Positions 1-53,245 of a stretch of DNA of 53,245 nucleotides are shown one piece after another (the first letter of the stretch is position 1; each line of letters starts with the position of its first letter). The translations under genes and the position numbers were made by a program. The stretch is from positions 1-53,245 of the forward strand of contig JAURNR010000049.1 in assembly GCA_030830065.1 (NCBI GenBank), in the 5' to 3' direction. The notes below the pieces were generated by a model. The model was not told where the DNA came from and made no database searches. It worked only from the letters and a program-made list of their open reading frames with translations. Source of the DNA: Bacteroidota bacterium. GTDB taxonomy: Bacteria > Bacteroidota > Bacteroidia > NS11-12g > UBA955.

Positions 1-2
1 CA

Positions 3-3000
3 TACAAAGACGCTCAAGAATTAGAAAGGATAGGGTTATTATTAAAATATGGGGCAGAAAAAACACAATACATTGATAGCATAAGGCGAAACATTAAGGG
101 TGAATATTTGCTCAATAAAATAATGCCATTAAGTTTAATAGATTTAAAATACAAAAAACTCAATCCTATTTTAGAACAATCACACCGTATTATTCTTACA
201 GAAGATTCAACGTTTGATCTTGATTTGGTTGGTTTTAATGATGATGTTTATATCGATAATTTATTGTTTGGCGTGAGCGTTCCTTTACAATGGCTAAGAA
301 CCGACTTCACACACATAGTACTTGACTCCAACTTGTATATAGGAAATATCAGTTCTGCTTCAGATTTAACTGAGCTTTATATGGTTTGTGGTGGAAAATC
401 TAATAGGGTTAATTGGAATGAACCAGTACCAATACCGGCCGAAGTAAGAAATGGAGTAGCCCTTGAAATAAAAATAGTAGTTCCTGAACTAGATGTGCGC
501 TCAGATTTTGTTGAAGCTACGTTGCCCGAAAGACAAGATTTCATCAGATTTACTTCAAAATTTCAACTGGGAGACTGGGTTTCAATGCAAACCCCGCCTA
601 ATTTATCTGACCCGAGTATAGAGTTACACCATTTTATTGATCCAGAACTAGGGCTTCCATATGCAGGTTTGTATACTATTCATTATGGAAAAGGAGATAT
701 GGGAAAAACTCGAACATGTTTGGAGAGACCTTTGATTTTAGTAGAAGGAATTGATTTCGGATATAAAGGATACCCACTGGGAAAGTTTGATAATAAATAT
801 GGAGAAAATGGATATGTTGATCTGTTAGAAGGTAAAAGTTGGCATGTTCCATCACAAAACTGGAAACAATGGGAGTCAATCGAAGATGCACCGGCAGTAA
901 TTCAAAGATTGCGCAATGAGGGTTTTGATGTGGTCTATGTTGATTTTTATGATGGTGCAGAGGATATGTCGGTCAATGCTGAGGTTTTGATTAATGTTCT
1001 TCAGGATCTTCAAGACCAACTTTGTGGTAGGGAAATGCACGTGGTGGGTGTGAGTATGGGAGGAGTTATTGCTGAAAGGGCTGTTAGACTCATGGAAAAC
1101 AGAAAAATCTCACACTGTATTACATCAATTACGGGTTTTGATGCACCTTTCCAGGGAGCAAACATTGCCTTAGGGCTTCAACATCTTGTTCGCTATTTGA
1201 AGAATTACTCTTCAGATGCTAAAGATTTATTTCATAGAGTTTTACGCAGACCTGCAACTCGCCAGCTATTGGCAAATCACGAATCTTCTAGCTATCTACA
1301 CAATAAAGCTCGTCAAAAGTGGTTGAGAGAAGATTCTCTATTCGGAAAATACCCAACGAAACCGTGGTTGTTCGCTGTTTCCAATGGAAGTTCAAATGGT
1401 AAGATGGCTAGAATGAAAATGAACAATTTAGCTGAAGTACAACCGGGTGGCTTTTTGGCAAGGTTACAATTAAGCTTTCCACTTTTTCTTGGCCTAACAA
1501 ACAACTATTTAGTTGATGTGTATGCTGAGAATTTTCACAACAAGTCAAAGGATGAATTTTACTCTGGTAGAATACATTTTTTGAAGAAATTCTATTCTCA
1601 TAAAGATAATTTATTGTGGGATCACGTAGCGGGGTCGTATGTTAAAAAGTTTGGTGTTTTTGAAGAATTAGGAAATTATAAATTACTAAAAACAAGTATT
1701 CTTTCAAGTCAAGATTGCTTTGTCCCAACAGTTAGTTCCTTGGATTTGAGCCACGATGAATATAATAAAAACACTCTTGCAGATGTTAGTTTTAAGGTGA
1801 ATCAAGTAGGAATTACTAATCAACTTACCAACGATATTAAAACGCCCTTTGATAGAATTTACACTCCTGCATCAAATCAACCACACGTGAAGCTAGATAG
1901 CAGCAAAGGAGGTAATATTGATTGGTTAATAAGTCAATTAAAATCAGTTTCTCATACTGAGTATGCAATGTCAAGAGAACAGGATTATAATTTTAGAGCA
2001 CCAAATATTCGGGTTATTCCATCGGTAGAAATGAGAGGTAATGGTACATTAGAAATTAATGGTGTTGGAGATTTTCCAAAGTTAACATCGGATGATTATA
2101 AAAAATTAAAACCCGTTGCCGAACGTAATTTCTTTGTAGGCGGATGTACAAATAGTGACATTTTTATTAAAGACTCTGCTCGTTTTTATATTGGTCAACA
2201 CAATCAGAAAACCACAGTTTACATAAGCTCATTGTCCAGTTTGTCTATCCAGGACGTGGGTAAAATAAACATTGTCAAAGGTGGCAATAAGTTAATTGTT
2301 CAAGCAGGCTCAGTGCTCGAAGTATCAGACAATTCAGAGCTCTACATAGGAAATGGTTCTCAACTTATTATAGAATCTGGCGCTACTCTCAAAATGGCAG
2401 GAGATAGTAAAGTTTATTTGGATGGTGATGCATCATTACTTCATATCAAAGGGCGCTTAGAGTTAGGTCCGGGTTATGTGTTTAAGCCAATGAAAAAGTA
2501 TTTAAACCAAATTGGGTTAGTTAAACTTACAAATGTTGGTTATGGATATGGGGATGCTCAAATTGTAGTAAAAGATAGCTGTGCAAGTTTTCAATTTTAC
2601 GGCAATGGACGCAATGGACATAGAAATATACAAATAGAGGGAAATATAGACCTAGACACCAACATAAGTAACATTGAAATTAGAAGAAGTTCGTTAGTTT
2701 TTGCTCCAACATCATGGTTGAATATAAATAATAACCTTCTCATGGATGAAGTTCTTTGTACAGCAGTGGAGTGGGCAAATAGTCCTTCGGGTTCAATCCA
2801 GTTTTTAGGTGATCAGTTGTTTGTCGAAGACGTTGAATTCTATTTTATGGATACTGCACTTTTGTTAAGTCCTGCTGACGGATCTAAATCGATATTTTTA
2901 AAGAGATTAAACTTCTATAATAACAATGTTGGATTATCTTCAAAAAACACAAGATTCTACCTGAAAGACAGCGATTTTGAGGATAATATTATTGGTTTAT

Positions 3001-3905
3001 CCGTATCCAATATTTGGAAAGAGTCAATGGTTCAAGGGTGTTATTTTACTAAGAATAGTACTGGGCTTCGTGCAGTTAATGCATCAGAACAAATGGGACG
3101 GTTAATTTTAGATGATAACTTATTCGAAGAAAATAGTGTTGGTGTACATTTTAAAAGAGTGTTAACAGGAATAAAATGTAATCAATTTAAAACCAACACA
3201 GTTGGGGTTTTAGCAAATGAATCGGTATTACATCTCGACAAAAAATACAACTGTAAAAGCGATGAGTTTAAAAGTGATTTCAACTGCGGATTCAACACGT
3301 TTGTCAACAATCGACAGAATGCTTTGCAGTTAAACAAAGCCGAAATGTTTTTGGATGGTGAGAATGCATTCTTTGTTAACCGCAAATTATATAACAACCA
3401 AAAGTATATTAAAGGTAGTATTCGCGTTATTGAAACAAAAGATTATTACGAAACACAAACAAAGAGAATTAAGCTTGGTGAGAACTTTTGGAGTCCAATT
3501 TCAAGCACTTTTAAAGAAGATTCTATAGGATTGAAGTTTATTAATCTTTCCAATGCATATAAGGTCAATTCTAATCTTAAATATTCGGCAAGTATAAAAA
3601 CCGAGTTTCCATTCGAAGCTTGTTATAAAGCAGATGACTACCGAAACTGGGATCAGTTTAAATGGACGGAGGAATCAATTGATCAACCAGAATTAGATCC
3701 GGAATTGGGTCCAATTGTTCAAGGGAATAAAATCAGAGTAAATGGTAATATTAGAAGTATCGATATATTTGATTTGAAGGGTTCATTATTACATCATTTA
3801 AGTAAAAAATCAATTTCACAAATCGAATTGCGCGAAGGGGTTTATATTGTTGTAATTAATAAAGGAACTGAGATTTGCTCATTTAAATTGGGTATTGGAA
3901 ACTAG
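3..3905 (+). CDS. Large secreted alpha/beta hydrolase (lipase/esterase-like) with beta-helix-like C-terminal region and T9SS type A sorting tail; 5' partial
   Basis: GVSMGG nucleophile elbow (1047-1064); beta-helix-like repetitive region; C-terminal tail IDIFDLKGSLLHHL...LREGVYIVVINKG typical of T9SS sorting domains. The frame is open upstream of the listed TTG start (108) to base 3 (YKDAQELERIGLLLKYGAEKTQYIDS...), so the true start lies outside the window. Confidence 0.75.
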   Translation, partial: YKDAQELERIGLLLKYGAEKTQYIDSIRRNIKGEYLLNKIMPLSLIDLKYKKLNPILEQSHRIILTEDSTFDLDLVGFNDDVYIDNLLFGVSVPLQWLRTDFTHIVLDSNLYIGNISSASDLTELYMVCGGKSNRVNWNEPVPIPAEVRNGVALEIKIVVPELDVRSDFVEATLPERQDFIRFTSKFQLGDWVSMQTPPNLSDPSIELHHFIDPELGLPYAGLYTIHYGKGDMGKTRTCLERPLILVEGIDFGYKGYPLGKFDNKYGENGYVDLLEGKSWHVPSQNWKQWESIEDAPAVIQRLRNEGFDVVYVDFYDGAEDMSVNAEVLINVLQDLQDQLCGREMHVVGVSMGGVIAERAVRLMENRKISHCITSITGFDAPFQGANIALGLQHLVRYLKNYSSDAKDLFHRVLRRPATRQLLANHESSSYLHNKARQKWLREDSLFGKYPTKPWLFAVSNGSSNGKMARMKMNNLAEVQPGGFLARLQLSFPLFLGLTNNYLVDVYAENFHNKSKDEFYSGRIHFLKKFYSHKDNLLWDHVAGSYVKKFGVFEELGNYKLLKTSILSSQDCFVPTVSSLDLSHDEYNKNTLADVSFKVNQVGITNQLTNDIKTPFDRIYTPASNQPHVKLDSSKGGNIDWLISQLKSVSHTEYAMSREQDYNFRAPNIRVIPSVEMRGNGTLEINGVGDFPKLTSDDYKKLKPVAERNFFVGGCTNSDIFIKDSARFYIGQHNQKTTVYISSLSSLSIQDVGKINIVKGGNKLIVQAGSVLEVSDNSELYIGNGSQLIIESGATLKMAGDSKVYLDGDASLLHIKGRLELGPGYVFKPMKKYLNQIGLVKLTNVGYGYGDAQIVVKDSCASFQFYGNGRNGHRNIQIEGNIDLDTNISNIEIRRSSLVFAPTSWLNINNNLLMDEVLCTAVEWANSPSGSIQFLGDQLFVEDVEFYFMDTALLLSPADGSKSIFLKRLNFYNNNVGLSSKNTRFYLKDSDFEDNIIGLSVSNIWKESMVQGCYFTKNSTGLRAVNASEQMGRLILDDNLFEENSVGVHFKRVLTGIKCNQFKTNTVGVLANESVLHLDKKYNCKSDEFKSDFNCGFNTFVNNRQNALQLNKAEMFLDGENAFFVNRKLYNNQKYIKGSIRVIETKDYYETQTKRIKLGENFWSPISSTFKEDSIGLKFINLSNAYKVNSNLKYSASIKTEFPFEACYKADDYRNWDQFKWTEESIDQPELDPELGPIVQGNKIRVNGNIRSIDIFDLKGSLLHHLSKKSISQIELREGVYIVVINKGTEICSFKLGIGN

Positions 3906-3934
3906 GGTTTCCATTGGAAATTCAAATACATAAG

Positions 3935-3956
3935 AGAGGGGTAACACCCTCTTTTT
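3935..3956 (+). terminator. Intrinsic terminator hairpin
   Basis: AGAGGG-gtaaca-CCCTCT followed by TTTT, 30 bp after the stop codon at 3905. Confidence 0.75.
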
Positions 3957-4021
3957 GTCAATGAAGTGGGTAATATAAACGACAGTATTAGGCGGGATTT
4001 AGTTAAATCTATTATTGAGCG

Positions 4022-4029
4022 TAATTTTG
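4022..4029 (+). promoter_or_regulatory. Bacteroidota -7 box (TAnnTTTG)
   Basis: TAATTTTG, 4 nt before the ATG at 4034. Confidence 0.55.
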
Positions 4030-4033
4030 AAGA

Positions 4034-5449
4034 ATGAAGTTAACCTTTTGGGGTGCAGCACAACAAGTTACGGGTAGTATGCATTTACTACAACTTGAAA
4101 GCGGACTTAATGTGCTGGTTGATTGTGGTCTCGATTATGAAAATCGTAAAGAATTTGAAGCAAATAATGCAAAATTTCCCTTTGATCCGGCGAGTATAGA
4201 TTTACTCATTTTAACACACGCACATATTGATCACTCTGGGAACATACCGAATTTAATAAAACAAGGGTTCGCAGGTAACATTATTTGTTCAGAGCCTACC
4301 CTTGAGCTTAGTGATTACCTCCTTCAAGATAGTTTGAACATCCAAATGATGGAGGTGAGAAAAAAGAGAAAGCATTACTTCAAAAAGAAGAAAACTAAAA
4401 AGGTAAATGGGTCTGCTCCTCAACCCCTGTATTCAAAAAAGCATATTATAGATTTTATTGATATGACTATTGCCCTGAAAGATGGTGAAGTGTTTGAAAG
4501 TGAACATGGTGAGCTACAAATTGAGTTAGTTCCAGCAGGGCATATTTTAGGGGCAATGAGTGCTCGTTTAACCATCAAAGAAAATGGAGAAACTAAGATT
4601 ATAGGGTTTACCGGCGATTTAGGAAATAGGCATTCTAAATTAGTTCCAGACCCTATACCCATGGAAGGGTTACATTATTTAGTTTCTGAGAGCACCTATG
4701 GAGGAAGAAAGCACCTCAATGACAGTAGAAATGCAGAAGAAATCCTATTAGAAGAAGTCGTTGATACCTGCGTGAATAGAGGCGGTAAACTCGTAATTCC
4801 AGCTTTCAGTGTGGGTAGAACACAAGCAATACTTTTTACTTTGAACCAGTTGTTTGCAAGTAAGAAGCTGCCAGAAATAAAAGTATTCACAGATAGTCCA
4901 TTGGCAATTAAGTCAACCAGAGTGTATCAACAGAATTTAGAATATCTCAATCAAGAAGCACACGAATTTCAACGCAAACATGGTTCACTGTTTGATTTTC
5001 CGCTATTGCATGTAGTTGAGGATGAGCGTGAAAGTGAGTATTTGAGTGTACTTCCAGAACCGTGTATTATTGTTTCAGCCGCAGGAATGGTTGAAGGTGG
5101 AAGAATTCAAATGCATGTTAGAAACAATATTGGGCATCCTGAAAATACAATATTAATAGCAGGTTTTTGTGCCGAAGGAACATTAGGAGACAGACTCCTT
5201 AGAGGCCAAGATTTTGTTGAAATTAACAGAAAAGAGCGACCAGTGAAAGCTAAAGTCAGCCGTATAGATGTCTTTAGTGCTCATCCAGACCATGGTCAAT
5301 TATTAGATTATTTTAGAGAGTCAAATACAGGCTTTTTGGACTCCTTGTTTTTGGTACATGGTGAAGCAGAACAAATGAAAAGTCTTGCCGATGACGTTAA
5401 GGATATAAATGTTATTATGCCCCAAAAAGGGGAGTCTTTTGAATTGTAA
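4034..5449 (+). CDS. MBL-fold metallo-hydrolase with beta-CASP/RNA-specificity domain (CPSF/RNase J-like)
   Basis: HAHIDHSGNIP metal-binding motif, GDLGN, SESTYGGR, DSPLA, SAAGMVEGGR, FSAHPDHGQL. Confidence 0.9.
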   Translation: MKLTFWGAAQQVTGSMHLLQLESGLNVLVDCGLDYENRKEFEANNAKFPFDPASIDLLILTHAHIDHSGNIPNLIKQGFAGNIICSEPTLELSDYLLQDSLNIQMMEVRKKRKHYFKKKKTKKVNGSAPQPLYSKKHIIDFIDMTIALKDGEVFESEHGELQIELVPAGHILGAMSARLTIKENGETKIIGFTGDLGNRHSKLVPDPIPMEGLHYLVSESTYGGRKHLNDSRNAEEILLEEVVDTCVNRGGKLVIPAFSVGRTQAILFTLNQLFASKKLPEIKVFTDSPLAIKSTRVYQQNLEYLNQEAHEFQRKHGSLFDFPLLHVVEDERESEYLSVLPEPCIIVSAAGMVEGGRIQMHVRNNIGHPENTILIAGFCAEGTLGDRLLRGQDFVEINRKERPVKAKVSRIDVFSAHPDHGQLLDYFRESNTGFLDSLFLVHGEAEQMKSLADDVKDINVIMPQKGESFEL

Positions 5450-5451
5450 AT

Positions 5452-6462
5452 ATGTGGTTTTTCATTGCTTTCACCTTTGCCGCTATATTGGTTAGAGGCT
5501 ATGTTCTTATAGCTTATCTAAGAAGGTGGAGGTTTGAAAAATTCAAACTAAGAAAAACACCCAGCAATATAAAAACCCTGGTTGTTGGTAATATACAAGT
5601 TGGGGGAACTGGAAAAACTCCGTTTGTAATGTTTTTATTGAATAACCTTCAGTTAAATATAGCTGTTTTATCCAGAGGTTATGGCAGAAAGTCAACAGGT
5701 TTTCAAAAGGTTACAAAGGAGTCGATAGCTACAGAAGTTGGGGATGAACCGCTAGAAATATTTAACAGCCACAATAAGCAGTCTGTTTATGTTTGCGAAG
5801 ACAGGCTTCAAGGAATTAGCAATATCGAAAAACAAGGGAAATACGACATGGTTTTACTAGATGACGGTTATCAGCATCTTCCTCTAAAGGCTCAAAAGAA
5901 TGTTATTTTAACACCATATGGTAGGTTGTTTACCGAGGAGTCATTTTCGTTACCAGTAGGCAGACTTAGAGAACTTCCAGGGCTTGCAGGAAAGTCTGAT
6001 ATTGTTGTAGTTACCAAATGTCCGCTGGATTTAAGACAATCTGAGGTACAAAAATTGGAAAACAGTTTACTGAAGTACACAAATGCGGTGTTTTTTGCAC
6101 ATTATTCTGTAGTTGGTCCAATTATTGGTCATAATGGTGAAAAATTTAATTCAAAAAGAGTAATTCTAGTTACAGGAATTGCGCCAACTTCCCTTGAAGT
6201 TAAAGGGGTGGAAGTGGTAAAGCATTTTAAATATGCCGATCATTTTCAATTTTCACAAAAACAGGTTAATAATTGGCTGGTTTTTTGCGAAAAGCATGAA
6301 ATTCAGGGGATAATATTTACACGTAAAGATAGGGTACGCATGTTGGCTGATGTAAATTTGTATAAACGATTAACCGATAGTTTAGAGGTCGGCGAGATAT
6401 TTACGGAAGTAGAAATTTTGTTCAACCAAACAGATAAATTGTTGTCGTTTATTAAAGAATAA
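5452..6462 (+). CDS. lpxK: Tetraacyldisaccharide 4'-kinase
   Basis: N-terminal membrane helix; VGNIQVGGTGKTPFV P-loop; LSRGYGRK; LLDDGYQH. Confidence 0.92.
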   Translation: MWFFIAFTFAAILVRGYVLIAYLRRWRFEKFKLRKTPSNIKTLVVGNIQVGGTGKTPFVMFLLNNLQLNIAVLSRGYGRKSTGFQKVTKESIATEVGDEPLEIFNSHNKQSVYVCEDRLQGISNIEKQGKYDMVLLDDGYQHLPLKAQKNVILTPYGRLFTEESFSLPVGRLRELPGLAGKSDIVVVTKCPLDLRQSEVQKLENSLLKYTNAVFFAHYSVVGPIIGHNGEKFNSKRVILVTGIAPTSLEVKGVEVVKHFKYADHFQFSQKQVNNWLVFCEKHEIQGIIFTRKDRVRMLADVNLYKRLTDSLEVGEIFTEVEILFNQTDKLLSFIKE

Positions 6463-6467
6463 TAATT

Positions 6468-6950
6468 ATGAAGCATTTATTGTATTCTATTGTCATGATT
6501 AGTTTGTTCTCTGGGTGTACAGTCTCCGAAAATATATATTATGAACAGTTTGAAGCTGTGAATCCCGAATCATGGGAATGGGAAGATGCGAAGAAGTTTG
6601 AATTTGAAGTAACGGATAGCACTCACTTATTTAATTTGTTTAGTGGTCTTCGAATAGATTCAGACTACCACTACAGTAATATTTGGTTGGTTTATATTTT
6701 ACGAGGGCCAGGTGATTACATGCGAAAGGGTCAATTTCAAATGGTGTTATCAGATAATTTTGGAAAATGGACAGGAGAAGGAGTATCAAACTTGATTTCT
6801 TATCGAACACCTTTTATCAAAAATCAGCAATTGAAGAAGGGTAGTTACACCCTGGAAATATACCAAAACATGCGAGACGAAAGTCTTGAGCATGTAAATA
6901 ATGTAGGTCTTCAAATTTTAAAAGGCCAACTTGTTTTAGCAAGCAATTAG
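6468..6950 (+). CDS. gldH: Gliding motility lipoprotein GldH
   Basis: Lipoprotein signal MKHLLYSIVMISLFSGC; HYSNIWLVYILRGP; GKWTGEGV; typical GldH length. Confidence 0.85.
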   Translation: MKHLLYSIVMISLFSGCTVSENIYYEQFEAVNPESWEWEDAKKFEFEVTDSTHLFNLFSGLRIDSDYHYSNIWLVYILRGPGDYMRKGQFQMVLSDNFGKWTGEGVSNLISYRTPFIKNQQLKKGSYTLEIYQNMRDESLEHVNNVGLQILKGQLVLASN

Positions 6951-6969
6951 ACAATAAGTCGTTGAGGGG

Positions 6970-8517
6970 ATGGTAGTGAAAGGATATGCATCGGCATTGC
7001 ATGGAGTAAATGCAATTACAATAACGGTAGAAGCTAACGCTACAAGTAGTGCAGAACTTGGTACTTTTATAATTGGTTTACCCGATGCTTCTGTAAAAGA
7101 AAGTATATTTAGATGTGATGCTGCAATTCGCAATAGTGGGTATGAACCATTAAGGCAGAAAGCAGTTATTAATTTAGCACCGGCGGACATTAGAAAGGAG
7201 GGTAGCGCATACGACCTACCGATTGCACTTTGTATGCTTGCTAGCAACTTTCAAGTTGCTCAAGAGCATTTATCTGAATATATCGTGATGGGTGAATTGG
7301 GCTTAGATGGATCGGTTTTACCCATTAAGGGAGCCTTGCCAATTGCTATTCAAGCAATGAAAGATAAATTTAAAGGTCTTATTCTTCCCATAAGTAATGC
7401 TAAAGAAGCAGCCATTGTAAAAGATATCGAAGTATACGGGGTTAATAATCTTCGCGAAGCATCTGAGTTTATTAATGGAACTCGCACTTTGCAGCGTGTT
7501 ATTTCAGATGCCAGGGGGGATTTTCAACTTGCCCTCAATGATTATGATGTTGATTTTTCCGATGTACAAGGACAGGACAATGTAAAAAGAGCAATGGAGA
7601 TTGCAGCAGCCGGAGGACATAATATTTTACTTTTTGGCCCCCCTGGTGCAGGTAAAACAATGTTAGCAAAGCGGTTACCAACTATAATGCCTCCAATGAA
7701 CCTTTATGAGGCATTAGAAACTACCAAAATACACTCTGTTGCTGGTAGATTGGGTACAGATGCGAGTTTAATGGCAGTTAGACCATTTCGTGCACCTCAT
7801 CACACGGTTTCTGATGTTGCTCTGGTTGGCGGTGGGTCTAACCCACAACCCGGAGAGATATCATTAGCTCATAATGGAGTTTTGTTTTTAGATGAAATGC
7901 CAGAGTTTAAACGTACTGTTTTGGAAGTACTACGACAACCTCTGGAAGAGAGAAAAATTACCATCTCCCGCTCCAGATGGTCTGTAGACTATCCTGCAAA
8001 CTTTATGCTAGTAGCTAGTATGAATCCTTGTCCGTGCGGCTATCATAACCACCCTACGAAAGATTGTAAATGTTTACCGGGATCAATTTCGAGATACATG
8101 AGTAAAATTTCAGGTCCACTTTTAGATAGAATGGATATTCATTTAGAAGTGATGCCTGTTTCTCACGAGGATCTTACCAACAACGACAAAAACGGTAAAG
8201 AAAGAAGTGAAGATATTAGAAACCGCGTAATTGCAGCAAGGGAAATACAAGCAAAACGTTATGAAGATTTGAAAGGTGTTCATTGCAATGCAATGGTTGC
8301 AGCAAATAAATATAATAATTGGTTTGATCTTCCTGTTGCGGGCCAGTTATTGCTAAAATCGGCTATGCAAAAGTTAAATTTGAGTGCTCGAGCGTATGAT
8401 AAAATATTGAAGCTTAGTCGAACTATTGCCGATTTGGCACAATCTGAAGCTATTCAAATCGAACACGTAGCTGAGGCCATACATTTTAGAAGTTTAGATA
8501 GAGAAGAAAGAATGTAG
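6970..8517 (+). CDS. comM: YifB/ComM family Mg chelatase-like AAA ATPase
   Basis: GLPDASVKES, Walker A GPPGAGKTMLAKRLP, FRAPHHTVSDVALVGGG, FLDEMPEF, NPCPCGY. Confidence 0.95.
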   Translation: MVVKGYASALHGVNAITITVEANATSSAELGTFIIGLPDASVKESIFRCDAAIRNSGYEPLRQKAVINLAPADIRKEGSAYDLPIALCMLASNFQVAQEHLSEYIVMGELGLDGSVLPIKGALPIAIQAMKDKFKGLILPISNAKEAAIVKDIEVYGVNNLREASEFINGTRTLQRVISDARGDFQLALNDYDVDFSDVQGQDNVKRAMEIAAAGGHNILLFGPPGAGKTMLAKRLPTIMPPMNLYEALETTKIHSVAGRLGTDASLMAVRPFRAPHHTVSDVALVGGGSNPQPGEISLAHNGVLFLDEMPEFKRTVLEVLRQPLEERKITISRSRWSVDYPANFMLVASMNPCPCGYHNHPTKDCKCLPGSISRYMSKISGPLLDRMDIHLEVMPVSHEDLTNNDKNGKERSEDIRNRVIAAREIQAKRYEDLKGVHCNAMVAANKYNNWFDLPVAGQLLLKSAMQKLNLSARAYDKILKLSRTIADLAQSEAIQIEHVAEAIHFRSLDREERM

Positions 8518-8519
8518 TT

Positions 8520-8903
8520 TTAATACATCAAGTGTATTTTTTCTTTATTTCTCCATTCGGCATCGTATTTACTCTCAGAGAAAAATATTATTAAATCTGC
8601 GTCGTATTTGCTATCAACAAAATAAACTAACTTCTTAGCGTCATACTTGCTATCGGTAAAAAACCAAATGCCTGTATTGTCTTTACAATCGTACTTGCTT
8701 TTAGCCTTAAAAACTATAAGATCTGCATCATATTTACTCTTAGTAACAAACACCTTCACATCCGCATCATATTTACTAGAAACAGAATACACGGTTTGAG
8801 CTTTTGAACATGAAAAAGCAAATAAAGTTGTTATAAATAATATATATTTCAAACTGGTCAAGGTTAAATTAACTTCCTTTGAAGCTAGGTTTTCTTTTTT
8901 CAT
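8520..8903 (-). CDS. SKYDAD-repeat protein resembling DUF6150/septknot family, with N-terminal signal sequence
   Basis: Six SKYD(A/C) units, DNTGIWFF centre and EWRNKEKIHLMY end; hydrophobic leader LKYILFITTLFAFSCSKAQ. Start codon uncertain (35-bp overlap with the upstream crotonase; an internal TTG is possible). Confidence 0.72.
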   Translation of the reverse strand: MKKENLASKEVNLTLTSLKYILFITTLFAFSCSKAQTVYSVSSKYDADVKVFVTKSKYDADLIVFKAKSKYDCKDNTGIWFFTDSKYDAKKLVYFVDSKYDADLIIFFSESKYDAEWRNKEKIHLMY

Positions 8904-9651
8904 TGAATGCTGCTACACCTTCCTTATAGTCGTCAGACTTACCAGCGATTTCTTGACAATATGCCTCATATTGTAACATTGTTTCTAAGTCAGAATATGC
9001 TGCTTTATTCAACATACTTTTTATCATTCCAATGGACTTGGTTGGTGCCGCAGCATAATAGTCAGCAACTTGATTGATGGTTTCATCTAACATTTCATCA
9101 GAACACACTCGGTTAATGAGCCCCCACTCTAGAGCTTGTTGAGCTGAAATTTTGGGTGCCATTGTGGCCATTTCAAATGCTCTTGCCGGACTAATGGCTT
9201 TTGGTAGGAAATAACTACTTCCACTGTCAGGTACCAACCCCACATTTACAAAAACTTCTATCAAGGATGACTTTTCATGCGCAACGATAAAGTCACAAGC
9301 TAGCGCTAAGCTTGCTCCCGCGCCGGCTGCTACTCCATTTAATCTGCAAATTATTGGTTTAGGTAACTCTCTCATTGCCTTGATTATTGGATTATATCGC
9401 TTGTATAAACTATCCGAGAGTGATCGGTTTTTTGAGTTTGCAATTGCTTTTAAATCTTGTCCGCTGCAAAATGCTTTTCCTGCCCCAGTCAGAACAACTA
9501 CTCGAACTTCGGCATCTTTTTTTATTGCTTTCCAAACAGACTGTAGTTCATAACTCTGTTCATCATTAAAGGCATTAAAAACATCAGGTCTGTTTAATGT
9601 AACATAAGCTACCGCACCTTTTTTCTCGTACAAAACACAAGTCAATTCCAT
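8869..9651 (-). CDS. Enoyl-CoA hydratase/isomerase (PaaG-like crotonase)
   Basis: GKAFCSGQDLKAIA and NGVAAGAGASLALACDFIVA oxyanion-hole motifs; PDSGSSYFLP. Confidence 0.9.
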   Translation of the reverse strand: MELTCVLYEKKGAVAYVTLNRPDVFNAFNDEQSYELQSVWKAIKKDAEVRVVVLTGAGKAFCSGQDLKAIANSKNRSLSDSLYKRYNPIIKAMRELPKPIICRLNGVAAGAGASLALACDFIVAHEKSSLIEVFVNVGLVPDSGSSYFLPKAISPARAFEMATMAPKISAQQALEWGLINRVCSDEMLDETINQVADYYAAAPTKSIGMIKSMLNKAAYSDLETMLQYEAYCQEIAGKSDDYKEGVAAFNEKRKPSFKGS

Positions 9652-9656
9652 AAAGC

Positions 9657-9664
9657 CAAAGGTA
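9657..9664 (-). promoter_or_regulatory. Bacteroidota -7 box (TAnnTTTG)
   Basis: Minus-strand TACCTTTG, 5 nt before the ATG at 9651. Confidence 0.55.
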
Positions 9665-9668
9665 CTAT

Positions 9669-10361
9669 CTAAAAGTAAAAGATAGAACCCAATTTCTCGT
9701 ATAAGTAGAAATTGATAAAGACGATGGATATTCCAATCGCTGCTCCTACAATGAGTTCGTCGTTTTTATGAGATTTTAATTGTTTTCGTGAAATAGCAAC
9801 TAAAGCAGAAATAATTACACCTATGATTATCATGTATGGTTGATTCCAAATACCATAAATTTCCCAGAATTTGTCCCAAACAACAATGTTGCTCATTGCG
9901 ATGAAAAATGTGAAGAACCCTATTACCGACAATACATGAATGCTAATTTTAAATGAAAACCGATTAAACAACCACTGAACTATTAGAGATAACAGAATAA
10001 GCTGATTCCACATAATCAGGAATTCAAATTCTAGGTTTTCTATTACCACAGACTGAGGGGTTTCAGTAGTTATGCCAATTGTGTTTTCTTGCAATACAAT
10101 ACTGGAAAAAACCAGGGCACAAATCAAAGAAAAAACTACCACCCAACTTCTATGTTTTGTTTGAGGTATTTCGAGGGATTCAAATTTACCTCGTTTAACC
10201 ATTAACCAAACAAAAACAAGCGGAATTATAGAGTGTAAGAGTAAGGAAAGCAACATATTTTGCCATAGAAACCCGCTGTTTAAACTTAAATACGAAACAC
10301 CTAGGGTTGCCCAAAATGCTGGGTATGTTGCATATGATATTGTTTTGTAAAACGCTTTCAT
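9669..10361 (-). CDS. Multi-pass membrane protein of unknown function
   Basis: Several hydrophobic segments; start codon abuts the stop of the upstream M1 peptidase gene. Confidence 0.7.
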   Translation of the reverse strand: MKAFYKTISYATYPAFWATLGVSYLSLNSGFLWQNMLLSLLLHSIIPLVFVWLMVKRGKFESLEIPQTKHRSWVVVFSLICALVFSSIVLQENTIGITTETPQSVVIENLEFEFLIMWNQLILLSLIVQWLFNRFSFKISIHVLSVIGFFTFFIAMSNIVVWDKFWEIYGIWNQPYMIIIGVIISALVAISRKQLKSHKNDELIVGAAIGISIVFINFYLYEKLGSIFYF

Positions 10362-13300
10362 TTAAAATGATTTTTCTATGCCCATGATAAAACGAAATTG
10401 TAAATTTCCTTTGTCTACAGGGTTAGTGACATTCAAGAAAAAGGGAAAGTCAAACCTGAAAACTATTGGCTTTGTATCATTTAGAATTTTTTTATTTATG
10501 AAGTGATTGAGGTTTGTAAAATTCAACGTTGTTCCTATTCCACCATCCATGAGTATCCCACTGTTAATAAATGAATTTTTTTCCTCCCAGCCAATGATAC
10601 CGGCATCATAAAAAGCATAAGGAGATATCTTGAAATATTTGTTTTTCAATAATCCATTAAAGAGATTACCCAGCTGCCATTCTAAATTTAGAGAAGCCCC
10701 TGAAGTTCCTCTAAAGAAGGCATAAACACTATCGTTTGAGGTTCTTCCAATAACGCGATTTTGATAACCTCTTAAGTTTAAACCACCACCGTAATGAAGC
10801 GTATTTGGTATTCCAATACGTACAGGAGGTTGTGATTTTTGATATTGAAAGGGTAGTATGGCCACGTTGCCCCAATTTCTCATTATTGAATTATCGAACT
10901 GCGTTTCAGGATTTGCTGATGCAGCATATAAAGCAGATTCAGGTGAGGGGTTTTTGCCTCCTCCATATTGAGCAAATGTCCGGATTAATAATATTGTTTT
11001 TAGTATGGGCTGTTTATGCTTCCACTCCATGTTGATATAACCAAATTGAGTGTTACTCCAAGGGGAAGGAAGCCTTGTTTCAAAATTAATTGAACCAGAT
11101 TTTCCCCATTTTTGGTAATTCATTTTCCAGAATAAATTCATGGAAATATTGGATTGATTTTGCCATAATGATTGAACTGGAATTACACCGGAAAACGCTT
11201 TTTCTTGATATGCAGAGTGTTGGATAAAACTACTTGTAATTAATTGAGGCTCGGAAGGAGTTTTAACCTCTTCTGCGGTTCCACCCATTATTCGACTATA
11301 CATCCCGAAAGTGTGTTTTCCTACACTAAAATCCCAACCGATATCATTCTTGTAGCGTTGGTTCATGTAAATTAAATTAGAAAAATATCTTCCACCTTTT
11401 TTTACCTCATTAGACCAAAAAGCGTCTACACCAATTTTCTGAGCAGGAACGTTAATTCCTAATCCATTAATTCCAGAATTATTCCAGTAATAATATGTTC
11501 TTATGTCAAAAACATGTTTTCTAGCAGCGTATTGGCCACTTATTTTTAGACCTGTTCCTAAACCAGAATATTGATTAAAATCTAGTGTGGGTCGGTATAA
11601 TAAATGGTAGGGCCCAAGGAACGAATAATTTGCTCCATTACCCCAATCTAAACTCCAATGTCTTCGGCCTCTCCATACATTATCGGGCCGGTAAACATCC
11701 GCAAGCTGCCCACTTGGATCAATCCAAACCTGATCTAATTTACTAGAAGGCTCCAGTTGAATCTCAAATGAAAAATCTCTTCTGAGGTTGTTCCATCCCT
11801 TCCAAATTTCTGTGTGTAAACGAGAAGGTACTTTAAAGTGTGTAACGGGTATTCGCAATTGAGTAACTTCTATGCGCTTTTTCTTATCTTTTGAAAAAGT
11901 AGAGAGAAGATCCACATCCAACGGCATGATCATTTCACCTTTTCGCTTTACATGGATTTTATATTTCGAATCTCCTAAATCTTCTACCTTTTTTACGGCA
12001 TAATCTACGCTTTTGTTAGATTCAAACCACTGGTCAAAAAATTTGGTCAAATCTGTTTGAGCGCTTGCTGTAATTGAATTTCTAAAATCTTCGATATATG
12101 GGTGGCAGAACTTCCAACGCTCTACATAATCTTGCATAGCTGTGAAGAAAATGGAATCACCCAAATAGTATTTTAAGTTATACAGCATGGTTGCAGTCTT
12201 ATAATAAACGTGTCCGTATCCTCCTCCATGTCGAACACCGTCACCGAATTCATTGCTGTGGGTATTTAAGAACGCATCTTCACCATCCATTGCATCGTTT
12301 AAATACCCGGCAAAAACTCTGTTGTATTCAGGGTAAGATTCAACACGAAAAGTCCGCATTGCAAAAGCAGTTAAAAACTGAGTGAATCCTTCGTCTAAAG
12401 CAGCTCTGTAAGTTTCGTTACTTCCAAGCATACCCATAAACCAATTGTGACCTACTTCGTGAGCAATTAGACTTTTATGGCTTGGATAATATCCTCCACA
12501 CAAGGTAAGCATCGGATATTCCATTCCGTCCGCTGCGTCAGCAACAACAATTTTAGGATATTCATACAAACCAAATACATTGCTGTATAGGGAAATTACA
12601 TCTTTAAGAAAGTCAGCCGTTTCTTGCCATCTACCTGCATTGTTTTCTTGCGCTAGTGCGACGCATTTTATACCATTCCATTTTACTTCATGTCTTCTAT
12701 ATGTTGGGTCGGCAGTCCAGGCAAAATCATGAACATTAAAGGCATAGTATTTCCAAGTTTTTGTTTTGTTGGAAGGGGGAATTATTTCTGACGGACTTTC
12801 TCCAATTGCTTTGCCTTCAAAATTTTGAATGTCGATTTGCTTCTTCAGACTCTCTGGCAGAACCTCTTCCTCATTAATAAGACTGCCAGTGGCTTCTATA
12901 ATATATTGTTCGGGTAACTCAAGTTCAACAAGAAATTCGCCAAAATCTCCGTAAAATTCTTTCTCAAGATGTTCGTCTGTTTCCCAACTAAACTTCTCAT
13001 CAAAAACACAAATTCGCGGATACCAGTGAACTCCGTTAAAGTGTTTAACCCCATGATGTTCGTATACTTTCATTCGGCGTCGGATACTTCCACGGTCGAA
13101 ATAAGTTTTGAAAACAATATTAAATTTACAACTATCACCGGGCAACAGGTGATAGGGTAGATCAACTTGCATAATGGTGCCATCTAAGCGGTATCCTAGG
13201 TAAGGGTCATCATTATTATTTTTATGATCTAAAACTTCACCATTAACCTTAATCTCAGATATTTGGGTGCCTAATTTTTGTTTTTCATAAGGTCCATAAT

Positions 13301-13634
13301 TTACATTAAGTTTATTGAGTTTGTAAAGGTCATCTGTGAGAGATTCGGGTTGGAAAGAATTCTGATAAAGGTGAAAAAATGCTTCCTTTTGTATGTGCGG
13401 AGAATTATTGTAATAAGTTAATTCTAAACTTCCGTATATAATTTCTTTCTCGTCATCGAGCTTGGCTTTGATATGGTAAGAAACATCTTGTTGCCAATAT
13501 GAACTATGTGGAGACTTTTTTTTCCAATATCGTGAATTATCAGAGCTCCTGTAAAAACCGAGAGAATTTTGAGCTTCACTATATGCACTAACAAAAAGAG
13601 TAAGAATAACAATACTAATTCTAATATTTACCAT
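10362..13634 (-). CDS. M1-family (gluzincin) metallopeptidase with C-terminal Omp85-like outer-membrane beta-barrel
   Basis: Signal peptide; HEVGHNWFMG (12438-12461) followed by DEGF; C-terminal ~430 aa of alternating strands with GGGLNLRGYQNR (10755-10790) and terminal Phe (RFIMGIEKSF). Confidence 0.85.
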   Translation of the reverse strand: MVNIRISIVILTLFVSAYSEAQNSLGFYRSSDNSRYWKKKSPHSSYWQQDVSYHIKAKLDDEKEIIYGSLELTYYNNSPHIQKEAFFHLYQNSFQPESLTDDLYKLNKLNVNYGPYEKQKLGTQISEIKVNGEVLDHKNNNDDPYLGYRLDGTIMQVDLPYHLLPGDSCKFNIVFKTYFDRGSIRRRMKVYEHHGVKHFNGVHWYPRICVFDEKFSWETDEHLEKEFYGDFGEFLVELELPEQYIIEATGSLINEEEVLPESLKKQIDIQNFEGKAIGESPSEIIPPSNKTKTWKYYAFNVHDFAWTADPTYRRHEVKWNGIKCVALAQENNAGRWQETADFLKDVISLYSNVFGLYEYPKIVVADAADGMEYPMLTLCGGYYPSHKSLIAHEVGHNWFMGMLGSNETYRAALDEGFTQFLTAFAMRTFRVESYPEYNRVFAGYLNDAMDGEDAFLNTHSNEFGDGVRHGGGYGHVYYKTATMLYNLKYYLGDSIFFTAMQDYVERWKFCHPYIEDFRNSITASAQTDLTKFFDQWFESNKSVDYAVKKVEDLGDSKYKIHVKRKGEMIMPLDVDLLSTFSKDKKKRIEVTQLRIPVTHFKVPSRLHTEIWKGWNNLRRDFSFEIQLEPSSKLDQVWIDPSGQLADVYRPDNVWRGRRHWSLDWGNGANYSFLGPYHLLYRPTLDFNQYSGLGTGLKISGQYAARKHVFDIRTYYYWNNSGINGLGINVPAQKIGVDAFWSNEVKKGGRYFSNLIYMNQRYKNDIGWDFSVGKHTFGMYSRIMGGTAEEVKTPSEPQLITSSFIQHSAYQEKAFSGVIPVQSLWQNQSNISMNLFWKMNYQKWGKSGSINFETRLPSPWSNTQFGYINMEWKHKQPILKTILLIRTFAQYGGGKNPSPESALYAASANPETQFDNSIMRNWGNVAILPFQYQKSQPPVRIGIPNTLHYGGGLNLRGYQNRVIGRTSNDSVYAFFRGTSGASLNLEWQLGNLFNGLLKNKYFKISPYAFYDAGIIGWEEKNSFINSGILMDGGIGTTLNFTNLNHFINKKILNDTKPIVFRFDFPFFLNVTNPVDKGNLQFRFIMGIEKSF

Positions 13635-13682
13635 AAAAACGCAATTTACGAAAACCTCCTTACTCCTAATTAATCAATTGGT

Positions 13683-14414
13683 TTGAAAGAGCGAATAAGT
13701 TTATGCAAATTTGTAGTGTTGAATAATTGGGAGTTTAATATTGATAACAACAACGAAGAGTTAAAACTAATTGCTCTTAAACACTCCGGAAGGGTTAACC
13801 AAATAGGAGTTAATTCTTTTGGAAAAGTAGGTTTTCACTTAATCGATGAAAAGAATAAGTTGATTAAGGGTGGGCAATTTGTTGTAATTGACTCTCCAAT
13901 ACATCTTGTACCTGAACCCTTTTTAGGAGCACAACCTACAGGTATAGAATTAAATGTTAAGATAGAAATAACCCCAGGAGTATTCCTCTGCTATGAGGGA
14001 AAGAATCGTCAGCATTTGTTTCAGGGTGTTTTTCAAAAAGCAAACCAAATAGCACAACAAAAATCAAATATTGCATTTGTTTGGAATCACGAAGATTTGA
14101 TTTACATTATCTGTTTTAAAGAGAAGAAATTTGTTTTTGGGAATATCTATAATGTTCAGGATATGGCCGAATGCATTTATTTTTCATTGTCAGCAATACA
14201 AGATTGTGGCGTTTATAACGTGGGTTTTGAATTCTATATTGATGGTGATTCCAATTGGGTTCACGATTTTTCTGAGCAATTATTACCTATGGGATTAAAA
14301 CCGACTCCAGTCCACCATGCCGAACTATACAACGGGTATTATAATTCACCTCAAAACCACATAGATTCTTATCTGTTTCAATTGCTGTCATGCGAGTTAC
14401 CGGAGGAGTATTAA
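13683..14414 (+). CDS. DUF3822 family protein
   Basis: Length, sequence character and position directly upstream of rsmD-coaD match the Bacteroidota DUF3822 family; TTG start. Confidence 0.7.
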   Translation: MKERISLCKFVVLNNWEFNIDNNNEELKLIALKHSGRVNQIGVNSFGKVGFHLIDEKNKLIKGGQFVVIDSPIHLVPEPFLGAQPTGIELNVKIEITPGVFLCYEGKNRQHLFQGVFQKANQIAQQKSNIAFVWNHEDLIYIICFKEKKFVFGNIYNVQDMAECIYFSLSAIQDCGVYNVGFEFYIDGDSNWVHDFSEQLLPMGLKPTPVHHAELYNGYYNSPQNHIDSYLFQLLSCELPEEY

Positions 14415-14935
14415 AGGGTATGCAATTCCCACCGGGATTTGCTAGCCATGTACGTCCATCGACCGATCGAGTACGGGAAAGTTTGTTTAATCAACTTGTG
14501 CATCGATATGACCTTAACGGAATTAATGTATTAGACCTTTTTAGTGGATCAGGTATTATTGCAGCAGAGTTTTTTAGTCGTGGTGTAGAATGTGTAAAAT
14601 CGATAGATTTAGATTTTAAAAATGTTTCATACCAGAATGAAAGAAAAAAGGAAAGAAAGGAATTAGAGAACTGGCAAATTACAAAACACGACGTTTTTAA
14701 ATGGTTAAAGAATGATGATAAAAAATATGATATCATTTTTGCTGACCCGCCTTATGGAATGCCAGATTTAAATGTGTTTCCACTAAAGGTTGCTAGTATG
14801 TTAAAAGACGATGGAATTTTAGTGTTTGAACACCAACCCAATTTATCATTTTCACTACCCATTGATCATCAAAAAGAATACGGTAGCACAACAATTAGTA
14901 TATTCGTTGAAAGTCAAATAAAAAATGGAAAATAG
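14390..14935 (+). CDS. rsmD: 16S rRNA (guanine966-N2)-methyltransferase RsmD
   Basis: MRVTGGVLKG, RPSTDRVRESLFNQL, VLDLFSGSGIIAAE, IIFADPPYG. Confidence 0.93.
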   Translation: MRVTGGVLKGMQFPPGFASHVRPSTDRVRESLFNQLVHRYDLNGINVLDLFSGSGIIAAEFFSRGVECVKSIDLDFKNVSYQNERKKERKELENWQITKHDVFKWLKNDDKKYDIIFADPPYGMPDLNVFPLKVASMLKDDGILVFEHQPNLSFSLPIDHQKEYGSTTISIFVESQIKNGK

Positions 14936-15386
14936 AATTGCGGTATTTCCGGGCACATTCGATCCTGTTACAAAGGGGCATGCAGACATAGTAAATAGAG
15001 CTGCAGGTTTGTTTGATAAAATTATTATTGCCGTAGGTGTAAATACCCAAAAAAAGACTTTATTCAGTTTAGAGCAGAGAATTGAATGGTTGGAAGAAAC
15101 CTTCAAACACTTATCTCATATAGAAATTAAAAGCTATCAAGGATTAACAGTTGATTTTTGTAAATCACAAAAGGCAAAATTTATTTTGAGAGGCCTTCGA
15201 AACTCTTCTGATTTTAATTATGAGACGCATATTGCTCATTTGAACACAAGTTTGGATTCAGAAATAGAAACCGTATTTATTCTCACTTCTCCGGAGTTGA
15301 GTTATATCTCTAGTACGTTGATTAGAGATTTAATAATACATAAAGGGGAATACAAAAAATACTTACCCGAAGGGATCAAGCTGTAG
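14925..15386 (+). CDS. coaD: Phosphopantetheine adenylyltransferase
   Basis: AVFPGTFDPVTKGHADIV, FILRGLRNSSDFNYE, YISSTLIRD. Confidence 0.97.
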   Translation: MENRIAVFPGTFDPVTKGHADIVNRAAGLFDKIIIAVGVNTQKKTLFSLEQRIEWLEETFKHLSHIEIKSYQGLTVDFCKSQKAKFILRGLRNSSDFNYETHIAHLNTSLDSEIETVFILTSPELSYISSTLIRDLIIHKGEYKKYLPEGIKL

Positions 15387-16037
15387 TTAGACGCTCGCTT
15401 CTGCCTCTTTGTGAGAGATTAATGCTTTTTGAATAATGTCTCTTACGCTCTTGTAAGTTTGAAACTCAGGGCTTTCAAACCAATTTAATGACTCAAATTT
15501 TACTTCGCTTATACCTTCTTCTGTTTGAGGTTTTAAATCGGAATAATTACTACTGTTCATTTTATACCAGTGTGTTTCTTTCAGTAGAATACTGTCTTCT
15601 TCTCGATAAGCATGGTAGGTTTCTCCAATTTTATCGGAGATATTAATCATATTGATTCCAGTTTCTTCCATGACCTCTCGAAGAGCGGCTGCGCGCTGAT
15701 CTTCATGTTTTTCAATTTTCCCTTTGGGTAAATCCCATAAACCGTTTCTTTTTATACAGAGCAATTGATTTTCTTTATTAAAAACCAACCCCCCAGCAGC
15801 TTGAATAAGAGTGTAGTCCAAGGCAAATTCCCTAAATGTTTCTGTTGGATCTGGGCTCATAAGGCCAAATGTCATTGGCTTTCCCCAGTTATCACTGTTT
15901 ACTAGGATGTTGAAACTTTTGTGAATTTCATCATCTCCAATATAAAACAGATTTGGTATTCCTCTCAGCGCTTCCTGAGAATCTGTTATAATGAGTGCAC
16001 CCTCATTAAAGTAGATTTTGTAAGTTTGCGGCTCCAT
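15387..16037 (-). CDS. NUDIX hydrolase with N-terminal extension
   Basis: Nudix box GKIEKHEDQRAAALREVMEETGI; preceded by ~85-aa non-Nudix domain. Confidence 0.92.
   Translation of the reverse strand: MEPQTYKIYFNEGALIITDSQEALRGIPNLFYIGDDEIHKSFNILVNSDNWGKPMTFGLMSPDPTETFREFALDYTLIQAAGGLVFNKENQLLCIKRNGLWDLPKGKIEKHEDQRAAALREVMEETGINMINISDKIGETYHAYREEDSILLKETHWYKMNSSNYSDLKPQTEEGISEVKFESLNWFESPEFQTYKSVRDIIQKALISHKEAEASV
16021..16028 (+). promoter_or_regulatory. -7 box for pyrE
   Basis: TAAGTTTG, 7 nt before the ATG at 16036. Confidence 0.5.
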
Positions 16038-16671
16038 GTCACATCAAAGTGCAAAATTAGCAAAATTTCTATTGGAAATAAAGGCCATTAAATTATCTCC
16101 GTCGAATCCTTTCATATGGACATCCGGAATAAAATCTCCAATTTATTGCGATAATCGTATGGTATTATCCTATCCGAACGTTCGTGAATTCGTAGCTGAA
16201 GAGCTTGCGAAGCTTGTTAAAGATAAATTCCCAGATTCAAATAAAATTGCCGGAATTGCTACCGCGGGGATTGCTCATGGTATGCTTTGTGCAGATCGTT
16301 TGGGTATGTCTTATTGCTATGTAAGACCTGAACCAAAGAAGCATGGTTTAAAAAACCAAGTTGAGGGACAATTGGAAGAAGGCGATAGGGTTGTGCTGAT
16401 TGAGGATCTAATTTCAACTGGAAAAAGTTCATTTCAAGCCGTTGAGGGCGTAAAAAATGCGGGAGGAATAGTTGTAGGGGTTATAGCACTTTTCACCTAT
16501 GGTTTTGAAGAAGCTAAAATTCGCTTTGAAAATGCAGGAATTCCAGTTTATACCATTTCTGATTTTCCAACTTTGGCGGAAGTTGCTGCTCATGAAGGAT
16601 ATATTAATACGGAGGATATAGAGAAGGTTAAAAACTTTGCTAACGACCCTAAAGGTTGGGGTTCAAACTAA
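16036..16671 (+). CDS. pyrE: Orotate phosphoribosyltransferase
   Basis: FIWTSGIKSPIYCDNR, GIATAGIAHG, VVLIEDLISTGKSSFQAV. Confidence 0.97.
   Translation: MSHQSAKLAKFLLEIKAIKLSPSNPFIWTSGIKSPIYCDNRMVLSYPNVREFVAEELAKLVKDKFPDSNKIAGIATAGIAHGMLCADRLGMSYCYVRPEPKKHGLKNQVEGQLEEGDRVVLIEDLISTGKSSFQAVEGVKNAGGIVVGVIALFTYGFEEAKIRFENAGIPVYTISDFPTLAEVAAHEGYINTEDIEKVKNFANDPKGWGSN
16052..16059 (-). promoter_or_regulatory. -7 box for NUDIX gene
   Basis: Minus-strand TAATTTTG, 14 nt before the ATG at 16037; lies inside pyrE. Confidence 0.45.
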
Positions 16672-17342
16672 CGTAAATGTTTAAGCGCCTCTCTTTTTGA
16701 CAGAGGTTTTAGTGTATATTTATTTACAAATTCTATAACCCAATTTGGGTTTGTTTTTGCATACTGGCGAAGTGCCCAACCAATGGCTTTTTGAAGAAAA
16801 AATTCTTTTGAATTAAGATGTGGTAGAATAGAAAACTCTAACAAGTCAATATTTGTATCTGATTTAAATCCTAATTGAGAAATAACAGCACTGCGGTTAA
16901 TCCACATATTCTCATCCTCGGTATATTCATGAATCTTGCTCTTCATTATGTCAAGGTTGCTATGTAGAATTTCACCTAAGTTTTTAGCCGCAAGCATATC
17001 TACAGTGTCCCACCAACTTTTAGTAGAAATTAGATACTCTATAAATGGCAAATCTTCGGCGGTTAACCACTTTTTACGTTTTCCTAAAATATCCAAAGCC
17101 ACATATTGGAATTCTCTTTCCTCCTGCATCCACAATAATTTTACCCAATTCAATAATTCTTGACGGCTCTGTGGTTTCCATTGAGAATAAAGTTCTGCTT
17201 CTGCGAGTTTTCTCATCGGAGATGTCACCCCAAAATATACAAAATGATGTTTCATATATTTTTCCATACTCGGTTTTTTAAGCGGGTTGGCGTGATTAAT
17301 CAATGATGATTTTAGTATGTTAATTTGTTCGATGAATTCCAT
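16668..17342 (-). CDS. DNA alkylation repair protein (AlkD-like HEAT repeat)
   Basis: YFGVTSPMRKLAE, ILGKRKKWL, STKSWWDTVDMLA, FFLQKAIGWALRQYAKTNP. Confidence 0.88.
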   Translation of the reverse strand: MEFIEQINILKSSLINHANPLKKPSMEKYMKHHFVYFGVTSPMRKLAEAELYSQWKPQSRQELLNWVKLLWMQEEREFQYVALDILGKRKKWLTAEDLPFIEYLISTKSWWDTVDMLAAKNLGEILHSNLDIMKSKIHEYTEDENMWINRSAVISQLGFKSDTNIDLLEFSILPHLNSKEFFLQKAIGWALRQYAKTNPNWVIEFVNKYTLKPLSKREALKHLR

Positions 17343-17408
17343 TTTTTACTTCTACGAAAGTAATCGAATTAACCACCAATTGTATACTTAATTGTCAAGA
17401 GCAAAATG

Positions 17409-17416
17409 TATATTTG
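17409..17416 (+). promoter_or_regulatory. -7 box for DUF4197 gene
   Basis: TATATTTG, 6 nt before the ATG at 17423; overlaps the listed TTG start (17414). Confidence 0.55.
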
Positions 17417-17422
17417 AATGCT

Positions 17423-18199
17423 ATGAAAAGTAAGTTTATCTATTTATCGTTGGTGGTCTTGACAGTGGTTTCTTGTGATGTTTTAAAACAAACTGCTGGC
17501 GAAATTGCTAATGAGGCTATTACACAAATCCCAAACAATGGACAAAGTAAATCGCAACTAACCTCTGGTGAAGCAGCTGGTGGACTTAAAGAAGCATTAA
17601 TAAAGGGTGTTGTAAATGGAACAGATAGACTAGGAGTCGTTGGTGCTTTTTCAAAAAATCCTAGTTTAAAAATTTTACTTCCACCAGAAGTACAAAAAAT
17701 TGAATCAAAAATAAGAGACAATGCAATTCTAAATCGCTTAATTGGACCTGAATTAGACAAGGCTGTAGTGGCAATGAATGAGGGTGCAGAAAATTCTATG
17801 AAGTTGGCGACTCCTGTGTTTAAAAAGGCCATAACAAATATGTCCTTTTCGGATGCGATGAATATACTTACGGGTGGAGAGGGAGCAGCTACTCAATATT
17901 TAAAGTCTACGACCGAAGGCGAACTACAAGGTTTGTTCAAGCCGGAGGTGAAAAAGGCGTTAGATCAGGTAAAACTGAATGAAATTTGGAACCCTGTAGT
18001 AAGCAAAATCAATAAAAATAAAGGTTTATTGGGTCTAGATTCTGATATTCAGCCAGATTTAAATCAATACGTAACAGAAAAAGCAACAGCTGCGTTATTT
18101 TCAGAAATAGAGAAAGAGGAAAATCAGATTAGAAAAGACCCTTTGGAAAGATCTACAGAATTGCTAAAGAAGGTTTTTGATTACGCAGATAAACACTAA
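17423..18199 (+). CDS. DUF4197 family lipoprotein
   Basis: MKSKFIYLSLVVLTVVSCD lipobox; GLKEALIKGVVNGTDRLG, LPPEVQKIE, DAMNILTGGEGAATQYLK. Start moved from 17414 to 17423. Confidence 0.85.
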   Translation: MKSKFIYLSLVVLTVVSCDVLKQTAGEIANEAITQIPNNGQSKSQLTSGEAAGGLKEALIKGVVNGTDRLGVVGAFSKNPSLKILLPPEVQKIESKIRDNAILNRLIGPELDKAVVAMNEGAENSMKLATPVFKKAITNMSFSDAMNILTGGEGAATQYLKSTTEGELQGLFKPEVKKALDQVKLNEIWNPVVSKINKNKGLLGLDSDIQPDLNQYVTEKATAALFSEIEKEENQIRKDPLERSTELLKKVFDYADKH

Positions 18200-18220
18200 T
18201 CCCAACGGTGGATTCCTCGT

Positions 18221-20857
18221 TTGAAGTTATCTCATGTCATACTGATTTTATTGTCTGTAATTACCACTCGAAAGAGTTGGTCCCAGAGAATTGAATCTCT
18301 AGATGAAAAAATAAACTTTGAATATTCAGGTCGCGATTTCCGCGAAGTACTGAGCAATTTCGAAAAAAGTACAGGTTTTTATTTTCAATTTGAGTCAGAC
18401 TTATTACCGGAAAATAAGCTTTTTAATTTTCGATATACGAACAAAAAGGCAAGCGTTGTATTGCGCGATATACTTCAACAATCAGGCTTAGATTTTAAAC
18501 AAGTTTTAGGTAATTCATTAGTTTTAATTCGTTGGAAACCAAAAGATGAACTGCTTCAAATTAGTGGCAGAGTAAGTAATGAGGGGAATAGAGAAAGGAT
18601 TGTAAATGCTAGTGTCATCATTGATGGCAGCGATATTGTTATTTATACAAACTCCCAAGGTGTGTTTCAAATCAATTCTACTAAATCACCAGTTATAATT
18701 ACGGTTTATTCACCTGGTTTTCTCCCAACTCAAGATACTTTAAGCGGTTTAGGAATAAGTTATTATTTAGATATATCATTAAGTCCTGAAATAGACAGGA
18801 TGGAAGTTGCTGAAGTAAAAGCGAAAAGAGATAAAAAGCTACCTTCCGTCGAAAGGGGTGAGTTAGGTGTATTAAATGTTTCGGGTAAGCAATTGGAAAA
18901 TATGACTCATTTATTGGGTGAACCAGACATTCTGAGAATGTTAAGTTTGAACCCTGGTGTTGTAGGAGGTAGTGAAGGTGTTTTTGGTATGTATGTAAGA
19001 GGCGGAGCGGCAGATCAAAATCTAGTTTTGTTAGATGGTGTTCCCATCTATAACCCATACCATTTGTTTGGAGTTTTTGGTGTTTTTAATGGTGATATTG
19101 TAAAAAATGCTACTTTTCACCGTGGTTCTTTTCCGGCAAAACAGGGCGGAAGAATGAGTTCCATAATAGATATTACCACCAAAGAAGGGAGTCCTAATAA
19201 ATGGGAAACACAGGCATCTTTAGGCCTCTTGTCGAGTAGGGTATATACTGGTGGGCCCTTAATAGGAGACAAAACGACATTGTTTATTTCAGGAAGAAGA
19301 AGTTTTTTTGATTTTCTAGTAAAACCTACTATTTCTTTATTTCCAGCATTAAGTAATCAAGTTGTAAATAGATATAATTTTTGGGATGTAAATGCCAAAC
19401 TTACACATAGGTTTTCTAATAAAAGCAGACTGAGTTTATCTTATTATTCGGGTCAAGACTTTTCTGGACTTGTAGATAGAGTTAGTTCAGGAGAAGATGG
19501 AAATTATTTAAGTGAGTTCACTGAGGATGCTTCCTACTGGGGAAACCAACTGCTAAGTCTTAATTGGGATGTAATGACTTCACCAAGTAGCAACCTAAAA
19601 GTAAAAGCTTACTACACGAATTATAATTTTCGTCACCAACATTTATATTCACGAGTCAAGGGTGAGGGTTTAAATTCAACTGCTGAAAGATCAGACTATA
19701 TTGTATCTAATGGAATATATGATTACGAGGGTTCAATACACTTTACTAAACAATGGAAAGATAGAGTTAAAATTGAGTCGGGAGGAGGTTTTATATATCA
19801 CAGATTTTTGCCAAATCAAAGAAAGATAATAACAGAAATTGATAGTGTGAAAATTACAAATAATGTAAATGATGACGCCGTAAGCACACCTGAATATTTT
19901 GCATATTCAGAACTTCAATTGCAGTTAGGTCAGATAGGTAATTATAATTTAGGTGTGAGGGCGAGTTACTATGATTTAGGATTGAGTCAATTTTATTTGT
20001 TACCTGAACCTAGGTTTAAGGCAAAATGGAATTTGGGTAAAAAAGTATGGTTGAATTTTAGCATTTCACAAAATAGACAATTTTTTCACCAGCTGAATAA
20101 TCTAACCATGGGTTTGCCATCGGATTTGTGGGTTCCATCTACAACACGATATCGTCCAGCTACGGCAACCCAGCGCACACTCGGTATTGCACATCAAATA
20201 AATAAAAAATATCAGTTTAGTATAGAAGCATTTGAGAAGATCTTCCAAGATATTTTGGAGTATAACGAAGATGCGATATATATAACATCAAATCTAGATT
20301 GGGAAAATTCGGTTACTTCTGGGGCGGGAAATGTAAGAGGATTAGAATGTTTATTTGAAAAAACAACGGGTAGATTAACTGGCTACATAACCTACACTTG
20401 GATGAAAAATTCGCGCAGTTTTATTGAAATTAATAATGGAAAGGAGTTTTCTGCGCGCTATGACAGGAGACACAGTGTCTATGCAATGGCAAATTACAGG
20501 ATCAACTCAGAATGGGCGTTATCGGCTAATTTTATATTCAACAGTGGTTTTGCATATACTTTGCCTATTGGTGTATATCCCTCAAATACTAGTAGTGATC
20601 CTGCACAAGAGATCTTTATTTATGGGGAACGAAATAACGCAAGAACAATTGCAAACCATAGATTAGATTTTTCATTTACTCGGAAAGCAAATTTTTTTGG
20701 GTATGATGCAAGTTGGATTTTTGGGGTTTATAATGTTTATAATCGGAAGAACCCTTTTTATATTAATCTTGGACTTGGCAACCAAGGGAACAGAACATTA
20801 TATCAAGTGAGCTTACTTCCTTTCATGCCCTTTGTTAATTATCAAGTTAAATTCTAA
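18221..20857 (+). CDS. TonB-dependent receptor with STN-like N-terminal domain and carboxypeptidase-regulatory-like domain
   Basis: STN-like FREVLSNFEKSTGFYFQFESDLLP; plug YVRGGAADQNLVLLDGVPIYNPYHLFGVFGVFN; C-terminal Phe. Confidence 0.88.
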   Translation: MKLSHVILILLSVITTRKSWSQRIESLDEKINFEYSGRDFREVLSNFEKSTGFYFQFESDLLPENKLFNFRYTNKKASVVLRDILQQSGLDFKQVLGNSLVLIRWKPKDELLQISGRVSNEGNRERIVNASVIIDGSDIVIYTNSQGVFQINSTKSPVIITVYSPGFLPTQDTLSGLGISYYLDISLSPEIDRMEVAEVKAKRDKKLPSVERGELGVLNVSGKQLENMTHLLGEPDILRMLSLNPGVVGGSEGVFGMYVRGGAADQNLVLLDGVPIYNPYHLFGVFGVFNGDIVKNATFHRGSFPAKQGGRMSSIIDITTKEGSPNKWETQASLGLLSSRVYTGGPLIGDKTTLFISGRRSFFDFLVKPTISLFPALSNQVVNRYNFWDVNAKLTHRFSNKSRLSLSYYSGQDFSGLVDRVSSGEDGNYLSEFTEDASYWGNQLLSLNWDVMTSPSSNLKVKAYYTNYNFRHQHLYSRVKGEGLNSTAERSDYIVSNGIYDYEGSIHFTKQWKDRVKIESGGGFIYHRFLPNQRKIITEIDSVKITNNVNDDAVSTPEYFAYSELQLQLGQIGNYNLGVRASYYDLGLSQFYLLPEPRFKAKWNLGKKVWLNFSISQNRQFFHQLNNLTMGLPSDLWVPSTTRYRPATATQRTLGIAHQINKKYQFSIEAFEKIFQDILEYNEDAIYITSNLDWENSVTSGAGNVRGLECLFEKTTGRLTGYITYTWMKNSRSFIEINNGKEFSARYDRRHSVYAMANYRINSEWALSANFIFNSGFAYTLPIGVYPSNTSSDPAQEIFIYGERNNARTIANHRLDFSFTRKANFFGYDASWIFGVYNVYNRKNPFYINLGLGNQGNRTLYQVSLLPFMPFVNYQVKF

Positions 20858-21753
20858 TGAGAAAGCTGGGAATAATAGGATTAATTTTTTCGATGATTTT
20901 CAATTCATGTGTTAAAGAATTGGAATACCCTAACAACCAATCATTAGAATCAAATGTCGCTCTACACGCATTCCTAAATCCCGATAGTATTGATGTTATT
21001 CAGTTAAGTAAAGTTGTCAATATTACGGAAGATATTGTGGGAATCAATAATGCAAATATTGAGTTATTAAACCTTTCAAGTGGTGATAAAACGATTATGG
21101 TCCACAAAACAGATGGTGCTTATAACGGGAATATTACAATTGCACAAAACGACGTCTTGAGCTTAACGGTAAACTGGAATAACATACAATATACGGCTCA
21201 AACCTACGTACCTGTAAAACCTATTTTAGATACTGTATCATCAAAGTTAAATTTTGTTGGAAGTATTGGTTTTACAAGGGTGTTTAACTTTACCCTCAAA
21301 GATATCGCAGCAAGCACTGATTATTATCGGTTGTATTTAATCACACAAAAAGTTGTTTACACATTAGATGCAAATAGCGAGGTGATTGATAGTAGTATTG
21401 TTTGGGAAAAATCGAGTATTTCAGGTGACGAAATAGGTTTTATAAGGAACTCCTATAACAACTATACCACAAAAGAGTTATTGTTTTCTGATGAGAGTTT
21501 TAATGGATTGACAACCTCTTTAGAATTTTATCTTACAAAACCAGAAAATGAAACCAATTCTAGATTAATACAACATAGGATCGTTGTTGAGAATTTGCCG
21601 ATCGAATTATTTGATTATTATAACTCGCGTAACGCTCATTTGTGGCAACAAAGCTCTATTACACAAAGCCCTACACCATTAAGAGGAAATATCCCAAATA
21701 TGTACGGTGTTTTTGCAGCATATAATCTTACTGATTATATATTGAGTTATTGA
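20857..21753 (+). CDS. DUF4249 family lipoprotein, paired with TonB receptor
   Basis: Signal peptide with lipobox FNSC; N-terminal EYPNNQSLESNVALHAFLNPDS; GNIPNMYGVFAAYN end; start adjacent to the receptor stop. Confidence 0.8.
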   Translation: MRKLGIIGLIFSMIFNSCVKELEYPNNQSLESNVALHAFLNPDSIDVIQLSKVVNITEDIVGINNANIELLNLSSGDKTIMVHKTDGAYNGNITIAQNDVLSLTVNWNNIQYTAQTYVPVKPILDTVSSKLNFVGSIGFTRVFNFTLKDIAASTDYYRLYLITQKVVYTLDANSEVIDSSIVWEKSSISGDEIGFIRNSYNNYTTKELLFSDESFNGLTTSLEFYLTKPENETNSRLIQHRIVVENLPIELFDYYNSRNAHLWQQSSITQSPTPLRGNIPNMYGVFAAYNLTDYILSY

Positions 21754-23039
21754 TAAATCTTTAGATCTACTTCTAGAATTCTTGCACCCTCCATCGACTT
21801 AATGGTAAATTCAAGATTTTCGTGTCGAATAACCTCATCAACTTGAGGAATTCTTTCAGCAAAGTATATAATAAATCCGCCTAATGTGTTGTATTCTCCC
21901 TCGTCTAGATTAAAGTTATATTTTTCATTCAGGTAATCAATTTCAAGTCTTGCAGAAAAGCGATAATGATTTGGCCCTATTTCAACTTCTTTTCCATCTT
22001 CGTTATCAAATTCGTCCTTAATTTCACCAAATATCTCTTCAACAATATCTTCTAGGGTAGCAATTCCTGCAACTCCACCAAATTCATCCACTACAACAGC
22101 CATACTTTTACGTTCATGAATAAACTTTTTTAACAATTCATGAGCCTCTAATGTCTCAGAGACAATAATTACTGGATGCAATATTTCATGTATTTTTTCC
22201 GGAGAATCAAACAAATCACTATGGTGTACAAAACCAATAATATTTTCTACATTGTCTTTGTAGATTAGAATACGAGACAAAGAAGTATCAATAAATGTAT
22301 TTTTGAGTTCGTTGATACTTGATTCCATTTTTAGTGCAACAATCTCAGTGCGCGGAATCATAAAGTCACGGACAATAATTTCAGAAAAATCCAAGGCGTT
22401 ACGAAACGCCTCTGTATCTATTTCCTGGTTTTCTGCATCACCGGTAGATTCTATTGTGGCTATAAAATTATCTAAATCAACACGGGAAAAAACTTTATTT
22501 CCCTCCTCTAATTTATCTCCTTTAAGAAAGGCCGTAGATAAACTCCTGGTGAAAGTGATAAAAGGCCATAAAATTATATTAGACAGTTTGAATGGAATGG
22601 CAAATAGAAATAGAAATCTATCGGCTTTTGCTTTGAAAATAGTCTTAGGAATAAATTCAGCAGTTACTAAAACCACTAGTGTACTAAGTATTGTTGTGAT
22701 AATGAAATTTAGAAGTTCATTATCGAAGAAAAAGGATAGGTAATAATGAAGAATATCACCCATTGCAATACCGTAAATTACCAAAGCTAAATTGGTTGCA
22801 ACTAAAACCGTGGTAATAAATTCATCGGGTTTTTTAAGGTATTGCCCAATCCATTTTCCTCCAACTACACCTTTTTTGCTTTTTAGTTCAATCCTTAATT
22901 TGTTGGCCGAAATAAATGCTATCTCCATCCCAGAGAAAAAACCAATAGTGGCAAGACAAAGCACTACAATAAACCAACTAAGAGTTGATATTTGAGCAAT
23001 ATGAACGATTAAAAATGAATAAGGGAGAGGGTCATCCAT
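21747..23039 (-). CDS. Hemolysin-family CNNM/CBS/CorC_HlyC domain transporter
   Basis: DUF21-like membrane domain (FFSGMEIAFISANKLRIEL), RDFMIPRTEIVAL, CBS domains (VVDEFGGVAGIATLEDIVEEIFGEI). Confidence 0.92.
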   Translation of the reverse strand: MDDPLPYSFLIVHIAQISTLSWFIVVLCLATIGFFSGMEIAFISANKLRIELKSKKGVVGGKWIGQYLKKPDEFITTVLVATNLALVIYGIAMGDILHYYLSFFFDNELLNFIITTILSTLVVLVTAEFIPKTIFKAKADRFLFLFAIPFKLSNIILWPFITFTRSLSTAFLKGDKLEEGNKVFSRVDLDNFIATIESTGDAENQEIDTEAFRNALDFSEIIVRDFMIPRTEIVALKMESSINELKNTFIDTSLSRILIYKDNVENIIGFVHHSDLFDSPEKIHEILHPVIIVSETLEAHELLKKFIHERKSMAVVVDEFGGVAGIATLEDIVEEIFGEIKDEFDNEDGKEVEIGPNHYRFSARLEIDYLNEKYNFNLDEGEYNTLGGFIIYFAERIPQVDEVIRHENLEFTIKSMEGARILEVDLKIYQ

Positions 23040-23044
23040 TAAAT

Positions 23045-23052
23045 CAAAGATA
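23045..23052 (-). promoter_or_regulatory. -7 box for hemolysin-family gene
   Basis: Minus-strand TATCTTTG, 5 nt before the ATG at 23039; possible TTG -33 element 21 nt upstream. Confidence 0.6.
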
Positions 23053-23091
23053 CAAATTTTTCAAAATGCTAATCAATTCTTTTTCGGGAAG

Positions 23092-23099
23092 TACCTTTG
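23092..23099 (+). promoter_or_regulatory. -7 box for purK
   Basis: TACCTTTG, 4 nt before the ATG at 23104. Confidence 0.6.
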
Positions 23100-23103
23100 T
23101 GGT

Positions 23104-24261
23104 ATGACTCAAAAAAATGTTGGAATAATTGGAGGTGGCCAATTAGGTATGATGCTTTTAGAATCAGCTCTGGAAAATAAAAGAGCAAACTATACAATAC
23201 TTGAAGCCTCAAAAGATTGTCCAGCTTTCGATTTGTGCGATCACTTTATTGAGGGTAATTTAAAAGATGCAGATGCAATCAATAAACTATCTACAAATTG
23301 TGATGTTCTAACATGGGAAATTGAACACATTAACGTAGAGGCACTTATTGAACTTGAAAAACAAGGAAAGCAAATAATTCCAAGTCCTAAAGTACTGCAA
23401 ATTATTCAAGATAAAGGATTGCAAAAAGAGTTTTATATTTCTCATAATGTACCAACATCTCCTTTTGTTTTATTGAAAGACAATGAACTGTTGCAGTATT
23501 TAGAAAACCATCCTGAATTTATTGTTGGTGATAAGGTAGTTGTAAAATCTAGAACTGGCGGTTATGACGGCAAAGGTGTTCAAATTTTAAGTTTAGATCA
23601 AATTAGAACCGGTGAATTAATATTTGAAGGTGATATATTACTTGAGCAGTTTGTTCCTGATGTATTGGAGCTTTCCGTTATTGTTGCTGTGGGTCAAAAT
23701 AAGGAAGTAAAGGTATTTCCATCCATAGAAATGTATTTTAACCCTGAAAGTAATCTTGTAGAGTTTTTGTTTTCTCCAGCGCAGGTAAGTCAAGAAATTG
23801 AGGATAATGCAAGAAAAACGGCTTTCAAAGCAGTTGAATCACTGCAATCTGCAGGATTGTTTGCTGTTGAAATGTTTGTGATGGGAACAGGTGAAATATG
23901 GGTGAATGAGATAGCTCCACGACCCCATAATAGCGGACACCATACTATAGAAGGTTGTGAGACAAGTCAGTTTGAACAATTAAATAAAATTTTACTGGTG
24001 GAGTCTTTAGGAGATTCTCAATTGATTCAACCGTCTGCTATGATAAACATAGTAGGTCCGAAAGAATTCTCTGGTAGTTACGCATTGAAAGATGAACTAC
24101 ATTGGTTGGAACAAAAAGATGTGTTTGTTCATATGTATAGAAAATCTGAATCTCGCCCAAATAGAAAGCTTGGACACGTTACGGTGGTTGCCTCTACTTT
24201 TGATGAATTAATGAAACGTGCAAAAGAAGTTAAAGAGACTCTAGAAATTATACAGTCATAA
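23104..24261 (+). CDS. purK: 5-(carboxyamino)imidazole ribonucleotide synthase
   Basis: GIIGGGQLGMMLLESA, VVKSRTGGYDGKGV, EIAPRPHNSGHHTIEGCETSQFEQ. Confidence 0.97.
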   Translation: MTQKNVGIIGGGQLGMMLLESALENKRANYTILEASKDCPAFDLCDHFIEGNLKDADAINKLSTNCDVLTWEIEHINVEALIELEKQGKQIIPSPKVLQIIQDKGLQKEFYISHNVPTSPFVLLKDNELLQYLENHPEFIVGDKVVVKSRTGGYDGKGVQILSLDQIRTGELIFEGDILLEQFVPDVLELSVIVAVGQNKEVKVFPSIEMYFNPESNLVEFLFSPAQVSQEIEDNARKTAFKAVESLQSAGLFAVEMFVMGTGEIWVNEIAPRPHNSGHHTIEGCETSQFEQLNKILLVESLGDSQLIQPSAMINIVGPKEFSGSYALKDELHWLEQKDVFVHMYRKSESRPNRKLGHVTVVASTFDELMKRAKEVKETLEIIQS

Positions 24262-24808
24262 TTTCTTTCTCTTTAGTACCAAATACTTCTTCTGTTTTAG
24301 CAATATAAGAGTCAATCATTTTTTGAACTCTTTCTTCACCACCAGATATTTCATCTTCGCTTAAACCCTCGCCCTTAAGTTTTTTTAGCTTCTCATTAGC
24401 ATCTTTGCGAAGGTTGCGAATTCCAATTTTGGATTGTTCTGATTCATTCTTAGCCCTTTTTACTAATTCTTTACGCCTTTCTTCTGTAACGGGAGGAATA
24501 TTGATTCTTATTGTTTCCCCATCGTTTTGAGGTGCAAAACCGAGATTAGCATTGATAATTGCAGTTTCAATATCTCTTAAGATGCTTTTATCCCACGGTT
24601 GTATCATAATGGTTCGGGCATCAGGGGTATTAATATTAGCAGCTTGGTTTAATGGTGTCATTGTACCATAAAATTCCACAGAAACGCCCTCTAACATATC
24701 AGGTGTAGCTTTACCGGCTCTTATTCTTTGGAATTCTGCTTTTGTGTGTTCGATGTTTTTTTCTAATTGACTCTTTAATTGATCCAATATTTCGTTGACA
24801 CTGCTCAT
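24248..24808 (-). CDS. frr: Ribosome recycling factor
   Basis: IRAGKATPDMLEGVSVEFYGTMTPLNQAANI, IMIQPWDKS, IRINIPPVTEERRKELVK. Confidence 0.97.
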   Translation of the reverse strand: MSSVNEILDQLKSQLEKNIEHTKAEFQRIRAGKATPDMLEGVSVEFYGTMTPLNQAANINTPDARTIMIQPWDKSILRDIETAIINANLGFAPQNDGETIRINIPPVTEERRKELVKRAKNESEQSKIGIRNLRKDANEKLKKLKGEGLSEDEISGGEERVQKMIDSYIAKTEEVFGTKEKEIMTV

Positions 24809-24813
24809 GTTCG

Positions 24814-24821
24814 CAAATTTA
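24814..24821 (-). promoter_or_regulatory. -7 box for frr
   Basis: Minus-strand TAAATTTG, 5 nt before the ATG at 24808. Confidence 0.55.
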
Positions 24822-24847
24822 TATGATTTAAATAATTGTGTGAATGT

Positions 24848-26740
24848 TTAATATGCTCTTTCTTTTCTTCCTTCAAAATAATATACGAAACTCCTATTAG
24901 CTACGGCAGTTCCACCTGGAGTTGGATAATTTCCAGTAAAATACCAATCACCTAAATCGTTAGGACAAGCGGCATGTAGGTTTTCTATGGATTGGAATAC
25001 TATGTCAAAATCAGATCGTAAATTTTTGGGTTTAACCATTTCCGAAATCTTTTTAGAAATATCCGTTACCGAAAGTTCTTCATATAGATCTTTTACCACA
25101 TTCCGTTGTTGGTGGTCTGGTTTTTCGAGTTCGATTTTAGCTTCTTGATAGATTTGCTCAAGGATATTAGTATTTCCTCTTTCCTTATGAAGTTCTACTG
25201 CTGCTTTGAATGCGGCAAAATCTCCTAATTTACTCATGTCTATTCCATAGCAATCAGGATATCTAATTTGCGGCGCAGAACTAACAAGTATAATTCGTTT
25301 CGGTTCTAGTCGGTCTAGTAACCTTAGAATGCTTGTTCGCAATGTTGTACCCCGCACAATAGAATCGTCCATAATTACTAAAGTATCTTGCCAAGACTTT
25401 ATAACACCAAAGGTGATATCATATACGTGAGTGACCAGATCCTCTCTGTCTGTATCGTTAGTAATGAATGTTCTCATTTTAACATCCTTCACTAAGATTT
25501 TCTCTCTTCTTGGGCGCCAATTTAAGATTTCAGCGGCTTTTTCTGGTTCCTTTTCAATGTCTATTTTTTTAAGTGCTTCTATTTGAAGCTCTTTACGTAT
25601 TTCGTGTATACCATCCACTAATCCATAGAAACTGGTAGATGCAGTATTGGGTACATAGCTGAAAACAGTATTCAACAATTCGTTATTAAGCATGTCCATT
25701 ACTGGTTGCGCCAATAGTCTTCCTAACTCTTTTCTCTCGGAATAAATGTACTGATCGTTACCTCTAGAAAAATAGATTCGCTCAAAACTGCAACTCTTTT
25801 TTTCCAGTGGTTCCATAATTTCTTCTATTGAATAAGAGCCATCTTTTTTAACAATAAGTGCATTCCCAGGATCTAGTTCATTTACATCTTCCGGATATAT
25901 ATTGAAAGCCATCTGAATGGGTGCACGCTCCGATGCAACAACAACTACTTCATCGTCGGCATACCAGTGTGATGGACGGATACCAGACGGATCTCGAACA
26001 ATAAAAGCATCTCCATGCCCTAGTAAACCAATCATATTGAACCCACCATCGATATTTTTAAAGCTGCGCTTAAGGATTCGAGATAACGAAAGTTCAGTTT
26101 TTATCTTCCTTGAAATTTCGAGATTTTCAAATCCTTGAGACTTTAATATTCCGAATAATCGTTGATTTTCTTCATCAATAAAATGGCCAATTTTCTCAAG
26201 CATTAAAACGTTATCACTTTTTTCTTTGGGCTGTTGACCAAGTCCAATCAAAGCTTGAAATAACTCCTCAGTGTTAGTGATATTATAATTTCCGGCAAGC
26301 ATTAAATTCCTTGCCATCCAATTGTTTTGACGTAAGAATGGATGAATATTCTCGATTGAATTACCACCATAAGTACCGTAGCGGAGATGCCCTAATAGCA
26401 ACTCTCCAGCATAGGGATAATGCTTTTTCAAATACTCAGCATCGTCTATTTTGTTTTCCGGAATAGTTTCTAATTCTTTAAATACTGCTTCGAAAATGTC
26501 AGACAATGCCGTTTTGCTCGCACTTCTTTGTCTCGCTAAATAACGATCGCCAAATTCTGGATCAAGTTTAACAACACCAATGCCGGCACCATCTTGACCT
26601 CGGTTAAGTTGTTTGGTCATTAAGAACTGCAATTTGTGCAGACCATACCAGTAAGAACCATATTTTTCTTTATAGTACTGAAGTGGTTTTCTTAAACGGA
26701 TAAAAGCCACTCCACATTCGTGCTGAATTGCGTCGCTCAT
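24848..26740 (-). CDS. Long amidophosphoribosyltransferase-like protein (class II glutamine amidotransferase plus phosphoribosyltransferase)
   Basis: MSDAIQHECGVAFI, NRGQDGAGIG, LGHLRYGTYG, IVRDPSGIRPSHW, VIMDDSIVRGTTLR. Start moved to the ATG at 26740, because the listed start (26755) overlaps a -7 box. Confidence 0.88.
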   Translation of the reverse strand: MSDAIQHECGVAFIRLRKPLQYYKEKYGSYWYGLHKLQFLMTKQLNRGQDGAGIGVVKLDPEFGDRYLARQRSASKTALSDIFEAVFKELETIPENKIDDAEYLKKHYPYAGELLLGHLRYGTYGGNSIENIHPFLRQNNWMARNLMLAGNYNITNTEELFQALIGLGQQPKEKSDNVLMLEKIGHFIDEENQRLFGILKSQGFENLEISRKIKTELSLSRILKRSFKNIDGGFNMIGLLGHGDAFIVRDPSGIRPSHWYADDEVVVVASERAPIQMAFNIYPEDVNELDPGNALIVKKDGSYSIEEIMEPLEKKSCSFERIYFSRGNDQYIYSERKELGRLLAQPVMDMLNNELLNTVFSYVPNTASTSFYGLVDGIHEIRKELQIEALKKIDIEKEPEKAAEILNWRPRREKILVKDVKMRTFITNDTDREDLVTHVYDITFGVIKSWQDTLVIMDDSIVRGTTLRTSILRLLDRLEPKRIILVSSAPQIRYPDCYGIDMSKLGDFAAFKAAVELHKERGNTNILEQIYQEAKIELEKPDHQQRNVVKDLYEELSVTDISKKISEMVKPKNLRSDFDIVFQSIENLHAACPNDLGDWYFTGNYPTPGGTAVANRSFVYYFEGRKERAY

Positions 26741-26752
26741 GGATTTGAAAAA

Positions 26753-26760
26753 CAAAAGTA
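26753..26760 (-). promoter_or_regulatory. -7 box for purF-like gene
   Basis: Minus-strand TACTTTTG, 12 nt before the ATG at 26740. Confidence 0.5.
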
Positions 26761-26811
26761 TGAATTCAATAGTAAAATGCTGAATAGAAATTCAATTTTG
26801 GTGAAAATATG

Positions 26812-26819
26812 TACTTTTG
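26812..26819 (+). promoter_or_regulatory. -7 box for 3-hydroxyanthranilate dioxygenase gene
   Basis: TACTTTTG, 26 nt before the ATG at 26846. Confidence 0.5.
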
Positions 26820-26845
26820 TGAGTATCACTCAAGCACAAAATCAT

Positions 26846-27364
26846 ATGTCAGTTCAAGCAGCATTCAACCTTCAAAAGTGGATCGAAGAAAATAAACATT
26901 TGTTAAAACCACCTGTGGCAAATAAAAATTTATATCCAATAGGTGAAGATTTTATAGTAATGATTGTTGGTGGACCAAATTCGAGAAAAGATTATCACTA
27001 CAACGAGACCGAAGAGTTATTTTATCAGCTTGAAGGAAACATCACTGTAAAAATTCAAGAGGATGGAAAGCAAAGAGATATAAATTTAGGCCCTGGTGAT
27101 ATGTTCTTATTACCAGCAAAGGTTCCGCACTCACCAGGAAGAAGCGAAGGCAGTATAGGTTTAGTGATAGAAAGAGTGAGAGAGGGTAAAGGGTTTACAG
27201 ATGGACTTCAGTGGTATTGCGATAACTGTAACAATAAATTACATGAAGTTTATTTTGAGTTGAAAAACATTGAAACAGACTTTATTGAACATTTTAACGA
27301 CTACTACAATTCTGAAGACTTGAGAACCTGCAGTAGTTGTGGTCATGTAATGGAAAAACCTTAG
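26846..27364 (+). CDS. 3-hydroxyanthranilate 3,4-dioxygenase
   Basis: Cupin GGPNSRKDYHYNETEELFYQLEG, FLLPAKVPHSPGR, C-terminal CDNC...CSSCG metal site. Start moved from 26720 to MSVQAAFNL. Confidence 0.92.
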   Translation: MSVQAAFNLQKWIEENKHLLKPPVANKNLYPIGEDFIVMIVGGPNSRKDYHYNETEELFYQLEGNITVKIQEDGKQRDINLGPGDMFLLPAKVPHSPGRSEGSIGLVIERVREGKGFTDGLQWYCDNCNNKLHEVYFELKNIETDFIEHFNDYYNSEDLRTCSSCGHVMEKP

Positions 27365-27371
27365 GAAATTT

Positions 27372-28166
27372 ATGTATGAATTTCACGGCGACAAGCGTCG
27401 CTATTTTGACATGACCTATGAGGTAACGAAAAATCATATCGTACCCTACATAGAAGATGGTTTTCCAATCAAACAAGGCATGAATGTGTTAGAAATTGGT
27501 TGTGGTGAGGCCGGGGTTTTGAAAGCATTTTTAGAGCGTGGGTGTCAATGTACGGGAATTGAACTTGACGCTTCGCGGATTGAATATGCAAAAGAATTCT
27601 TGAAGGATGACGTAGATAAGGGTAACATTAACTTTTTAAGTAAAGACATTTATTTAGTTGACCCGATTGAAGAATTGGGTCGTACATACGATATCATCAT
27701 ATTAAAAGACGTAATTGAGCATATACACAACCAAGAAAAGTTTGTTCCGCAACTTCATAAGTTTTTAAATGAGGGTGGTGTAGTATTTTTTGCTTTTCCA
27801 CCTTGGATGATGCCTTATGGAGGTCACCAGCAAATACTTCCATCCAAAATAGCCAGCGTACTCCCCTATTATCACCTGTTGCCTGGGCCATTGTATCCTG
27901 GTTTAATGAAGCTTTTAGGTGTTAATAAACCCGGGATCGATTTTATGCTTGAAACGAAATCTACCGGAATAAGTATAGAACGATTTAATAGAATAATAAA
28001 GGCATCGAACTTTGAGCTAATAGACGAAAAGTTTTACTTATTTAATCCTATTTATGAGCACAAGTTTGGTATTAAACCGAGGACTCAAACTAAGATAATT
28101 AGTGGAATTCCATGGGTCAGAAATTTTCTCACCATGGGAGTATATTCTTTAGTAAAAGCGGTATAA
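27372..28166 (+). CDS. Class I SAM-dependent methyltransferase
   Basis: VLEIGCGEAGVLKAFLERG, IIILKDVIEHI motifs. Confidence 0.88.
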   Translation: MYEFHGDKRRYFDMTYEVTKNHIVPYIEDGFPIKQGMNVLEIGCGEAGVLKAFLERGCQCTGIELDASRIEYAKEFLKDDVDKGNINFLSKDIYLVDPIEELGRTYDIIILKDVIEHIHNQEKFVPQLHKFLNEGGVVFFAFPPWMMPYGGHQQILPSKIASVLPYYHLLPGPLYPGLMKLLGVNKPGIDFMLETKSTGISIERFNRIIKASNFELIDEKFYLFNPIYEHKFGIKPRTQTKIISGIPWVRNFLTMGVYSLVKAV

Positions 28167-28234
28167 AATTTCCAAAAAAGCAACATTTGATGACCCTAAG
28201 TCGTTTACAATTATGAAAAACCCCTCCAAATGGG

Positions 28235-28242
28235 TAAATTTG
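28235..28242 (+). promoter_or_regulatory. -7 box for DUF6089-like gene
   Basis: TAAATTTG, 9 nt before the ATG at 28252. Confidence 0.5.
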
Positions 28243-28251
28243 TGTTTTATC

Positions 28252-29190
28252 ATGTCACGTAATATGTTACGATTACTATCTTTATGCGCGATTGGTTTGC
28301 TCTTGTCGAATAATTCGGAGGCGCAATTCAACCGTAAAAAAGGTCGTCCGATTGAAGTAGGTATAACTGCTGGTGCTTCAAATTATATGGGTGATTTAAC
28401 CCCTTCAATTGCATTGAATGAAACTCGTCCGATGGGGGGAATCATTTGTAGGTTTAATTATTCTGACTTTTTAACTCTTCGCGGAAATGCGCTTTTTGGG
28501 CAAATTAGTGGTAGTGATAAGAACTACGCAGATATTGCTGACCGGTACAAACGTAATTTAAGTTTTAAAAGTAATATCCTTGAATTCAGTGGTACGGTAG
28601 AGTATAACTTGTCGGGCTTTACAGAGACACAGCGCTTTAATCCAGCGTCACCTTATCTGTTTGCTGGAGTCGGAGTATACAAGTTTAATCCAATGGCTTA
28701 TTTCGAATATATGCCTGATGTTCATGTGGCCTCCGAGTATGGAGATTTGTCTCAATTTGACGGTCAATGGATAGAATTGCAACGGTTGAGTACTGAGGGT
28801 CAGGAAACAACTAAATATAACGAAAGAAGAAGATATTCTTTAACCCAAATTTCTATACCCTTAGGGATAGGTTATAAGAAACAATTTTATGATGTTTGGG
28901 CTTGGGGAATTGAGTTTGGAGCAAGAAAAACTTTTACAGATTATTTGGATGATGTAAGTATGACTTATGTTGATCCACAAATTACTGGTGGGAGTAATAC
29001 TGGTTTATCTGCAGCGTTGGCGGATAGAACTCCTGAGTTGAGAGACCCTTCACTAACCAATGATTATGGTAGTGAGGAGCGGTTAGGTGCAGCTCGGGGA
29101 AATCAAACAACGAACGATTGGTACCTTTTTTTAAATTTTACATTGACCAGAAAAATTACGGGTGGAAAGGCAGCCTGTCCTCAATTCTAA
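28252..29190 (+). CDS. DUF6089-like outer-membrane beta-barrel protein, copy 1
   Basis: Signal peptide MSRNMLRLLSLCAIGLLLSNNSEAQ; EVGITAGASNYMGDL; FTDYLDDVS. Start moved from 28213. Confidence 0.75.
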   Translation: MSRNMLRLLSLCAIGLLLSNNSEAQFNRKKGRPIEVGITAGASNYMGDLTPSIALNETRPMGGIICRFNYSDFLTLRGNALFGQISGSDKNYADIADRYKRNLSFKSNILEFSGTVEYNLSGFTETQRFNPASPYLFAGVGVYKFNPMAYFEYMPDVHVASEYGDLSQFDGQWIELQRLSTEGQETTKYNERRRYSLTQISIPLGIGYKKQFYDVWAWGIEFGARKTFTDYLDDVSMTYVDPQITGGSNTGLSAALADRTPELRDPSLTNDYGSEERLGAARGNQTTNDWYLFLNFTLTRKITGGKAACPQF

Positions 29191-30016
29191 GGCAAATAGA
29201 AGAAAACTCAATTATTTAGTAGTGCTTGGTCTAACAATGACCCTGCACCTTTCTGTGTTGGCTCAAGGTTACTTCTCCGGAAGAAAGGAATATGGAGTTG
29301 TTTTTGGGGTAAGTAATTACTACGGAGACTTATCCAAGGGGCAAAATATAAAATACTTCAGACCTTCATTTGGCGTTTATCAGCGTTATAATATGAGCGA
29401 TTATTTCGCGTGGAGAAATCAGATTTCGTATCTCTCAGTGGCAGGAACAACAGATGGCAATCCCAATTATCAAATCCAAAATCTAAACTTTCAAACGGAT
29501 ATTTATGAGATTTCCAGTCTTCTGACATTTGACTTTCACGCCTTTGGAACCAATATTACCAGTGGTTCTCAAACCCCATATGCTATGATAGGATTAGCGG
29601 GGTATCACTTTAATCCATATCGCTTGGATGCTTCAGAAATTAGCTTAAGATCTGCTAATACAGAGTACAGAAAGAAAGTCTATAGTAGAGTTCGTGTAGG
29701 AGTACCCTTCGGACTAGGTTATAAATTTAGAAGTTCTCATAAAAAATATAAAGGTGCTTGGGTTTTTGGTATCGAGGCAATGTGGAGGAAAACGTATATG
29801 GATCATTTGGATGATGTATCTGGTGTTTATCCGAGTTATAAAGAGTTAAGCGAGAATATTTCTGCTGCTGCTGCCCAGTATAGTCAAGCACAAACATTAA
29901 ACGGCGGTGATCCATTTCCTAAAGGAATTTTTCGTGGAGATGCGTCCCTCGATGATTGGTACTATTTCTACGGATTTAATTTGTCGTATCGTTTTACACC
30001 TTTAACTTGCAGGTAA
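29162..30016 (+). CDS. DUF6089-like outer-membrane beta-barrel protein, copy 2
   Basis: GVVFGVSNYYGDLSKG, YMDHLDDVSGVY; same layout as copy 1; GTG start uncertain. Confidence 0.75.
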   Translation: MERQPVLNSKANRRKLNYLVVLGLTMTLHLSVLAQGYFSGRKEYGVVFGVSNYYGDLSKGQNIKYFRPSFGVYQRYNMSDYFAWRNQISYLSVAGTTDGNPNYQIQNLNFQTDIYEISSLLTFDFHAFGTNITSGSQTPYAMIGLAGYHFNPYRLDASEISLRSANTEYRKKVYSRVRVGVPFGLGYKFRSSHKKYKGAWVFGIEAMWRKTYMDHLDDVSGVYPSYKELSENISAAAAQYSQAQTLNGGDPFPKGIFRGDASLDDWYYFYGFNLSYRFTPLTCR

Positions 30017-30020
30017 TTTC

Positions 30021-30779
30021 ATGTCAGCAGAAGTACAGCCCAAATATCTTGAGATAATTCCAGACAGAATTCCTAACCATGTTGCCATTATCATGGATGG
30101 AAATGGAAGATGGGCTAAGCAACAAGGACACATGAGAATTTTTGGGCATAAACACGGTGTTAATGCTGTAAGAAATTCTTTAGAATTTGCTGCTGAAGTG
30201 GGAATTAAATATTTAACGCTCTATGCCTTCTCAACAGAGAATTGGAATCGTCCACAAAGAGAGATTAATGCGTTGATGGAACTTTTAGTGGATACCATTC
30301 AAAAAGAGCTTCCTGCTCTCATGAAGAATAATATTCGCTTAAAGACTATCGGTAATATAGGAATGCTTCCTACTAAATGTCAGAATCAGCTTAAAGAAAC
30401 AGAAGAGGCAACCAAAGGGAATGATAGAACTACATTAATTTTAGCGTTGAGTTATAGTGGTCGTTGGGATATTATTGAGGCGGTAAAAAAAATAGCAGAA
30501 CAAGCAAAATCTGGAGCAATTGAACCTACTGAGATAAATGAAAACACATTGAATAATGCCTTGAATACAGCACAATATCCCAATCCGGATCTTCTAATAA
30601 GAACTAGTGGTGAAATGAGAATTTCAAACTTTTTATTGTGGGAAATTGCGTATTCAGAGATACATTTTACCGATGTGCTTTGGCCTGATTTTAGGAAAGA
30701 GCATTTTCTTCAAGCATTAATTGACTACCAAAGCAGAGAAAGGCGTTTTGGTAAAACTTCAGAACAATTAGCAAACTAG
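30021..30779 (+). CDS. uppS: Isoprenyl transferase (undecaprenyl diphosphate synthase)
   Basis: HVAIIMDGNGRWAKQQG, LYAFSTENWNRP, DLLIRTSGEMRISNFLLWEIAYSE. Confidence 0.97.
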   Translation: MSAEVQPKYLEIIPDRIPNHVAIIMDGNGRWAKQQGHMRIFGHKHGVNAVRNSLEFAAEVGIKYLTLYAFSTENWNRPQREINALMELLVDTIQKELPALMKNNIRLKTIGNIGMLPTKCQNQLKETEEATKGNDRTTLILALSYSGRWDIIEAVKKIAEQAKSGAIEPTEINENTLNNALNTAQYPNPDLLIRTSGEMRISNFLLWEIAYSEIHFTDVLWPDFRKEHFLQALIDYQSRERRFGKTSEQLAN

Positions 30780-33430
30780 TGAAAAGAATGAGATATTGGT
30801 TCATATTGATCCTTTTGTGTATTGGAGCACCTTTGTCAGGACAAGATACGATTCCGACAGAAAATGGCACTAAAGAAGTAGTGATCCTCAAAAAAGGTGA
30901 TGCGGTCAAAACAAATGCTGTATTTAAATCAGGCGACAGTACTTATGATAATGCCCCTCTCGTAAATTATAACTTTGTTGAGCCCCGTTCATATGTAATC
31001 AAAGACATTGATGTTAAGGAAATTAATGGTAAGGCGGTTCAAAAAGCGTTAGTAGTTTTATATTCAGGCTTGTCGATTGGTCAAACAATTAAAGTTCCTG
31101 GCCAGGAAATACCAAAGGCAATTGAGAACATCTGGAAACGAAATTATTTTTCAGATATACAGGTGTATTTCCTCCCGACGAGTAACGAAGGTGAAATTGT
31201 TGTACAATTTTTAGTTACTGAACAACCTAAATTAAATGGTTACAGATTTTTAAATGTTTCTAATTCTCAGGCAAAATCCCTTAAAGAGGAATGTGATCTA
31301 AGACGAGGAATGTATATCACACCTAACTTAATTAATAGAACTATTCAAAAGATTGAAGCCTTCTATTTAGACAAAGGACATTTTAATATTCAGGTTTCAG
31401 TAAAAAGACCTACTGCAAAGAATAAAGATGGATCACCAATGGTTGGTTTTGAAAACTTCGACTTTGTTATCAATAAGGGTCCGAAAGTTAGAGTTTATGA
31501 CTTCGTTTTCAATGGTAACAAAGAGGTTGAAGATAAAGCGCTGAGAAAGGCGATTTCAACAATAAAGAGACGCAGGTTAAAGTGGAATATTTTTTCAAGT
31601 TCAAAATACACGGAGGATAAGTTCAAAGAAGGAAAAGCAGAGCTAATAACGTATTACCAAAAGCTAGGTTACAGAGATGCGCGTGTTGTTTCAGATAGCA
31701 TCTCCATGTTTAATGATAAGAGGATATTAGTACATCTAAATCTTGTAGAAGGAAACAAATATCGTTTTAGATCAATAAAATGGAAGGGGAACGAGAAATA
31801 TAGAACATCTTTTCTAGATACTCTTTTGGGTATTCATAAAGGTGATGTGTTTAATCAGTCACTATTGGACGAAAGATTGTTTTCCAATCCTGGTGGATTT
31901 GATATTCAAACATTGTATATGGATGCGGGTTATTTGTTTTTTAATATGATGCCTGTTGAAGTGGGGGTGTTCAATGATAGTATCGATTTGGAAATCAGAA
32001 TAAACGAAGGTCCTCAAGCTGTTATTGGTCGTGTTTCATGGTCTGGCAACACGAAAACATCTGACCGTGTAATTCTAAGAGAGGTTAGAACAAAACCTGG
32101 AAATAAGTTTTCGCGTTCAGATATACAACGAACGATGAGAGATTTGGCAGCCATAGGGTTGTTTGATCCAGAGCAATTAAACGTTAACCCTAAGCCTAAC
32201 CCAGCGGATGGAACAGTTGATATTGAATACAAATTGGTTGAAAAGCCCTCAGACCAGATTGAATTATCAGGAGGTTGGGGTGGTAATGGATTTAGTACAA
32301 CACCTACCTTAATTGGAACTGCGGGTATAGTACTGAATAACTTCAGTTCAAGAAAGTTGTTTAATACTAGACTATGGAACCCAATACCATCTGGGGATGG
32401 TCAAAAATTATCTTTAAGGGCACAGAGTAATGGAACCAACTATCAAGGATATACTTTTTCATTTACTGAGCCTTGGTTGGGAGGATATAAACCAACTTCT
32501 TTCTCAGTAAGCATATTTCACACTGTCAATAGTTTTGACTTTAGACAAAAGGATGATCCATTGCGTCAAGTATTCTATAATACAGGAATCAATCTTAGTG
32601 TAGGAAAAAGACTTAAATGGCCAGATGACTTTTTTAGTATTCAATATTCTCTAAGCTTCCAACAATATAGAATGCAAAATATGGATGGTGGTTTTTACGG
32701 ATTTCCTACAGGTTTCCAGGGCATATCTTACAACCCATCAGCTCAGATTGTACTAACTAGAACTTCTATTAGTGATCCAATATATCCAACTTCTGGAAGT
32801 AAGTTTACCACTTCTATTCAGGCTACTCCACCGTTAAGTTTGATGAACAATAAAGATTATACGAGTATGGAGTTAACCGAGCGATATAAGTGGGCGGAAT
32901 TTTATAAATTCAAGCTTGATGCTGAATGGTATACTCCAATTTACAAAAAACTTGTATTAACAGCCAAGACTCGATTTGGCTTCTTAGGATACTACAACAA
33001 AGATATTGGTCCAACATTCTTCGAACGATTCCAAGTCGGGGGAGCGGGTATATTTGGATTTAATATTGCTGCAACTGAAATTATTTCTCAACGAGGATAT
33101 GACAACTATACTATATCTCAAACCGCAATGGGAAGTTCTGCTGGTGCGCCCATTTTTAATAAGTTTACTGTAGAATTACGCCAGGCAATTACTACAGGAC
33201 AAACTGCAACTGTATATGGTTTAGCTTTCTTAGAGGCAGGTGATGCTTGGTCGGATATTTCTAAATACAATCCTTTTCAATTAAAGCGTGCCGCTGGAGT
33301 CGGAGTTAGATTATTTATGCCAATGTTTGGACTAATTGGTTTAGACTATGCTTGGGGATTTGATTATCGTGATGTTCCCAGAAGTGGTGATATGGGTCAA
33401 GTACACTTCTTTATTGGACAACAATTCTAG
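30779..33430 (+). CDS. bamA: Outer membrane protein assembly factor BamA
   Basis: POTRA-like repeats, Omp85 barrel, RFQVGGAGIFGFN, C-terminal FFIGQQF; downstream of uppS. Confidence 0.93.
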   Translation: MKRMRYWFILILLCIGAPLSGQDTIPTENGTKEVVILKKGDAVKTNAVFKSGDSTYDNAPLVNYNFVEPRSYVIKDIDVKEINGKAVQKALVVLYSGLSIGQTIKVPGQEIPKAIENIWKRNYFSDIQVYFLPTSNEGEIVVQFLVTEQPKLNGYRFLNVSNSQAKSLKEECDLRRGMYITPNLINRTIQKIEAFYLDKGHFNIQVSVKRPTAKNKDGSPMVGFENFDFVINKGPKVRVYDFVFNGNKEVEDKALRKAISTIKRRRLKWNIFSSSKYTEDKFKEGKAELITYYQKLGYRDARVVSDSISMFNDKRILVHLNLVEGNKYRFRSIKWKGNEKYRTSFLDTLLGIHKGDVFNQSLLDERLFSNPGGFDIQTLYMDAGYLFFNMMPVEVGVFNDSIDLEIRINEGPQAVIGRVSWSGNTKTSDRVILREVRTKPGNKFSRSDIQRTMRDLAAIGLFDPEQLNVNPKPNPADGTVDIEYKLVEKPSDQIELSGGWGGNGFSTTPTLIGTAGIVLNNFSSRKLFNTRLWNPIPSGDGQKLSLRAQSNGTNYQGYTFSFTEPWLGGYKPTSFSVSIFHTVNSFDFRQKDDPLRQVFYNTGINLSVGKRLKWPDDFFSIQYSLSFQQYRMQNMDGGFYGFPTGFQGISYNPSAQIVLTRTSISDPIYPTSGSKFTTSIQATPPLSLMNNKDYTSMELTERYKWAEFYKFKLDAEWYTPIYKKLVLTAKTRFGFLGYYNKDIGPTFFERFQVGGAGIFGFNIAATEIISQRGYDNYTISQTAMGSSAGAPIFNKFTVELRQAITTGQTATVYGLAFLEAGDAWSDISKYNPFQLKRAAGVGVRLFMPMFGLIGLDYAWGFDYRDVPRSGDMGQVHFFIGQQF

Positions 33431-34380
33431 GATTTTCTACCAATAATAAGGTATACTGCAAATAATAAGAAAGACAATCCAACAAATATATTCCAAGAAA
33501 CGGTTTCATTATCAATAATGCCTAATAATACTGCGGTTATTGGGATAATAAACGTCGTAGTAGATGCAGTGAGGGGAGGTACAAACTTTATTACGTAGTT
33601 AAACAGTATCATGCTTACGGCGCTCCCCAATACACCAAGTAAAATTATAAATAGAAGTGCATGATTAGCAGATTGAATGATCTCACCATTCTGCCCGTAA
33701 TCCCAAAATCCGCCTGGATGAGAATTCCACAACTCACCGATATTTCCAAAAGCTAATATTATGCCATAAATAATACCGATAGTTACAAATGGATAAGCAG
33801 TTTTAACCATATTGGGTAGGTGTGATAAACGATGCTTTATGATATTAATGTTTAACCCATAAAGTGCCGCTGCGATCAACGGAAACAAAGCACCTAATCC
33901 ATCAATAGGTTCTGCGTAAGAAAGCAATGAAGGACCGAATAAGAAAACTGCTCCAATTAATCCGAGTAACACACCAATGATTCCATTTTTGTTCCATTTT
34001 TCTTTGTAGATATAAATCGCAAAAAGAAGAGTAAACATTGGAGTGAAGGCATTAAGTATTCCAGATAGTCCGGAAGGAATTCTTGACCCAGCAAAAGCAA
34101 ATAAAAATGCTGGTATTGCACTTCCTACAATTCCAGAAACAGATAACCACAAATAATCCGCTTTTTCAATATGTAGTTTGCCAGTTTCCCCATTTGTTTT
34201 TTGGATGAAGCTGTATTTAACTACCCAAGGTAATAATATAATAGCAGCCAATATTAAACGTATTGCTGCCACTTGAGTGGGGCTGAATACAACCAGACCT
34301 CTTTTCATTAACAAGAAAGAGCTACCCCAAATTATTCCTAAAAAAACAATGATGAGGGTTGATAGGCCTTTATATTTCAC
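33427..34380 (-). CDS. EamA/DMT-family transporter
   Basis: FLGIIWGSSFLLMKRGL and ten hydrophobic segments. GTG start at 34380 (VKYKGLSTLI) preferred over 34548, which would overlap the divergent M1 peptidase gene. Confidence 0.85.
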   Translation of the reverse strand: MKYKGLSTLIIVFLGIIWGSSFLLMKRGLVVFSPTQVAAIRLILAAIILLPWVVKYSFIQKTNGETGKLHIEKADYLWLSVSGIVGSAIPAFLFAFAGSRIPSGLSGILNAFTPMFTLLFAIYIYKEKWNKNGIIGVLLGLIGAVFLFGPSLLSYAEPIDGLGALFPLIAAALYGLNINIIKHRLSHLPNMVKTAYPFVTIGIIYGIILAFGNIGELWNSHPGGFWDYGQNGEIIQSANHALLFIILLGVLGSAVSMILFNYVIKFVPPLTASTTTFIIPITAVLLGIIDNETVSWNIFVGLSFLLFAVYLIIGRKS

Positions 34381-34445
34381 ACCGCAAAAGTCGTTGAAAT
34401 CTTTGAATATAAATTTATGTCTAAGAAAATCACGAAATTTGCTGT

Positions 34446-36374
34446 ATGCGAATAGTTGGGTTACTTCTTTTAACCATAAGCTTGCAATCATCTGCTCAAA
34501 TTGACAACGAATACAGTTGTGCTCATAAAAGTCAATTTGAAAGAACATTGCATGTCGGAAAAAGAGCGGGTGAAGCAGATTTTTATGGTTACAATATCTT
34601 ATATCATAAGTGTTTCTTTGAGGTTAACCCCAATAGAGGTTCTGATTTAAAAGGAAGGGTATTGTTTCATGTTAATGTTGAAGGTGACTATGATTCTCTA
34701 ATCTTTGATTTGAAAAATGAACTTACTATTGATTCAGTTTTGCACCTAGGTAAAAAGACAAGATTTGATCACAATATTGATAAAGTTAAAGTATTTAAGA
34801 ATGACGGCACACAGTGGTTAGAAAATTCTATAGACAGTTTTGAAGTTTATTATCATGGTAACCCTGCATCAATAATTGGTGGTTTTGGATCCTATGTATA
34901 CGACAATCATGCTACTGGTCCGGTTATACATACCCTTTCAGAACCATACGGTGCACCATTTTGGTGGCCTTGTAAACAAACCTTGTACGACAAAATTGAT
35001 TCCATAGATATTTTTGTTTACACCGACAGTAGTTTCAAGTCCGGCTCAAATGGTTTACTTGTTAATACGAGCTATGTTGATTCAGGATATCACTTGATAC
35101 ATTGGAAGCATAGATATCCAATAACTACTTACCTAGTGGCAATAGCCGTAACAAATTATTCGGAGTTTACAGATTATGCTCACTTTCATAATCGTAATGA
35201 TTCAATGCCAGTTGTTAATTACGTATTCCCTCAATTTTTAGAATCTGCAAAAGAACAAGCAAAGGTTACGATTCCCATGTTGCGTTTGTTCGATAGTTTA
35301 TTTATTGAGTATCCTTTTATGAAAGAGAAATATGGTCACTCTCAATTCACATGGGGTGGTGGAATGGAGCACCAAACAATGAGTTTTATGGTGAATTTTT
35401 CTTTTGATCTTATTGCCCATGAATTGGCTCACCAATGGTTTGGAAATGTTATTACATGTGCTTCATGGAACGACCTCTGGTTGAATGAAGGATTTGCTAC
35501 ATATTTAACAGCACTTACACACGAATATTTAATATCCTCTGAGGATTTTAAAAACCAAATGCGAGGTATGCGCGGTTCGATTACTTCAGATCCTAATGGA
35601 GCAGTTTACCCATCGGACACCTCACGTGTAAACGTATTGTTTAATGGGAGGTTGCGCTACCAAAAAGGCGCATGGCTTTTACACATGTTGAGACACAAAA
35701 TTGGAGATTCGCTATTTTACGAAGGCAACAGACGATATCTAAATACACTAAAGGTAAAAGGGTTTGCCACAACCCAAGATTATAAAAATATAATGCAGCA
35801 GGTATCCGGACAGGATTTAGAATTATTTTTTTATCAGTGGTTTTATGGGGAAGGTCATCCAAATTTAAAAATCAATTGGCGTCAACGAGCAAACCAGGTG
35901 AAAGTTGAGATTTCACAAACTCCATCTAACGTAAACGTGCCATTTTGGAGAATTCCCGTACCAATTTTATTCGCCAATGGAAGTGACAGTCAATTGATTA
36001 TTTTTTATCCGGATTCGTTGAATAAAGTTTACAATATTGAGCTTCCATTCTCGGCAGACACTGCTATTTGGGATCCTGAGGTTAGTGTACTTGCGAAAAC
36101 ATCTATAGGTGGTGTGAATTTAGATAAAATTCAAGAGGATGAAATCGTAGTATTTCCTAATCCTGGTCAAGGTGAATTTAAACTAGTTTCGCGAAATCCA
36201 AATATTAATCAAGTAGAAGTTTATAACTCACTTGGACAATTAGTCCTTAATGAGGATTTTTATGGAGTACAGAACTGTGACATAAGTTCCAAAAGCCTTA
36301 GTGATGGGGTGTTTTACATTCGCATATACACTGACAATTTTGTATATTTGAAGATATGGTCGTGCGTAAAATAA
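34446..36374 (+). CDS. M1-family aminopeptidase with T9SS type A sorting domain
   Basis: HELAHQWFGN (35418 onward) ...WLNEGFATY; C-terminal VFPNPGQGEFKL...VEVYNSLGQLV. Confidence 0.92.
   Translation: MRIVGLLLLTISLQSSAQIDNEYSCAHKSQFERTLHVGKRAGEADFYGYNILYHKCFFEVNPNRGSDLKGRVLFHVNVEGDYDSLIFDLKNELTIDSVLHLGKKTRFDHNIDKVKVFKNDGTQWLENSIDSFEVYYHGNPASIIGGFGSYVYDNHATGPVIHTLSEPYGAPFWWPCKQTLYDKIDSIDIFVYTDSSFKSGSNGLLVNTSYVDSGYHLIHWKHRYPITTYLVAIAVTNYSEFTDYAHFHNRNDSMPVVNYVFPQFLESAKEQAKVTIPMLRLFDSLFIEYPFMKEKYGHSQFTWGGGMEHQTMSFMVNFSFDLIAHELAHQWFGNVITCASWNDLWLNEGFATYLTALTHEYLISSEDFKNQMRGMRGSITSDPNGAVYPSDTSRVNVLFNGRLRYQKGAWLLHMLRHKIGDSLFYEGNRRYLNTLKVKGFATTQDYKNIMQQVSGQDLELFFYQWFYGEGHPNLKINWRQRANQVKVEISQTPSNVNVPFWRIPVPILFANGSDSQLIIFYPDSLNKVYNIELPFSADTAIWDPEVSVLAKTSIGGVNLDKIQEDEIVVFPNPGQGEFKLVSRNPNINQVEVYNSLGQLVLNEDFYGVQNCDISSKSLSDGVFYIRIYTDNFVYLKIWSCVK
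36343..36350 (+). promoter_or_regulatory. -7 box for MbnP-like gene
   Basis: TATATTTG inside the 3' end of the peptidase gene, 5 nt before the ATG at 36356. Confidence 0.5.
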
Positions 36375-37135
36375 TACCTTTTGCAATTGCATTTTTTGCT
36401 TTATCCTTTCAGTCATGTGATAAAGAACCCACAAAAAAACCAGTGGATAATTCTGAAAAATTATTTTCAGTTGAATTTGAACCACATATAGGTGAAAATA
36501 ATTTACCCCCTTTAGGTGTGAATGATTTTATGTCAAAATTTGGCGGTGAATCTTTTACAGTAAATAATTGGGCTATGTTATTGTCAGATTTTTCTTTAAT
36601 TACACAATCAAACGATACAGTGATTTTGGGTGATGGTTACCAATGGGTAAATTTTAGAGCAAATAGAACAACCTTTGATTACCAGGATATTCCAACTGGT
36701 AGATATAAAGGTATTTATTTTAGACTAGGGCTTGACTCCAACATAAACCATGGTGACCCTACCGTTTGGCCATCTGATCACCCTTTAAATCCAAATTTGA
36801 CTGGTCTTCATTGGGGATGGTCTGGTGGTTATATATTTCATGCATTTGAGGGAATGTATAAAGCAAATGATTCTGCAGCATCTTCAGGATATAGTTTTCA
36901 TACAGCTACCATGGAGTTTGTTTCTGAATATTTCTTGCCTTTAAACTTTGAATTTGGTTCAAACTCGTTGAAAGCTGTCGTTACAGCGGATGCACAACAA
37001 TATTTTGAGAATCCAAATGGGATACTTTTAAAAGAAAAAGCAGTTAGTCATTCTGCTGGAGAAAGTGAAAAAATATTAATGAGCGGGCTATTAAGTAATG
37101 CACAATCTGTTTTTGCTTTAAAAATTGTTGAATAA
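36356..37135 (+). CDS. MbnP-like copper-binding lipoprotein
   Basis: Lipobox SFQSC; VNNWAMLLSDFSLI; GRYKGIYFRLGLDSNINHGDP; HWGWSGGYIFHAFEG (36809 onward); next to a diheme peroxidase gene. Confidence 0.82.
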   Translation: MVVRKIIPFAIAFFALSFQSCDKEPTKKPVDNSEKLFSVEFEPHIGENNLPPLGVNDFMSKFGGESFTVNNWAMLLSDFSLITQSNDTVILGDGYQWVNFRANRTTFDYQDIPTGRYKGIYFRLGLDSNINHGDPTVWPSDHPLNPNLTGLHWGWSGGYIFHAFEGMYKANDSAASSGYSFHTATMEFVSEYFLPLNFEFGSNSLKAVVTADAQQYFENPNGILLKEKAVSHSAGESEKILMSGLLSNAQSVFALKIVE

Positions 37136-37144
37136 GAAAAACCT

Positions 37145-38266
37145 ATGAAAAAGTTTAGTTCTATTTTTTTTGTACTTGTCGTAATCGTTGCATTTATCGG
37201 TTGTGGTAAAGAAGAAAATGCAGAATTAAATAATTCGTCTTTTTCACCAACCCTCATTGATCCAACAGAGATTTTTCCATCTGAGTTTGGTATGCCAAAT
37301 CTTCCAAAAGATAATCCTTTTACCGAAGAAGGTGTATATCTCGGAAGGATGTTGTTTTATGATCCTGTATTATCAATTGACAGCACGGTAAGTTGCGCAT
37401 CATGCCATAAACAGGAATTCGCCTTTGGCGATCCTGCCCCTTTAAGTGTTGGTGTTTTTGGTCTAAAAACTGGAAGAAATGCTCCAGCACTTTTTAACAT
37501 GGCCTATTCACAGAAGTTTTTCTGGGACGCTCGCGTTAGTCGTTTACGAGATTTAGTTTTTGAACCAATTCAAGCGCACAATGAAATGGCGATGACCCTG
37601 CCATTGTTAGAAACTAGACTAAATGAAATTCCTCGTTATAAAAGGCATTTCGAATTGGCCTTTAATCGTGCACCTAATGTTATGGATATGTCTTTAGCAT
37701 TGGAGCAGTTTTTACTCTCTTTGGTAAGTAAAGACTCCAAGTTTAATGAGTTTTTCCCTGGTAATAACCCTAGTTTATTGACAGCTTCTGAGTTGAGAGG
37801 TGCATTCTTATTTAATGGTTTAGTGGACTTTGACGAAAACAATGTAACAAAGGGAGCCGATTGTTTTCATTGTCATGGTGGAGAACTTGCTCAGCAGAAT
37901 AATCCATTAATGGGGGGTATTGCAAATAATGGTCTTGATCCTTATCCTACCGACCTGGGGTTTGGGAAAATTACAAATAAAGAACAAGATATGGGTACAT
38001 TTAAGGCTCCATCTTTATTGAATATTGCAGTCACTGGTCCATACATGCACGATGGGCGATTTACAACTTTAGAGCAAGTTATTAATCATTACTCAGATTC
38101 AGTTCATTATGAAAACCCAAGCATTCACCCGCAGATGAGTGCGCATGGTGGTATACAATTAAATTTATCTCAACAACAAAAGGACGATCTTCTTGCTTAT
38201 CTGTTGACGATGACGGATACGGCTTTTCTAAATAATCCGGAATATTCAAATCCTTTTAAACCGTAA
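37145..38266 (+). CDS. Diheme cytochrome c peroxidase/MauG family protein (MbnH-like)
   Basis: Two heme c motifs: CASCH (37394-37408) and CFHCH (37862-37876); GRNAPALFN, FKAPSLLNIAVTGPYMHDGRF. Confidence 0.92.
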   Translation: MKKFSSIFFVLVVIVAFIGCGKEENAELNNSSFSPTLIDPTEIFPSEFGMPNLPKDNPFTEEGVYLGRMLFYDPVLSIDSTVSCASCHKQEFAFGDPAPLSVGVFGLKTGRNAPALFNMAYSQKFFWDARVSRLRDLVFEPIQAHNEMAMTLPLLETRLNEIPRYKRHFELAFNRAPNVMDMSLALEQFLLSLVSKDSKFNEFFPGNNPSLLTASELRGAFLFNGLVDFDENNVTKGADCFHCHGGELAQQNNPLMGGIANNGLDPYPTDLGFGKITNKEQDMGTFKAPSLLNIAVTGPYMHDGRFTTLEQVINHYSDSVHYENPSIHPQMSAHGGIQLNLSQQQKDDLLAYLLTMTDTAFLNNPEYSNPFKP

Positions 38267-38289
38267 AACATAATTGAGTAAAGTTAATC

Positions 38290-40959
38290 CTAATCTAAAA
38301 CTGGGGACAACCACTTTTTCATAGAATCAAAAGATTCATTTTTACGATTTGAATAATCTTCTACTTGGTCGTTTTGGATTTTTCCGAGGCCAAAATATTT
38401 TGAATTGGGGTGTGCAAAATACCAGCCTGAAACACTAGAAGCAGGAAGCATTGCCATGCTTTCAGTTAGAGTTACCCTTAAAGACCCTAAACCTTTTTCC
38501 ATTAGATTAAATAAGATAGATTTTTCGGTATGGTCTGGACAGGCAGGGTATCCTGGTGCGGGCCTTATTCCTTGGTATTTTTCTCGGATAAGTTGTTCGT
38601 TTGTTAAACTTTCATTTTTCGCGTAACCCCAATAATCTGTGCGAACAATTAGATGAAGATATTCTGCATACGCCTCTGCAAGCCGATCAGCGAGTGCTTT
38701 GGCGAGTATGCTATTATAATCATCGTGATTAGCTTCAAATTTATCTACAATTTTCTCTAATCCGATACCCGCTGTTACTACGAATCCACCTAAATAATCC
38801 AACTCTTTAGGATGTAAAAAGTCAGCTAAACTTAGATTAGGAATACCGTTAGCCATCTTTCGTTGTTGACGCAAAAAATGAAAAACCGCTAATGGTTTTT
38901 GTTCAATTTTATTGCTGTAAACAGCTGCGTCATCGATACAACGACGAGTAGGTAAAATGAAGAAGTCTGCACATAATTCAATAGGAGGGTTTTCCTCCCA
39001 TTGCTCTAACATTTCAATAGCATCGTTGAACAAATTCTGTGCCTCTGTACCGACCACATTATCGGTGAGTATATCTGGATATTTACCGGCAAGTTCCCAT
39101 GTTTGAAAGAACGGAGTCCAATCTATATAATTTTTCAGTGTTTTAATACCGATATCATCGATTCTAAAAAAACCTGTTTTATGCGGCTTAACAACTAAAC
39201 CGTCATGTTCAAATTTATTGGAAAGTGCCTCTTTATATGAGATTAAATTTTTTTGACTCTGACGATTTTTATGATTTTCTGCTAACTGTAAATATTCCTC
39301 TCTCATTTCTTTGGAGAAGATGTTGTATGAATTCTCATTTAAGAGTTTTCCAGCAACAGGAACCGATCTACTTGCATCGGTAACATGTATAACGGGATAT
39401 GAATAATTGGGTGCAATTTTAACGGCGGTGTGAACTCTTGAAGTGGTTGCGCCACCAATTAATAATGGCTGTTTCATACCCAAGCGTTGCATCTCGGATG
39501 CCACATGAACCATTTCGTCCAATGATGGTGTAATTAATCCGCTAAGTCCAATAATGTCAGCTCCCCATTCCTTTGCACGATGTAATATTTTATCGGCGGG
39601 TACCATCACCCCCATGTCCTCAATTTCATAGTTATTACAAGCGAGAACTACACTTACAATGTTTTTCCCGATATCATGCACATCTCCTTTTACGGTAGCA
39701 AGTAAAATCTTCCCTTGTGGACGAGTTTTTGTGCTTTGAAGCTTTTGTGCCTCAAGAAAGGGTTGTAAGTAGGCCACAGATTTTTTCATTACTCTAGCAC
39801 TTTTTACTACTTGAGGAAGGAACATTTTTCCTGCACCAAATAAGTCGCCTACGTGATTCATACCGGCCATTAAGGGTCCTTCAATAACTTTTAATGGTTC
39901 TTCAAGTAATTCTAAGGCTTCTTTTGTGTCTTGGTCAATAAACTCTGTTATACCTTTTACTAGACTATATTTAAGTCTCTCTTCTACAGTTTCTTTACGC
40001 CATTCTTGAATATCGGCTTTTTCTATTTTTTTGCCTTTGACAGATTCTGAAAATGATATAAGTCTTTCCGTTGCATCATTTCTTCTGTTTAGTAATACAT
40101 CTTCTACATGTTCAAGCAAATCATTTGGAATGTCCTCATAAACTTCTATCATTCCTGCATTTACAATGCCCATATCTAATCCAGCTAGGATGGCATGGTA
40201 AAGAAATGCACTATGCATTGCTTCTCTAACAGGATTGTTTCCTCTAAATGAAAACGAAATATTTGATACACCACCTGAAACTTTAGCTCCGGGTAAATTA
40301 CTTTTTATCCATCGTGTAGCTTCAATAAAATCAACTGCATAATTGTTATGCTCATCCATTCCTGTAGCAACGGTTAAAATATTTGGGTCAAAGATGATGT
40401 CTTGTGGATTGAAGTTAATTTTTTGAGTAAGGATATCGTAGCTTCTTTTGCAAACTTGAATTTTTTTATCAAAGGAATCGGCCTGACCCTTTTCATCGAA
40501 GGCCATTACCACAACGGCTGCACCATATAATTTTACTTTTTTTGCTCTTTCAATAAATTCTTCCTCACCATCTTTCAAAGAAATAGAATTTACTATTCCT
40601 TTTCCTTGGAGACATTTGAGTCCAGCTTCAATAACCTCCCATTTACTACTATCAACCATAACAGGAACCTTGGAAATATCCGGTTCCGAGGCAATAAGAT
40701 TTAAGAACGTAGTCATAGCTGAAGCGCCATCTAACATTCCTTCATCCATGTTTATATCAATGATTTGAGCACCATTTTCAACCTGTTGTCGGGCTACTTC
40801 TAATGCAGCAACATAATCACCATTGAGAATTAATTTAGCAAATGCTCTACTTCCGGTGACATTAGTTCTTTCGCCAATATTTACGAAGTTTACCTCTTCG
40901 GTTAATGTAAAAGGCTCAAGGCCGCTTAGTCTTAAATAATCAGGTATTCTTTTACTCAT
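38290..40959 (-). CDS. metH: Methionine synthase, B12-dependent, lacking the homocysteine-binding domain
   Basis: Pterin-binding [12 protein letters not shown]12-binding [11 protein letters not shown]-terminal activation domain [17 protein letters not shown]. Confidence 0.93.
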
Positions 40960-40965
40960 TTTATA

Positions 40966-43374
40966 TTAATACAACGAAGGCCAATTTTCGGGGTTTGTCT
41001 CATGCATTAATTGATAAATTTTCAAATAAATATCATCTGCCGAAGGTTTTGAGAAGTAATCACCATCACTTGAATAAGCAGGTCTATGATTTTTGGAAGT
41101 AATGGTTAATGGTTTGCTATCCAAATAGCGATAACCGTCTTGAACCTCCAAGATTTGTTGTAAAATAAATGCAGATGCACCACCTTCCACATCTTCATCT
41201 AAAACTACCAATCGGTTAGTGTTTTTTAAAGATTCTACTATGCTGTGATTAACATCAAATGGTAGTAGCGTTTGAATGTCTATCAATTCAACACGAATTT
41301 CTACGTCTGCTAACATGTCAATCGCCTGCACAGCAATTTTACAGTTGGAACCATAGGTAACTAGCGTAACATCTTCTCCGAATCGCAGTGTTTCGGGTTT
41401 TCCTAAAGGAATAGTGAATTCACCGATATTTTTCGGCATTTTTTCTTTGTTCCGATATCCATTCAGGCATTCTACAACCAATGCAGGTTCGTCACTTTTA
41501 AGCAAGGTGTTATACATTCCAGCTGCTTGCGTCATATTACGTGGCACACAAACGTGCATGCCTCGAATTGCATGAATAATCATCCCCATTGGAGACCCAG
41601 AGTGCCATATTCCTTCTAAACGATGTCCTCTGGTTCTAACAATTACGGGAGATTTTTGACCTCCTTTTGTTCTGTATTGTAAAGTGGCAAGATCATCACT
41701 CATTGGCTCTAAACCGTATAATAAATAATCTAGATACTGAATTTCAGCGATTGGTCTTAAACCGCGCATTGCCGCACCTATTCCTTCTCCAATGATGCTC
41801 CATTCTCTAATTCCCTTATCGGTGACTCTATTTTCACCAAATTTCTCTTGAAGTCCCGAAAACCCCTGGTTTACATCGCCAATTTTTCCAACGTCCTCAC
41901 CAAAAGCAAAAATTCTACTATCACGTTCCATGTTGGCCTCAAAACAAGCGCGAACAACCTGATAGCCGTCTACTTCTTCCTCGGAATATTCAATTGGTAT
42001 TTCTTGTACGTTTTCAACTGCCTCTTTGCTTTGACTGTGAAGATGGGAACTATATCGATTGTAATTAATCTTTAAAAAATCTGAATGGTAGTTTAACAAT
42101 TCTTCTTTTTGTTCCTTCGAATAATTTACAGTAGCTCTTAATGCACGGTGTATTGCGTTTCCAAGGTCTCTTCTAATTGGGTCGGCAACATTATCAATGT
42201 CTGATTTAAGTTTTATAAGTTCCTCAGTTGCAACCTGCCTTGTGAGAAGTTTTTGTAGTACCGCAGAAAATGATGTTATTTCATTTTTAATGTCAGAAGT
42301 AAACTCTTTCCATGCTTGTTTTTGCTGCTGTTTAACCTCAGAAAGCCATTGGTTTTCACTCGCTTTAAGTTCATCTTCTGTACTCACTTTATTATCTAAC
42401 AGCCAACTTCTCATTTGAGAAATACAATCAAATTCCAGTTCCCATTCTAGACGTTCTTTAGATTTGTAGCGTTCGTGAGATCCGCTTGTAGAATGTCCTT
42501 GAGGTTGAGTAACTTCGGTTATGTGTACTAAAACTGGGGTGTGTTTTTCACGACAAATATCTACTGCCTTTTTATAGGCATTACAGAGCTCTACATAGTT
42601 CCACCCTCTTGCTTTAATGATTTCTAAACCTACACCATTTTTATCGGTTTGAAATCCGCTCATTATCGCAGAGATATTTTCTTTAGCGGTTTGATATTTT
42701 GCGGGAACAGAAATACCATATCCATCGTCCCATATACTCATAAGTAAAGGAACTTGCATAACACAAGCCGCATTCATTACTTCCCAAAATATTCCTTCCG
42801 ATGTAGAAGCGTTTCCTATTGTTCCAAAAGCAACTTCGTTTCCTTTGTTTGAAAAGGATTTTAAGTCGTGTAATTGTTTGTTGTCTCTATATAGTTTTGA
42901 AGCCACAGCCAAACCAAGAAGACGTGGCATTTGACCGGCGGTCGGGCTAATATCTGCAGAAACATTATAACGATCTGTTTGTGACAACCAGTCTCCGTTT
43001 TCGTCCAGTAAACGAGTAGCAAAATGCCCATTCATACTTCTTCCACCGGATGCCGGTTCTCTTTCTATCGATGGATCTGCATATAACTGAGCAAAAAACT
43101 TTTGTACATCAGATAAGCCTAATGCAAACATGAAAGTTTGATCTCGATAATATCCGCTGCGCCAATCTCCTTTTTGAAAAACTTTGGCCATTGCCACTTG
43201 GGCTAATTCTTTACCGTCACCGAATATTCCAAATTTTGCCTTTCCGGTTAACACCTCTTTTCTGCCAATTAAAGACGCATTACGACTTTGATAAGCAATT
43301 TTATAATCATTGAGAACCTCTGCTATAAACTCATCTTTGGTGATGTTCTCTTTCGAAAGAGCCACTTTTTGCAT
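40966..43374 (-). CDS. Fused alpha/beta E1 component of a 2-oxoacid (branched-chain type) dehydrogenase
   Basis: ThDP motif region GTIGNASTSEGIFWEVMNAA; beta half FAFGEDVGKIGDVNQGFSGLQEKFGENRVTDKGI. Start moved from 43392 to the ATG at 43374. Confidence 0.92.
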   Translation of the reverse strand: MQKVALSKENITKDEFIAEVLNDYKIAYQSRNASLIGRKEVLTGKAKFGIFGDGKELAQVAMAKVFQKGDWRSGYYRDQTFMFALGLSDVQKFFAQLYADPSIEREPASGGRSMNGHFATRLLDENGDWLSQTDRYNVSADISPTAGQMPRLLGLAVASKLYRDNKQLHDLKSFSNKGNEVAFGTIGNASTSEGIFWEVMNAACVMQVPLLMSIWDDGYGISVPAKYQTAKENISAIMSGFQTDKNGVGLEIIKARGWNYVELCNAYKKAVDICREKHTPVLVHITEVTQPQGHSTSGSHERYKSKERLEWELEFDCISQMRSWLLDNKVSTEDELKASENQWLSEVKQQQKQAWKEFTSDIKNEITSFSAVLQKLLTRQVATEELIKLKSDIDNVADPIRRDLGNAIHRALRATVNYSKEQKEELLNYHSDFLKINYNRYSSHLHSQSKEAVENVQEIPIEYSEEEVDGYQVVRACFEANMERDSRIFAFGEDVGKIGDVNQGFSGLQEKFGENRVTDKGIREWSIIGEGIGAAMRGLRPIAEIQYLDYLLYGLEPMSDDLATLQYRTKGGQKSPVIVRTRGHRLEGIWHSGSPMGMIIHAIRGMHVCVPRNMTQAAGMYNTLLKSDEPALVVECLNGYRNKEKMPKNIGEFTIPLGKPETLRFGEDVTLVTYGSNCKIAVQAIDMLADVEIRVELIDIQTLLPFDVNHSIVESLKNTNRLVVLDEDVEGGASAFILQQILEVQDGYRYLDSKPLTITSKNHRPAYSSDGDYFSKPSADDIYLKIYQLMHETNPENWPSLY

Positions 43375-43379
43375 TACTG

Positions 43380-43387
43380 CAAAGATA
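43380..43387 (-). promoter_or_regulatory. -7 box for fused E1 gene
   Basis: Minus-strand TATCTTTG, 5 nt before the ATG at 43374; overlaps the listed 43392 start. Confidence 0.55.
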
Positions 43388-43446
43388 GGCAAATTCAGTC
43401 TTTGAGGCCATAATAATAGAAGGGTTCCAATAATTAAAATGAGAAG

Positions 43447-43470
43447 CGTAATTTCGTGTTTTTAATTACG
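43447..43470. repeat. Inverted repeat upstream of uvrB
   Basis: CGTAATT-N10-AATTACG. Confidence 0.5.
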
Positions 43471-43504
43471 AGTTTTGAGTTTTAGTGATTAATAAGAGTT
43501 TAAT

Positions 43505-45529
43505 ATGCCGGAGTTAAAGTTAGAATCGAGTTTTAAACCAACGGGTGACCAGCCCGAGGCAATTAAACAGCTTGTTCAAGGATTAAATGAAGGCCAAAAT
43601 GCACAAACATTACTTGGGGTTACAGGTTCAGGGAAAACCTTTACCATTGCCAATGTTATTCAAGAAGTAAAAAGGCCTACACTCGTATTAAGTCATAATA
43701 AGACATTGGTAGCTCAGCTATACGGAGAATTTAAGCAATTTTTCCCCAACAACGCAGTAGAGTATTTCGTTAGTTATTATGATTACTACCAACCTGAGGC
43801 ATTTATTCCTACTACCAATACTTATATTGAAAAGGATTTAGGAATTAATGACGAAATTGAAAAATTAAGATTAAGAACAGTCTCGACATTACTTTCTGGT
43901 CGCAGAGATGTTATAGTAGTGGCAAGCGTAAGTTGCATTTATGGTGCGGGTAATCCTTCTGATTATGAGAACACAATTATTCGCTTAAATGAGGGGATGA
44001 GAATTTCTCGTCAACAATTAATGTATCGCTTAGTTGAGAGTTTATATTCTAGAACTGTTATTGATTTTAAACGAGGTACTTTTAGGGTTAAAGGCGATAC
44101 CATAGATATTTATCTTGCTTACAACGATTATGCCTACCGAATTTCATTTTTTGGAGACGAGATAGAAGAGATTTATAGTTTCGAGCCTGAATCGGGAAGG
44201 AAAATAGATGATCTTTTAGATTGCGCAATTTATCCTGCTCAGATTTATGTTTCACCTAGAGATCGTTTGGAAAAAGTTATTCATGAAATCCAGGATGACC
44301 TAATACTTCAAATGGAGTTTTTTCAACAACAGCAGCGGTTTCTTGAAAGTAAACGTTTGGAAGAAAGGGTGAATTTCGACCTAGAAATGATTCGTGAGTT
44401 GGGTTATTGCAATGGTATCGAGAATTATTCGCGATATTTTGATGGACGAAATCCTGGAGACCGACCCTTTTGCTTATTAGATTATTTCCCTAAGGATTTT
44501 TTACTTGTAGTTGATGAGAGTCATGTAACCATGCCTCAGATAAGAGCAATGTATGGTGGAGATCGATCGAGAAAAATTAATCTGGTAGAGTATGGATTTA
44601 GATTGCCTGCGGCAATGGACAACAGGCCTTTACAGTTTGATGAATTCCAAGGAATTATTAACCAATCCATATATGTTAGTGCTACTCCTAGTGAGTTTGA
44701 AATTAGTGAATCTGAAGGGATAGTAGTTGAGCAGTTGATCCGACCTACAGGACTATTAGATCCTGAAATTGAGGTGAGACCGCTTGAAGATCAGGTAGAC
44801 AACTTAATAGAGGAGATTGATGAGCGCATTAAAATGGGTGATAGAATTTTAGTCACGACATTAACGAAAAGGATGGCAGAAGAACTATCGAAGTATTTAG
44901 CCAAATTGGGTATTAAAGTAGGTTATATTCATTCAGAGGTAAAAACCCTAGAGCGTGTTGAGATTTTACGTAATCTTAGACTGGGTGGTATTGATGTATT
45001 GGTTGGAGTAAATTTATTAAGGGAGGGTTTAGATCTTCCAGAAGTGAGTTTAGTGGCGATTATGGATGCAGATAAAGAGGGTTTTTTGAGGAGTGAAACC
45101 AGTCTAGTTCAAACTATTGGTAGGGCGGCGAGAAATGATAGAGGAAAGGTTATTATGTATGCTGATCGAATTACGAAGAGTATGGCAAAAACAATTGAGG
45201 AAACTCAAAGAAGAAGAGAAAAGCAGATTGCATATAATGAAGATCATGGAATTATTCCTCAAACTGTAAGGAAGAGTAAAATGGAGATATTCAAACAAAC
45301 ATCAGTTATTGATTCTTTAGGTAAAAGTGATGAAAATGCATATCAATTCAATGACGCGCCCTCTGTGGCTGCTGACCCAATAGTAGGCTCTATGGATAAA
45401 GATTCTTTGAAAAAACTCATCCAAAAGACAGAAAAAGAAATGCATAAAGCAGCAAAACAACTTGAATTTATGGAAGCTGCAAGGTTGAGAGATGAGCTTG
45501 AGCAGCTTAAGATTAAACTGCAAGATTAG
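43505..45529 (+). CDS. uvrB: Excinuclease ABC subunit B
   Basis: GVTGSGKTFTIANVI, SYYDYYQPEAFIP, LLREGLDLPEVSLVAI, QTIGRAARN, UVR motif at the C-terminus. Confidence 0.98.
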   Translation: MPELKLESSFKPTGDQPEAIKQLVQGLNEGQNAQTLLGVTGSGKTFTIANVIQEVKRPTLVLSHNKTLVAQLYGEFKQFFPNNAVEYFVSYYDYYQPEAFIPTTNTYIEKDLGINDEIEKLRLRTVSTLLSGRRDVIVVASVSCIYGAGNPSDYENTIIRLNEGMRISRQQLMYRLVESLYSRTVIDFKRGTFRVKGDTIDIYLAYNDYAYRISFFGDEIEEIYSFEPESGRKIDDLLDCAIYPAQIYVSPRDRLEKVIHEIQDDLILQMEFFQQQQRFLESKRLEERVNFDLEMIRELGYCNGIENYSRYFDGRNPGDRPFCLLDYFPKDFLLVVDESHVTMPQIRAMYGGDRSRKINLVEYGFRLPAAMDNRPLQFDEFQGIINQSIYVSATPSEFEISESEGIVVEQLIRPTGLLDPEIEVRPLEDQVDNLIEEIDERIKMGDRILVTTLTKRMAEELSKYLAKLGIKVGYIHSEVKTLERVEILRNLRLGGIDVLVGVNLLREGLDLPEVSLVAIMDADKEGFLRSETSLVQTIGRAARNDRGKVIMYADRITKSMAKTIEETQRRREKQIAYNEDHGIIPQTVRKSKMEIFKQTSVIDSLGKSDENAYQFNDAPSVAADPIVGSMDKDSLKKLIQKTEKEMHKAAKQLEFMEAARLRDELEQLKIKLQD

Positions 45530-45531
45530 AT

Positions 45532-46440
45532 TTATTCTTGGATAATTATTTCATCTCCAACTACCGCACCTATATTGTAAAATCCAGCCACTCCTCTTCC
45601 CGAGTGATCTCCAAGCATAAACATATTTGACTGAATATTTACGGGTGGTGTCGCAAACAACCCTCCATTATTGGCTTGATTTTGAATTATCTGAAACCAG
45701 TAGAATGTTTCTCTATTAATAGAATATACTTCAATTCTAACTTTTTCGTCTTGACGATATGGTCTTAAAAACTCATTATTTCTATTAAATCGAACGGGAT
45801 AAATGAAATAATCACCATCCTGTCCATTTGAATTATTTCCCATATCCTGCGAAATATTCAAGTTATTTAACCGGCTGTTTTGAGTATCGTTTCTAAATAG
45901 TTTAATCCAATAAAAGTCACCCATCCCTTGTCTGTCTTTGGCGAATAATTCGATATACTTGCCCGAATCAATAAACGGAGGCCCATTACCTTCAACAGGA
46001 ACAGTTCGAATACTATCAATTTTATCTATTGTAGGGTTTAACCTCGAAACACCAACAATTGTATCACCCCCTTGGATAATAAGTAAAGCATAGTTCCGTC
46101 CAACCTGAAGAGTATCTCCTGAAGCAGGATTAGGTTCCCATTCGTAATAACCGTTTTCTTTATAGGTGAAATTAAACAATTTAAAACTTCCTGTATCGGC
46201 TAAAACAACTTGTGCATCAGATACAGGTGGTTCTGTTTTAGAAGAGTCAAAATATGGAATACTTTCTGTTAATCTAATTCTTTGTGTCTTAATAGCATTA
46301 TCAATAAAGGCATCAACAACTATTTTCTTCTGTTTCTGTTCAATTTGAACATCAATAATATCTTCACATGAAGACAAGAAAACCCATCCGAGAATTAATG
46401 ATATACTTAATATTGATTTCATCTTCATCGTTAGTTCCAT
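45532..46440 (-). CDS. DUF4249 family lipoprotein, paired with TonB receptor
   Basis: Lipobox VFLSSC; IEQKQKKIVVDAFID; GVAGFYNIG; overlaps the receptor stop. Confidence 0.8.
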   Translation of the reverse strand: MELTMKMKSILSISLILGWVFLSSCEDIIDVQIEQKQKKIVVDAFIDNAIKTQRIRLTESIPYFDSSKTEPPVSDAQVVLADTGSFKLFNFTYKENGYYEWEPNPASGDTLQVGRNYALLIIQGGDTIVGVSRLNPTIDKIDSIRTVPVEGNGPPFIDSGKYIELFAKDRQGMGDFYWIKLFRNDTQNSRLNNLNISQDMGNNSNGQDGDYFIYPVRFNRNNEFLRPYRQDEKVRIEVYSINRETFYWFQIIQNQANNGGLFATPPVNIQSNMFMLGDHSGRGVAGFYNIGAVVGDEIIIQE

Positions 46441-48785
46441 TTAAAATTATAGGAAATGGCAGGAACGATACTACCAATTACACTGAATTGAATTGCCTCG
46501 TTCTGACCTGTATTTTCATAGTCGGTATCGAAATAAATTGAAAATGGGTTTCTCCTGTTATAGGCATTGTAAACGCTAAATACCCAATTGCTCTCCCATT
46601 TGCCTTTTTTCTTTTTTGTATACGTTACACTCAAGTCTAAACGGTGGTAATTTGGATTGCGTATATTGTTCCTTGCGTTCGTACCTGCGTCTGGTATGGT
46701 ATAGCCCTGGACCGTATATTGACCTGAATAGAAGGTGGTAGGGGTTCCTGAACTAAAGATAAAATTTGCAGCAAGATCCCATTTATCATTTAAACTGTAT
46801 TGTGATACAATATATAAATTATGCAACCTATCGAATCTACTTGGATACCAGTTAAAATCATTTATTCCAGGACTTTTTCTTTCACTTCTTGCTAAGGTAT
46901 AACTTATCCAACCGGTTAGTTTTCCCGTTGATTTTTTTAGATACAATTCTAAACCATAAGCGCGTCCTATTCCAGTAATTAGTTCACCCTCGAGATATTC
47001 ATTTAATAATAAATTGGCCCCGTCTACATAATCAACTTGATTTTGTAAATCTTTGTAATAGGTTTCAATTGAGGATTCAAAATCTTGTTTACCAATAGAG
47101 AAGTTTCTAAAATAACCGATGGTGTATTGATCCGCTTTTTCGGGGAGAATATTATTCGTTGATGGTTGCCAAACATCAAACGGTACGCTTGCTGCTGTAT
47201 TTGAAATCAAATGTAGATTTTGAACCATTCTGTTGTAACCGCCTTTAACACTGCTGAATCTATTTAACTGATATTTGAACCCTAAACGTGGTTCAGGGTT
47301 AATATAATTTGCAATGACCCCATTACTTCCCACTTCCCATATACTATCGACAAAGCGTCTTTGACCATCTGCAATAGGATCTTGATATGAGTATACTTTA
47401 CTTTTTCCTAAGTATAAAAATTGGCTCACTCTAAGTCCAGCACGAATAGAAAATCTACCGTTAGCATTAAAATCTTCAGTTAAATAAATAGCATTTTCTA
47501 GTGCATACTTGTTAGGTAGGCTGAAGTTATTTGTACCAGCAGAATTTGTTGCAATTGCATTCCCAGGTGTGAAAATATAATACGTAGATTGTCCCCCAAA
47601 ACCAATTTGATTCTTCGGGTTTGCAAAGTATGTAAAGTCTGCTTTCAAACTATTGTTATTGATGTAGGAAGTCCAATTGAACGAAAGGTCATCACCGTTG
47701 CTAAATTCGAGATTATACCTATATCTGCTGTAATAATAAGTCACATTTGAAAACCACTTATCGTTGTATACGTGGTTCCACCTTCCCGTAACAGTACTAT
47801 TTCCCCATTTAACGCCAAACGCATTGGCTGCATAAAAAATATCATCCCCAATGTATGTAGATAGGAAAAATCTATCTTTAGCGGTTTCATAATTTACTTT
47901 CGCAGTTAAATCATAAAAGTAAAAACGACTACCACTTAAATCATCATTTAGAAATGGTTTAGCGAGTACATCGATGTAACTTCTTCTACCAGCAATAATG
48001 AAGCTTGCTTTATCCTTAGCAATCGGCCCTTCAATTGAACCACGACTAAATATCGTTCCAATACCACCATTTGCTTGGTACTTTTTATTATTACCATCTT
48101 TGGTAATCACATCTAAAACTGAACTTAATCTTCCCCCATAATTAGCGGGAATTCCACCTTTAACAAGTTGTACATCTTTAACAGCATCAGGATTAAAAAT
48201 ACTAAAGAACCCAAATAGGTGTGCGGAGTTGAATATGGGTGCTTCGTCCATCAGCACTAAGTTCTGATCAATAGATCCACCACGAACATTAAAACCAGAA
48301 GCTCCTTCCCCTACTGTTGTGACTCCAGGAAGAAGCTGAATACTCTTGATTACATCTGCTTCACCCAAGAATGCAGGAATTTTTTTGATAACTTTACCCG
48401 TAATGCTTTGTGTAGAAATGTCAATTTTTTTGACATTGTCGTTTCTTTTTGCTCGTACATTAACTTCTTCAATTTCTTCAATTTCTGGTTTTAGGAAGAA
48501 GTTTTTGTTGATAGATTCGTTTTCTGCAATTGTCAATGTGGTTTCAAGATTTTCGAAGTCTTTAGATGATATTTTGATATCGTGTTTTCCGTCAGAGAGT
48601 TTAAGACTGAAATAACCATAGTTGTTGGTAATCACCGAAGTTTTATCCGTTAATGATTGAACAACTGCTCCTTTTATAGTTTCACCAGAGGAATTATCCT
48701 TTATAAAACCACTAATTGTTGCATTTTGAGCAAAAGAATATCCGGGAAAAAATAAACTCACCAGTAATAAATACCGTGTCCACAT
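46431..48785 (-). CDS. TonB-dependent receptor with carboxypeptidase-like domain
   Basis: SGFIKDNSSGETIKGAVV; plug FNVRGGSIDQNLVLMDEAPIFNSAHLFGFFSIFN. Confidence 0.9.
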   Translation of the reverse strand: MWTRYLLLVSLFFPGYSFAQNATISGFIKDNSSGETIKGAVVQSLTDKTSVITNNYGYFSLKLSDGKHDIKISSKDFENLETTLTIAENESINKNFFLKPEIEEIEEVNVRAKRNDNVKKIDISTQSITGKVIKKIPAFLGEADVIKSIQLLPGVTTVGEGASGFNVRGGSIDQNLVLMDEAPIFNSAHLFGFFSIFNPDAVKDVQLVKGGIPANYGGRLSSVLDVITKDGNNKKYQANGGIGTIFSRGSIEGPIAKDKASFIIAGRRSYIDVLAKPFLNDDLSGSRFYFYDLTAKVNYETAKDRFFLSTYIGDDIFYAANAFGVKWGNSTVTGRWNHVYNDKWFSNVTYYYSRYRYNLEFSNGDDLSFNWTSYINNNSLKADFTYFANPKNQIGFGGQSTYYIFTPGNAIATNSAGTNNFSLPNKYALENAIYLTEDFNANGRFSIRAGLRVSQFLYLGKSKVYSYQDPIADGQRRFVDSIWEVGSNGVIANYINPEPRLGFKYQLNRFSSVKGGYNRMVQNLHLISNTAASVPFDVWQPSTNNILPEKADQYTIGYFRNFSIGKQDFESSIETYYKDLQNQVDYVDGANLLLNEYLEGELITGIGRAYGLELYLKKSTGKLTGWISYTLARSERKSPGINDFNWYPSRFDRLHNLYIVSQYSLNDKWDLAANFIFSSGTPTTFYSGQYTVQGYTIPDAGTNARNNIRNPNYHRLDLSVTYTKKKKGKWESNWVFSVYNAYNRRNPFSIYFDTDYENTGQNEAIQFSVIGSIVPAISYNFKWN

Positions 48786-48791
48786 ATTATA

Positions 48792-48830
48792 CTAACAAAA
48801 ATACCTCCGAAAAGGAGGTATTTTTGTTAG
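48792..48830. terminator. Perfect 17-bp inverted repeat with A/T tracts; bidirectional intrinsic terminator
   Basis: CTAACAAAAATACCTCC-GAAAA-GGAGGTATTTTTGTTAG, downstream of gltA on the minus strand. Confidence 0.8.
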
Positions 48831-48833
48831 ATA

Positions 48834-48854
48834 TCGATTAATGCTATTAATCGA
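48834..48854. repeat. Perfect 9-bp inverted repeat
   Basis: TCGATTAAT-GCT-ATTAATCGA between the gltA stop and the terminator. Confidence 0.7.
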
Positions 48855-48871
48855 GGTATTAATGTTTAAGA

Positions 48872-50164
48872 TTATTGTCTTTTGTCTATTGGGACAAATT
48901 CACGCAATGTTGCACCTGTATAAATTTGTCTAGGACGAGCAATAGGATGTTTATCTCGGCGCATCTCTTGCCATTGACTAACCCAACCTGGGAGACGACC
49001 TAAGGCAAATAATACGGTAAAGAAATCAGTTGGGAATCCTAATGCACGATAAATAATTCCAGAATAGAAGTCTACGTTAGGGAATAATTTGCGTTCAACA
49101 AAATATGGGTCTTTTAAAGCGGCTTGTTCGAGTTCTTTTGCGATTTCTAATACGGGGTCATTAACTCCCAATTTGGCCAATACTTCATCTGCAGATGATT
49201 TTATTATCTTGGCTCTTGGGTCGAAATTTTTATATACTCTGTGTCCAAAACCCATTAAGCGGAATGGATCGTTTTTATCTTTTGCTTTATCGAGATACTT
49301 CTGAACATCTCCACCGTCATTTTTAATGTTTTCTAACATTTCCAATACCTCTTGGTTAGCACCTCCATGAAGAGGTCCCCAAAGTGCGCTAATGCCTGCA
49401 GCGATACTGCTGTATAAACTTGCTTGGCTTGACCCAACTACACGAACGGTACTAGCAGAACAGTTCTGCTCGTGATCGGCATGTAGAATTAACAGTTTAT
49501 TCATAGCCTTTACGACTACTGGGTCAGGAGTGTAGTTTGGATCTGCAACCTGTCCGAATGACATATTCAAGAAGTTGGTTACGTAGTTTAGGTTGTTCTT
49601 TGGGTATACCGTTGGGTGACCATTTTGCTTTTTAAATATCATTGCGCAAATTGTTGGCATTTTAGCCATCAATCTTATCACTGTGCGGTTGATTGCTTCT
49701 TCTGGTCTATTTGGATTTAACGCTTTTGGATAATAAAGGCTTAATGCAGAAATCATGCTACTTAACTGACCCATTGGATGACTTCCCGTTGGGAAAGCTT
49801 TAAACATTGCGTCCAACCCTTCATTAACTAAGGTATGCGAACTTATACTAGTTTCAAATAATTCAAGTTCTGATTTATTTGGTAATTTTCCATAAAGAAT
49901 TAAGTAAGAAACTTCCAAAAAGGAGCAGTTTTCAGCTAGGTCTTCTATACTGTAGCCTCTATGTCGAAGGATACCCTTTTCTCCATCGAGGAATGTAATT
50001 TCACTTGTTGTAGAGCCCGTATTTTTATACCCAGGATCTAATGTAATGTGGCCTGTTTTACCTCTTAAGGTTGAAATGTCAATGGCTTTTTCTCCCTCTG
50101 AACCTGTAATTACGGGAAATTCATATTCTTTTCCCTCTAGCGTGATTTTTGCAATTTCTGACAT
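48872..50164 (-). CDS. gltA: Citrate synthase
   Basis: GILRHRGYSIEDLA, HADHEQNCSASTVRVVGSS, GPLHGGANQEVL, GFGHRVYKNFDPRAKI. Confidence 0.97.
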   Translation of the reverse strand: MSEIAKITLEGKEYEFPVITGSEGEKAIDISTLRGKTGHITLDPGYKNTGSTTSEITFLDGEKGILRHRGYSIEDLAENCSFLEVSYLILYGKLPNKSELELFETSISSHTLVNEGLDAMFKAFPTGSHPMGQLSSMISALSLYYPKALNPNRPEEAINRTVIRLMAKMPTICAMIFKKQNGHPTVYPKNNLNYVTNFLNMSFGQVADPNYTPDPVVVKAMNKLLILHADHEQNCSASTVRVVGSSQASLYSSIAAGISALWGPLHGGANQEVLEMLENIKNDGGDVQKYLDKAKDKNDPFRLMGFGHRVYKNFDPRAKIIKSSADEVLAKLGVNDPVLEIAKELEQAALKDPYFVERKLFPNVDFYSGIIYRALGFPTDFFTVLFALGRLPGWVSQWQEMRRDKHPIARPRQIYTGATLREFVPIDKRQ

Positions 50165-50182
50165 ATCTTTTTTGGAATTTTA

Positions 50183-50214
50183 CAAATATAGTCAGAAACA
50201 AAGGCTGTTTCAAA
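50183..50214 (-). promoter_or_regulatory. gltA promoter with -33 and -7 elements
   Basis: Minus-strand TTTG-N20-TATATTTG, 18 nt before the ATG at 50164. Confidence 0.65.
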
Positions 50215-50239
50215 TGATTGAACAAACTTTAAACAACCT

Positions 50240-50494
50240 TTAACGAACTTCTAACTCTTTTAACCCTTTAGCTGTAAGTTGAAACTTTACCTTTAAAATA
50301 GCATCCATATTCACTGTAAGTTTTTGTTGATTCGAGGAATCTAGGGCTTTTATATAGCGGTGGTGTAATAGTTGTTTTACAATATCTATAATTACGGGTT
50401 TGCTGAGATTTATTTCATCTATAATAGATTCTAATGCTTCTGCATGAATCATTCGCTCCATAACTAGTATTTCATCACCACCAACCTCCAGCAT
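50240..50494 (-). CDS. Small protein, possible winged-helix-like fold
   Basis: 84-aa ORF abutting lysS; ESIIDEINLSKPVIIDIVKQLLHHRYIKAL reads like a helix-turn-helix segment. Confidence 0.55.
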   Translation of the reverse strand: MLEVGGDEILVMERMIHAEALESIIDEINLSKPVIIDIVKQLLHHRYIKALDSSNQQKLTVNMDAILKVKFQLTAKGLKELEVR

Positions 50495-52009
50495 TTAAAG
50501 TCCTTTTTCGGTGCGCATTTGTGGGAAGAAAAGTACTTCCTGAATAGATGATTGATTGGTTAACATCATTGTCAATCTATCGATCCCTATTCCTAAACCA
50601 CTGGTTGGGGGCATGCCGTATTCTAGAGATCTAATAAAATCATGATCCATTGCCATTGCCTCTTCATCACCTCTTTCAGCTAGTTTTAATTGTTCTTCAA
50701 AACGTTCCTTTTGGTCAATTGGATCATTCAATTCAGAGTATGCATTTGCTATTTCTTTACCATTGACAAAAAGCTCAAATCGTTCTACTAAACCTTCTTT
50801 TTCTCTGTGCTTTTTGGTTAAAGGACTCATTTCGATAGGGTAGTCTGTGATAAAGGTAGGTTGTATCAAATGTCCTTCAGCGGTAGATCCAAAAATTTCA
50901 TCTATTAGTTTTCCTGTTCCCATATCTGAAGTTACTTCACAACCGATACTCTTGGCAAACTGACCAAGTTCTTCTTCAGATTTACCTTCAATATCAAAAT
51001 TTGCATAATTTTTAATTGCTTCTGCCATTGTCAGACGTTGATAAGGACGAGCAAATGAGATTTTGTTATCACCAACTTGTGCATCTGTATTTCCATTAAC
51101 ATCTAAAGCCGCCTTTTCAATCATTTCTTCCACAAAGTCCATCATCCAGTAATAGTCCTTGTAAGCAACATAAATTTCTAAACCGGTAAATTCTGGGTTA
51201 TGAGTTCTATCGATACCTTCGTTTCTGAAGTTTTTTGCAAATTCATAGACACCATCAAATCCTCCAACAATTAATCTTTTTAAGTATAACTCATTTGCAA
51301 TCCTTAAATAAAGCGGCATATCTAGCGCATTGTGGTGAGTTTTAAATGGTCTTGCTGCTGCACCTCCATGAATGGCTTGTAATATCGGAGTTTCAACTTC
51401 TAGATAGCCTTTGTTGTTAAAAAGATTTCGCAAGCTTTGTACTAATCTGCTGCGTTTAAGGAAGATATCCTTTTTCTCTGGGTTGACAATTAAATCAACG
51501 TAACGCATTCTGTATCGAGCCTCTGGGTCGGTAAAAGCGTCGTAAACAACCCCATCTTTTTCTTTTGGAAGAGGCAATGGGTTTAGACATTTTGATAATA
51601 ATGTTAATGAACTTACATGGATGGAAATTTCACCAGTTTTCGTTAAAAAAACATAGCCTTTAACCCCAATTATATCCCCAATATCTAGTAGTTTTTTAAA
51701 AACAGTATTGTAGAGTGTTTTATCCTCCTCTGTGCAAATTTCGTCTCGATTAACATAAATTTGAATTTTCGCACTGCTATCTTGAATTACCGCAAACGCG
51801 GCTTTTCCCATTATACGACGTGCCATTAAACGACCAGCAATTACAACTTCTTTGTAGTTATCTGGGTTACTTTCAAAGTTTGATAATATATCTTGAGCAG
51901 TTGTATTTATAGGAAAAAGTTCTGCAGGAAAAGGGTCAATTCCGAGTGATCTTAACTCAGAAAGAGATTCTCTTCTTAGTCGTTGTTGTTCGTTAATACT
52001 TGGTTCCAT
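50495..52009 (-). CDS. lysS: Lysyl-tRNA synthetase, class II
   Basis: [19 protein letters not shown]-type [43 protein letters not shown]. Confidence 0.97.
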
Positions 52010-52022
52010 GCGAAATGAATCG

Positions 52023-52030
52023 CAAAGTTA
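52023..52030 (-). promoter_or_regulatory. -7 box for lysS
   Basis: Minus-strand TAACTTTG, 13 nt before the ATG at 52009. Confidence 0.5.
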
Positions 52031-52043
52031 GCCAATTTTTATA

Positions 52044-52712
52044 CTATAAATTATTTGTAGAAGAATTATCTGTGTTTGATTCAGATGTTTCTTTGGAGAA
52101 TATAATTGAAGGAGACGGTAGGGTAAACCATTTTTGAGCAATTATCATTATCGCAACTCCCACAGTGATACAGGCATCTGCGAAGTTCCAAATTGGAGCA
52201 AAAAACACAAAATGCTGTCCACCTATAAACGGAATCCAATCTGCAGGAACACCCTCGTAAATAGGGGCGTAAAACATGTCAACAACGTGTCCTTCAAACC
52301 AAGTTGCGACATATCCATTAATATCGTCAAAGACAACGCCATAGAAAATAGAATCAATTATATTTCCTATTGCACCAGCTAGAACTAAAGCCAATGATAA
52401 TATTAATCCTCTGTGATATTTACCTTTAATTATGGATATTAAATATATAATTCCAAAAGCAGAAACTAGGATTCGGAAAAACGTAAGAATCAACTTTCCT
52501 ACTTTACCACCACCAAAGAGTTTCATACCGAAGGCCATGCCTTCATTCTCTATAAAATAGAGTTTAAACCAATCGTCAAAAACCGTGTAAGATTCACCAT
52601 AAATAAAGTGTGTCTTTACATAAATTTTAATTAATTGATCCGCTAGCACCGCCCCTAATAACACGGCAAATGCTAAAATCCAGCGGTTTCTTTCGGCTTT
52701 GAGAGACTCCAA
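52044..52712 (-). CDS. lspA: Lipoprotein signal peptidase
   Basis: ENEGMAFGM, GAIGNIIDSIFYGVVFD, WNFADACITVG. Confidence 0.95.
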   Translation of the reverse strand: MESLKAERNRWILAFAVLLGAVLADQLIKIYVKTHFIYGESYTVFDDWFKLYFIENEGMAFGMKLFGGGKVGKLILTFFRILVSAFGIIYLISIIKGKYHRGLILSLALVLAGAIGNIIDSIFYGVVFDDINGYVATWFEGHVVDMFYAPIYEGVPADWIPFIGGQHFVFFAPIWNFADACITVGVAIMIIAQKWFTLPSPSIIFSKETSESNTDNSSTNNL

Positions 52713-52714
52713 GA

Positions 52715-53092
52715 CTATCGCTTTATTTTAGCTTCTACAGTTTGAGTAGTATGAGGAACGAGCATTAACCTTTCTTTAGGAATTAGCTTTCCGGAAGTTT
52801 TACAAACACCATAAGTTTTATTTGATATTCTCACCAAAGCCGCCTCCAAACTTTTAATAAATTTTAATTGGTGTGCCGCTAATTGATTTAAACTTTCCTT
52901 TTCTAATGTATCAGCACCATCATCTAAAGTGAGGTAATTGTTATTACCACAATCACCACCATTTCCACTGCCATTTTTTAATTGACCTTGTAAAGTTTTG
53001 AATTCAGATTTTGCCGAGTCCAATTTCTTCATGATGATAGCTTTGAACTCTTCTAATTCAGTATCGGTGTAACGGGTTTTTTCTTTTTCCAT
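52715..53092 (-). CDS. TraR/DksA family protein with degenerate zinc finger
   Basis: DDGADTLEKESLNQLAAHQLKFIKSLEAALVRISNKTYGVCKTSGKLIPKERLMLVPH. Confidence 0.88.
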   Translation of the reverse strand: MEKEKTRYTDTELEEFKAIIMKKLDSAKSEFKTLQGQLKNGSGNGGDCGNNNYLTLDDGADTLEKESLNQLAAHQLKFIKSLEAALVRISNKTYGVCKTSGKLIPKERLMLVPHTTQTVEAKIKR

Positions 53093-53097
53093 AGACT

Positions 53098-53245
53098 TTA
53101 ACTTTTTATAATTTTCAAAAATAGGGGTTTTTCGTATACTTCTGTTTCATGTTCGGCTACTGAATCGTTAAACGAAATACTAGACGCAAGTACCTCAGAA
53201 GCAATGTATTGAGTGTGGTTTTGTACACTTTCTTGTAGCTCGGAG
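53098..53245 (-). CDS. ileS: Isoleucyl-tRNA synthetase, C-terminal end (partial)
   Basis: Minus-strand frame open to the window edge: ...SELQESVQNHTQYIASEVLASSISFNDSVAEHETEVYEKPLFLKIIKS*. Resembles an IleRS C-terminal tail; ileS-dksA-lspA order is common in Bacteroidota. Confidence 0.6.
   Translation of the reverse strand, partial: SELQESVQNHTQYIASEVLASSISFNDSVAEHETEVYEKPLFLKIIKS

What the first reader, a model, noticed from the sequence alone, without database searches (positions are those of the whole stretch)
10362..13634. M1 metallopeptidase fused to an Omp85-like outer-membrane barrel
Seen: a signal peptide, then HEVGHNW (aa ~392) with a downstream DEGF, then ~430 residues of aromatic-rich alternating strands ending in Phe. 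The barrel part contains GGGLNLRGYQNR (aa 949 onward), matching the (V/L)RG(Y/F) loop-6 motif of the Omp85 superfamily. Known: patatin-Omp85 fusions (type Vd) put an enzyme and its barrel on one chain. Inference: this is a peptidase version of that architecture, anchoring or displaying an M1 peptidase at the outer membrane. I see no clear POTRA domain between the two parts.
Basis: partly seen in the sequence, partly recalled or inferred. Interest (0 to 1): 0.7.

Follow-up and report, generated by a model that had tools for sequence, protein, structure and literature searches.

The report
M1 peptidase fused to Omp85 barrel
This gene encodes a zinc peptidase joined end-to-end to a membrane barrel of the Omp85 family; it is a widespread, apparently undescribed enzyme-barrel fusion in Bacteroidota that probably holds the peptidase on the inner face of the outer membrane.

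Summary
The 1090-aa minus-strand ORF (10362-13634) is a signal peptide, a three-domain M1 metallopeptidase with conserved zinc ligands and catalytic residues, and a 16-stranded C-terminal barrel. The barrel carries both defining Omp85 motifs at the right places: LRGY in the loop between strands 11 and 12 (L6) and FxDxG on strand 13, both invariant in 51 relatives. The top 50 PDB matches of the barrel are all BamA. Pfam's Omp85 model misses this barrel, so the family is annotated only as M1.

It is not a one-off. The barrel occurs in 167 of 296 genomes sampled in the class, nearly always in ~1080-aa ORFs; those checked carry the M1. Each half also exists alone: M1-only (~615 aa), barrel-only (~420 aa), and at one conserved locus the barrel with or without its M1.

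'Surface display' is not supported. Sixteen strands and a C-terminal Phe put the N-terminal enzyme in the periplasm, and PlpD, the model for the type Vd analogy, is now known to keep its enzyme in the periplasm. No POTRA domain fits between the parts.

Best reading: a peptidase tethered to the inner face of the outer membrane, substrate unknown.

The parts
10362..13634 (-). Whole gene, 1090 aa: signal peptide + M1 metallopeptidase + Omp85-type barrel
   Evidence: Single ORF, ATG to stop; same architecture in orthologues across the class
13566..13634 (-). N-terminal signal peptide, about residues 1-23 (type I, no lipobox cysteine)
   Evidence: Hydrophobic N-terminus ending SAYSEAQ, read from the sequence; helix 2-24 in the model
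11718..13517 (-). M1 metallopeptidase, domains I-III (about residues 40-639)
   Evidence: Pfam PF01433 1.1e-13 over 386-536; Foldseek IRAP/ERAP1/APN, best E 5.5e-25 over about 640 columns; ~615-aa M1 proteins align over residues 44-654
12384..12461 (-). Zinc site HEVGHNWFMGMLGSNETYRAALDEGF, residues 392-417 (zinc ligands H392, H396, E415; catalytic E393)
   Evidence: All four residues invariant in 28/28 orthologues
12513..12527 (-). Exopeptidase motif, GMEYP at 370-374 (variant of GXMEN, Asn to Tyr)
   Evidence: G370, M371, E372, Y373 invariant in 28/28; position
12198..12209 (-). Catalytic Tyr region VYYK, residues 476-479 (Y477 invariant)
   Evidence: (Y477 invariant); equivalence with E. 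coli PepN Tyr381 is from own knowledge
10365..11609 (-). 16-stranded Omp85-type barrel (residues 676-1090)
   Evidence: AlphaFold2; Foldseek, top 50 all BamA, E 1.6e-9 to 1.3e-7, probability 1.00
10764..10787 (-). L6 lid motif GGLNLRGY, residues 950-957 (R955)
   Evidence: Lies between model strands 11 (880-894) and 12 (978-987); GGLN.RG invariant in 51/51
10599..10613 (-). Strand-13 motif FYDAG, residues 1008-1012 (D1010)
   Evidence: Inside model strand 13 (1001-1018); F, D and G invariant in 51/51; motif definition in PMC4490367

Best explanation
The protein is exported by Sec. [quoted passage not shown] The N-terminal M1 metallopeptidase, in the place where other Omp85 proteins carry POTRA domains, is thereby fixed on the periplasmic face of the outer membrane. 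There it most likely trims or destroys peptides or unfolded polypeptides close to the membrane, such as failed or incoming outer-membrane clients or imported peptides. Shown computationally: the gene structure, intact M1 active-site residues, Omp85 motifs, strand number, wide conservation and domain modularity. Inferred: periplasmic side, enzymatic activity, substrate. My confidence is about 0.95 for the M1 + Omp85 architecture, 0.8 for the periplasmic side and 0.3 for quality control or peptide trimming as the biological job.
For: M1: Pfam, Foldseek to IRAP/ERAP1/APN, H392/E393/H396/E415/E372/Y477 invariant in 28. Barrel: 16 strands with the RG loop between strands 11 and 12; Foldseek top 50 all BamA; paired (V/I)RG(Y/F) and (F/G)xDxG signature as defined in PMC4490367, present in 51/51; profile-profile match to bona fide small PF01103 proteins at 90% probability over the RG motif, against 0.2% for TonB-dependent receptors. 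Conservation: 167/296 genomes in the class. Modularity: barrel-only proteins, M1-only proteins, barrel with or without M1 at the same nadC-BrkB locus in one genus. Periplasmic side: even strand count, long loops mostly after odd strands (17, 43, 83, 15 residues) and mostly short turns after even ones, C-terminal Phe, and the PlpD precedent.
Against: Pfam's Omp85 model does not recognise the barrel in any of 28 members, and profile matches to BamA and TamL proper are weak (0.4% and 10%). Foldseek TM-scores are moderate (best about 0.50, rmsd about 10 A or more). Two turns on the supposed periplasmic side are long (13 and 18 residues). GXMEN is GMEY here, so classical aminopeptidase specificity is not assured. 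The neighbouring genes are housekeeping genes and give no functional lead. Model coordinates could not be inspected, so the M1-barrel orientation and the R955-D1010 distance were not measured.
Confidence: 0.8

Rival explanations
1. Surface display: the barrel exports its own M1 domain, which then sits on the cell surface as an anchored ectopeptidase that feeds on environmental peptides.
For: Single-chain enzyme + Omp85 layout like the patatin-Omp85 proteins; M1 ectopeptidases exist in other organisms (own knowledge).
Against: The type Vd model was revised: PlpD's enzyme stays in the periplasm. The enzyme is N-terminal to strand 1 of a 16-strand barrel, i.e. on the periplasmic side; a domain of about 600 aa would have to pass a barrel closed by a conserved L6 lid. 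A T9SS C-terminal signal is not possible because the C-terminus is the barrel.
Confidence: 0.12
2. Barrel as an assembly or translocation factor: the Omp85 barrel works as an insertase or translocase like BamA or TamA, and the M1 domain is a built-in quality-control peptidase for its clients. This is a sharper version of the best explanation, not exclusive of it.
For: Both Omp85 lid-lock motifs are invariant, as in insertases and translocases; the barrel is kept when the M1 is absent at the same locus, so the barrel has a job of its own.
Against: No POTRA domain for client handling; separate PF01103 proteins of BamA and TamL size are present in the same genomes; PlpD suggests that Omp85 barrels can serve other roles.
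Confidence: 0.25
3. Peptide uptake channel: the barrel admits peptides, which the attached M1 enzyme degrades at once on the periplasmic side.
For: Enzyme placed at the inner mouth of the barrel (topology inferred); many Bacteroidota live on peptides (own knowledge).
Against: The conserved L6 lid suggests a closed barrel; no conserved peptide-transport neighbour; Omp85 barrels are not known as nutrient channels (own knowledge).
Confidence: 0.15
4. Not Omp85: the C-terminus is an unrelated outer-membrane barrel, and the RG motif is coincidental.
For: No Pfam Omp85 hit; moderate TM-scores; one group of related M1 proteins of about 1000 aa has a C-terminal region without the motif.
Against: Two signature motifs at the correct loop and strand in 51/51 sequences; the top 50 PDB matches are all BamA; 90% profile match to PF01103 proteins, against 0.2% for the TonB-dependent receptor control.
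Confidence: 0.04

Closest known systems
PlpD / patatin-Omp85 family (type Vd; Pseudomonas aeruginosa PlpD, Fusobacterium FplA)
   Same: Soluble enzyme at the N-terminus and 16-strand Omp85 barrel at the C-terminus on one chain; for PlpD the enzyme is periplasmic (PMC11116518)
   Different: M1 metallopeptidase in place of a patatin lipase; no POTRA between the parts; barrel not recognised by the Pfam Omp85 model; found here in Bacteroidota
The 'Metallo' Omp85 subfamily of Heinz and Lithgow 2014 (PMC4104836)
   Same: Catalytic domain fused to an Omp85 barrel, with a non-POTRA N-terminus
   Different: Its domain is PF00149, named Metallophos in Pfam (a phosphoesterase family by own knowledge, though the paper calls it a metalloprotease). 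The present domain is PF01433, a true M1 peptidase, which the paper's text does not mention
'noNterm' Omp85 proteins (Heinz and Lithgow 2014)
   Same: Omp85 barrel with no N-terminal domain; barrel-only homologues of about 420 aa of our barrel exist
   Different: The window protein carries M1. Its barrel-only homologues have no Pfam hit
M1 aminopeptidases (PepN, ERAP1, IRAP; ~615-aa M1 proteins of Bacteroidota)
   Same: Domains I-III, HEXXHX18E, catalytic Tyr
   Different: GMEY instead of GXMEN; no helical domain IV, the barrel follows domain III directly
BamA / TamA (TamL)
   Same: 16-strand barrel, L6 RG(Y/F) and strand-13 FxDxG motifs
   Different: No POTRA domains; weak sequence-profile similarity

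Membership tests
Peptidase family M1 | HEXXHX18E zinc site with catalytic Glu | tested here: met
   H392, E393, H396, E415; invariant in 28; all 29 class loci whose ORF reaches this region carry it
Peptidase family M1 | Profile and fold match | tested here: met
   PF01433 1.1e-13, above the curated cut-off; Foldseek IRAP 5.5e-25
Peptidase family M1 | GXMEN exopeptidase motif | tested here: inconclusive
   GMEY, Glu kept, Asn replaced by Tyr, invariant in 28
Peptidase family M1 | Zinc-dependent peptidase activity | not testable with these tools
   Needs biochemistry
Omp85 superfamily | C-terminal 16-stranded barrel | tested here: met
   16 long strands counted from the secondary structure of two AlphaFold2 models; barrel closure not measured
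Omp85 superfamily | (V/I)RG(Y/F) at the tip of L6 | tested here: met
   LRGY 954-957 between strands 11 and 12; RG invariant in 51/51. First position is Leu here, Ile or Val in some relatives
Omp85 superfamily | (F/G)xDxG on strand 13 | tested here: met
   FYDAG 1008-1012 in strand 13; F, D, G invariant in 51/51
Omp85 superfamily | Structural nearest neighbours are Omp85 proteins | tested here: met
   Top 50 PDB matches all BamA; TM up to about 0.50
Omp85 superfamily | Sequence profile PF01103 (routine annotation, not itself defining) | tested here: not met
   0 of 28 members hit; indirect 90% profile-profile match to PF01103 proteins
Omp85 superfamily | POTRA domain(s) (usual, not universal: PMC4104836 lists non-POTRA subfamilies) | tested here: not met
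   Linker 639-675 is too short; the domain before it is all-beta M1 domain III
Type Vd / patatin-Omp85 | Patatin domain + POTRA + barrel | tested here: not met
   M1 instead of patatin and no POTRA; analogous architecture only, not a member

The most novel reading that the evidence does not exclude
A widespread, undescribed Omp85 subfamily in Bacteroidota couples a periplasm-facing M1 peptidase to an insertase- or translocase-type barrel, making an outer-membrane machine with a built-in proteolytic checkpoint.
Probability: 0.25. Interest if true: 0.8.

Novelty: new variant of a known kind. Interest (0 to 1): 0.52.

Why it matters
The main published survey of the Omp85 superfamily (PMC4104836) lists ten subfamilies, and none is described with an M1 peptidase. 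PlpD's revised topology has reopened the question of what enzyme-Omp85 fusions do. This family is common in one class of Bacteroidota but hidden, because annotation recognises only its M1 half. The barrel also exists alone, and one genus has it with and without its enzyme at the same locus, so the two halves can be tested apart in relatives.

Tried and rejected
Pfam and NCBIfam for the barrel: no Omp85 hit, even over 28 orthologues or the barrel-only homologues. PDB sequence search found only M1 (apart from a chance weak hit). hhalign of the first 27-row barrel profile against local BamA gave nothing; only the smaller PF01103 proteins gave a convincing match, better with the enlarged profile. 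The pattern RG...FxDxG gave 0/9 in local BamA because their strand-13 motif reads FxEAG; it matched 8/9 with D/E/G allowed. Gene neighbourhood as a functional clue: neighbours are rsmD/coaD or nadC/BrkB housekeeping genes, conserved but uninformative. An adjacent M1 gene beside the barrel-only proteins was sought and not found. Literature searches for an M1-Omp85 fusion found none.

Full report
The ORF. The gene lies on the minus strand at 10362-13634 and encodes 1090 aa from an ATG. It starts with a signal peptide (MVNIRISIVILTLFVSAYSEAQ) without a lipobox. The genome is a 1.55 Mb, 70% complete assembly in 64 contigs, and the window is its contig 36. The nearest named public match, at 83% identity, is a Bacteroidota metagenome-assembled genome.

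The peptidase. Pfam Peptidase_M1 matches at 1.1e-13, and Foldseek of the full AlphaFold2 model aligns about 640 columns with IRAP, ERAP1 and aminopeptidase N (best E 5.5e-25). H392, E393, H396, E415, E372 and Y477 are invariant in 28 orthologues. The GXMEN motif reads GMEY. Identity to the window protein averages 66% in the catalytic domain and 55% in domain I, but 34% in domain III and in the barrel. The M1 part has domains I to III and no helical domain IV: the barrel starts about 37 residues after domain III, which leaves no room for a POTRA domain.

The barrel. AlphaFold2 of residues 655-1090 with 51 relatives (pLDDT 81.6, pTM 0.82) gives 16 long strands. The 83-residue connection between strands 11 and 12 is the L6 loop and carries GGGLNLRGY. 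Strand 13 carries FYDAG. PMC4490367 defines (V/I)RG(Y/F) at the tip of L6 and (F/G)xDxG on strand 13 as the two signature motifs of Omp85, joined by an Arg-Asp salt bridge. The RG and the F, D and G are invariant in 51 of 51 sequences. The pair occurs in about 1% of composition shuffles, 11 of 406 other ORFs and 0 of 20 TonB-dependent receptors. The top 50 PDB matches of the barrel model are all BamA (E 1.6e-9 to 1.3e-7, probability 1.00), though TM-scores are moderate, at best about 0.50. By sequence profile, the barrel plus its barrel-only homologues match small PF01103 proteins of the same order at 90% probability, while the TonB-dependent receptor control gives 0.2%. Pfam's own Omp85 model matches none of the orthologues, so the family is invisible as Omp85 in routine annotation.

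Distribution and modularity. A barrel profile finds 167 of 296 genomes drawn evenly from the class. Nearly all hits lie in open frames of about 1050-1130 aa, and of the 30 best loci the 29 whose ORF reaches the M1 region all carry HEXXHX18E (the other is cut by a contig end). In the phylum sample, one family (f85) instead has barrel-only proteins of about 420 aa, next to genes that read as NUDIX and acetate kinase, with no M1 gene nearby. Free M1 proteins of about 615 aa align with window residues 44-654, i.e. the whole M1 part and nothing of the barrel. In one genus (g30), four genomes have nadC - BrkB - M1-barrel and two have nadC - BrkB - barrel alone. Another genome has a 614-aa protein at the nadC locus with the same barrel and a different, unidentified N-terminal domain. 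The two halves are therefore separable modules, and the barrel appears to have a use of its own.

A related M1 group. Other M1 proteins of about 1000 aa in the same order lack the LRG motif and have a C-terminal region that matches our barrel mainly through intermediates (intermediate set to this group 80%, direct 37%). They may be M1-barrel fusions that lost the lid motif; this was not pursued.

Which side. Sixteen strands and a C-terminal Phe put both ends of the barrel, and hence the N-terminal enzyme, on the periplasmic side. In the model the long connections follow mainly odd strands (17, 43, 83 and 15 residues), as expected for extracellular loops; two even-strand turns of 13 and 18 residues are exceptions. 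The type Vd display model has itself been revised: PlpD's patatin domain is exclusively periplasmic (PMC11116518). Display is therefore the less likely reading.

Comparison with the known. The ten Omp85 subfamilies of PMC4104836 include patatin, WD40, 'Metallo' and noNterm forms. 'Metallo' is PF00149, which Pfam names Metallophos, not an M1 peptidase. Searches of the full-text library found no description of an M1-Omp85 fusion; two 2025 papers on the Bacteroidota BAM complex do not mention a peptidase. That library holds open-licence papers only, so absence there is not proof.

Function. What is established here is architecture and conservation. The job is inferred. A peptidase fixed to the inner face of the outer membrane could clear failed outer-membrane clients, trim imported peptides, or act together with an insertase-like barrel. 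The neighbours (rsmD/coaD in the window's family, nadC/BrkB elsewhere) give no lead.

Noticed in passing
window 34446-36374 (+): A second M1 peptidase, 642 aa, with HELAHQWF...WLNEGF and no barrel motif, lies in the same window.
   Followed up: no
L183-L195, L199, L200 (~1000-aa M1 proteins of the same order): M1 proteins with a ~400-aa C-terminal region that resembles the barrel mainly through intermediates and lacks the LRG motif; possibly a second M1-barrel class.
   Followed up: partly
L155:1003-2844 (-): At the nadC locus of one genome the M1 domain is replaced by a ~200-aa N-terminal region with no Pfam hit, fused to the same barrel.
   Followed up: partly
L156:2324-5554 (+): An M1-barrel gene split by one in-frame stop codon shortly after the HEXXH motif; sequencing error or pseudogene.
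   Followed up: no
L097:917-4081 (-) and L098:411-3599 (-): Proteins of about 1055 aa with a C-terminal PF01103 barrel behind a different N-terminus that by eye looks like a propeller (WD40-Omp85 type).
   Followed up: no
L082, L083, L084: In one genus a separate 378-aa PF01103 protein lies convergently next to the M1-barrel gene.
   Followed up: no
window 9669-10361 (-): Membrane protein of 230 aa whose start abuts the stop codon of the M1-barrel gene; related genes at the same position in 5 loci compared, weak PAP2 similarity below cut-off.
   Followed up: no
PMC4104836, 'Metallo' subfamily: The paper calls the PF00149 domain a metalloprotease; Pfam names PF00149 Metallophos, so the label looks like a misnomer.
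   Followed up: yes
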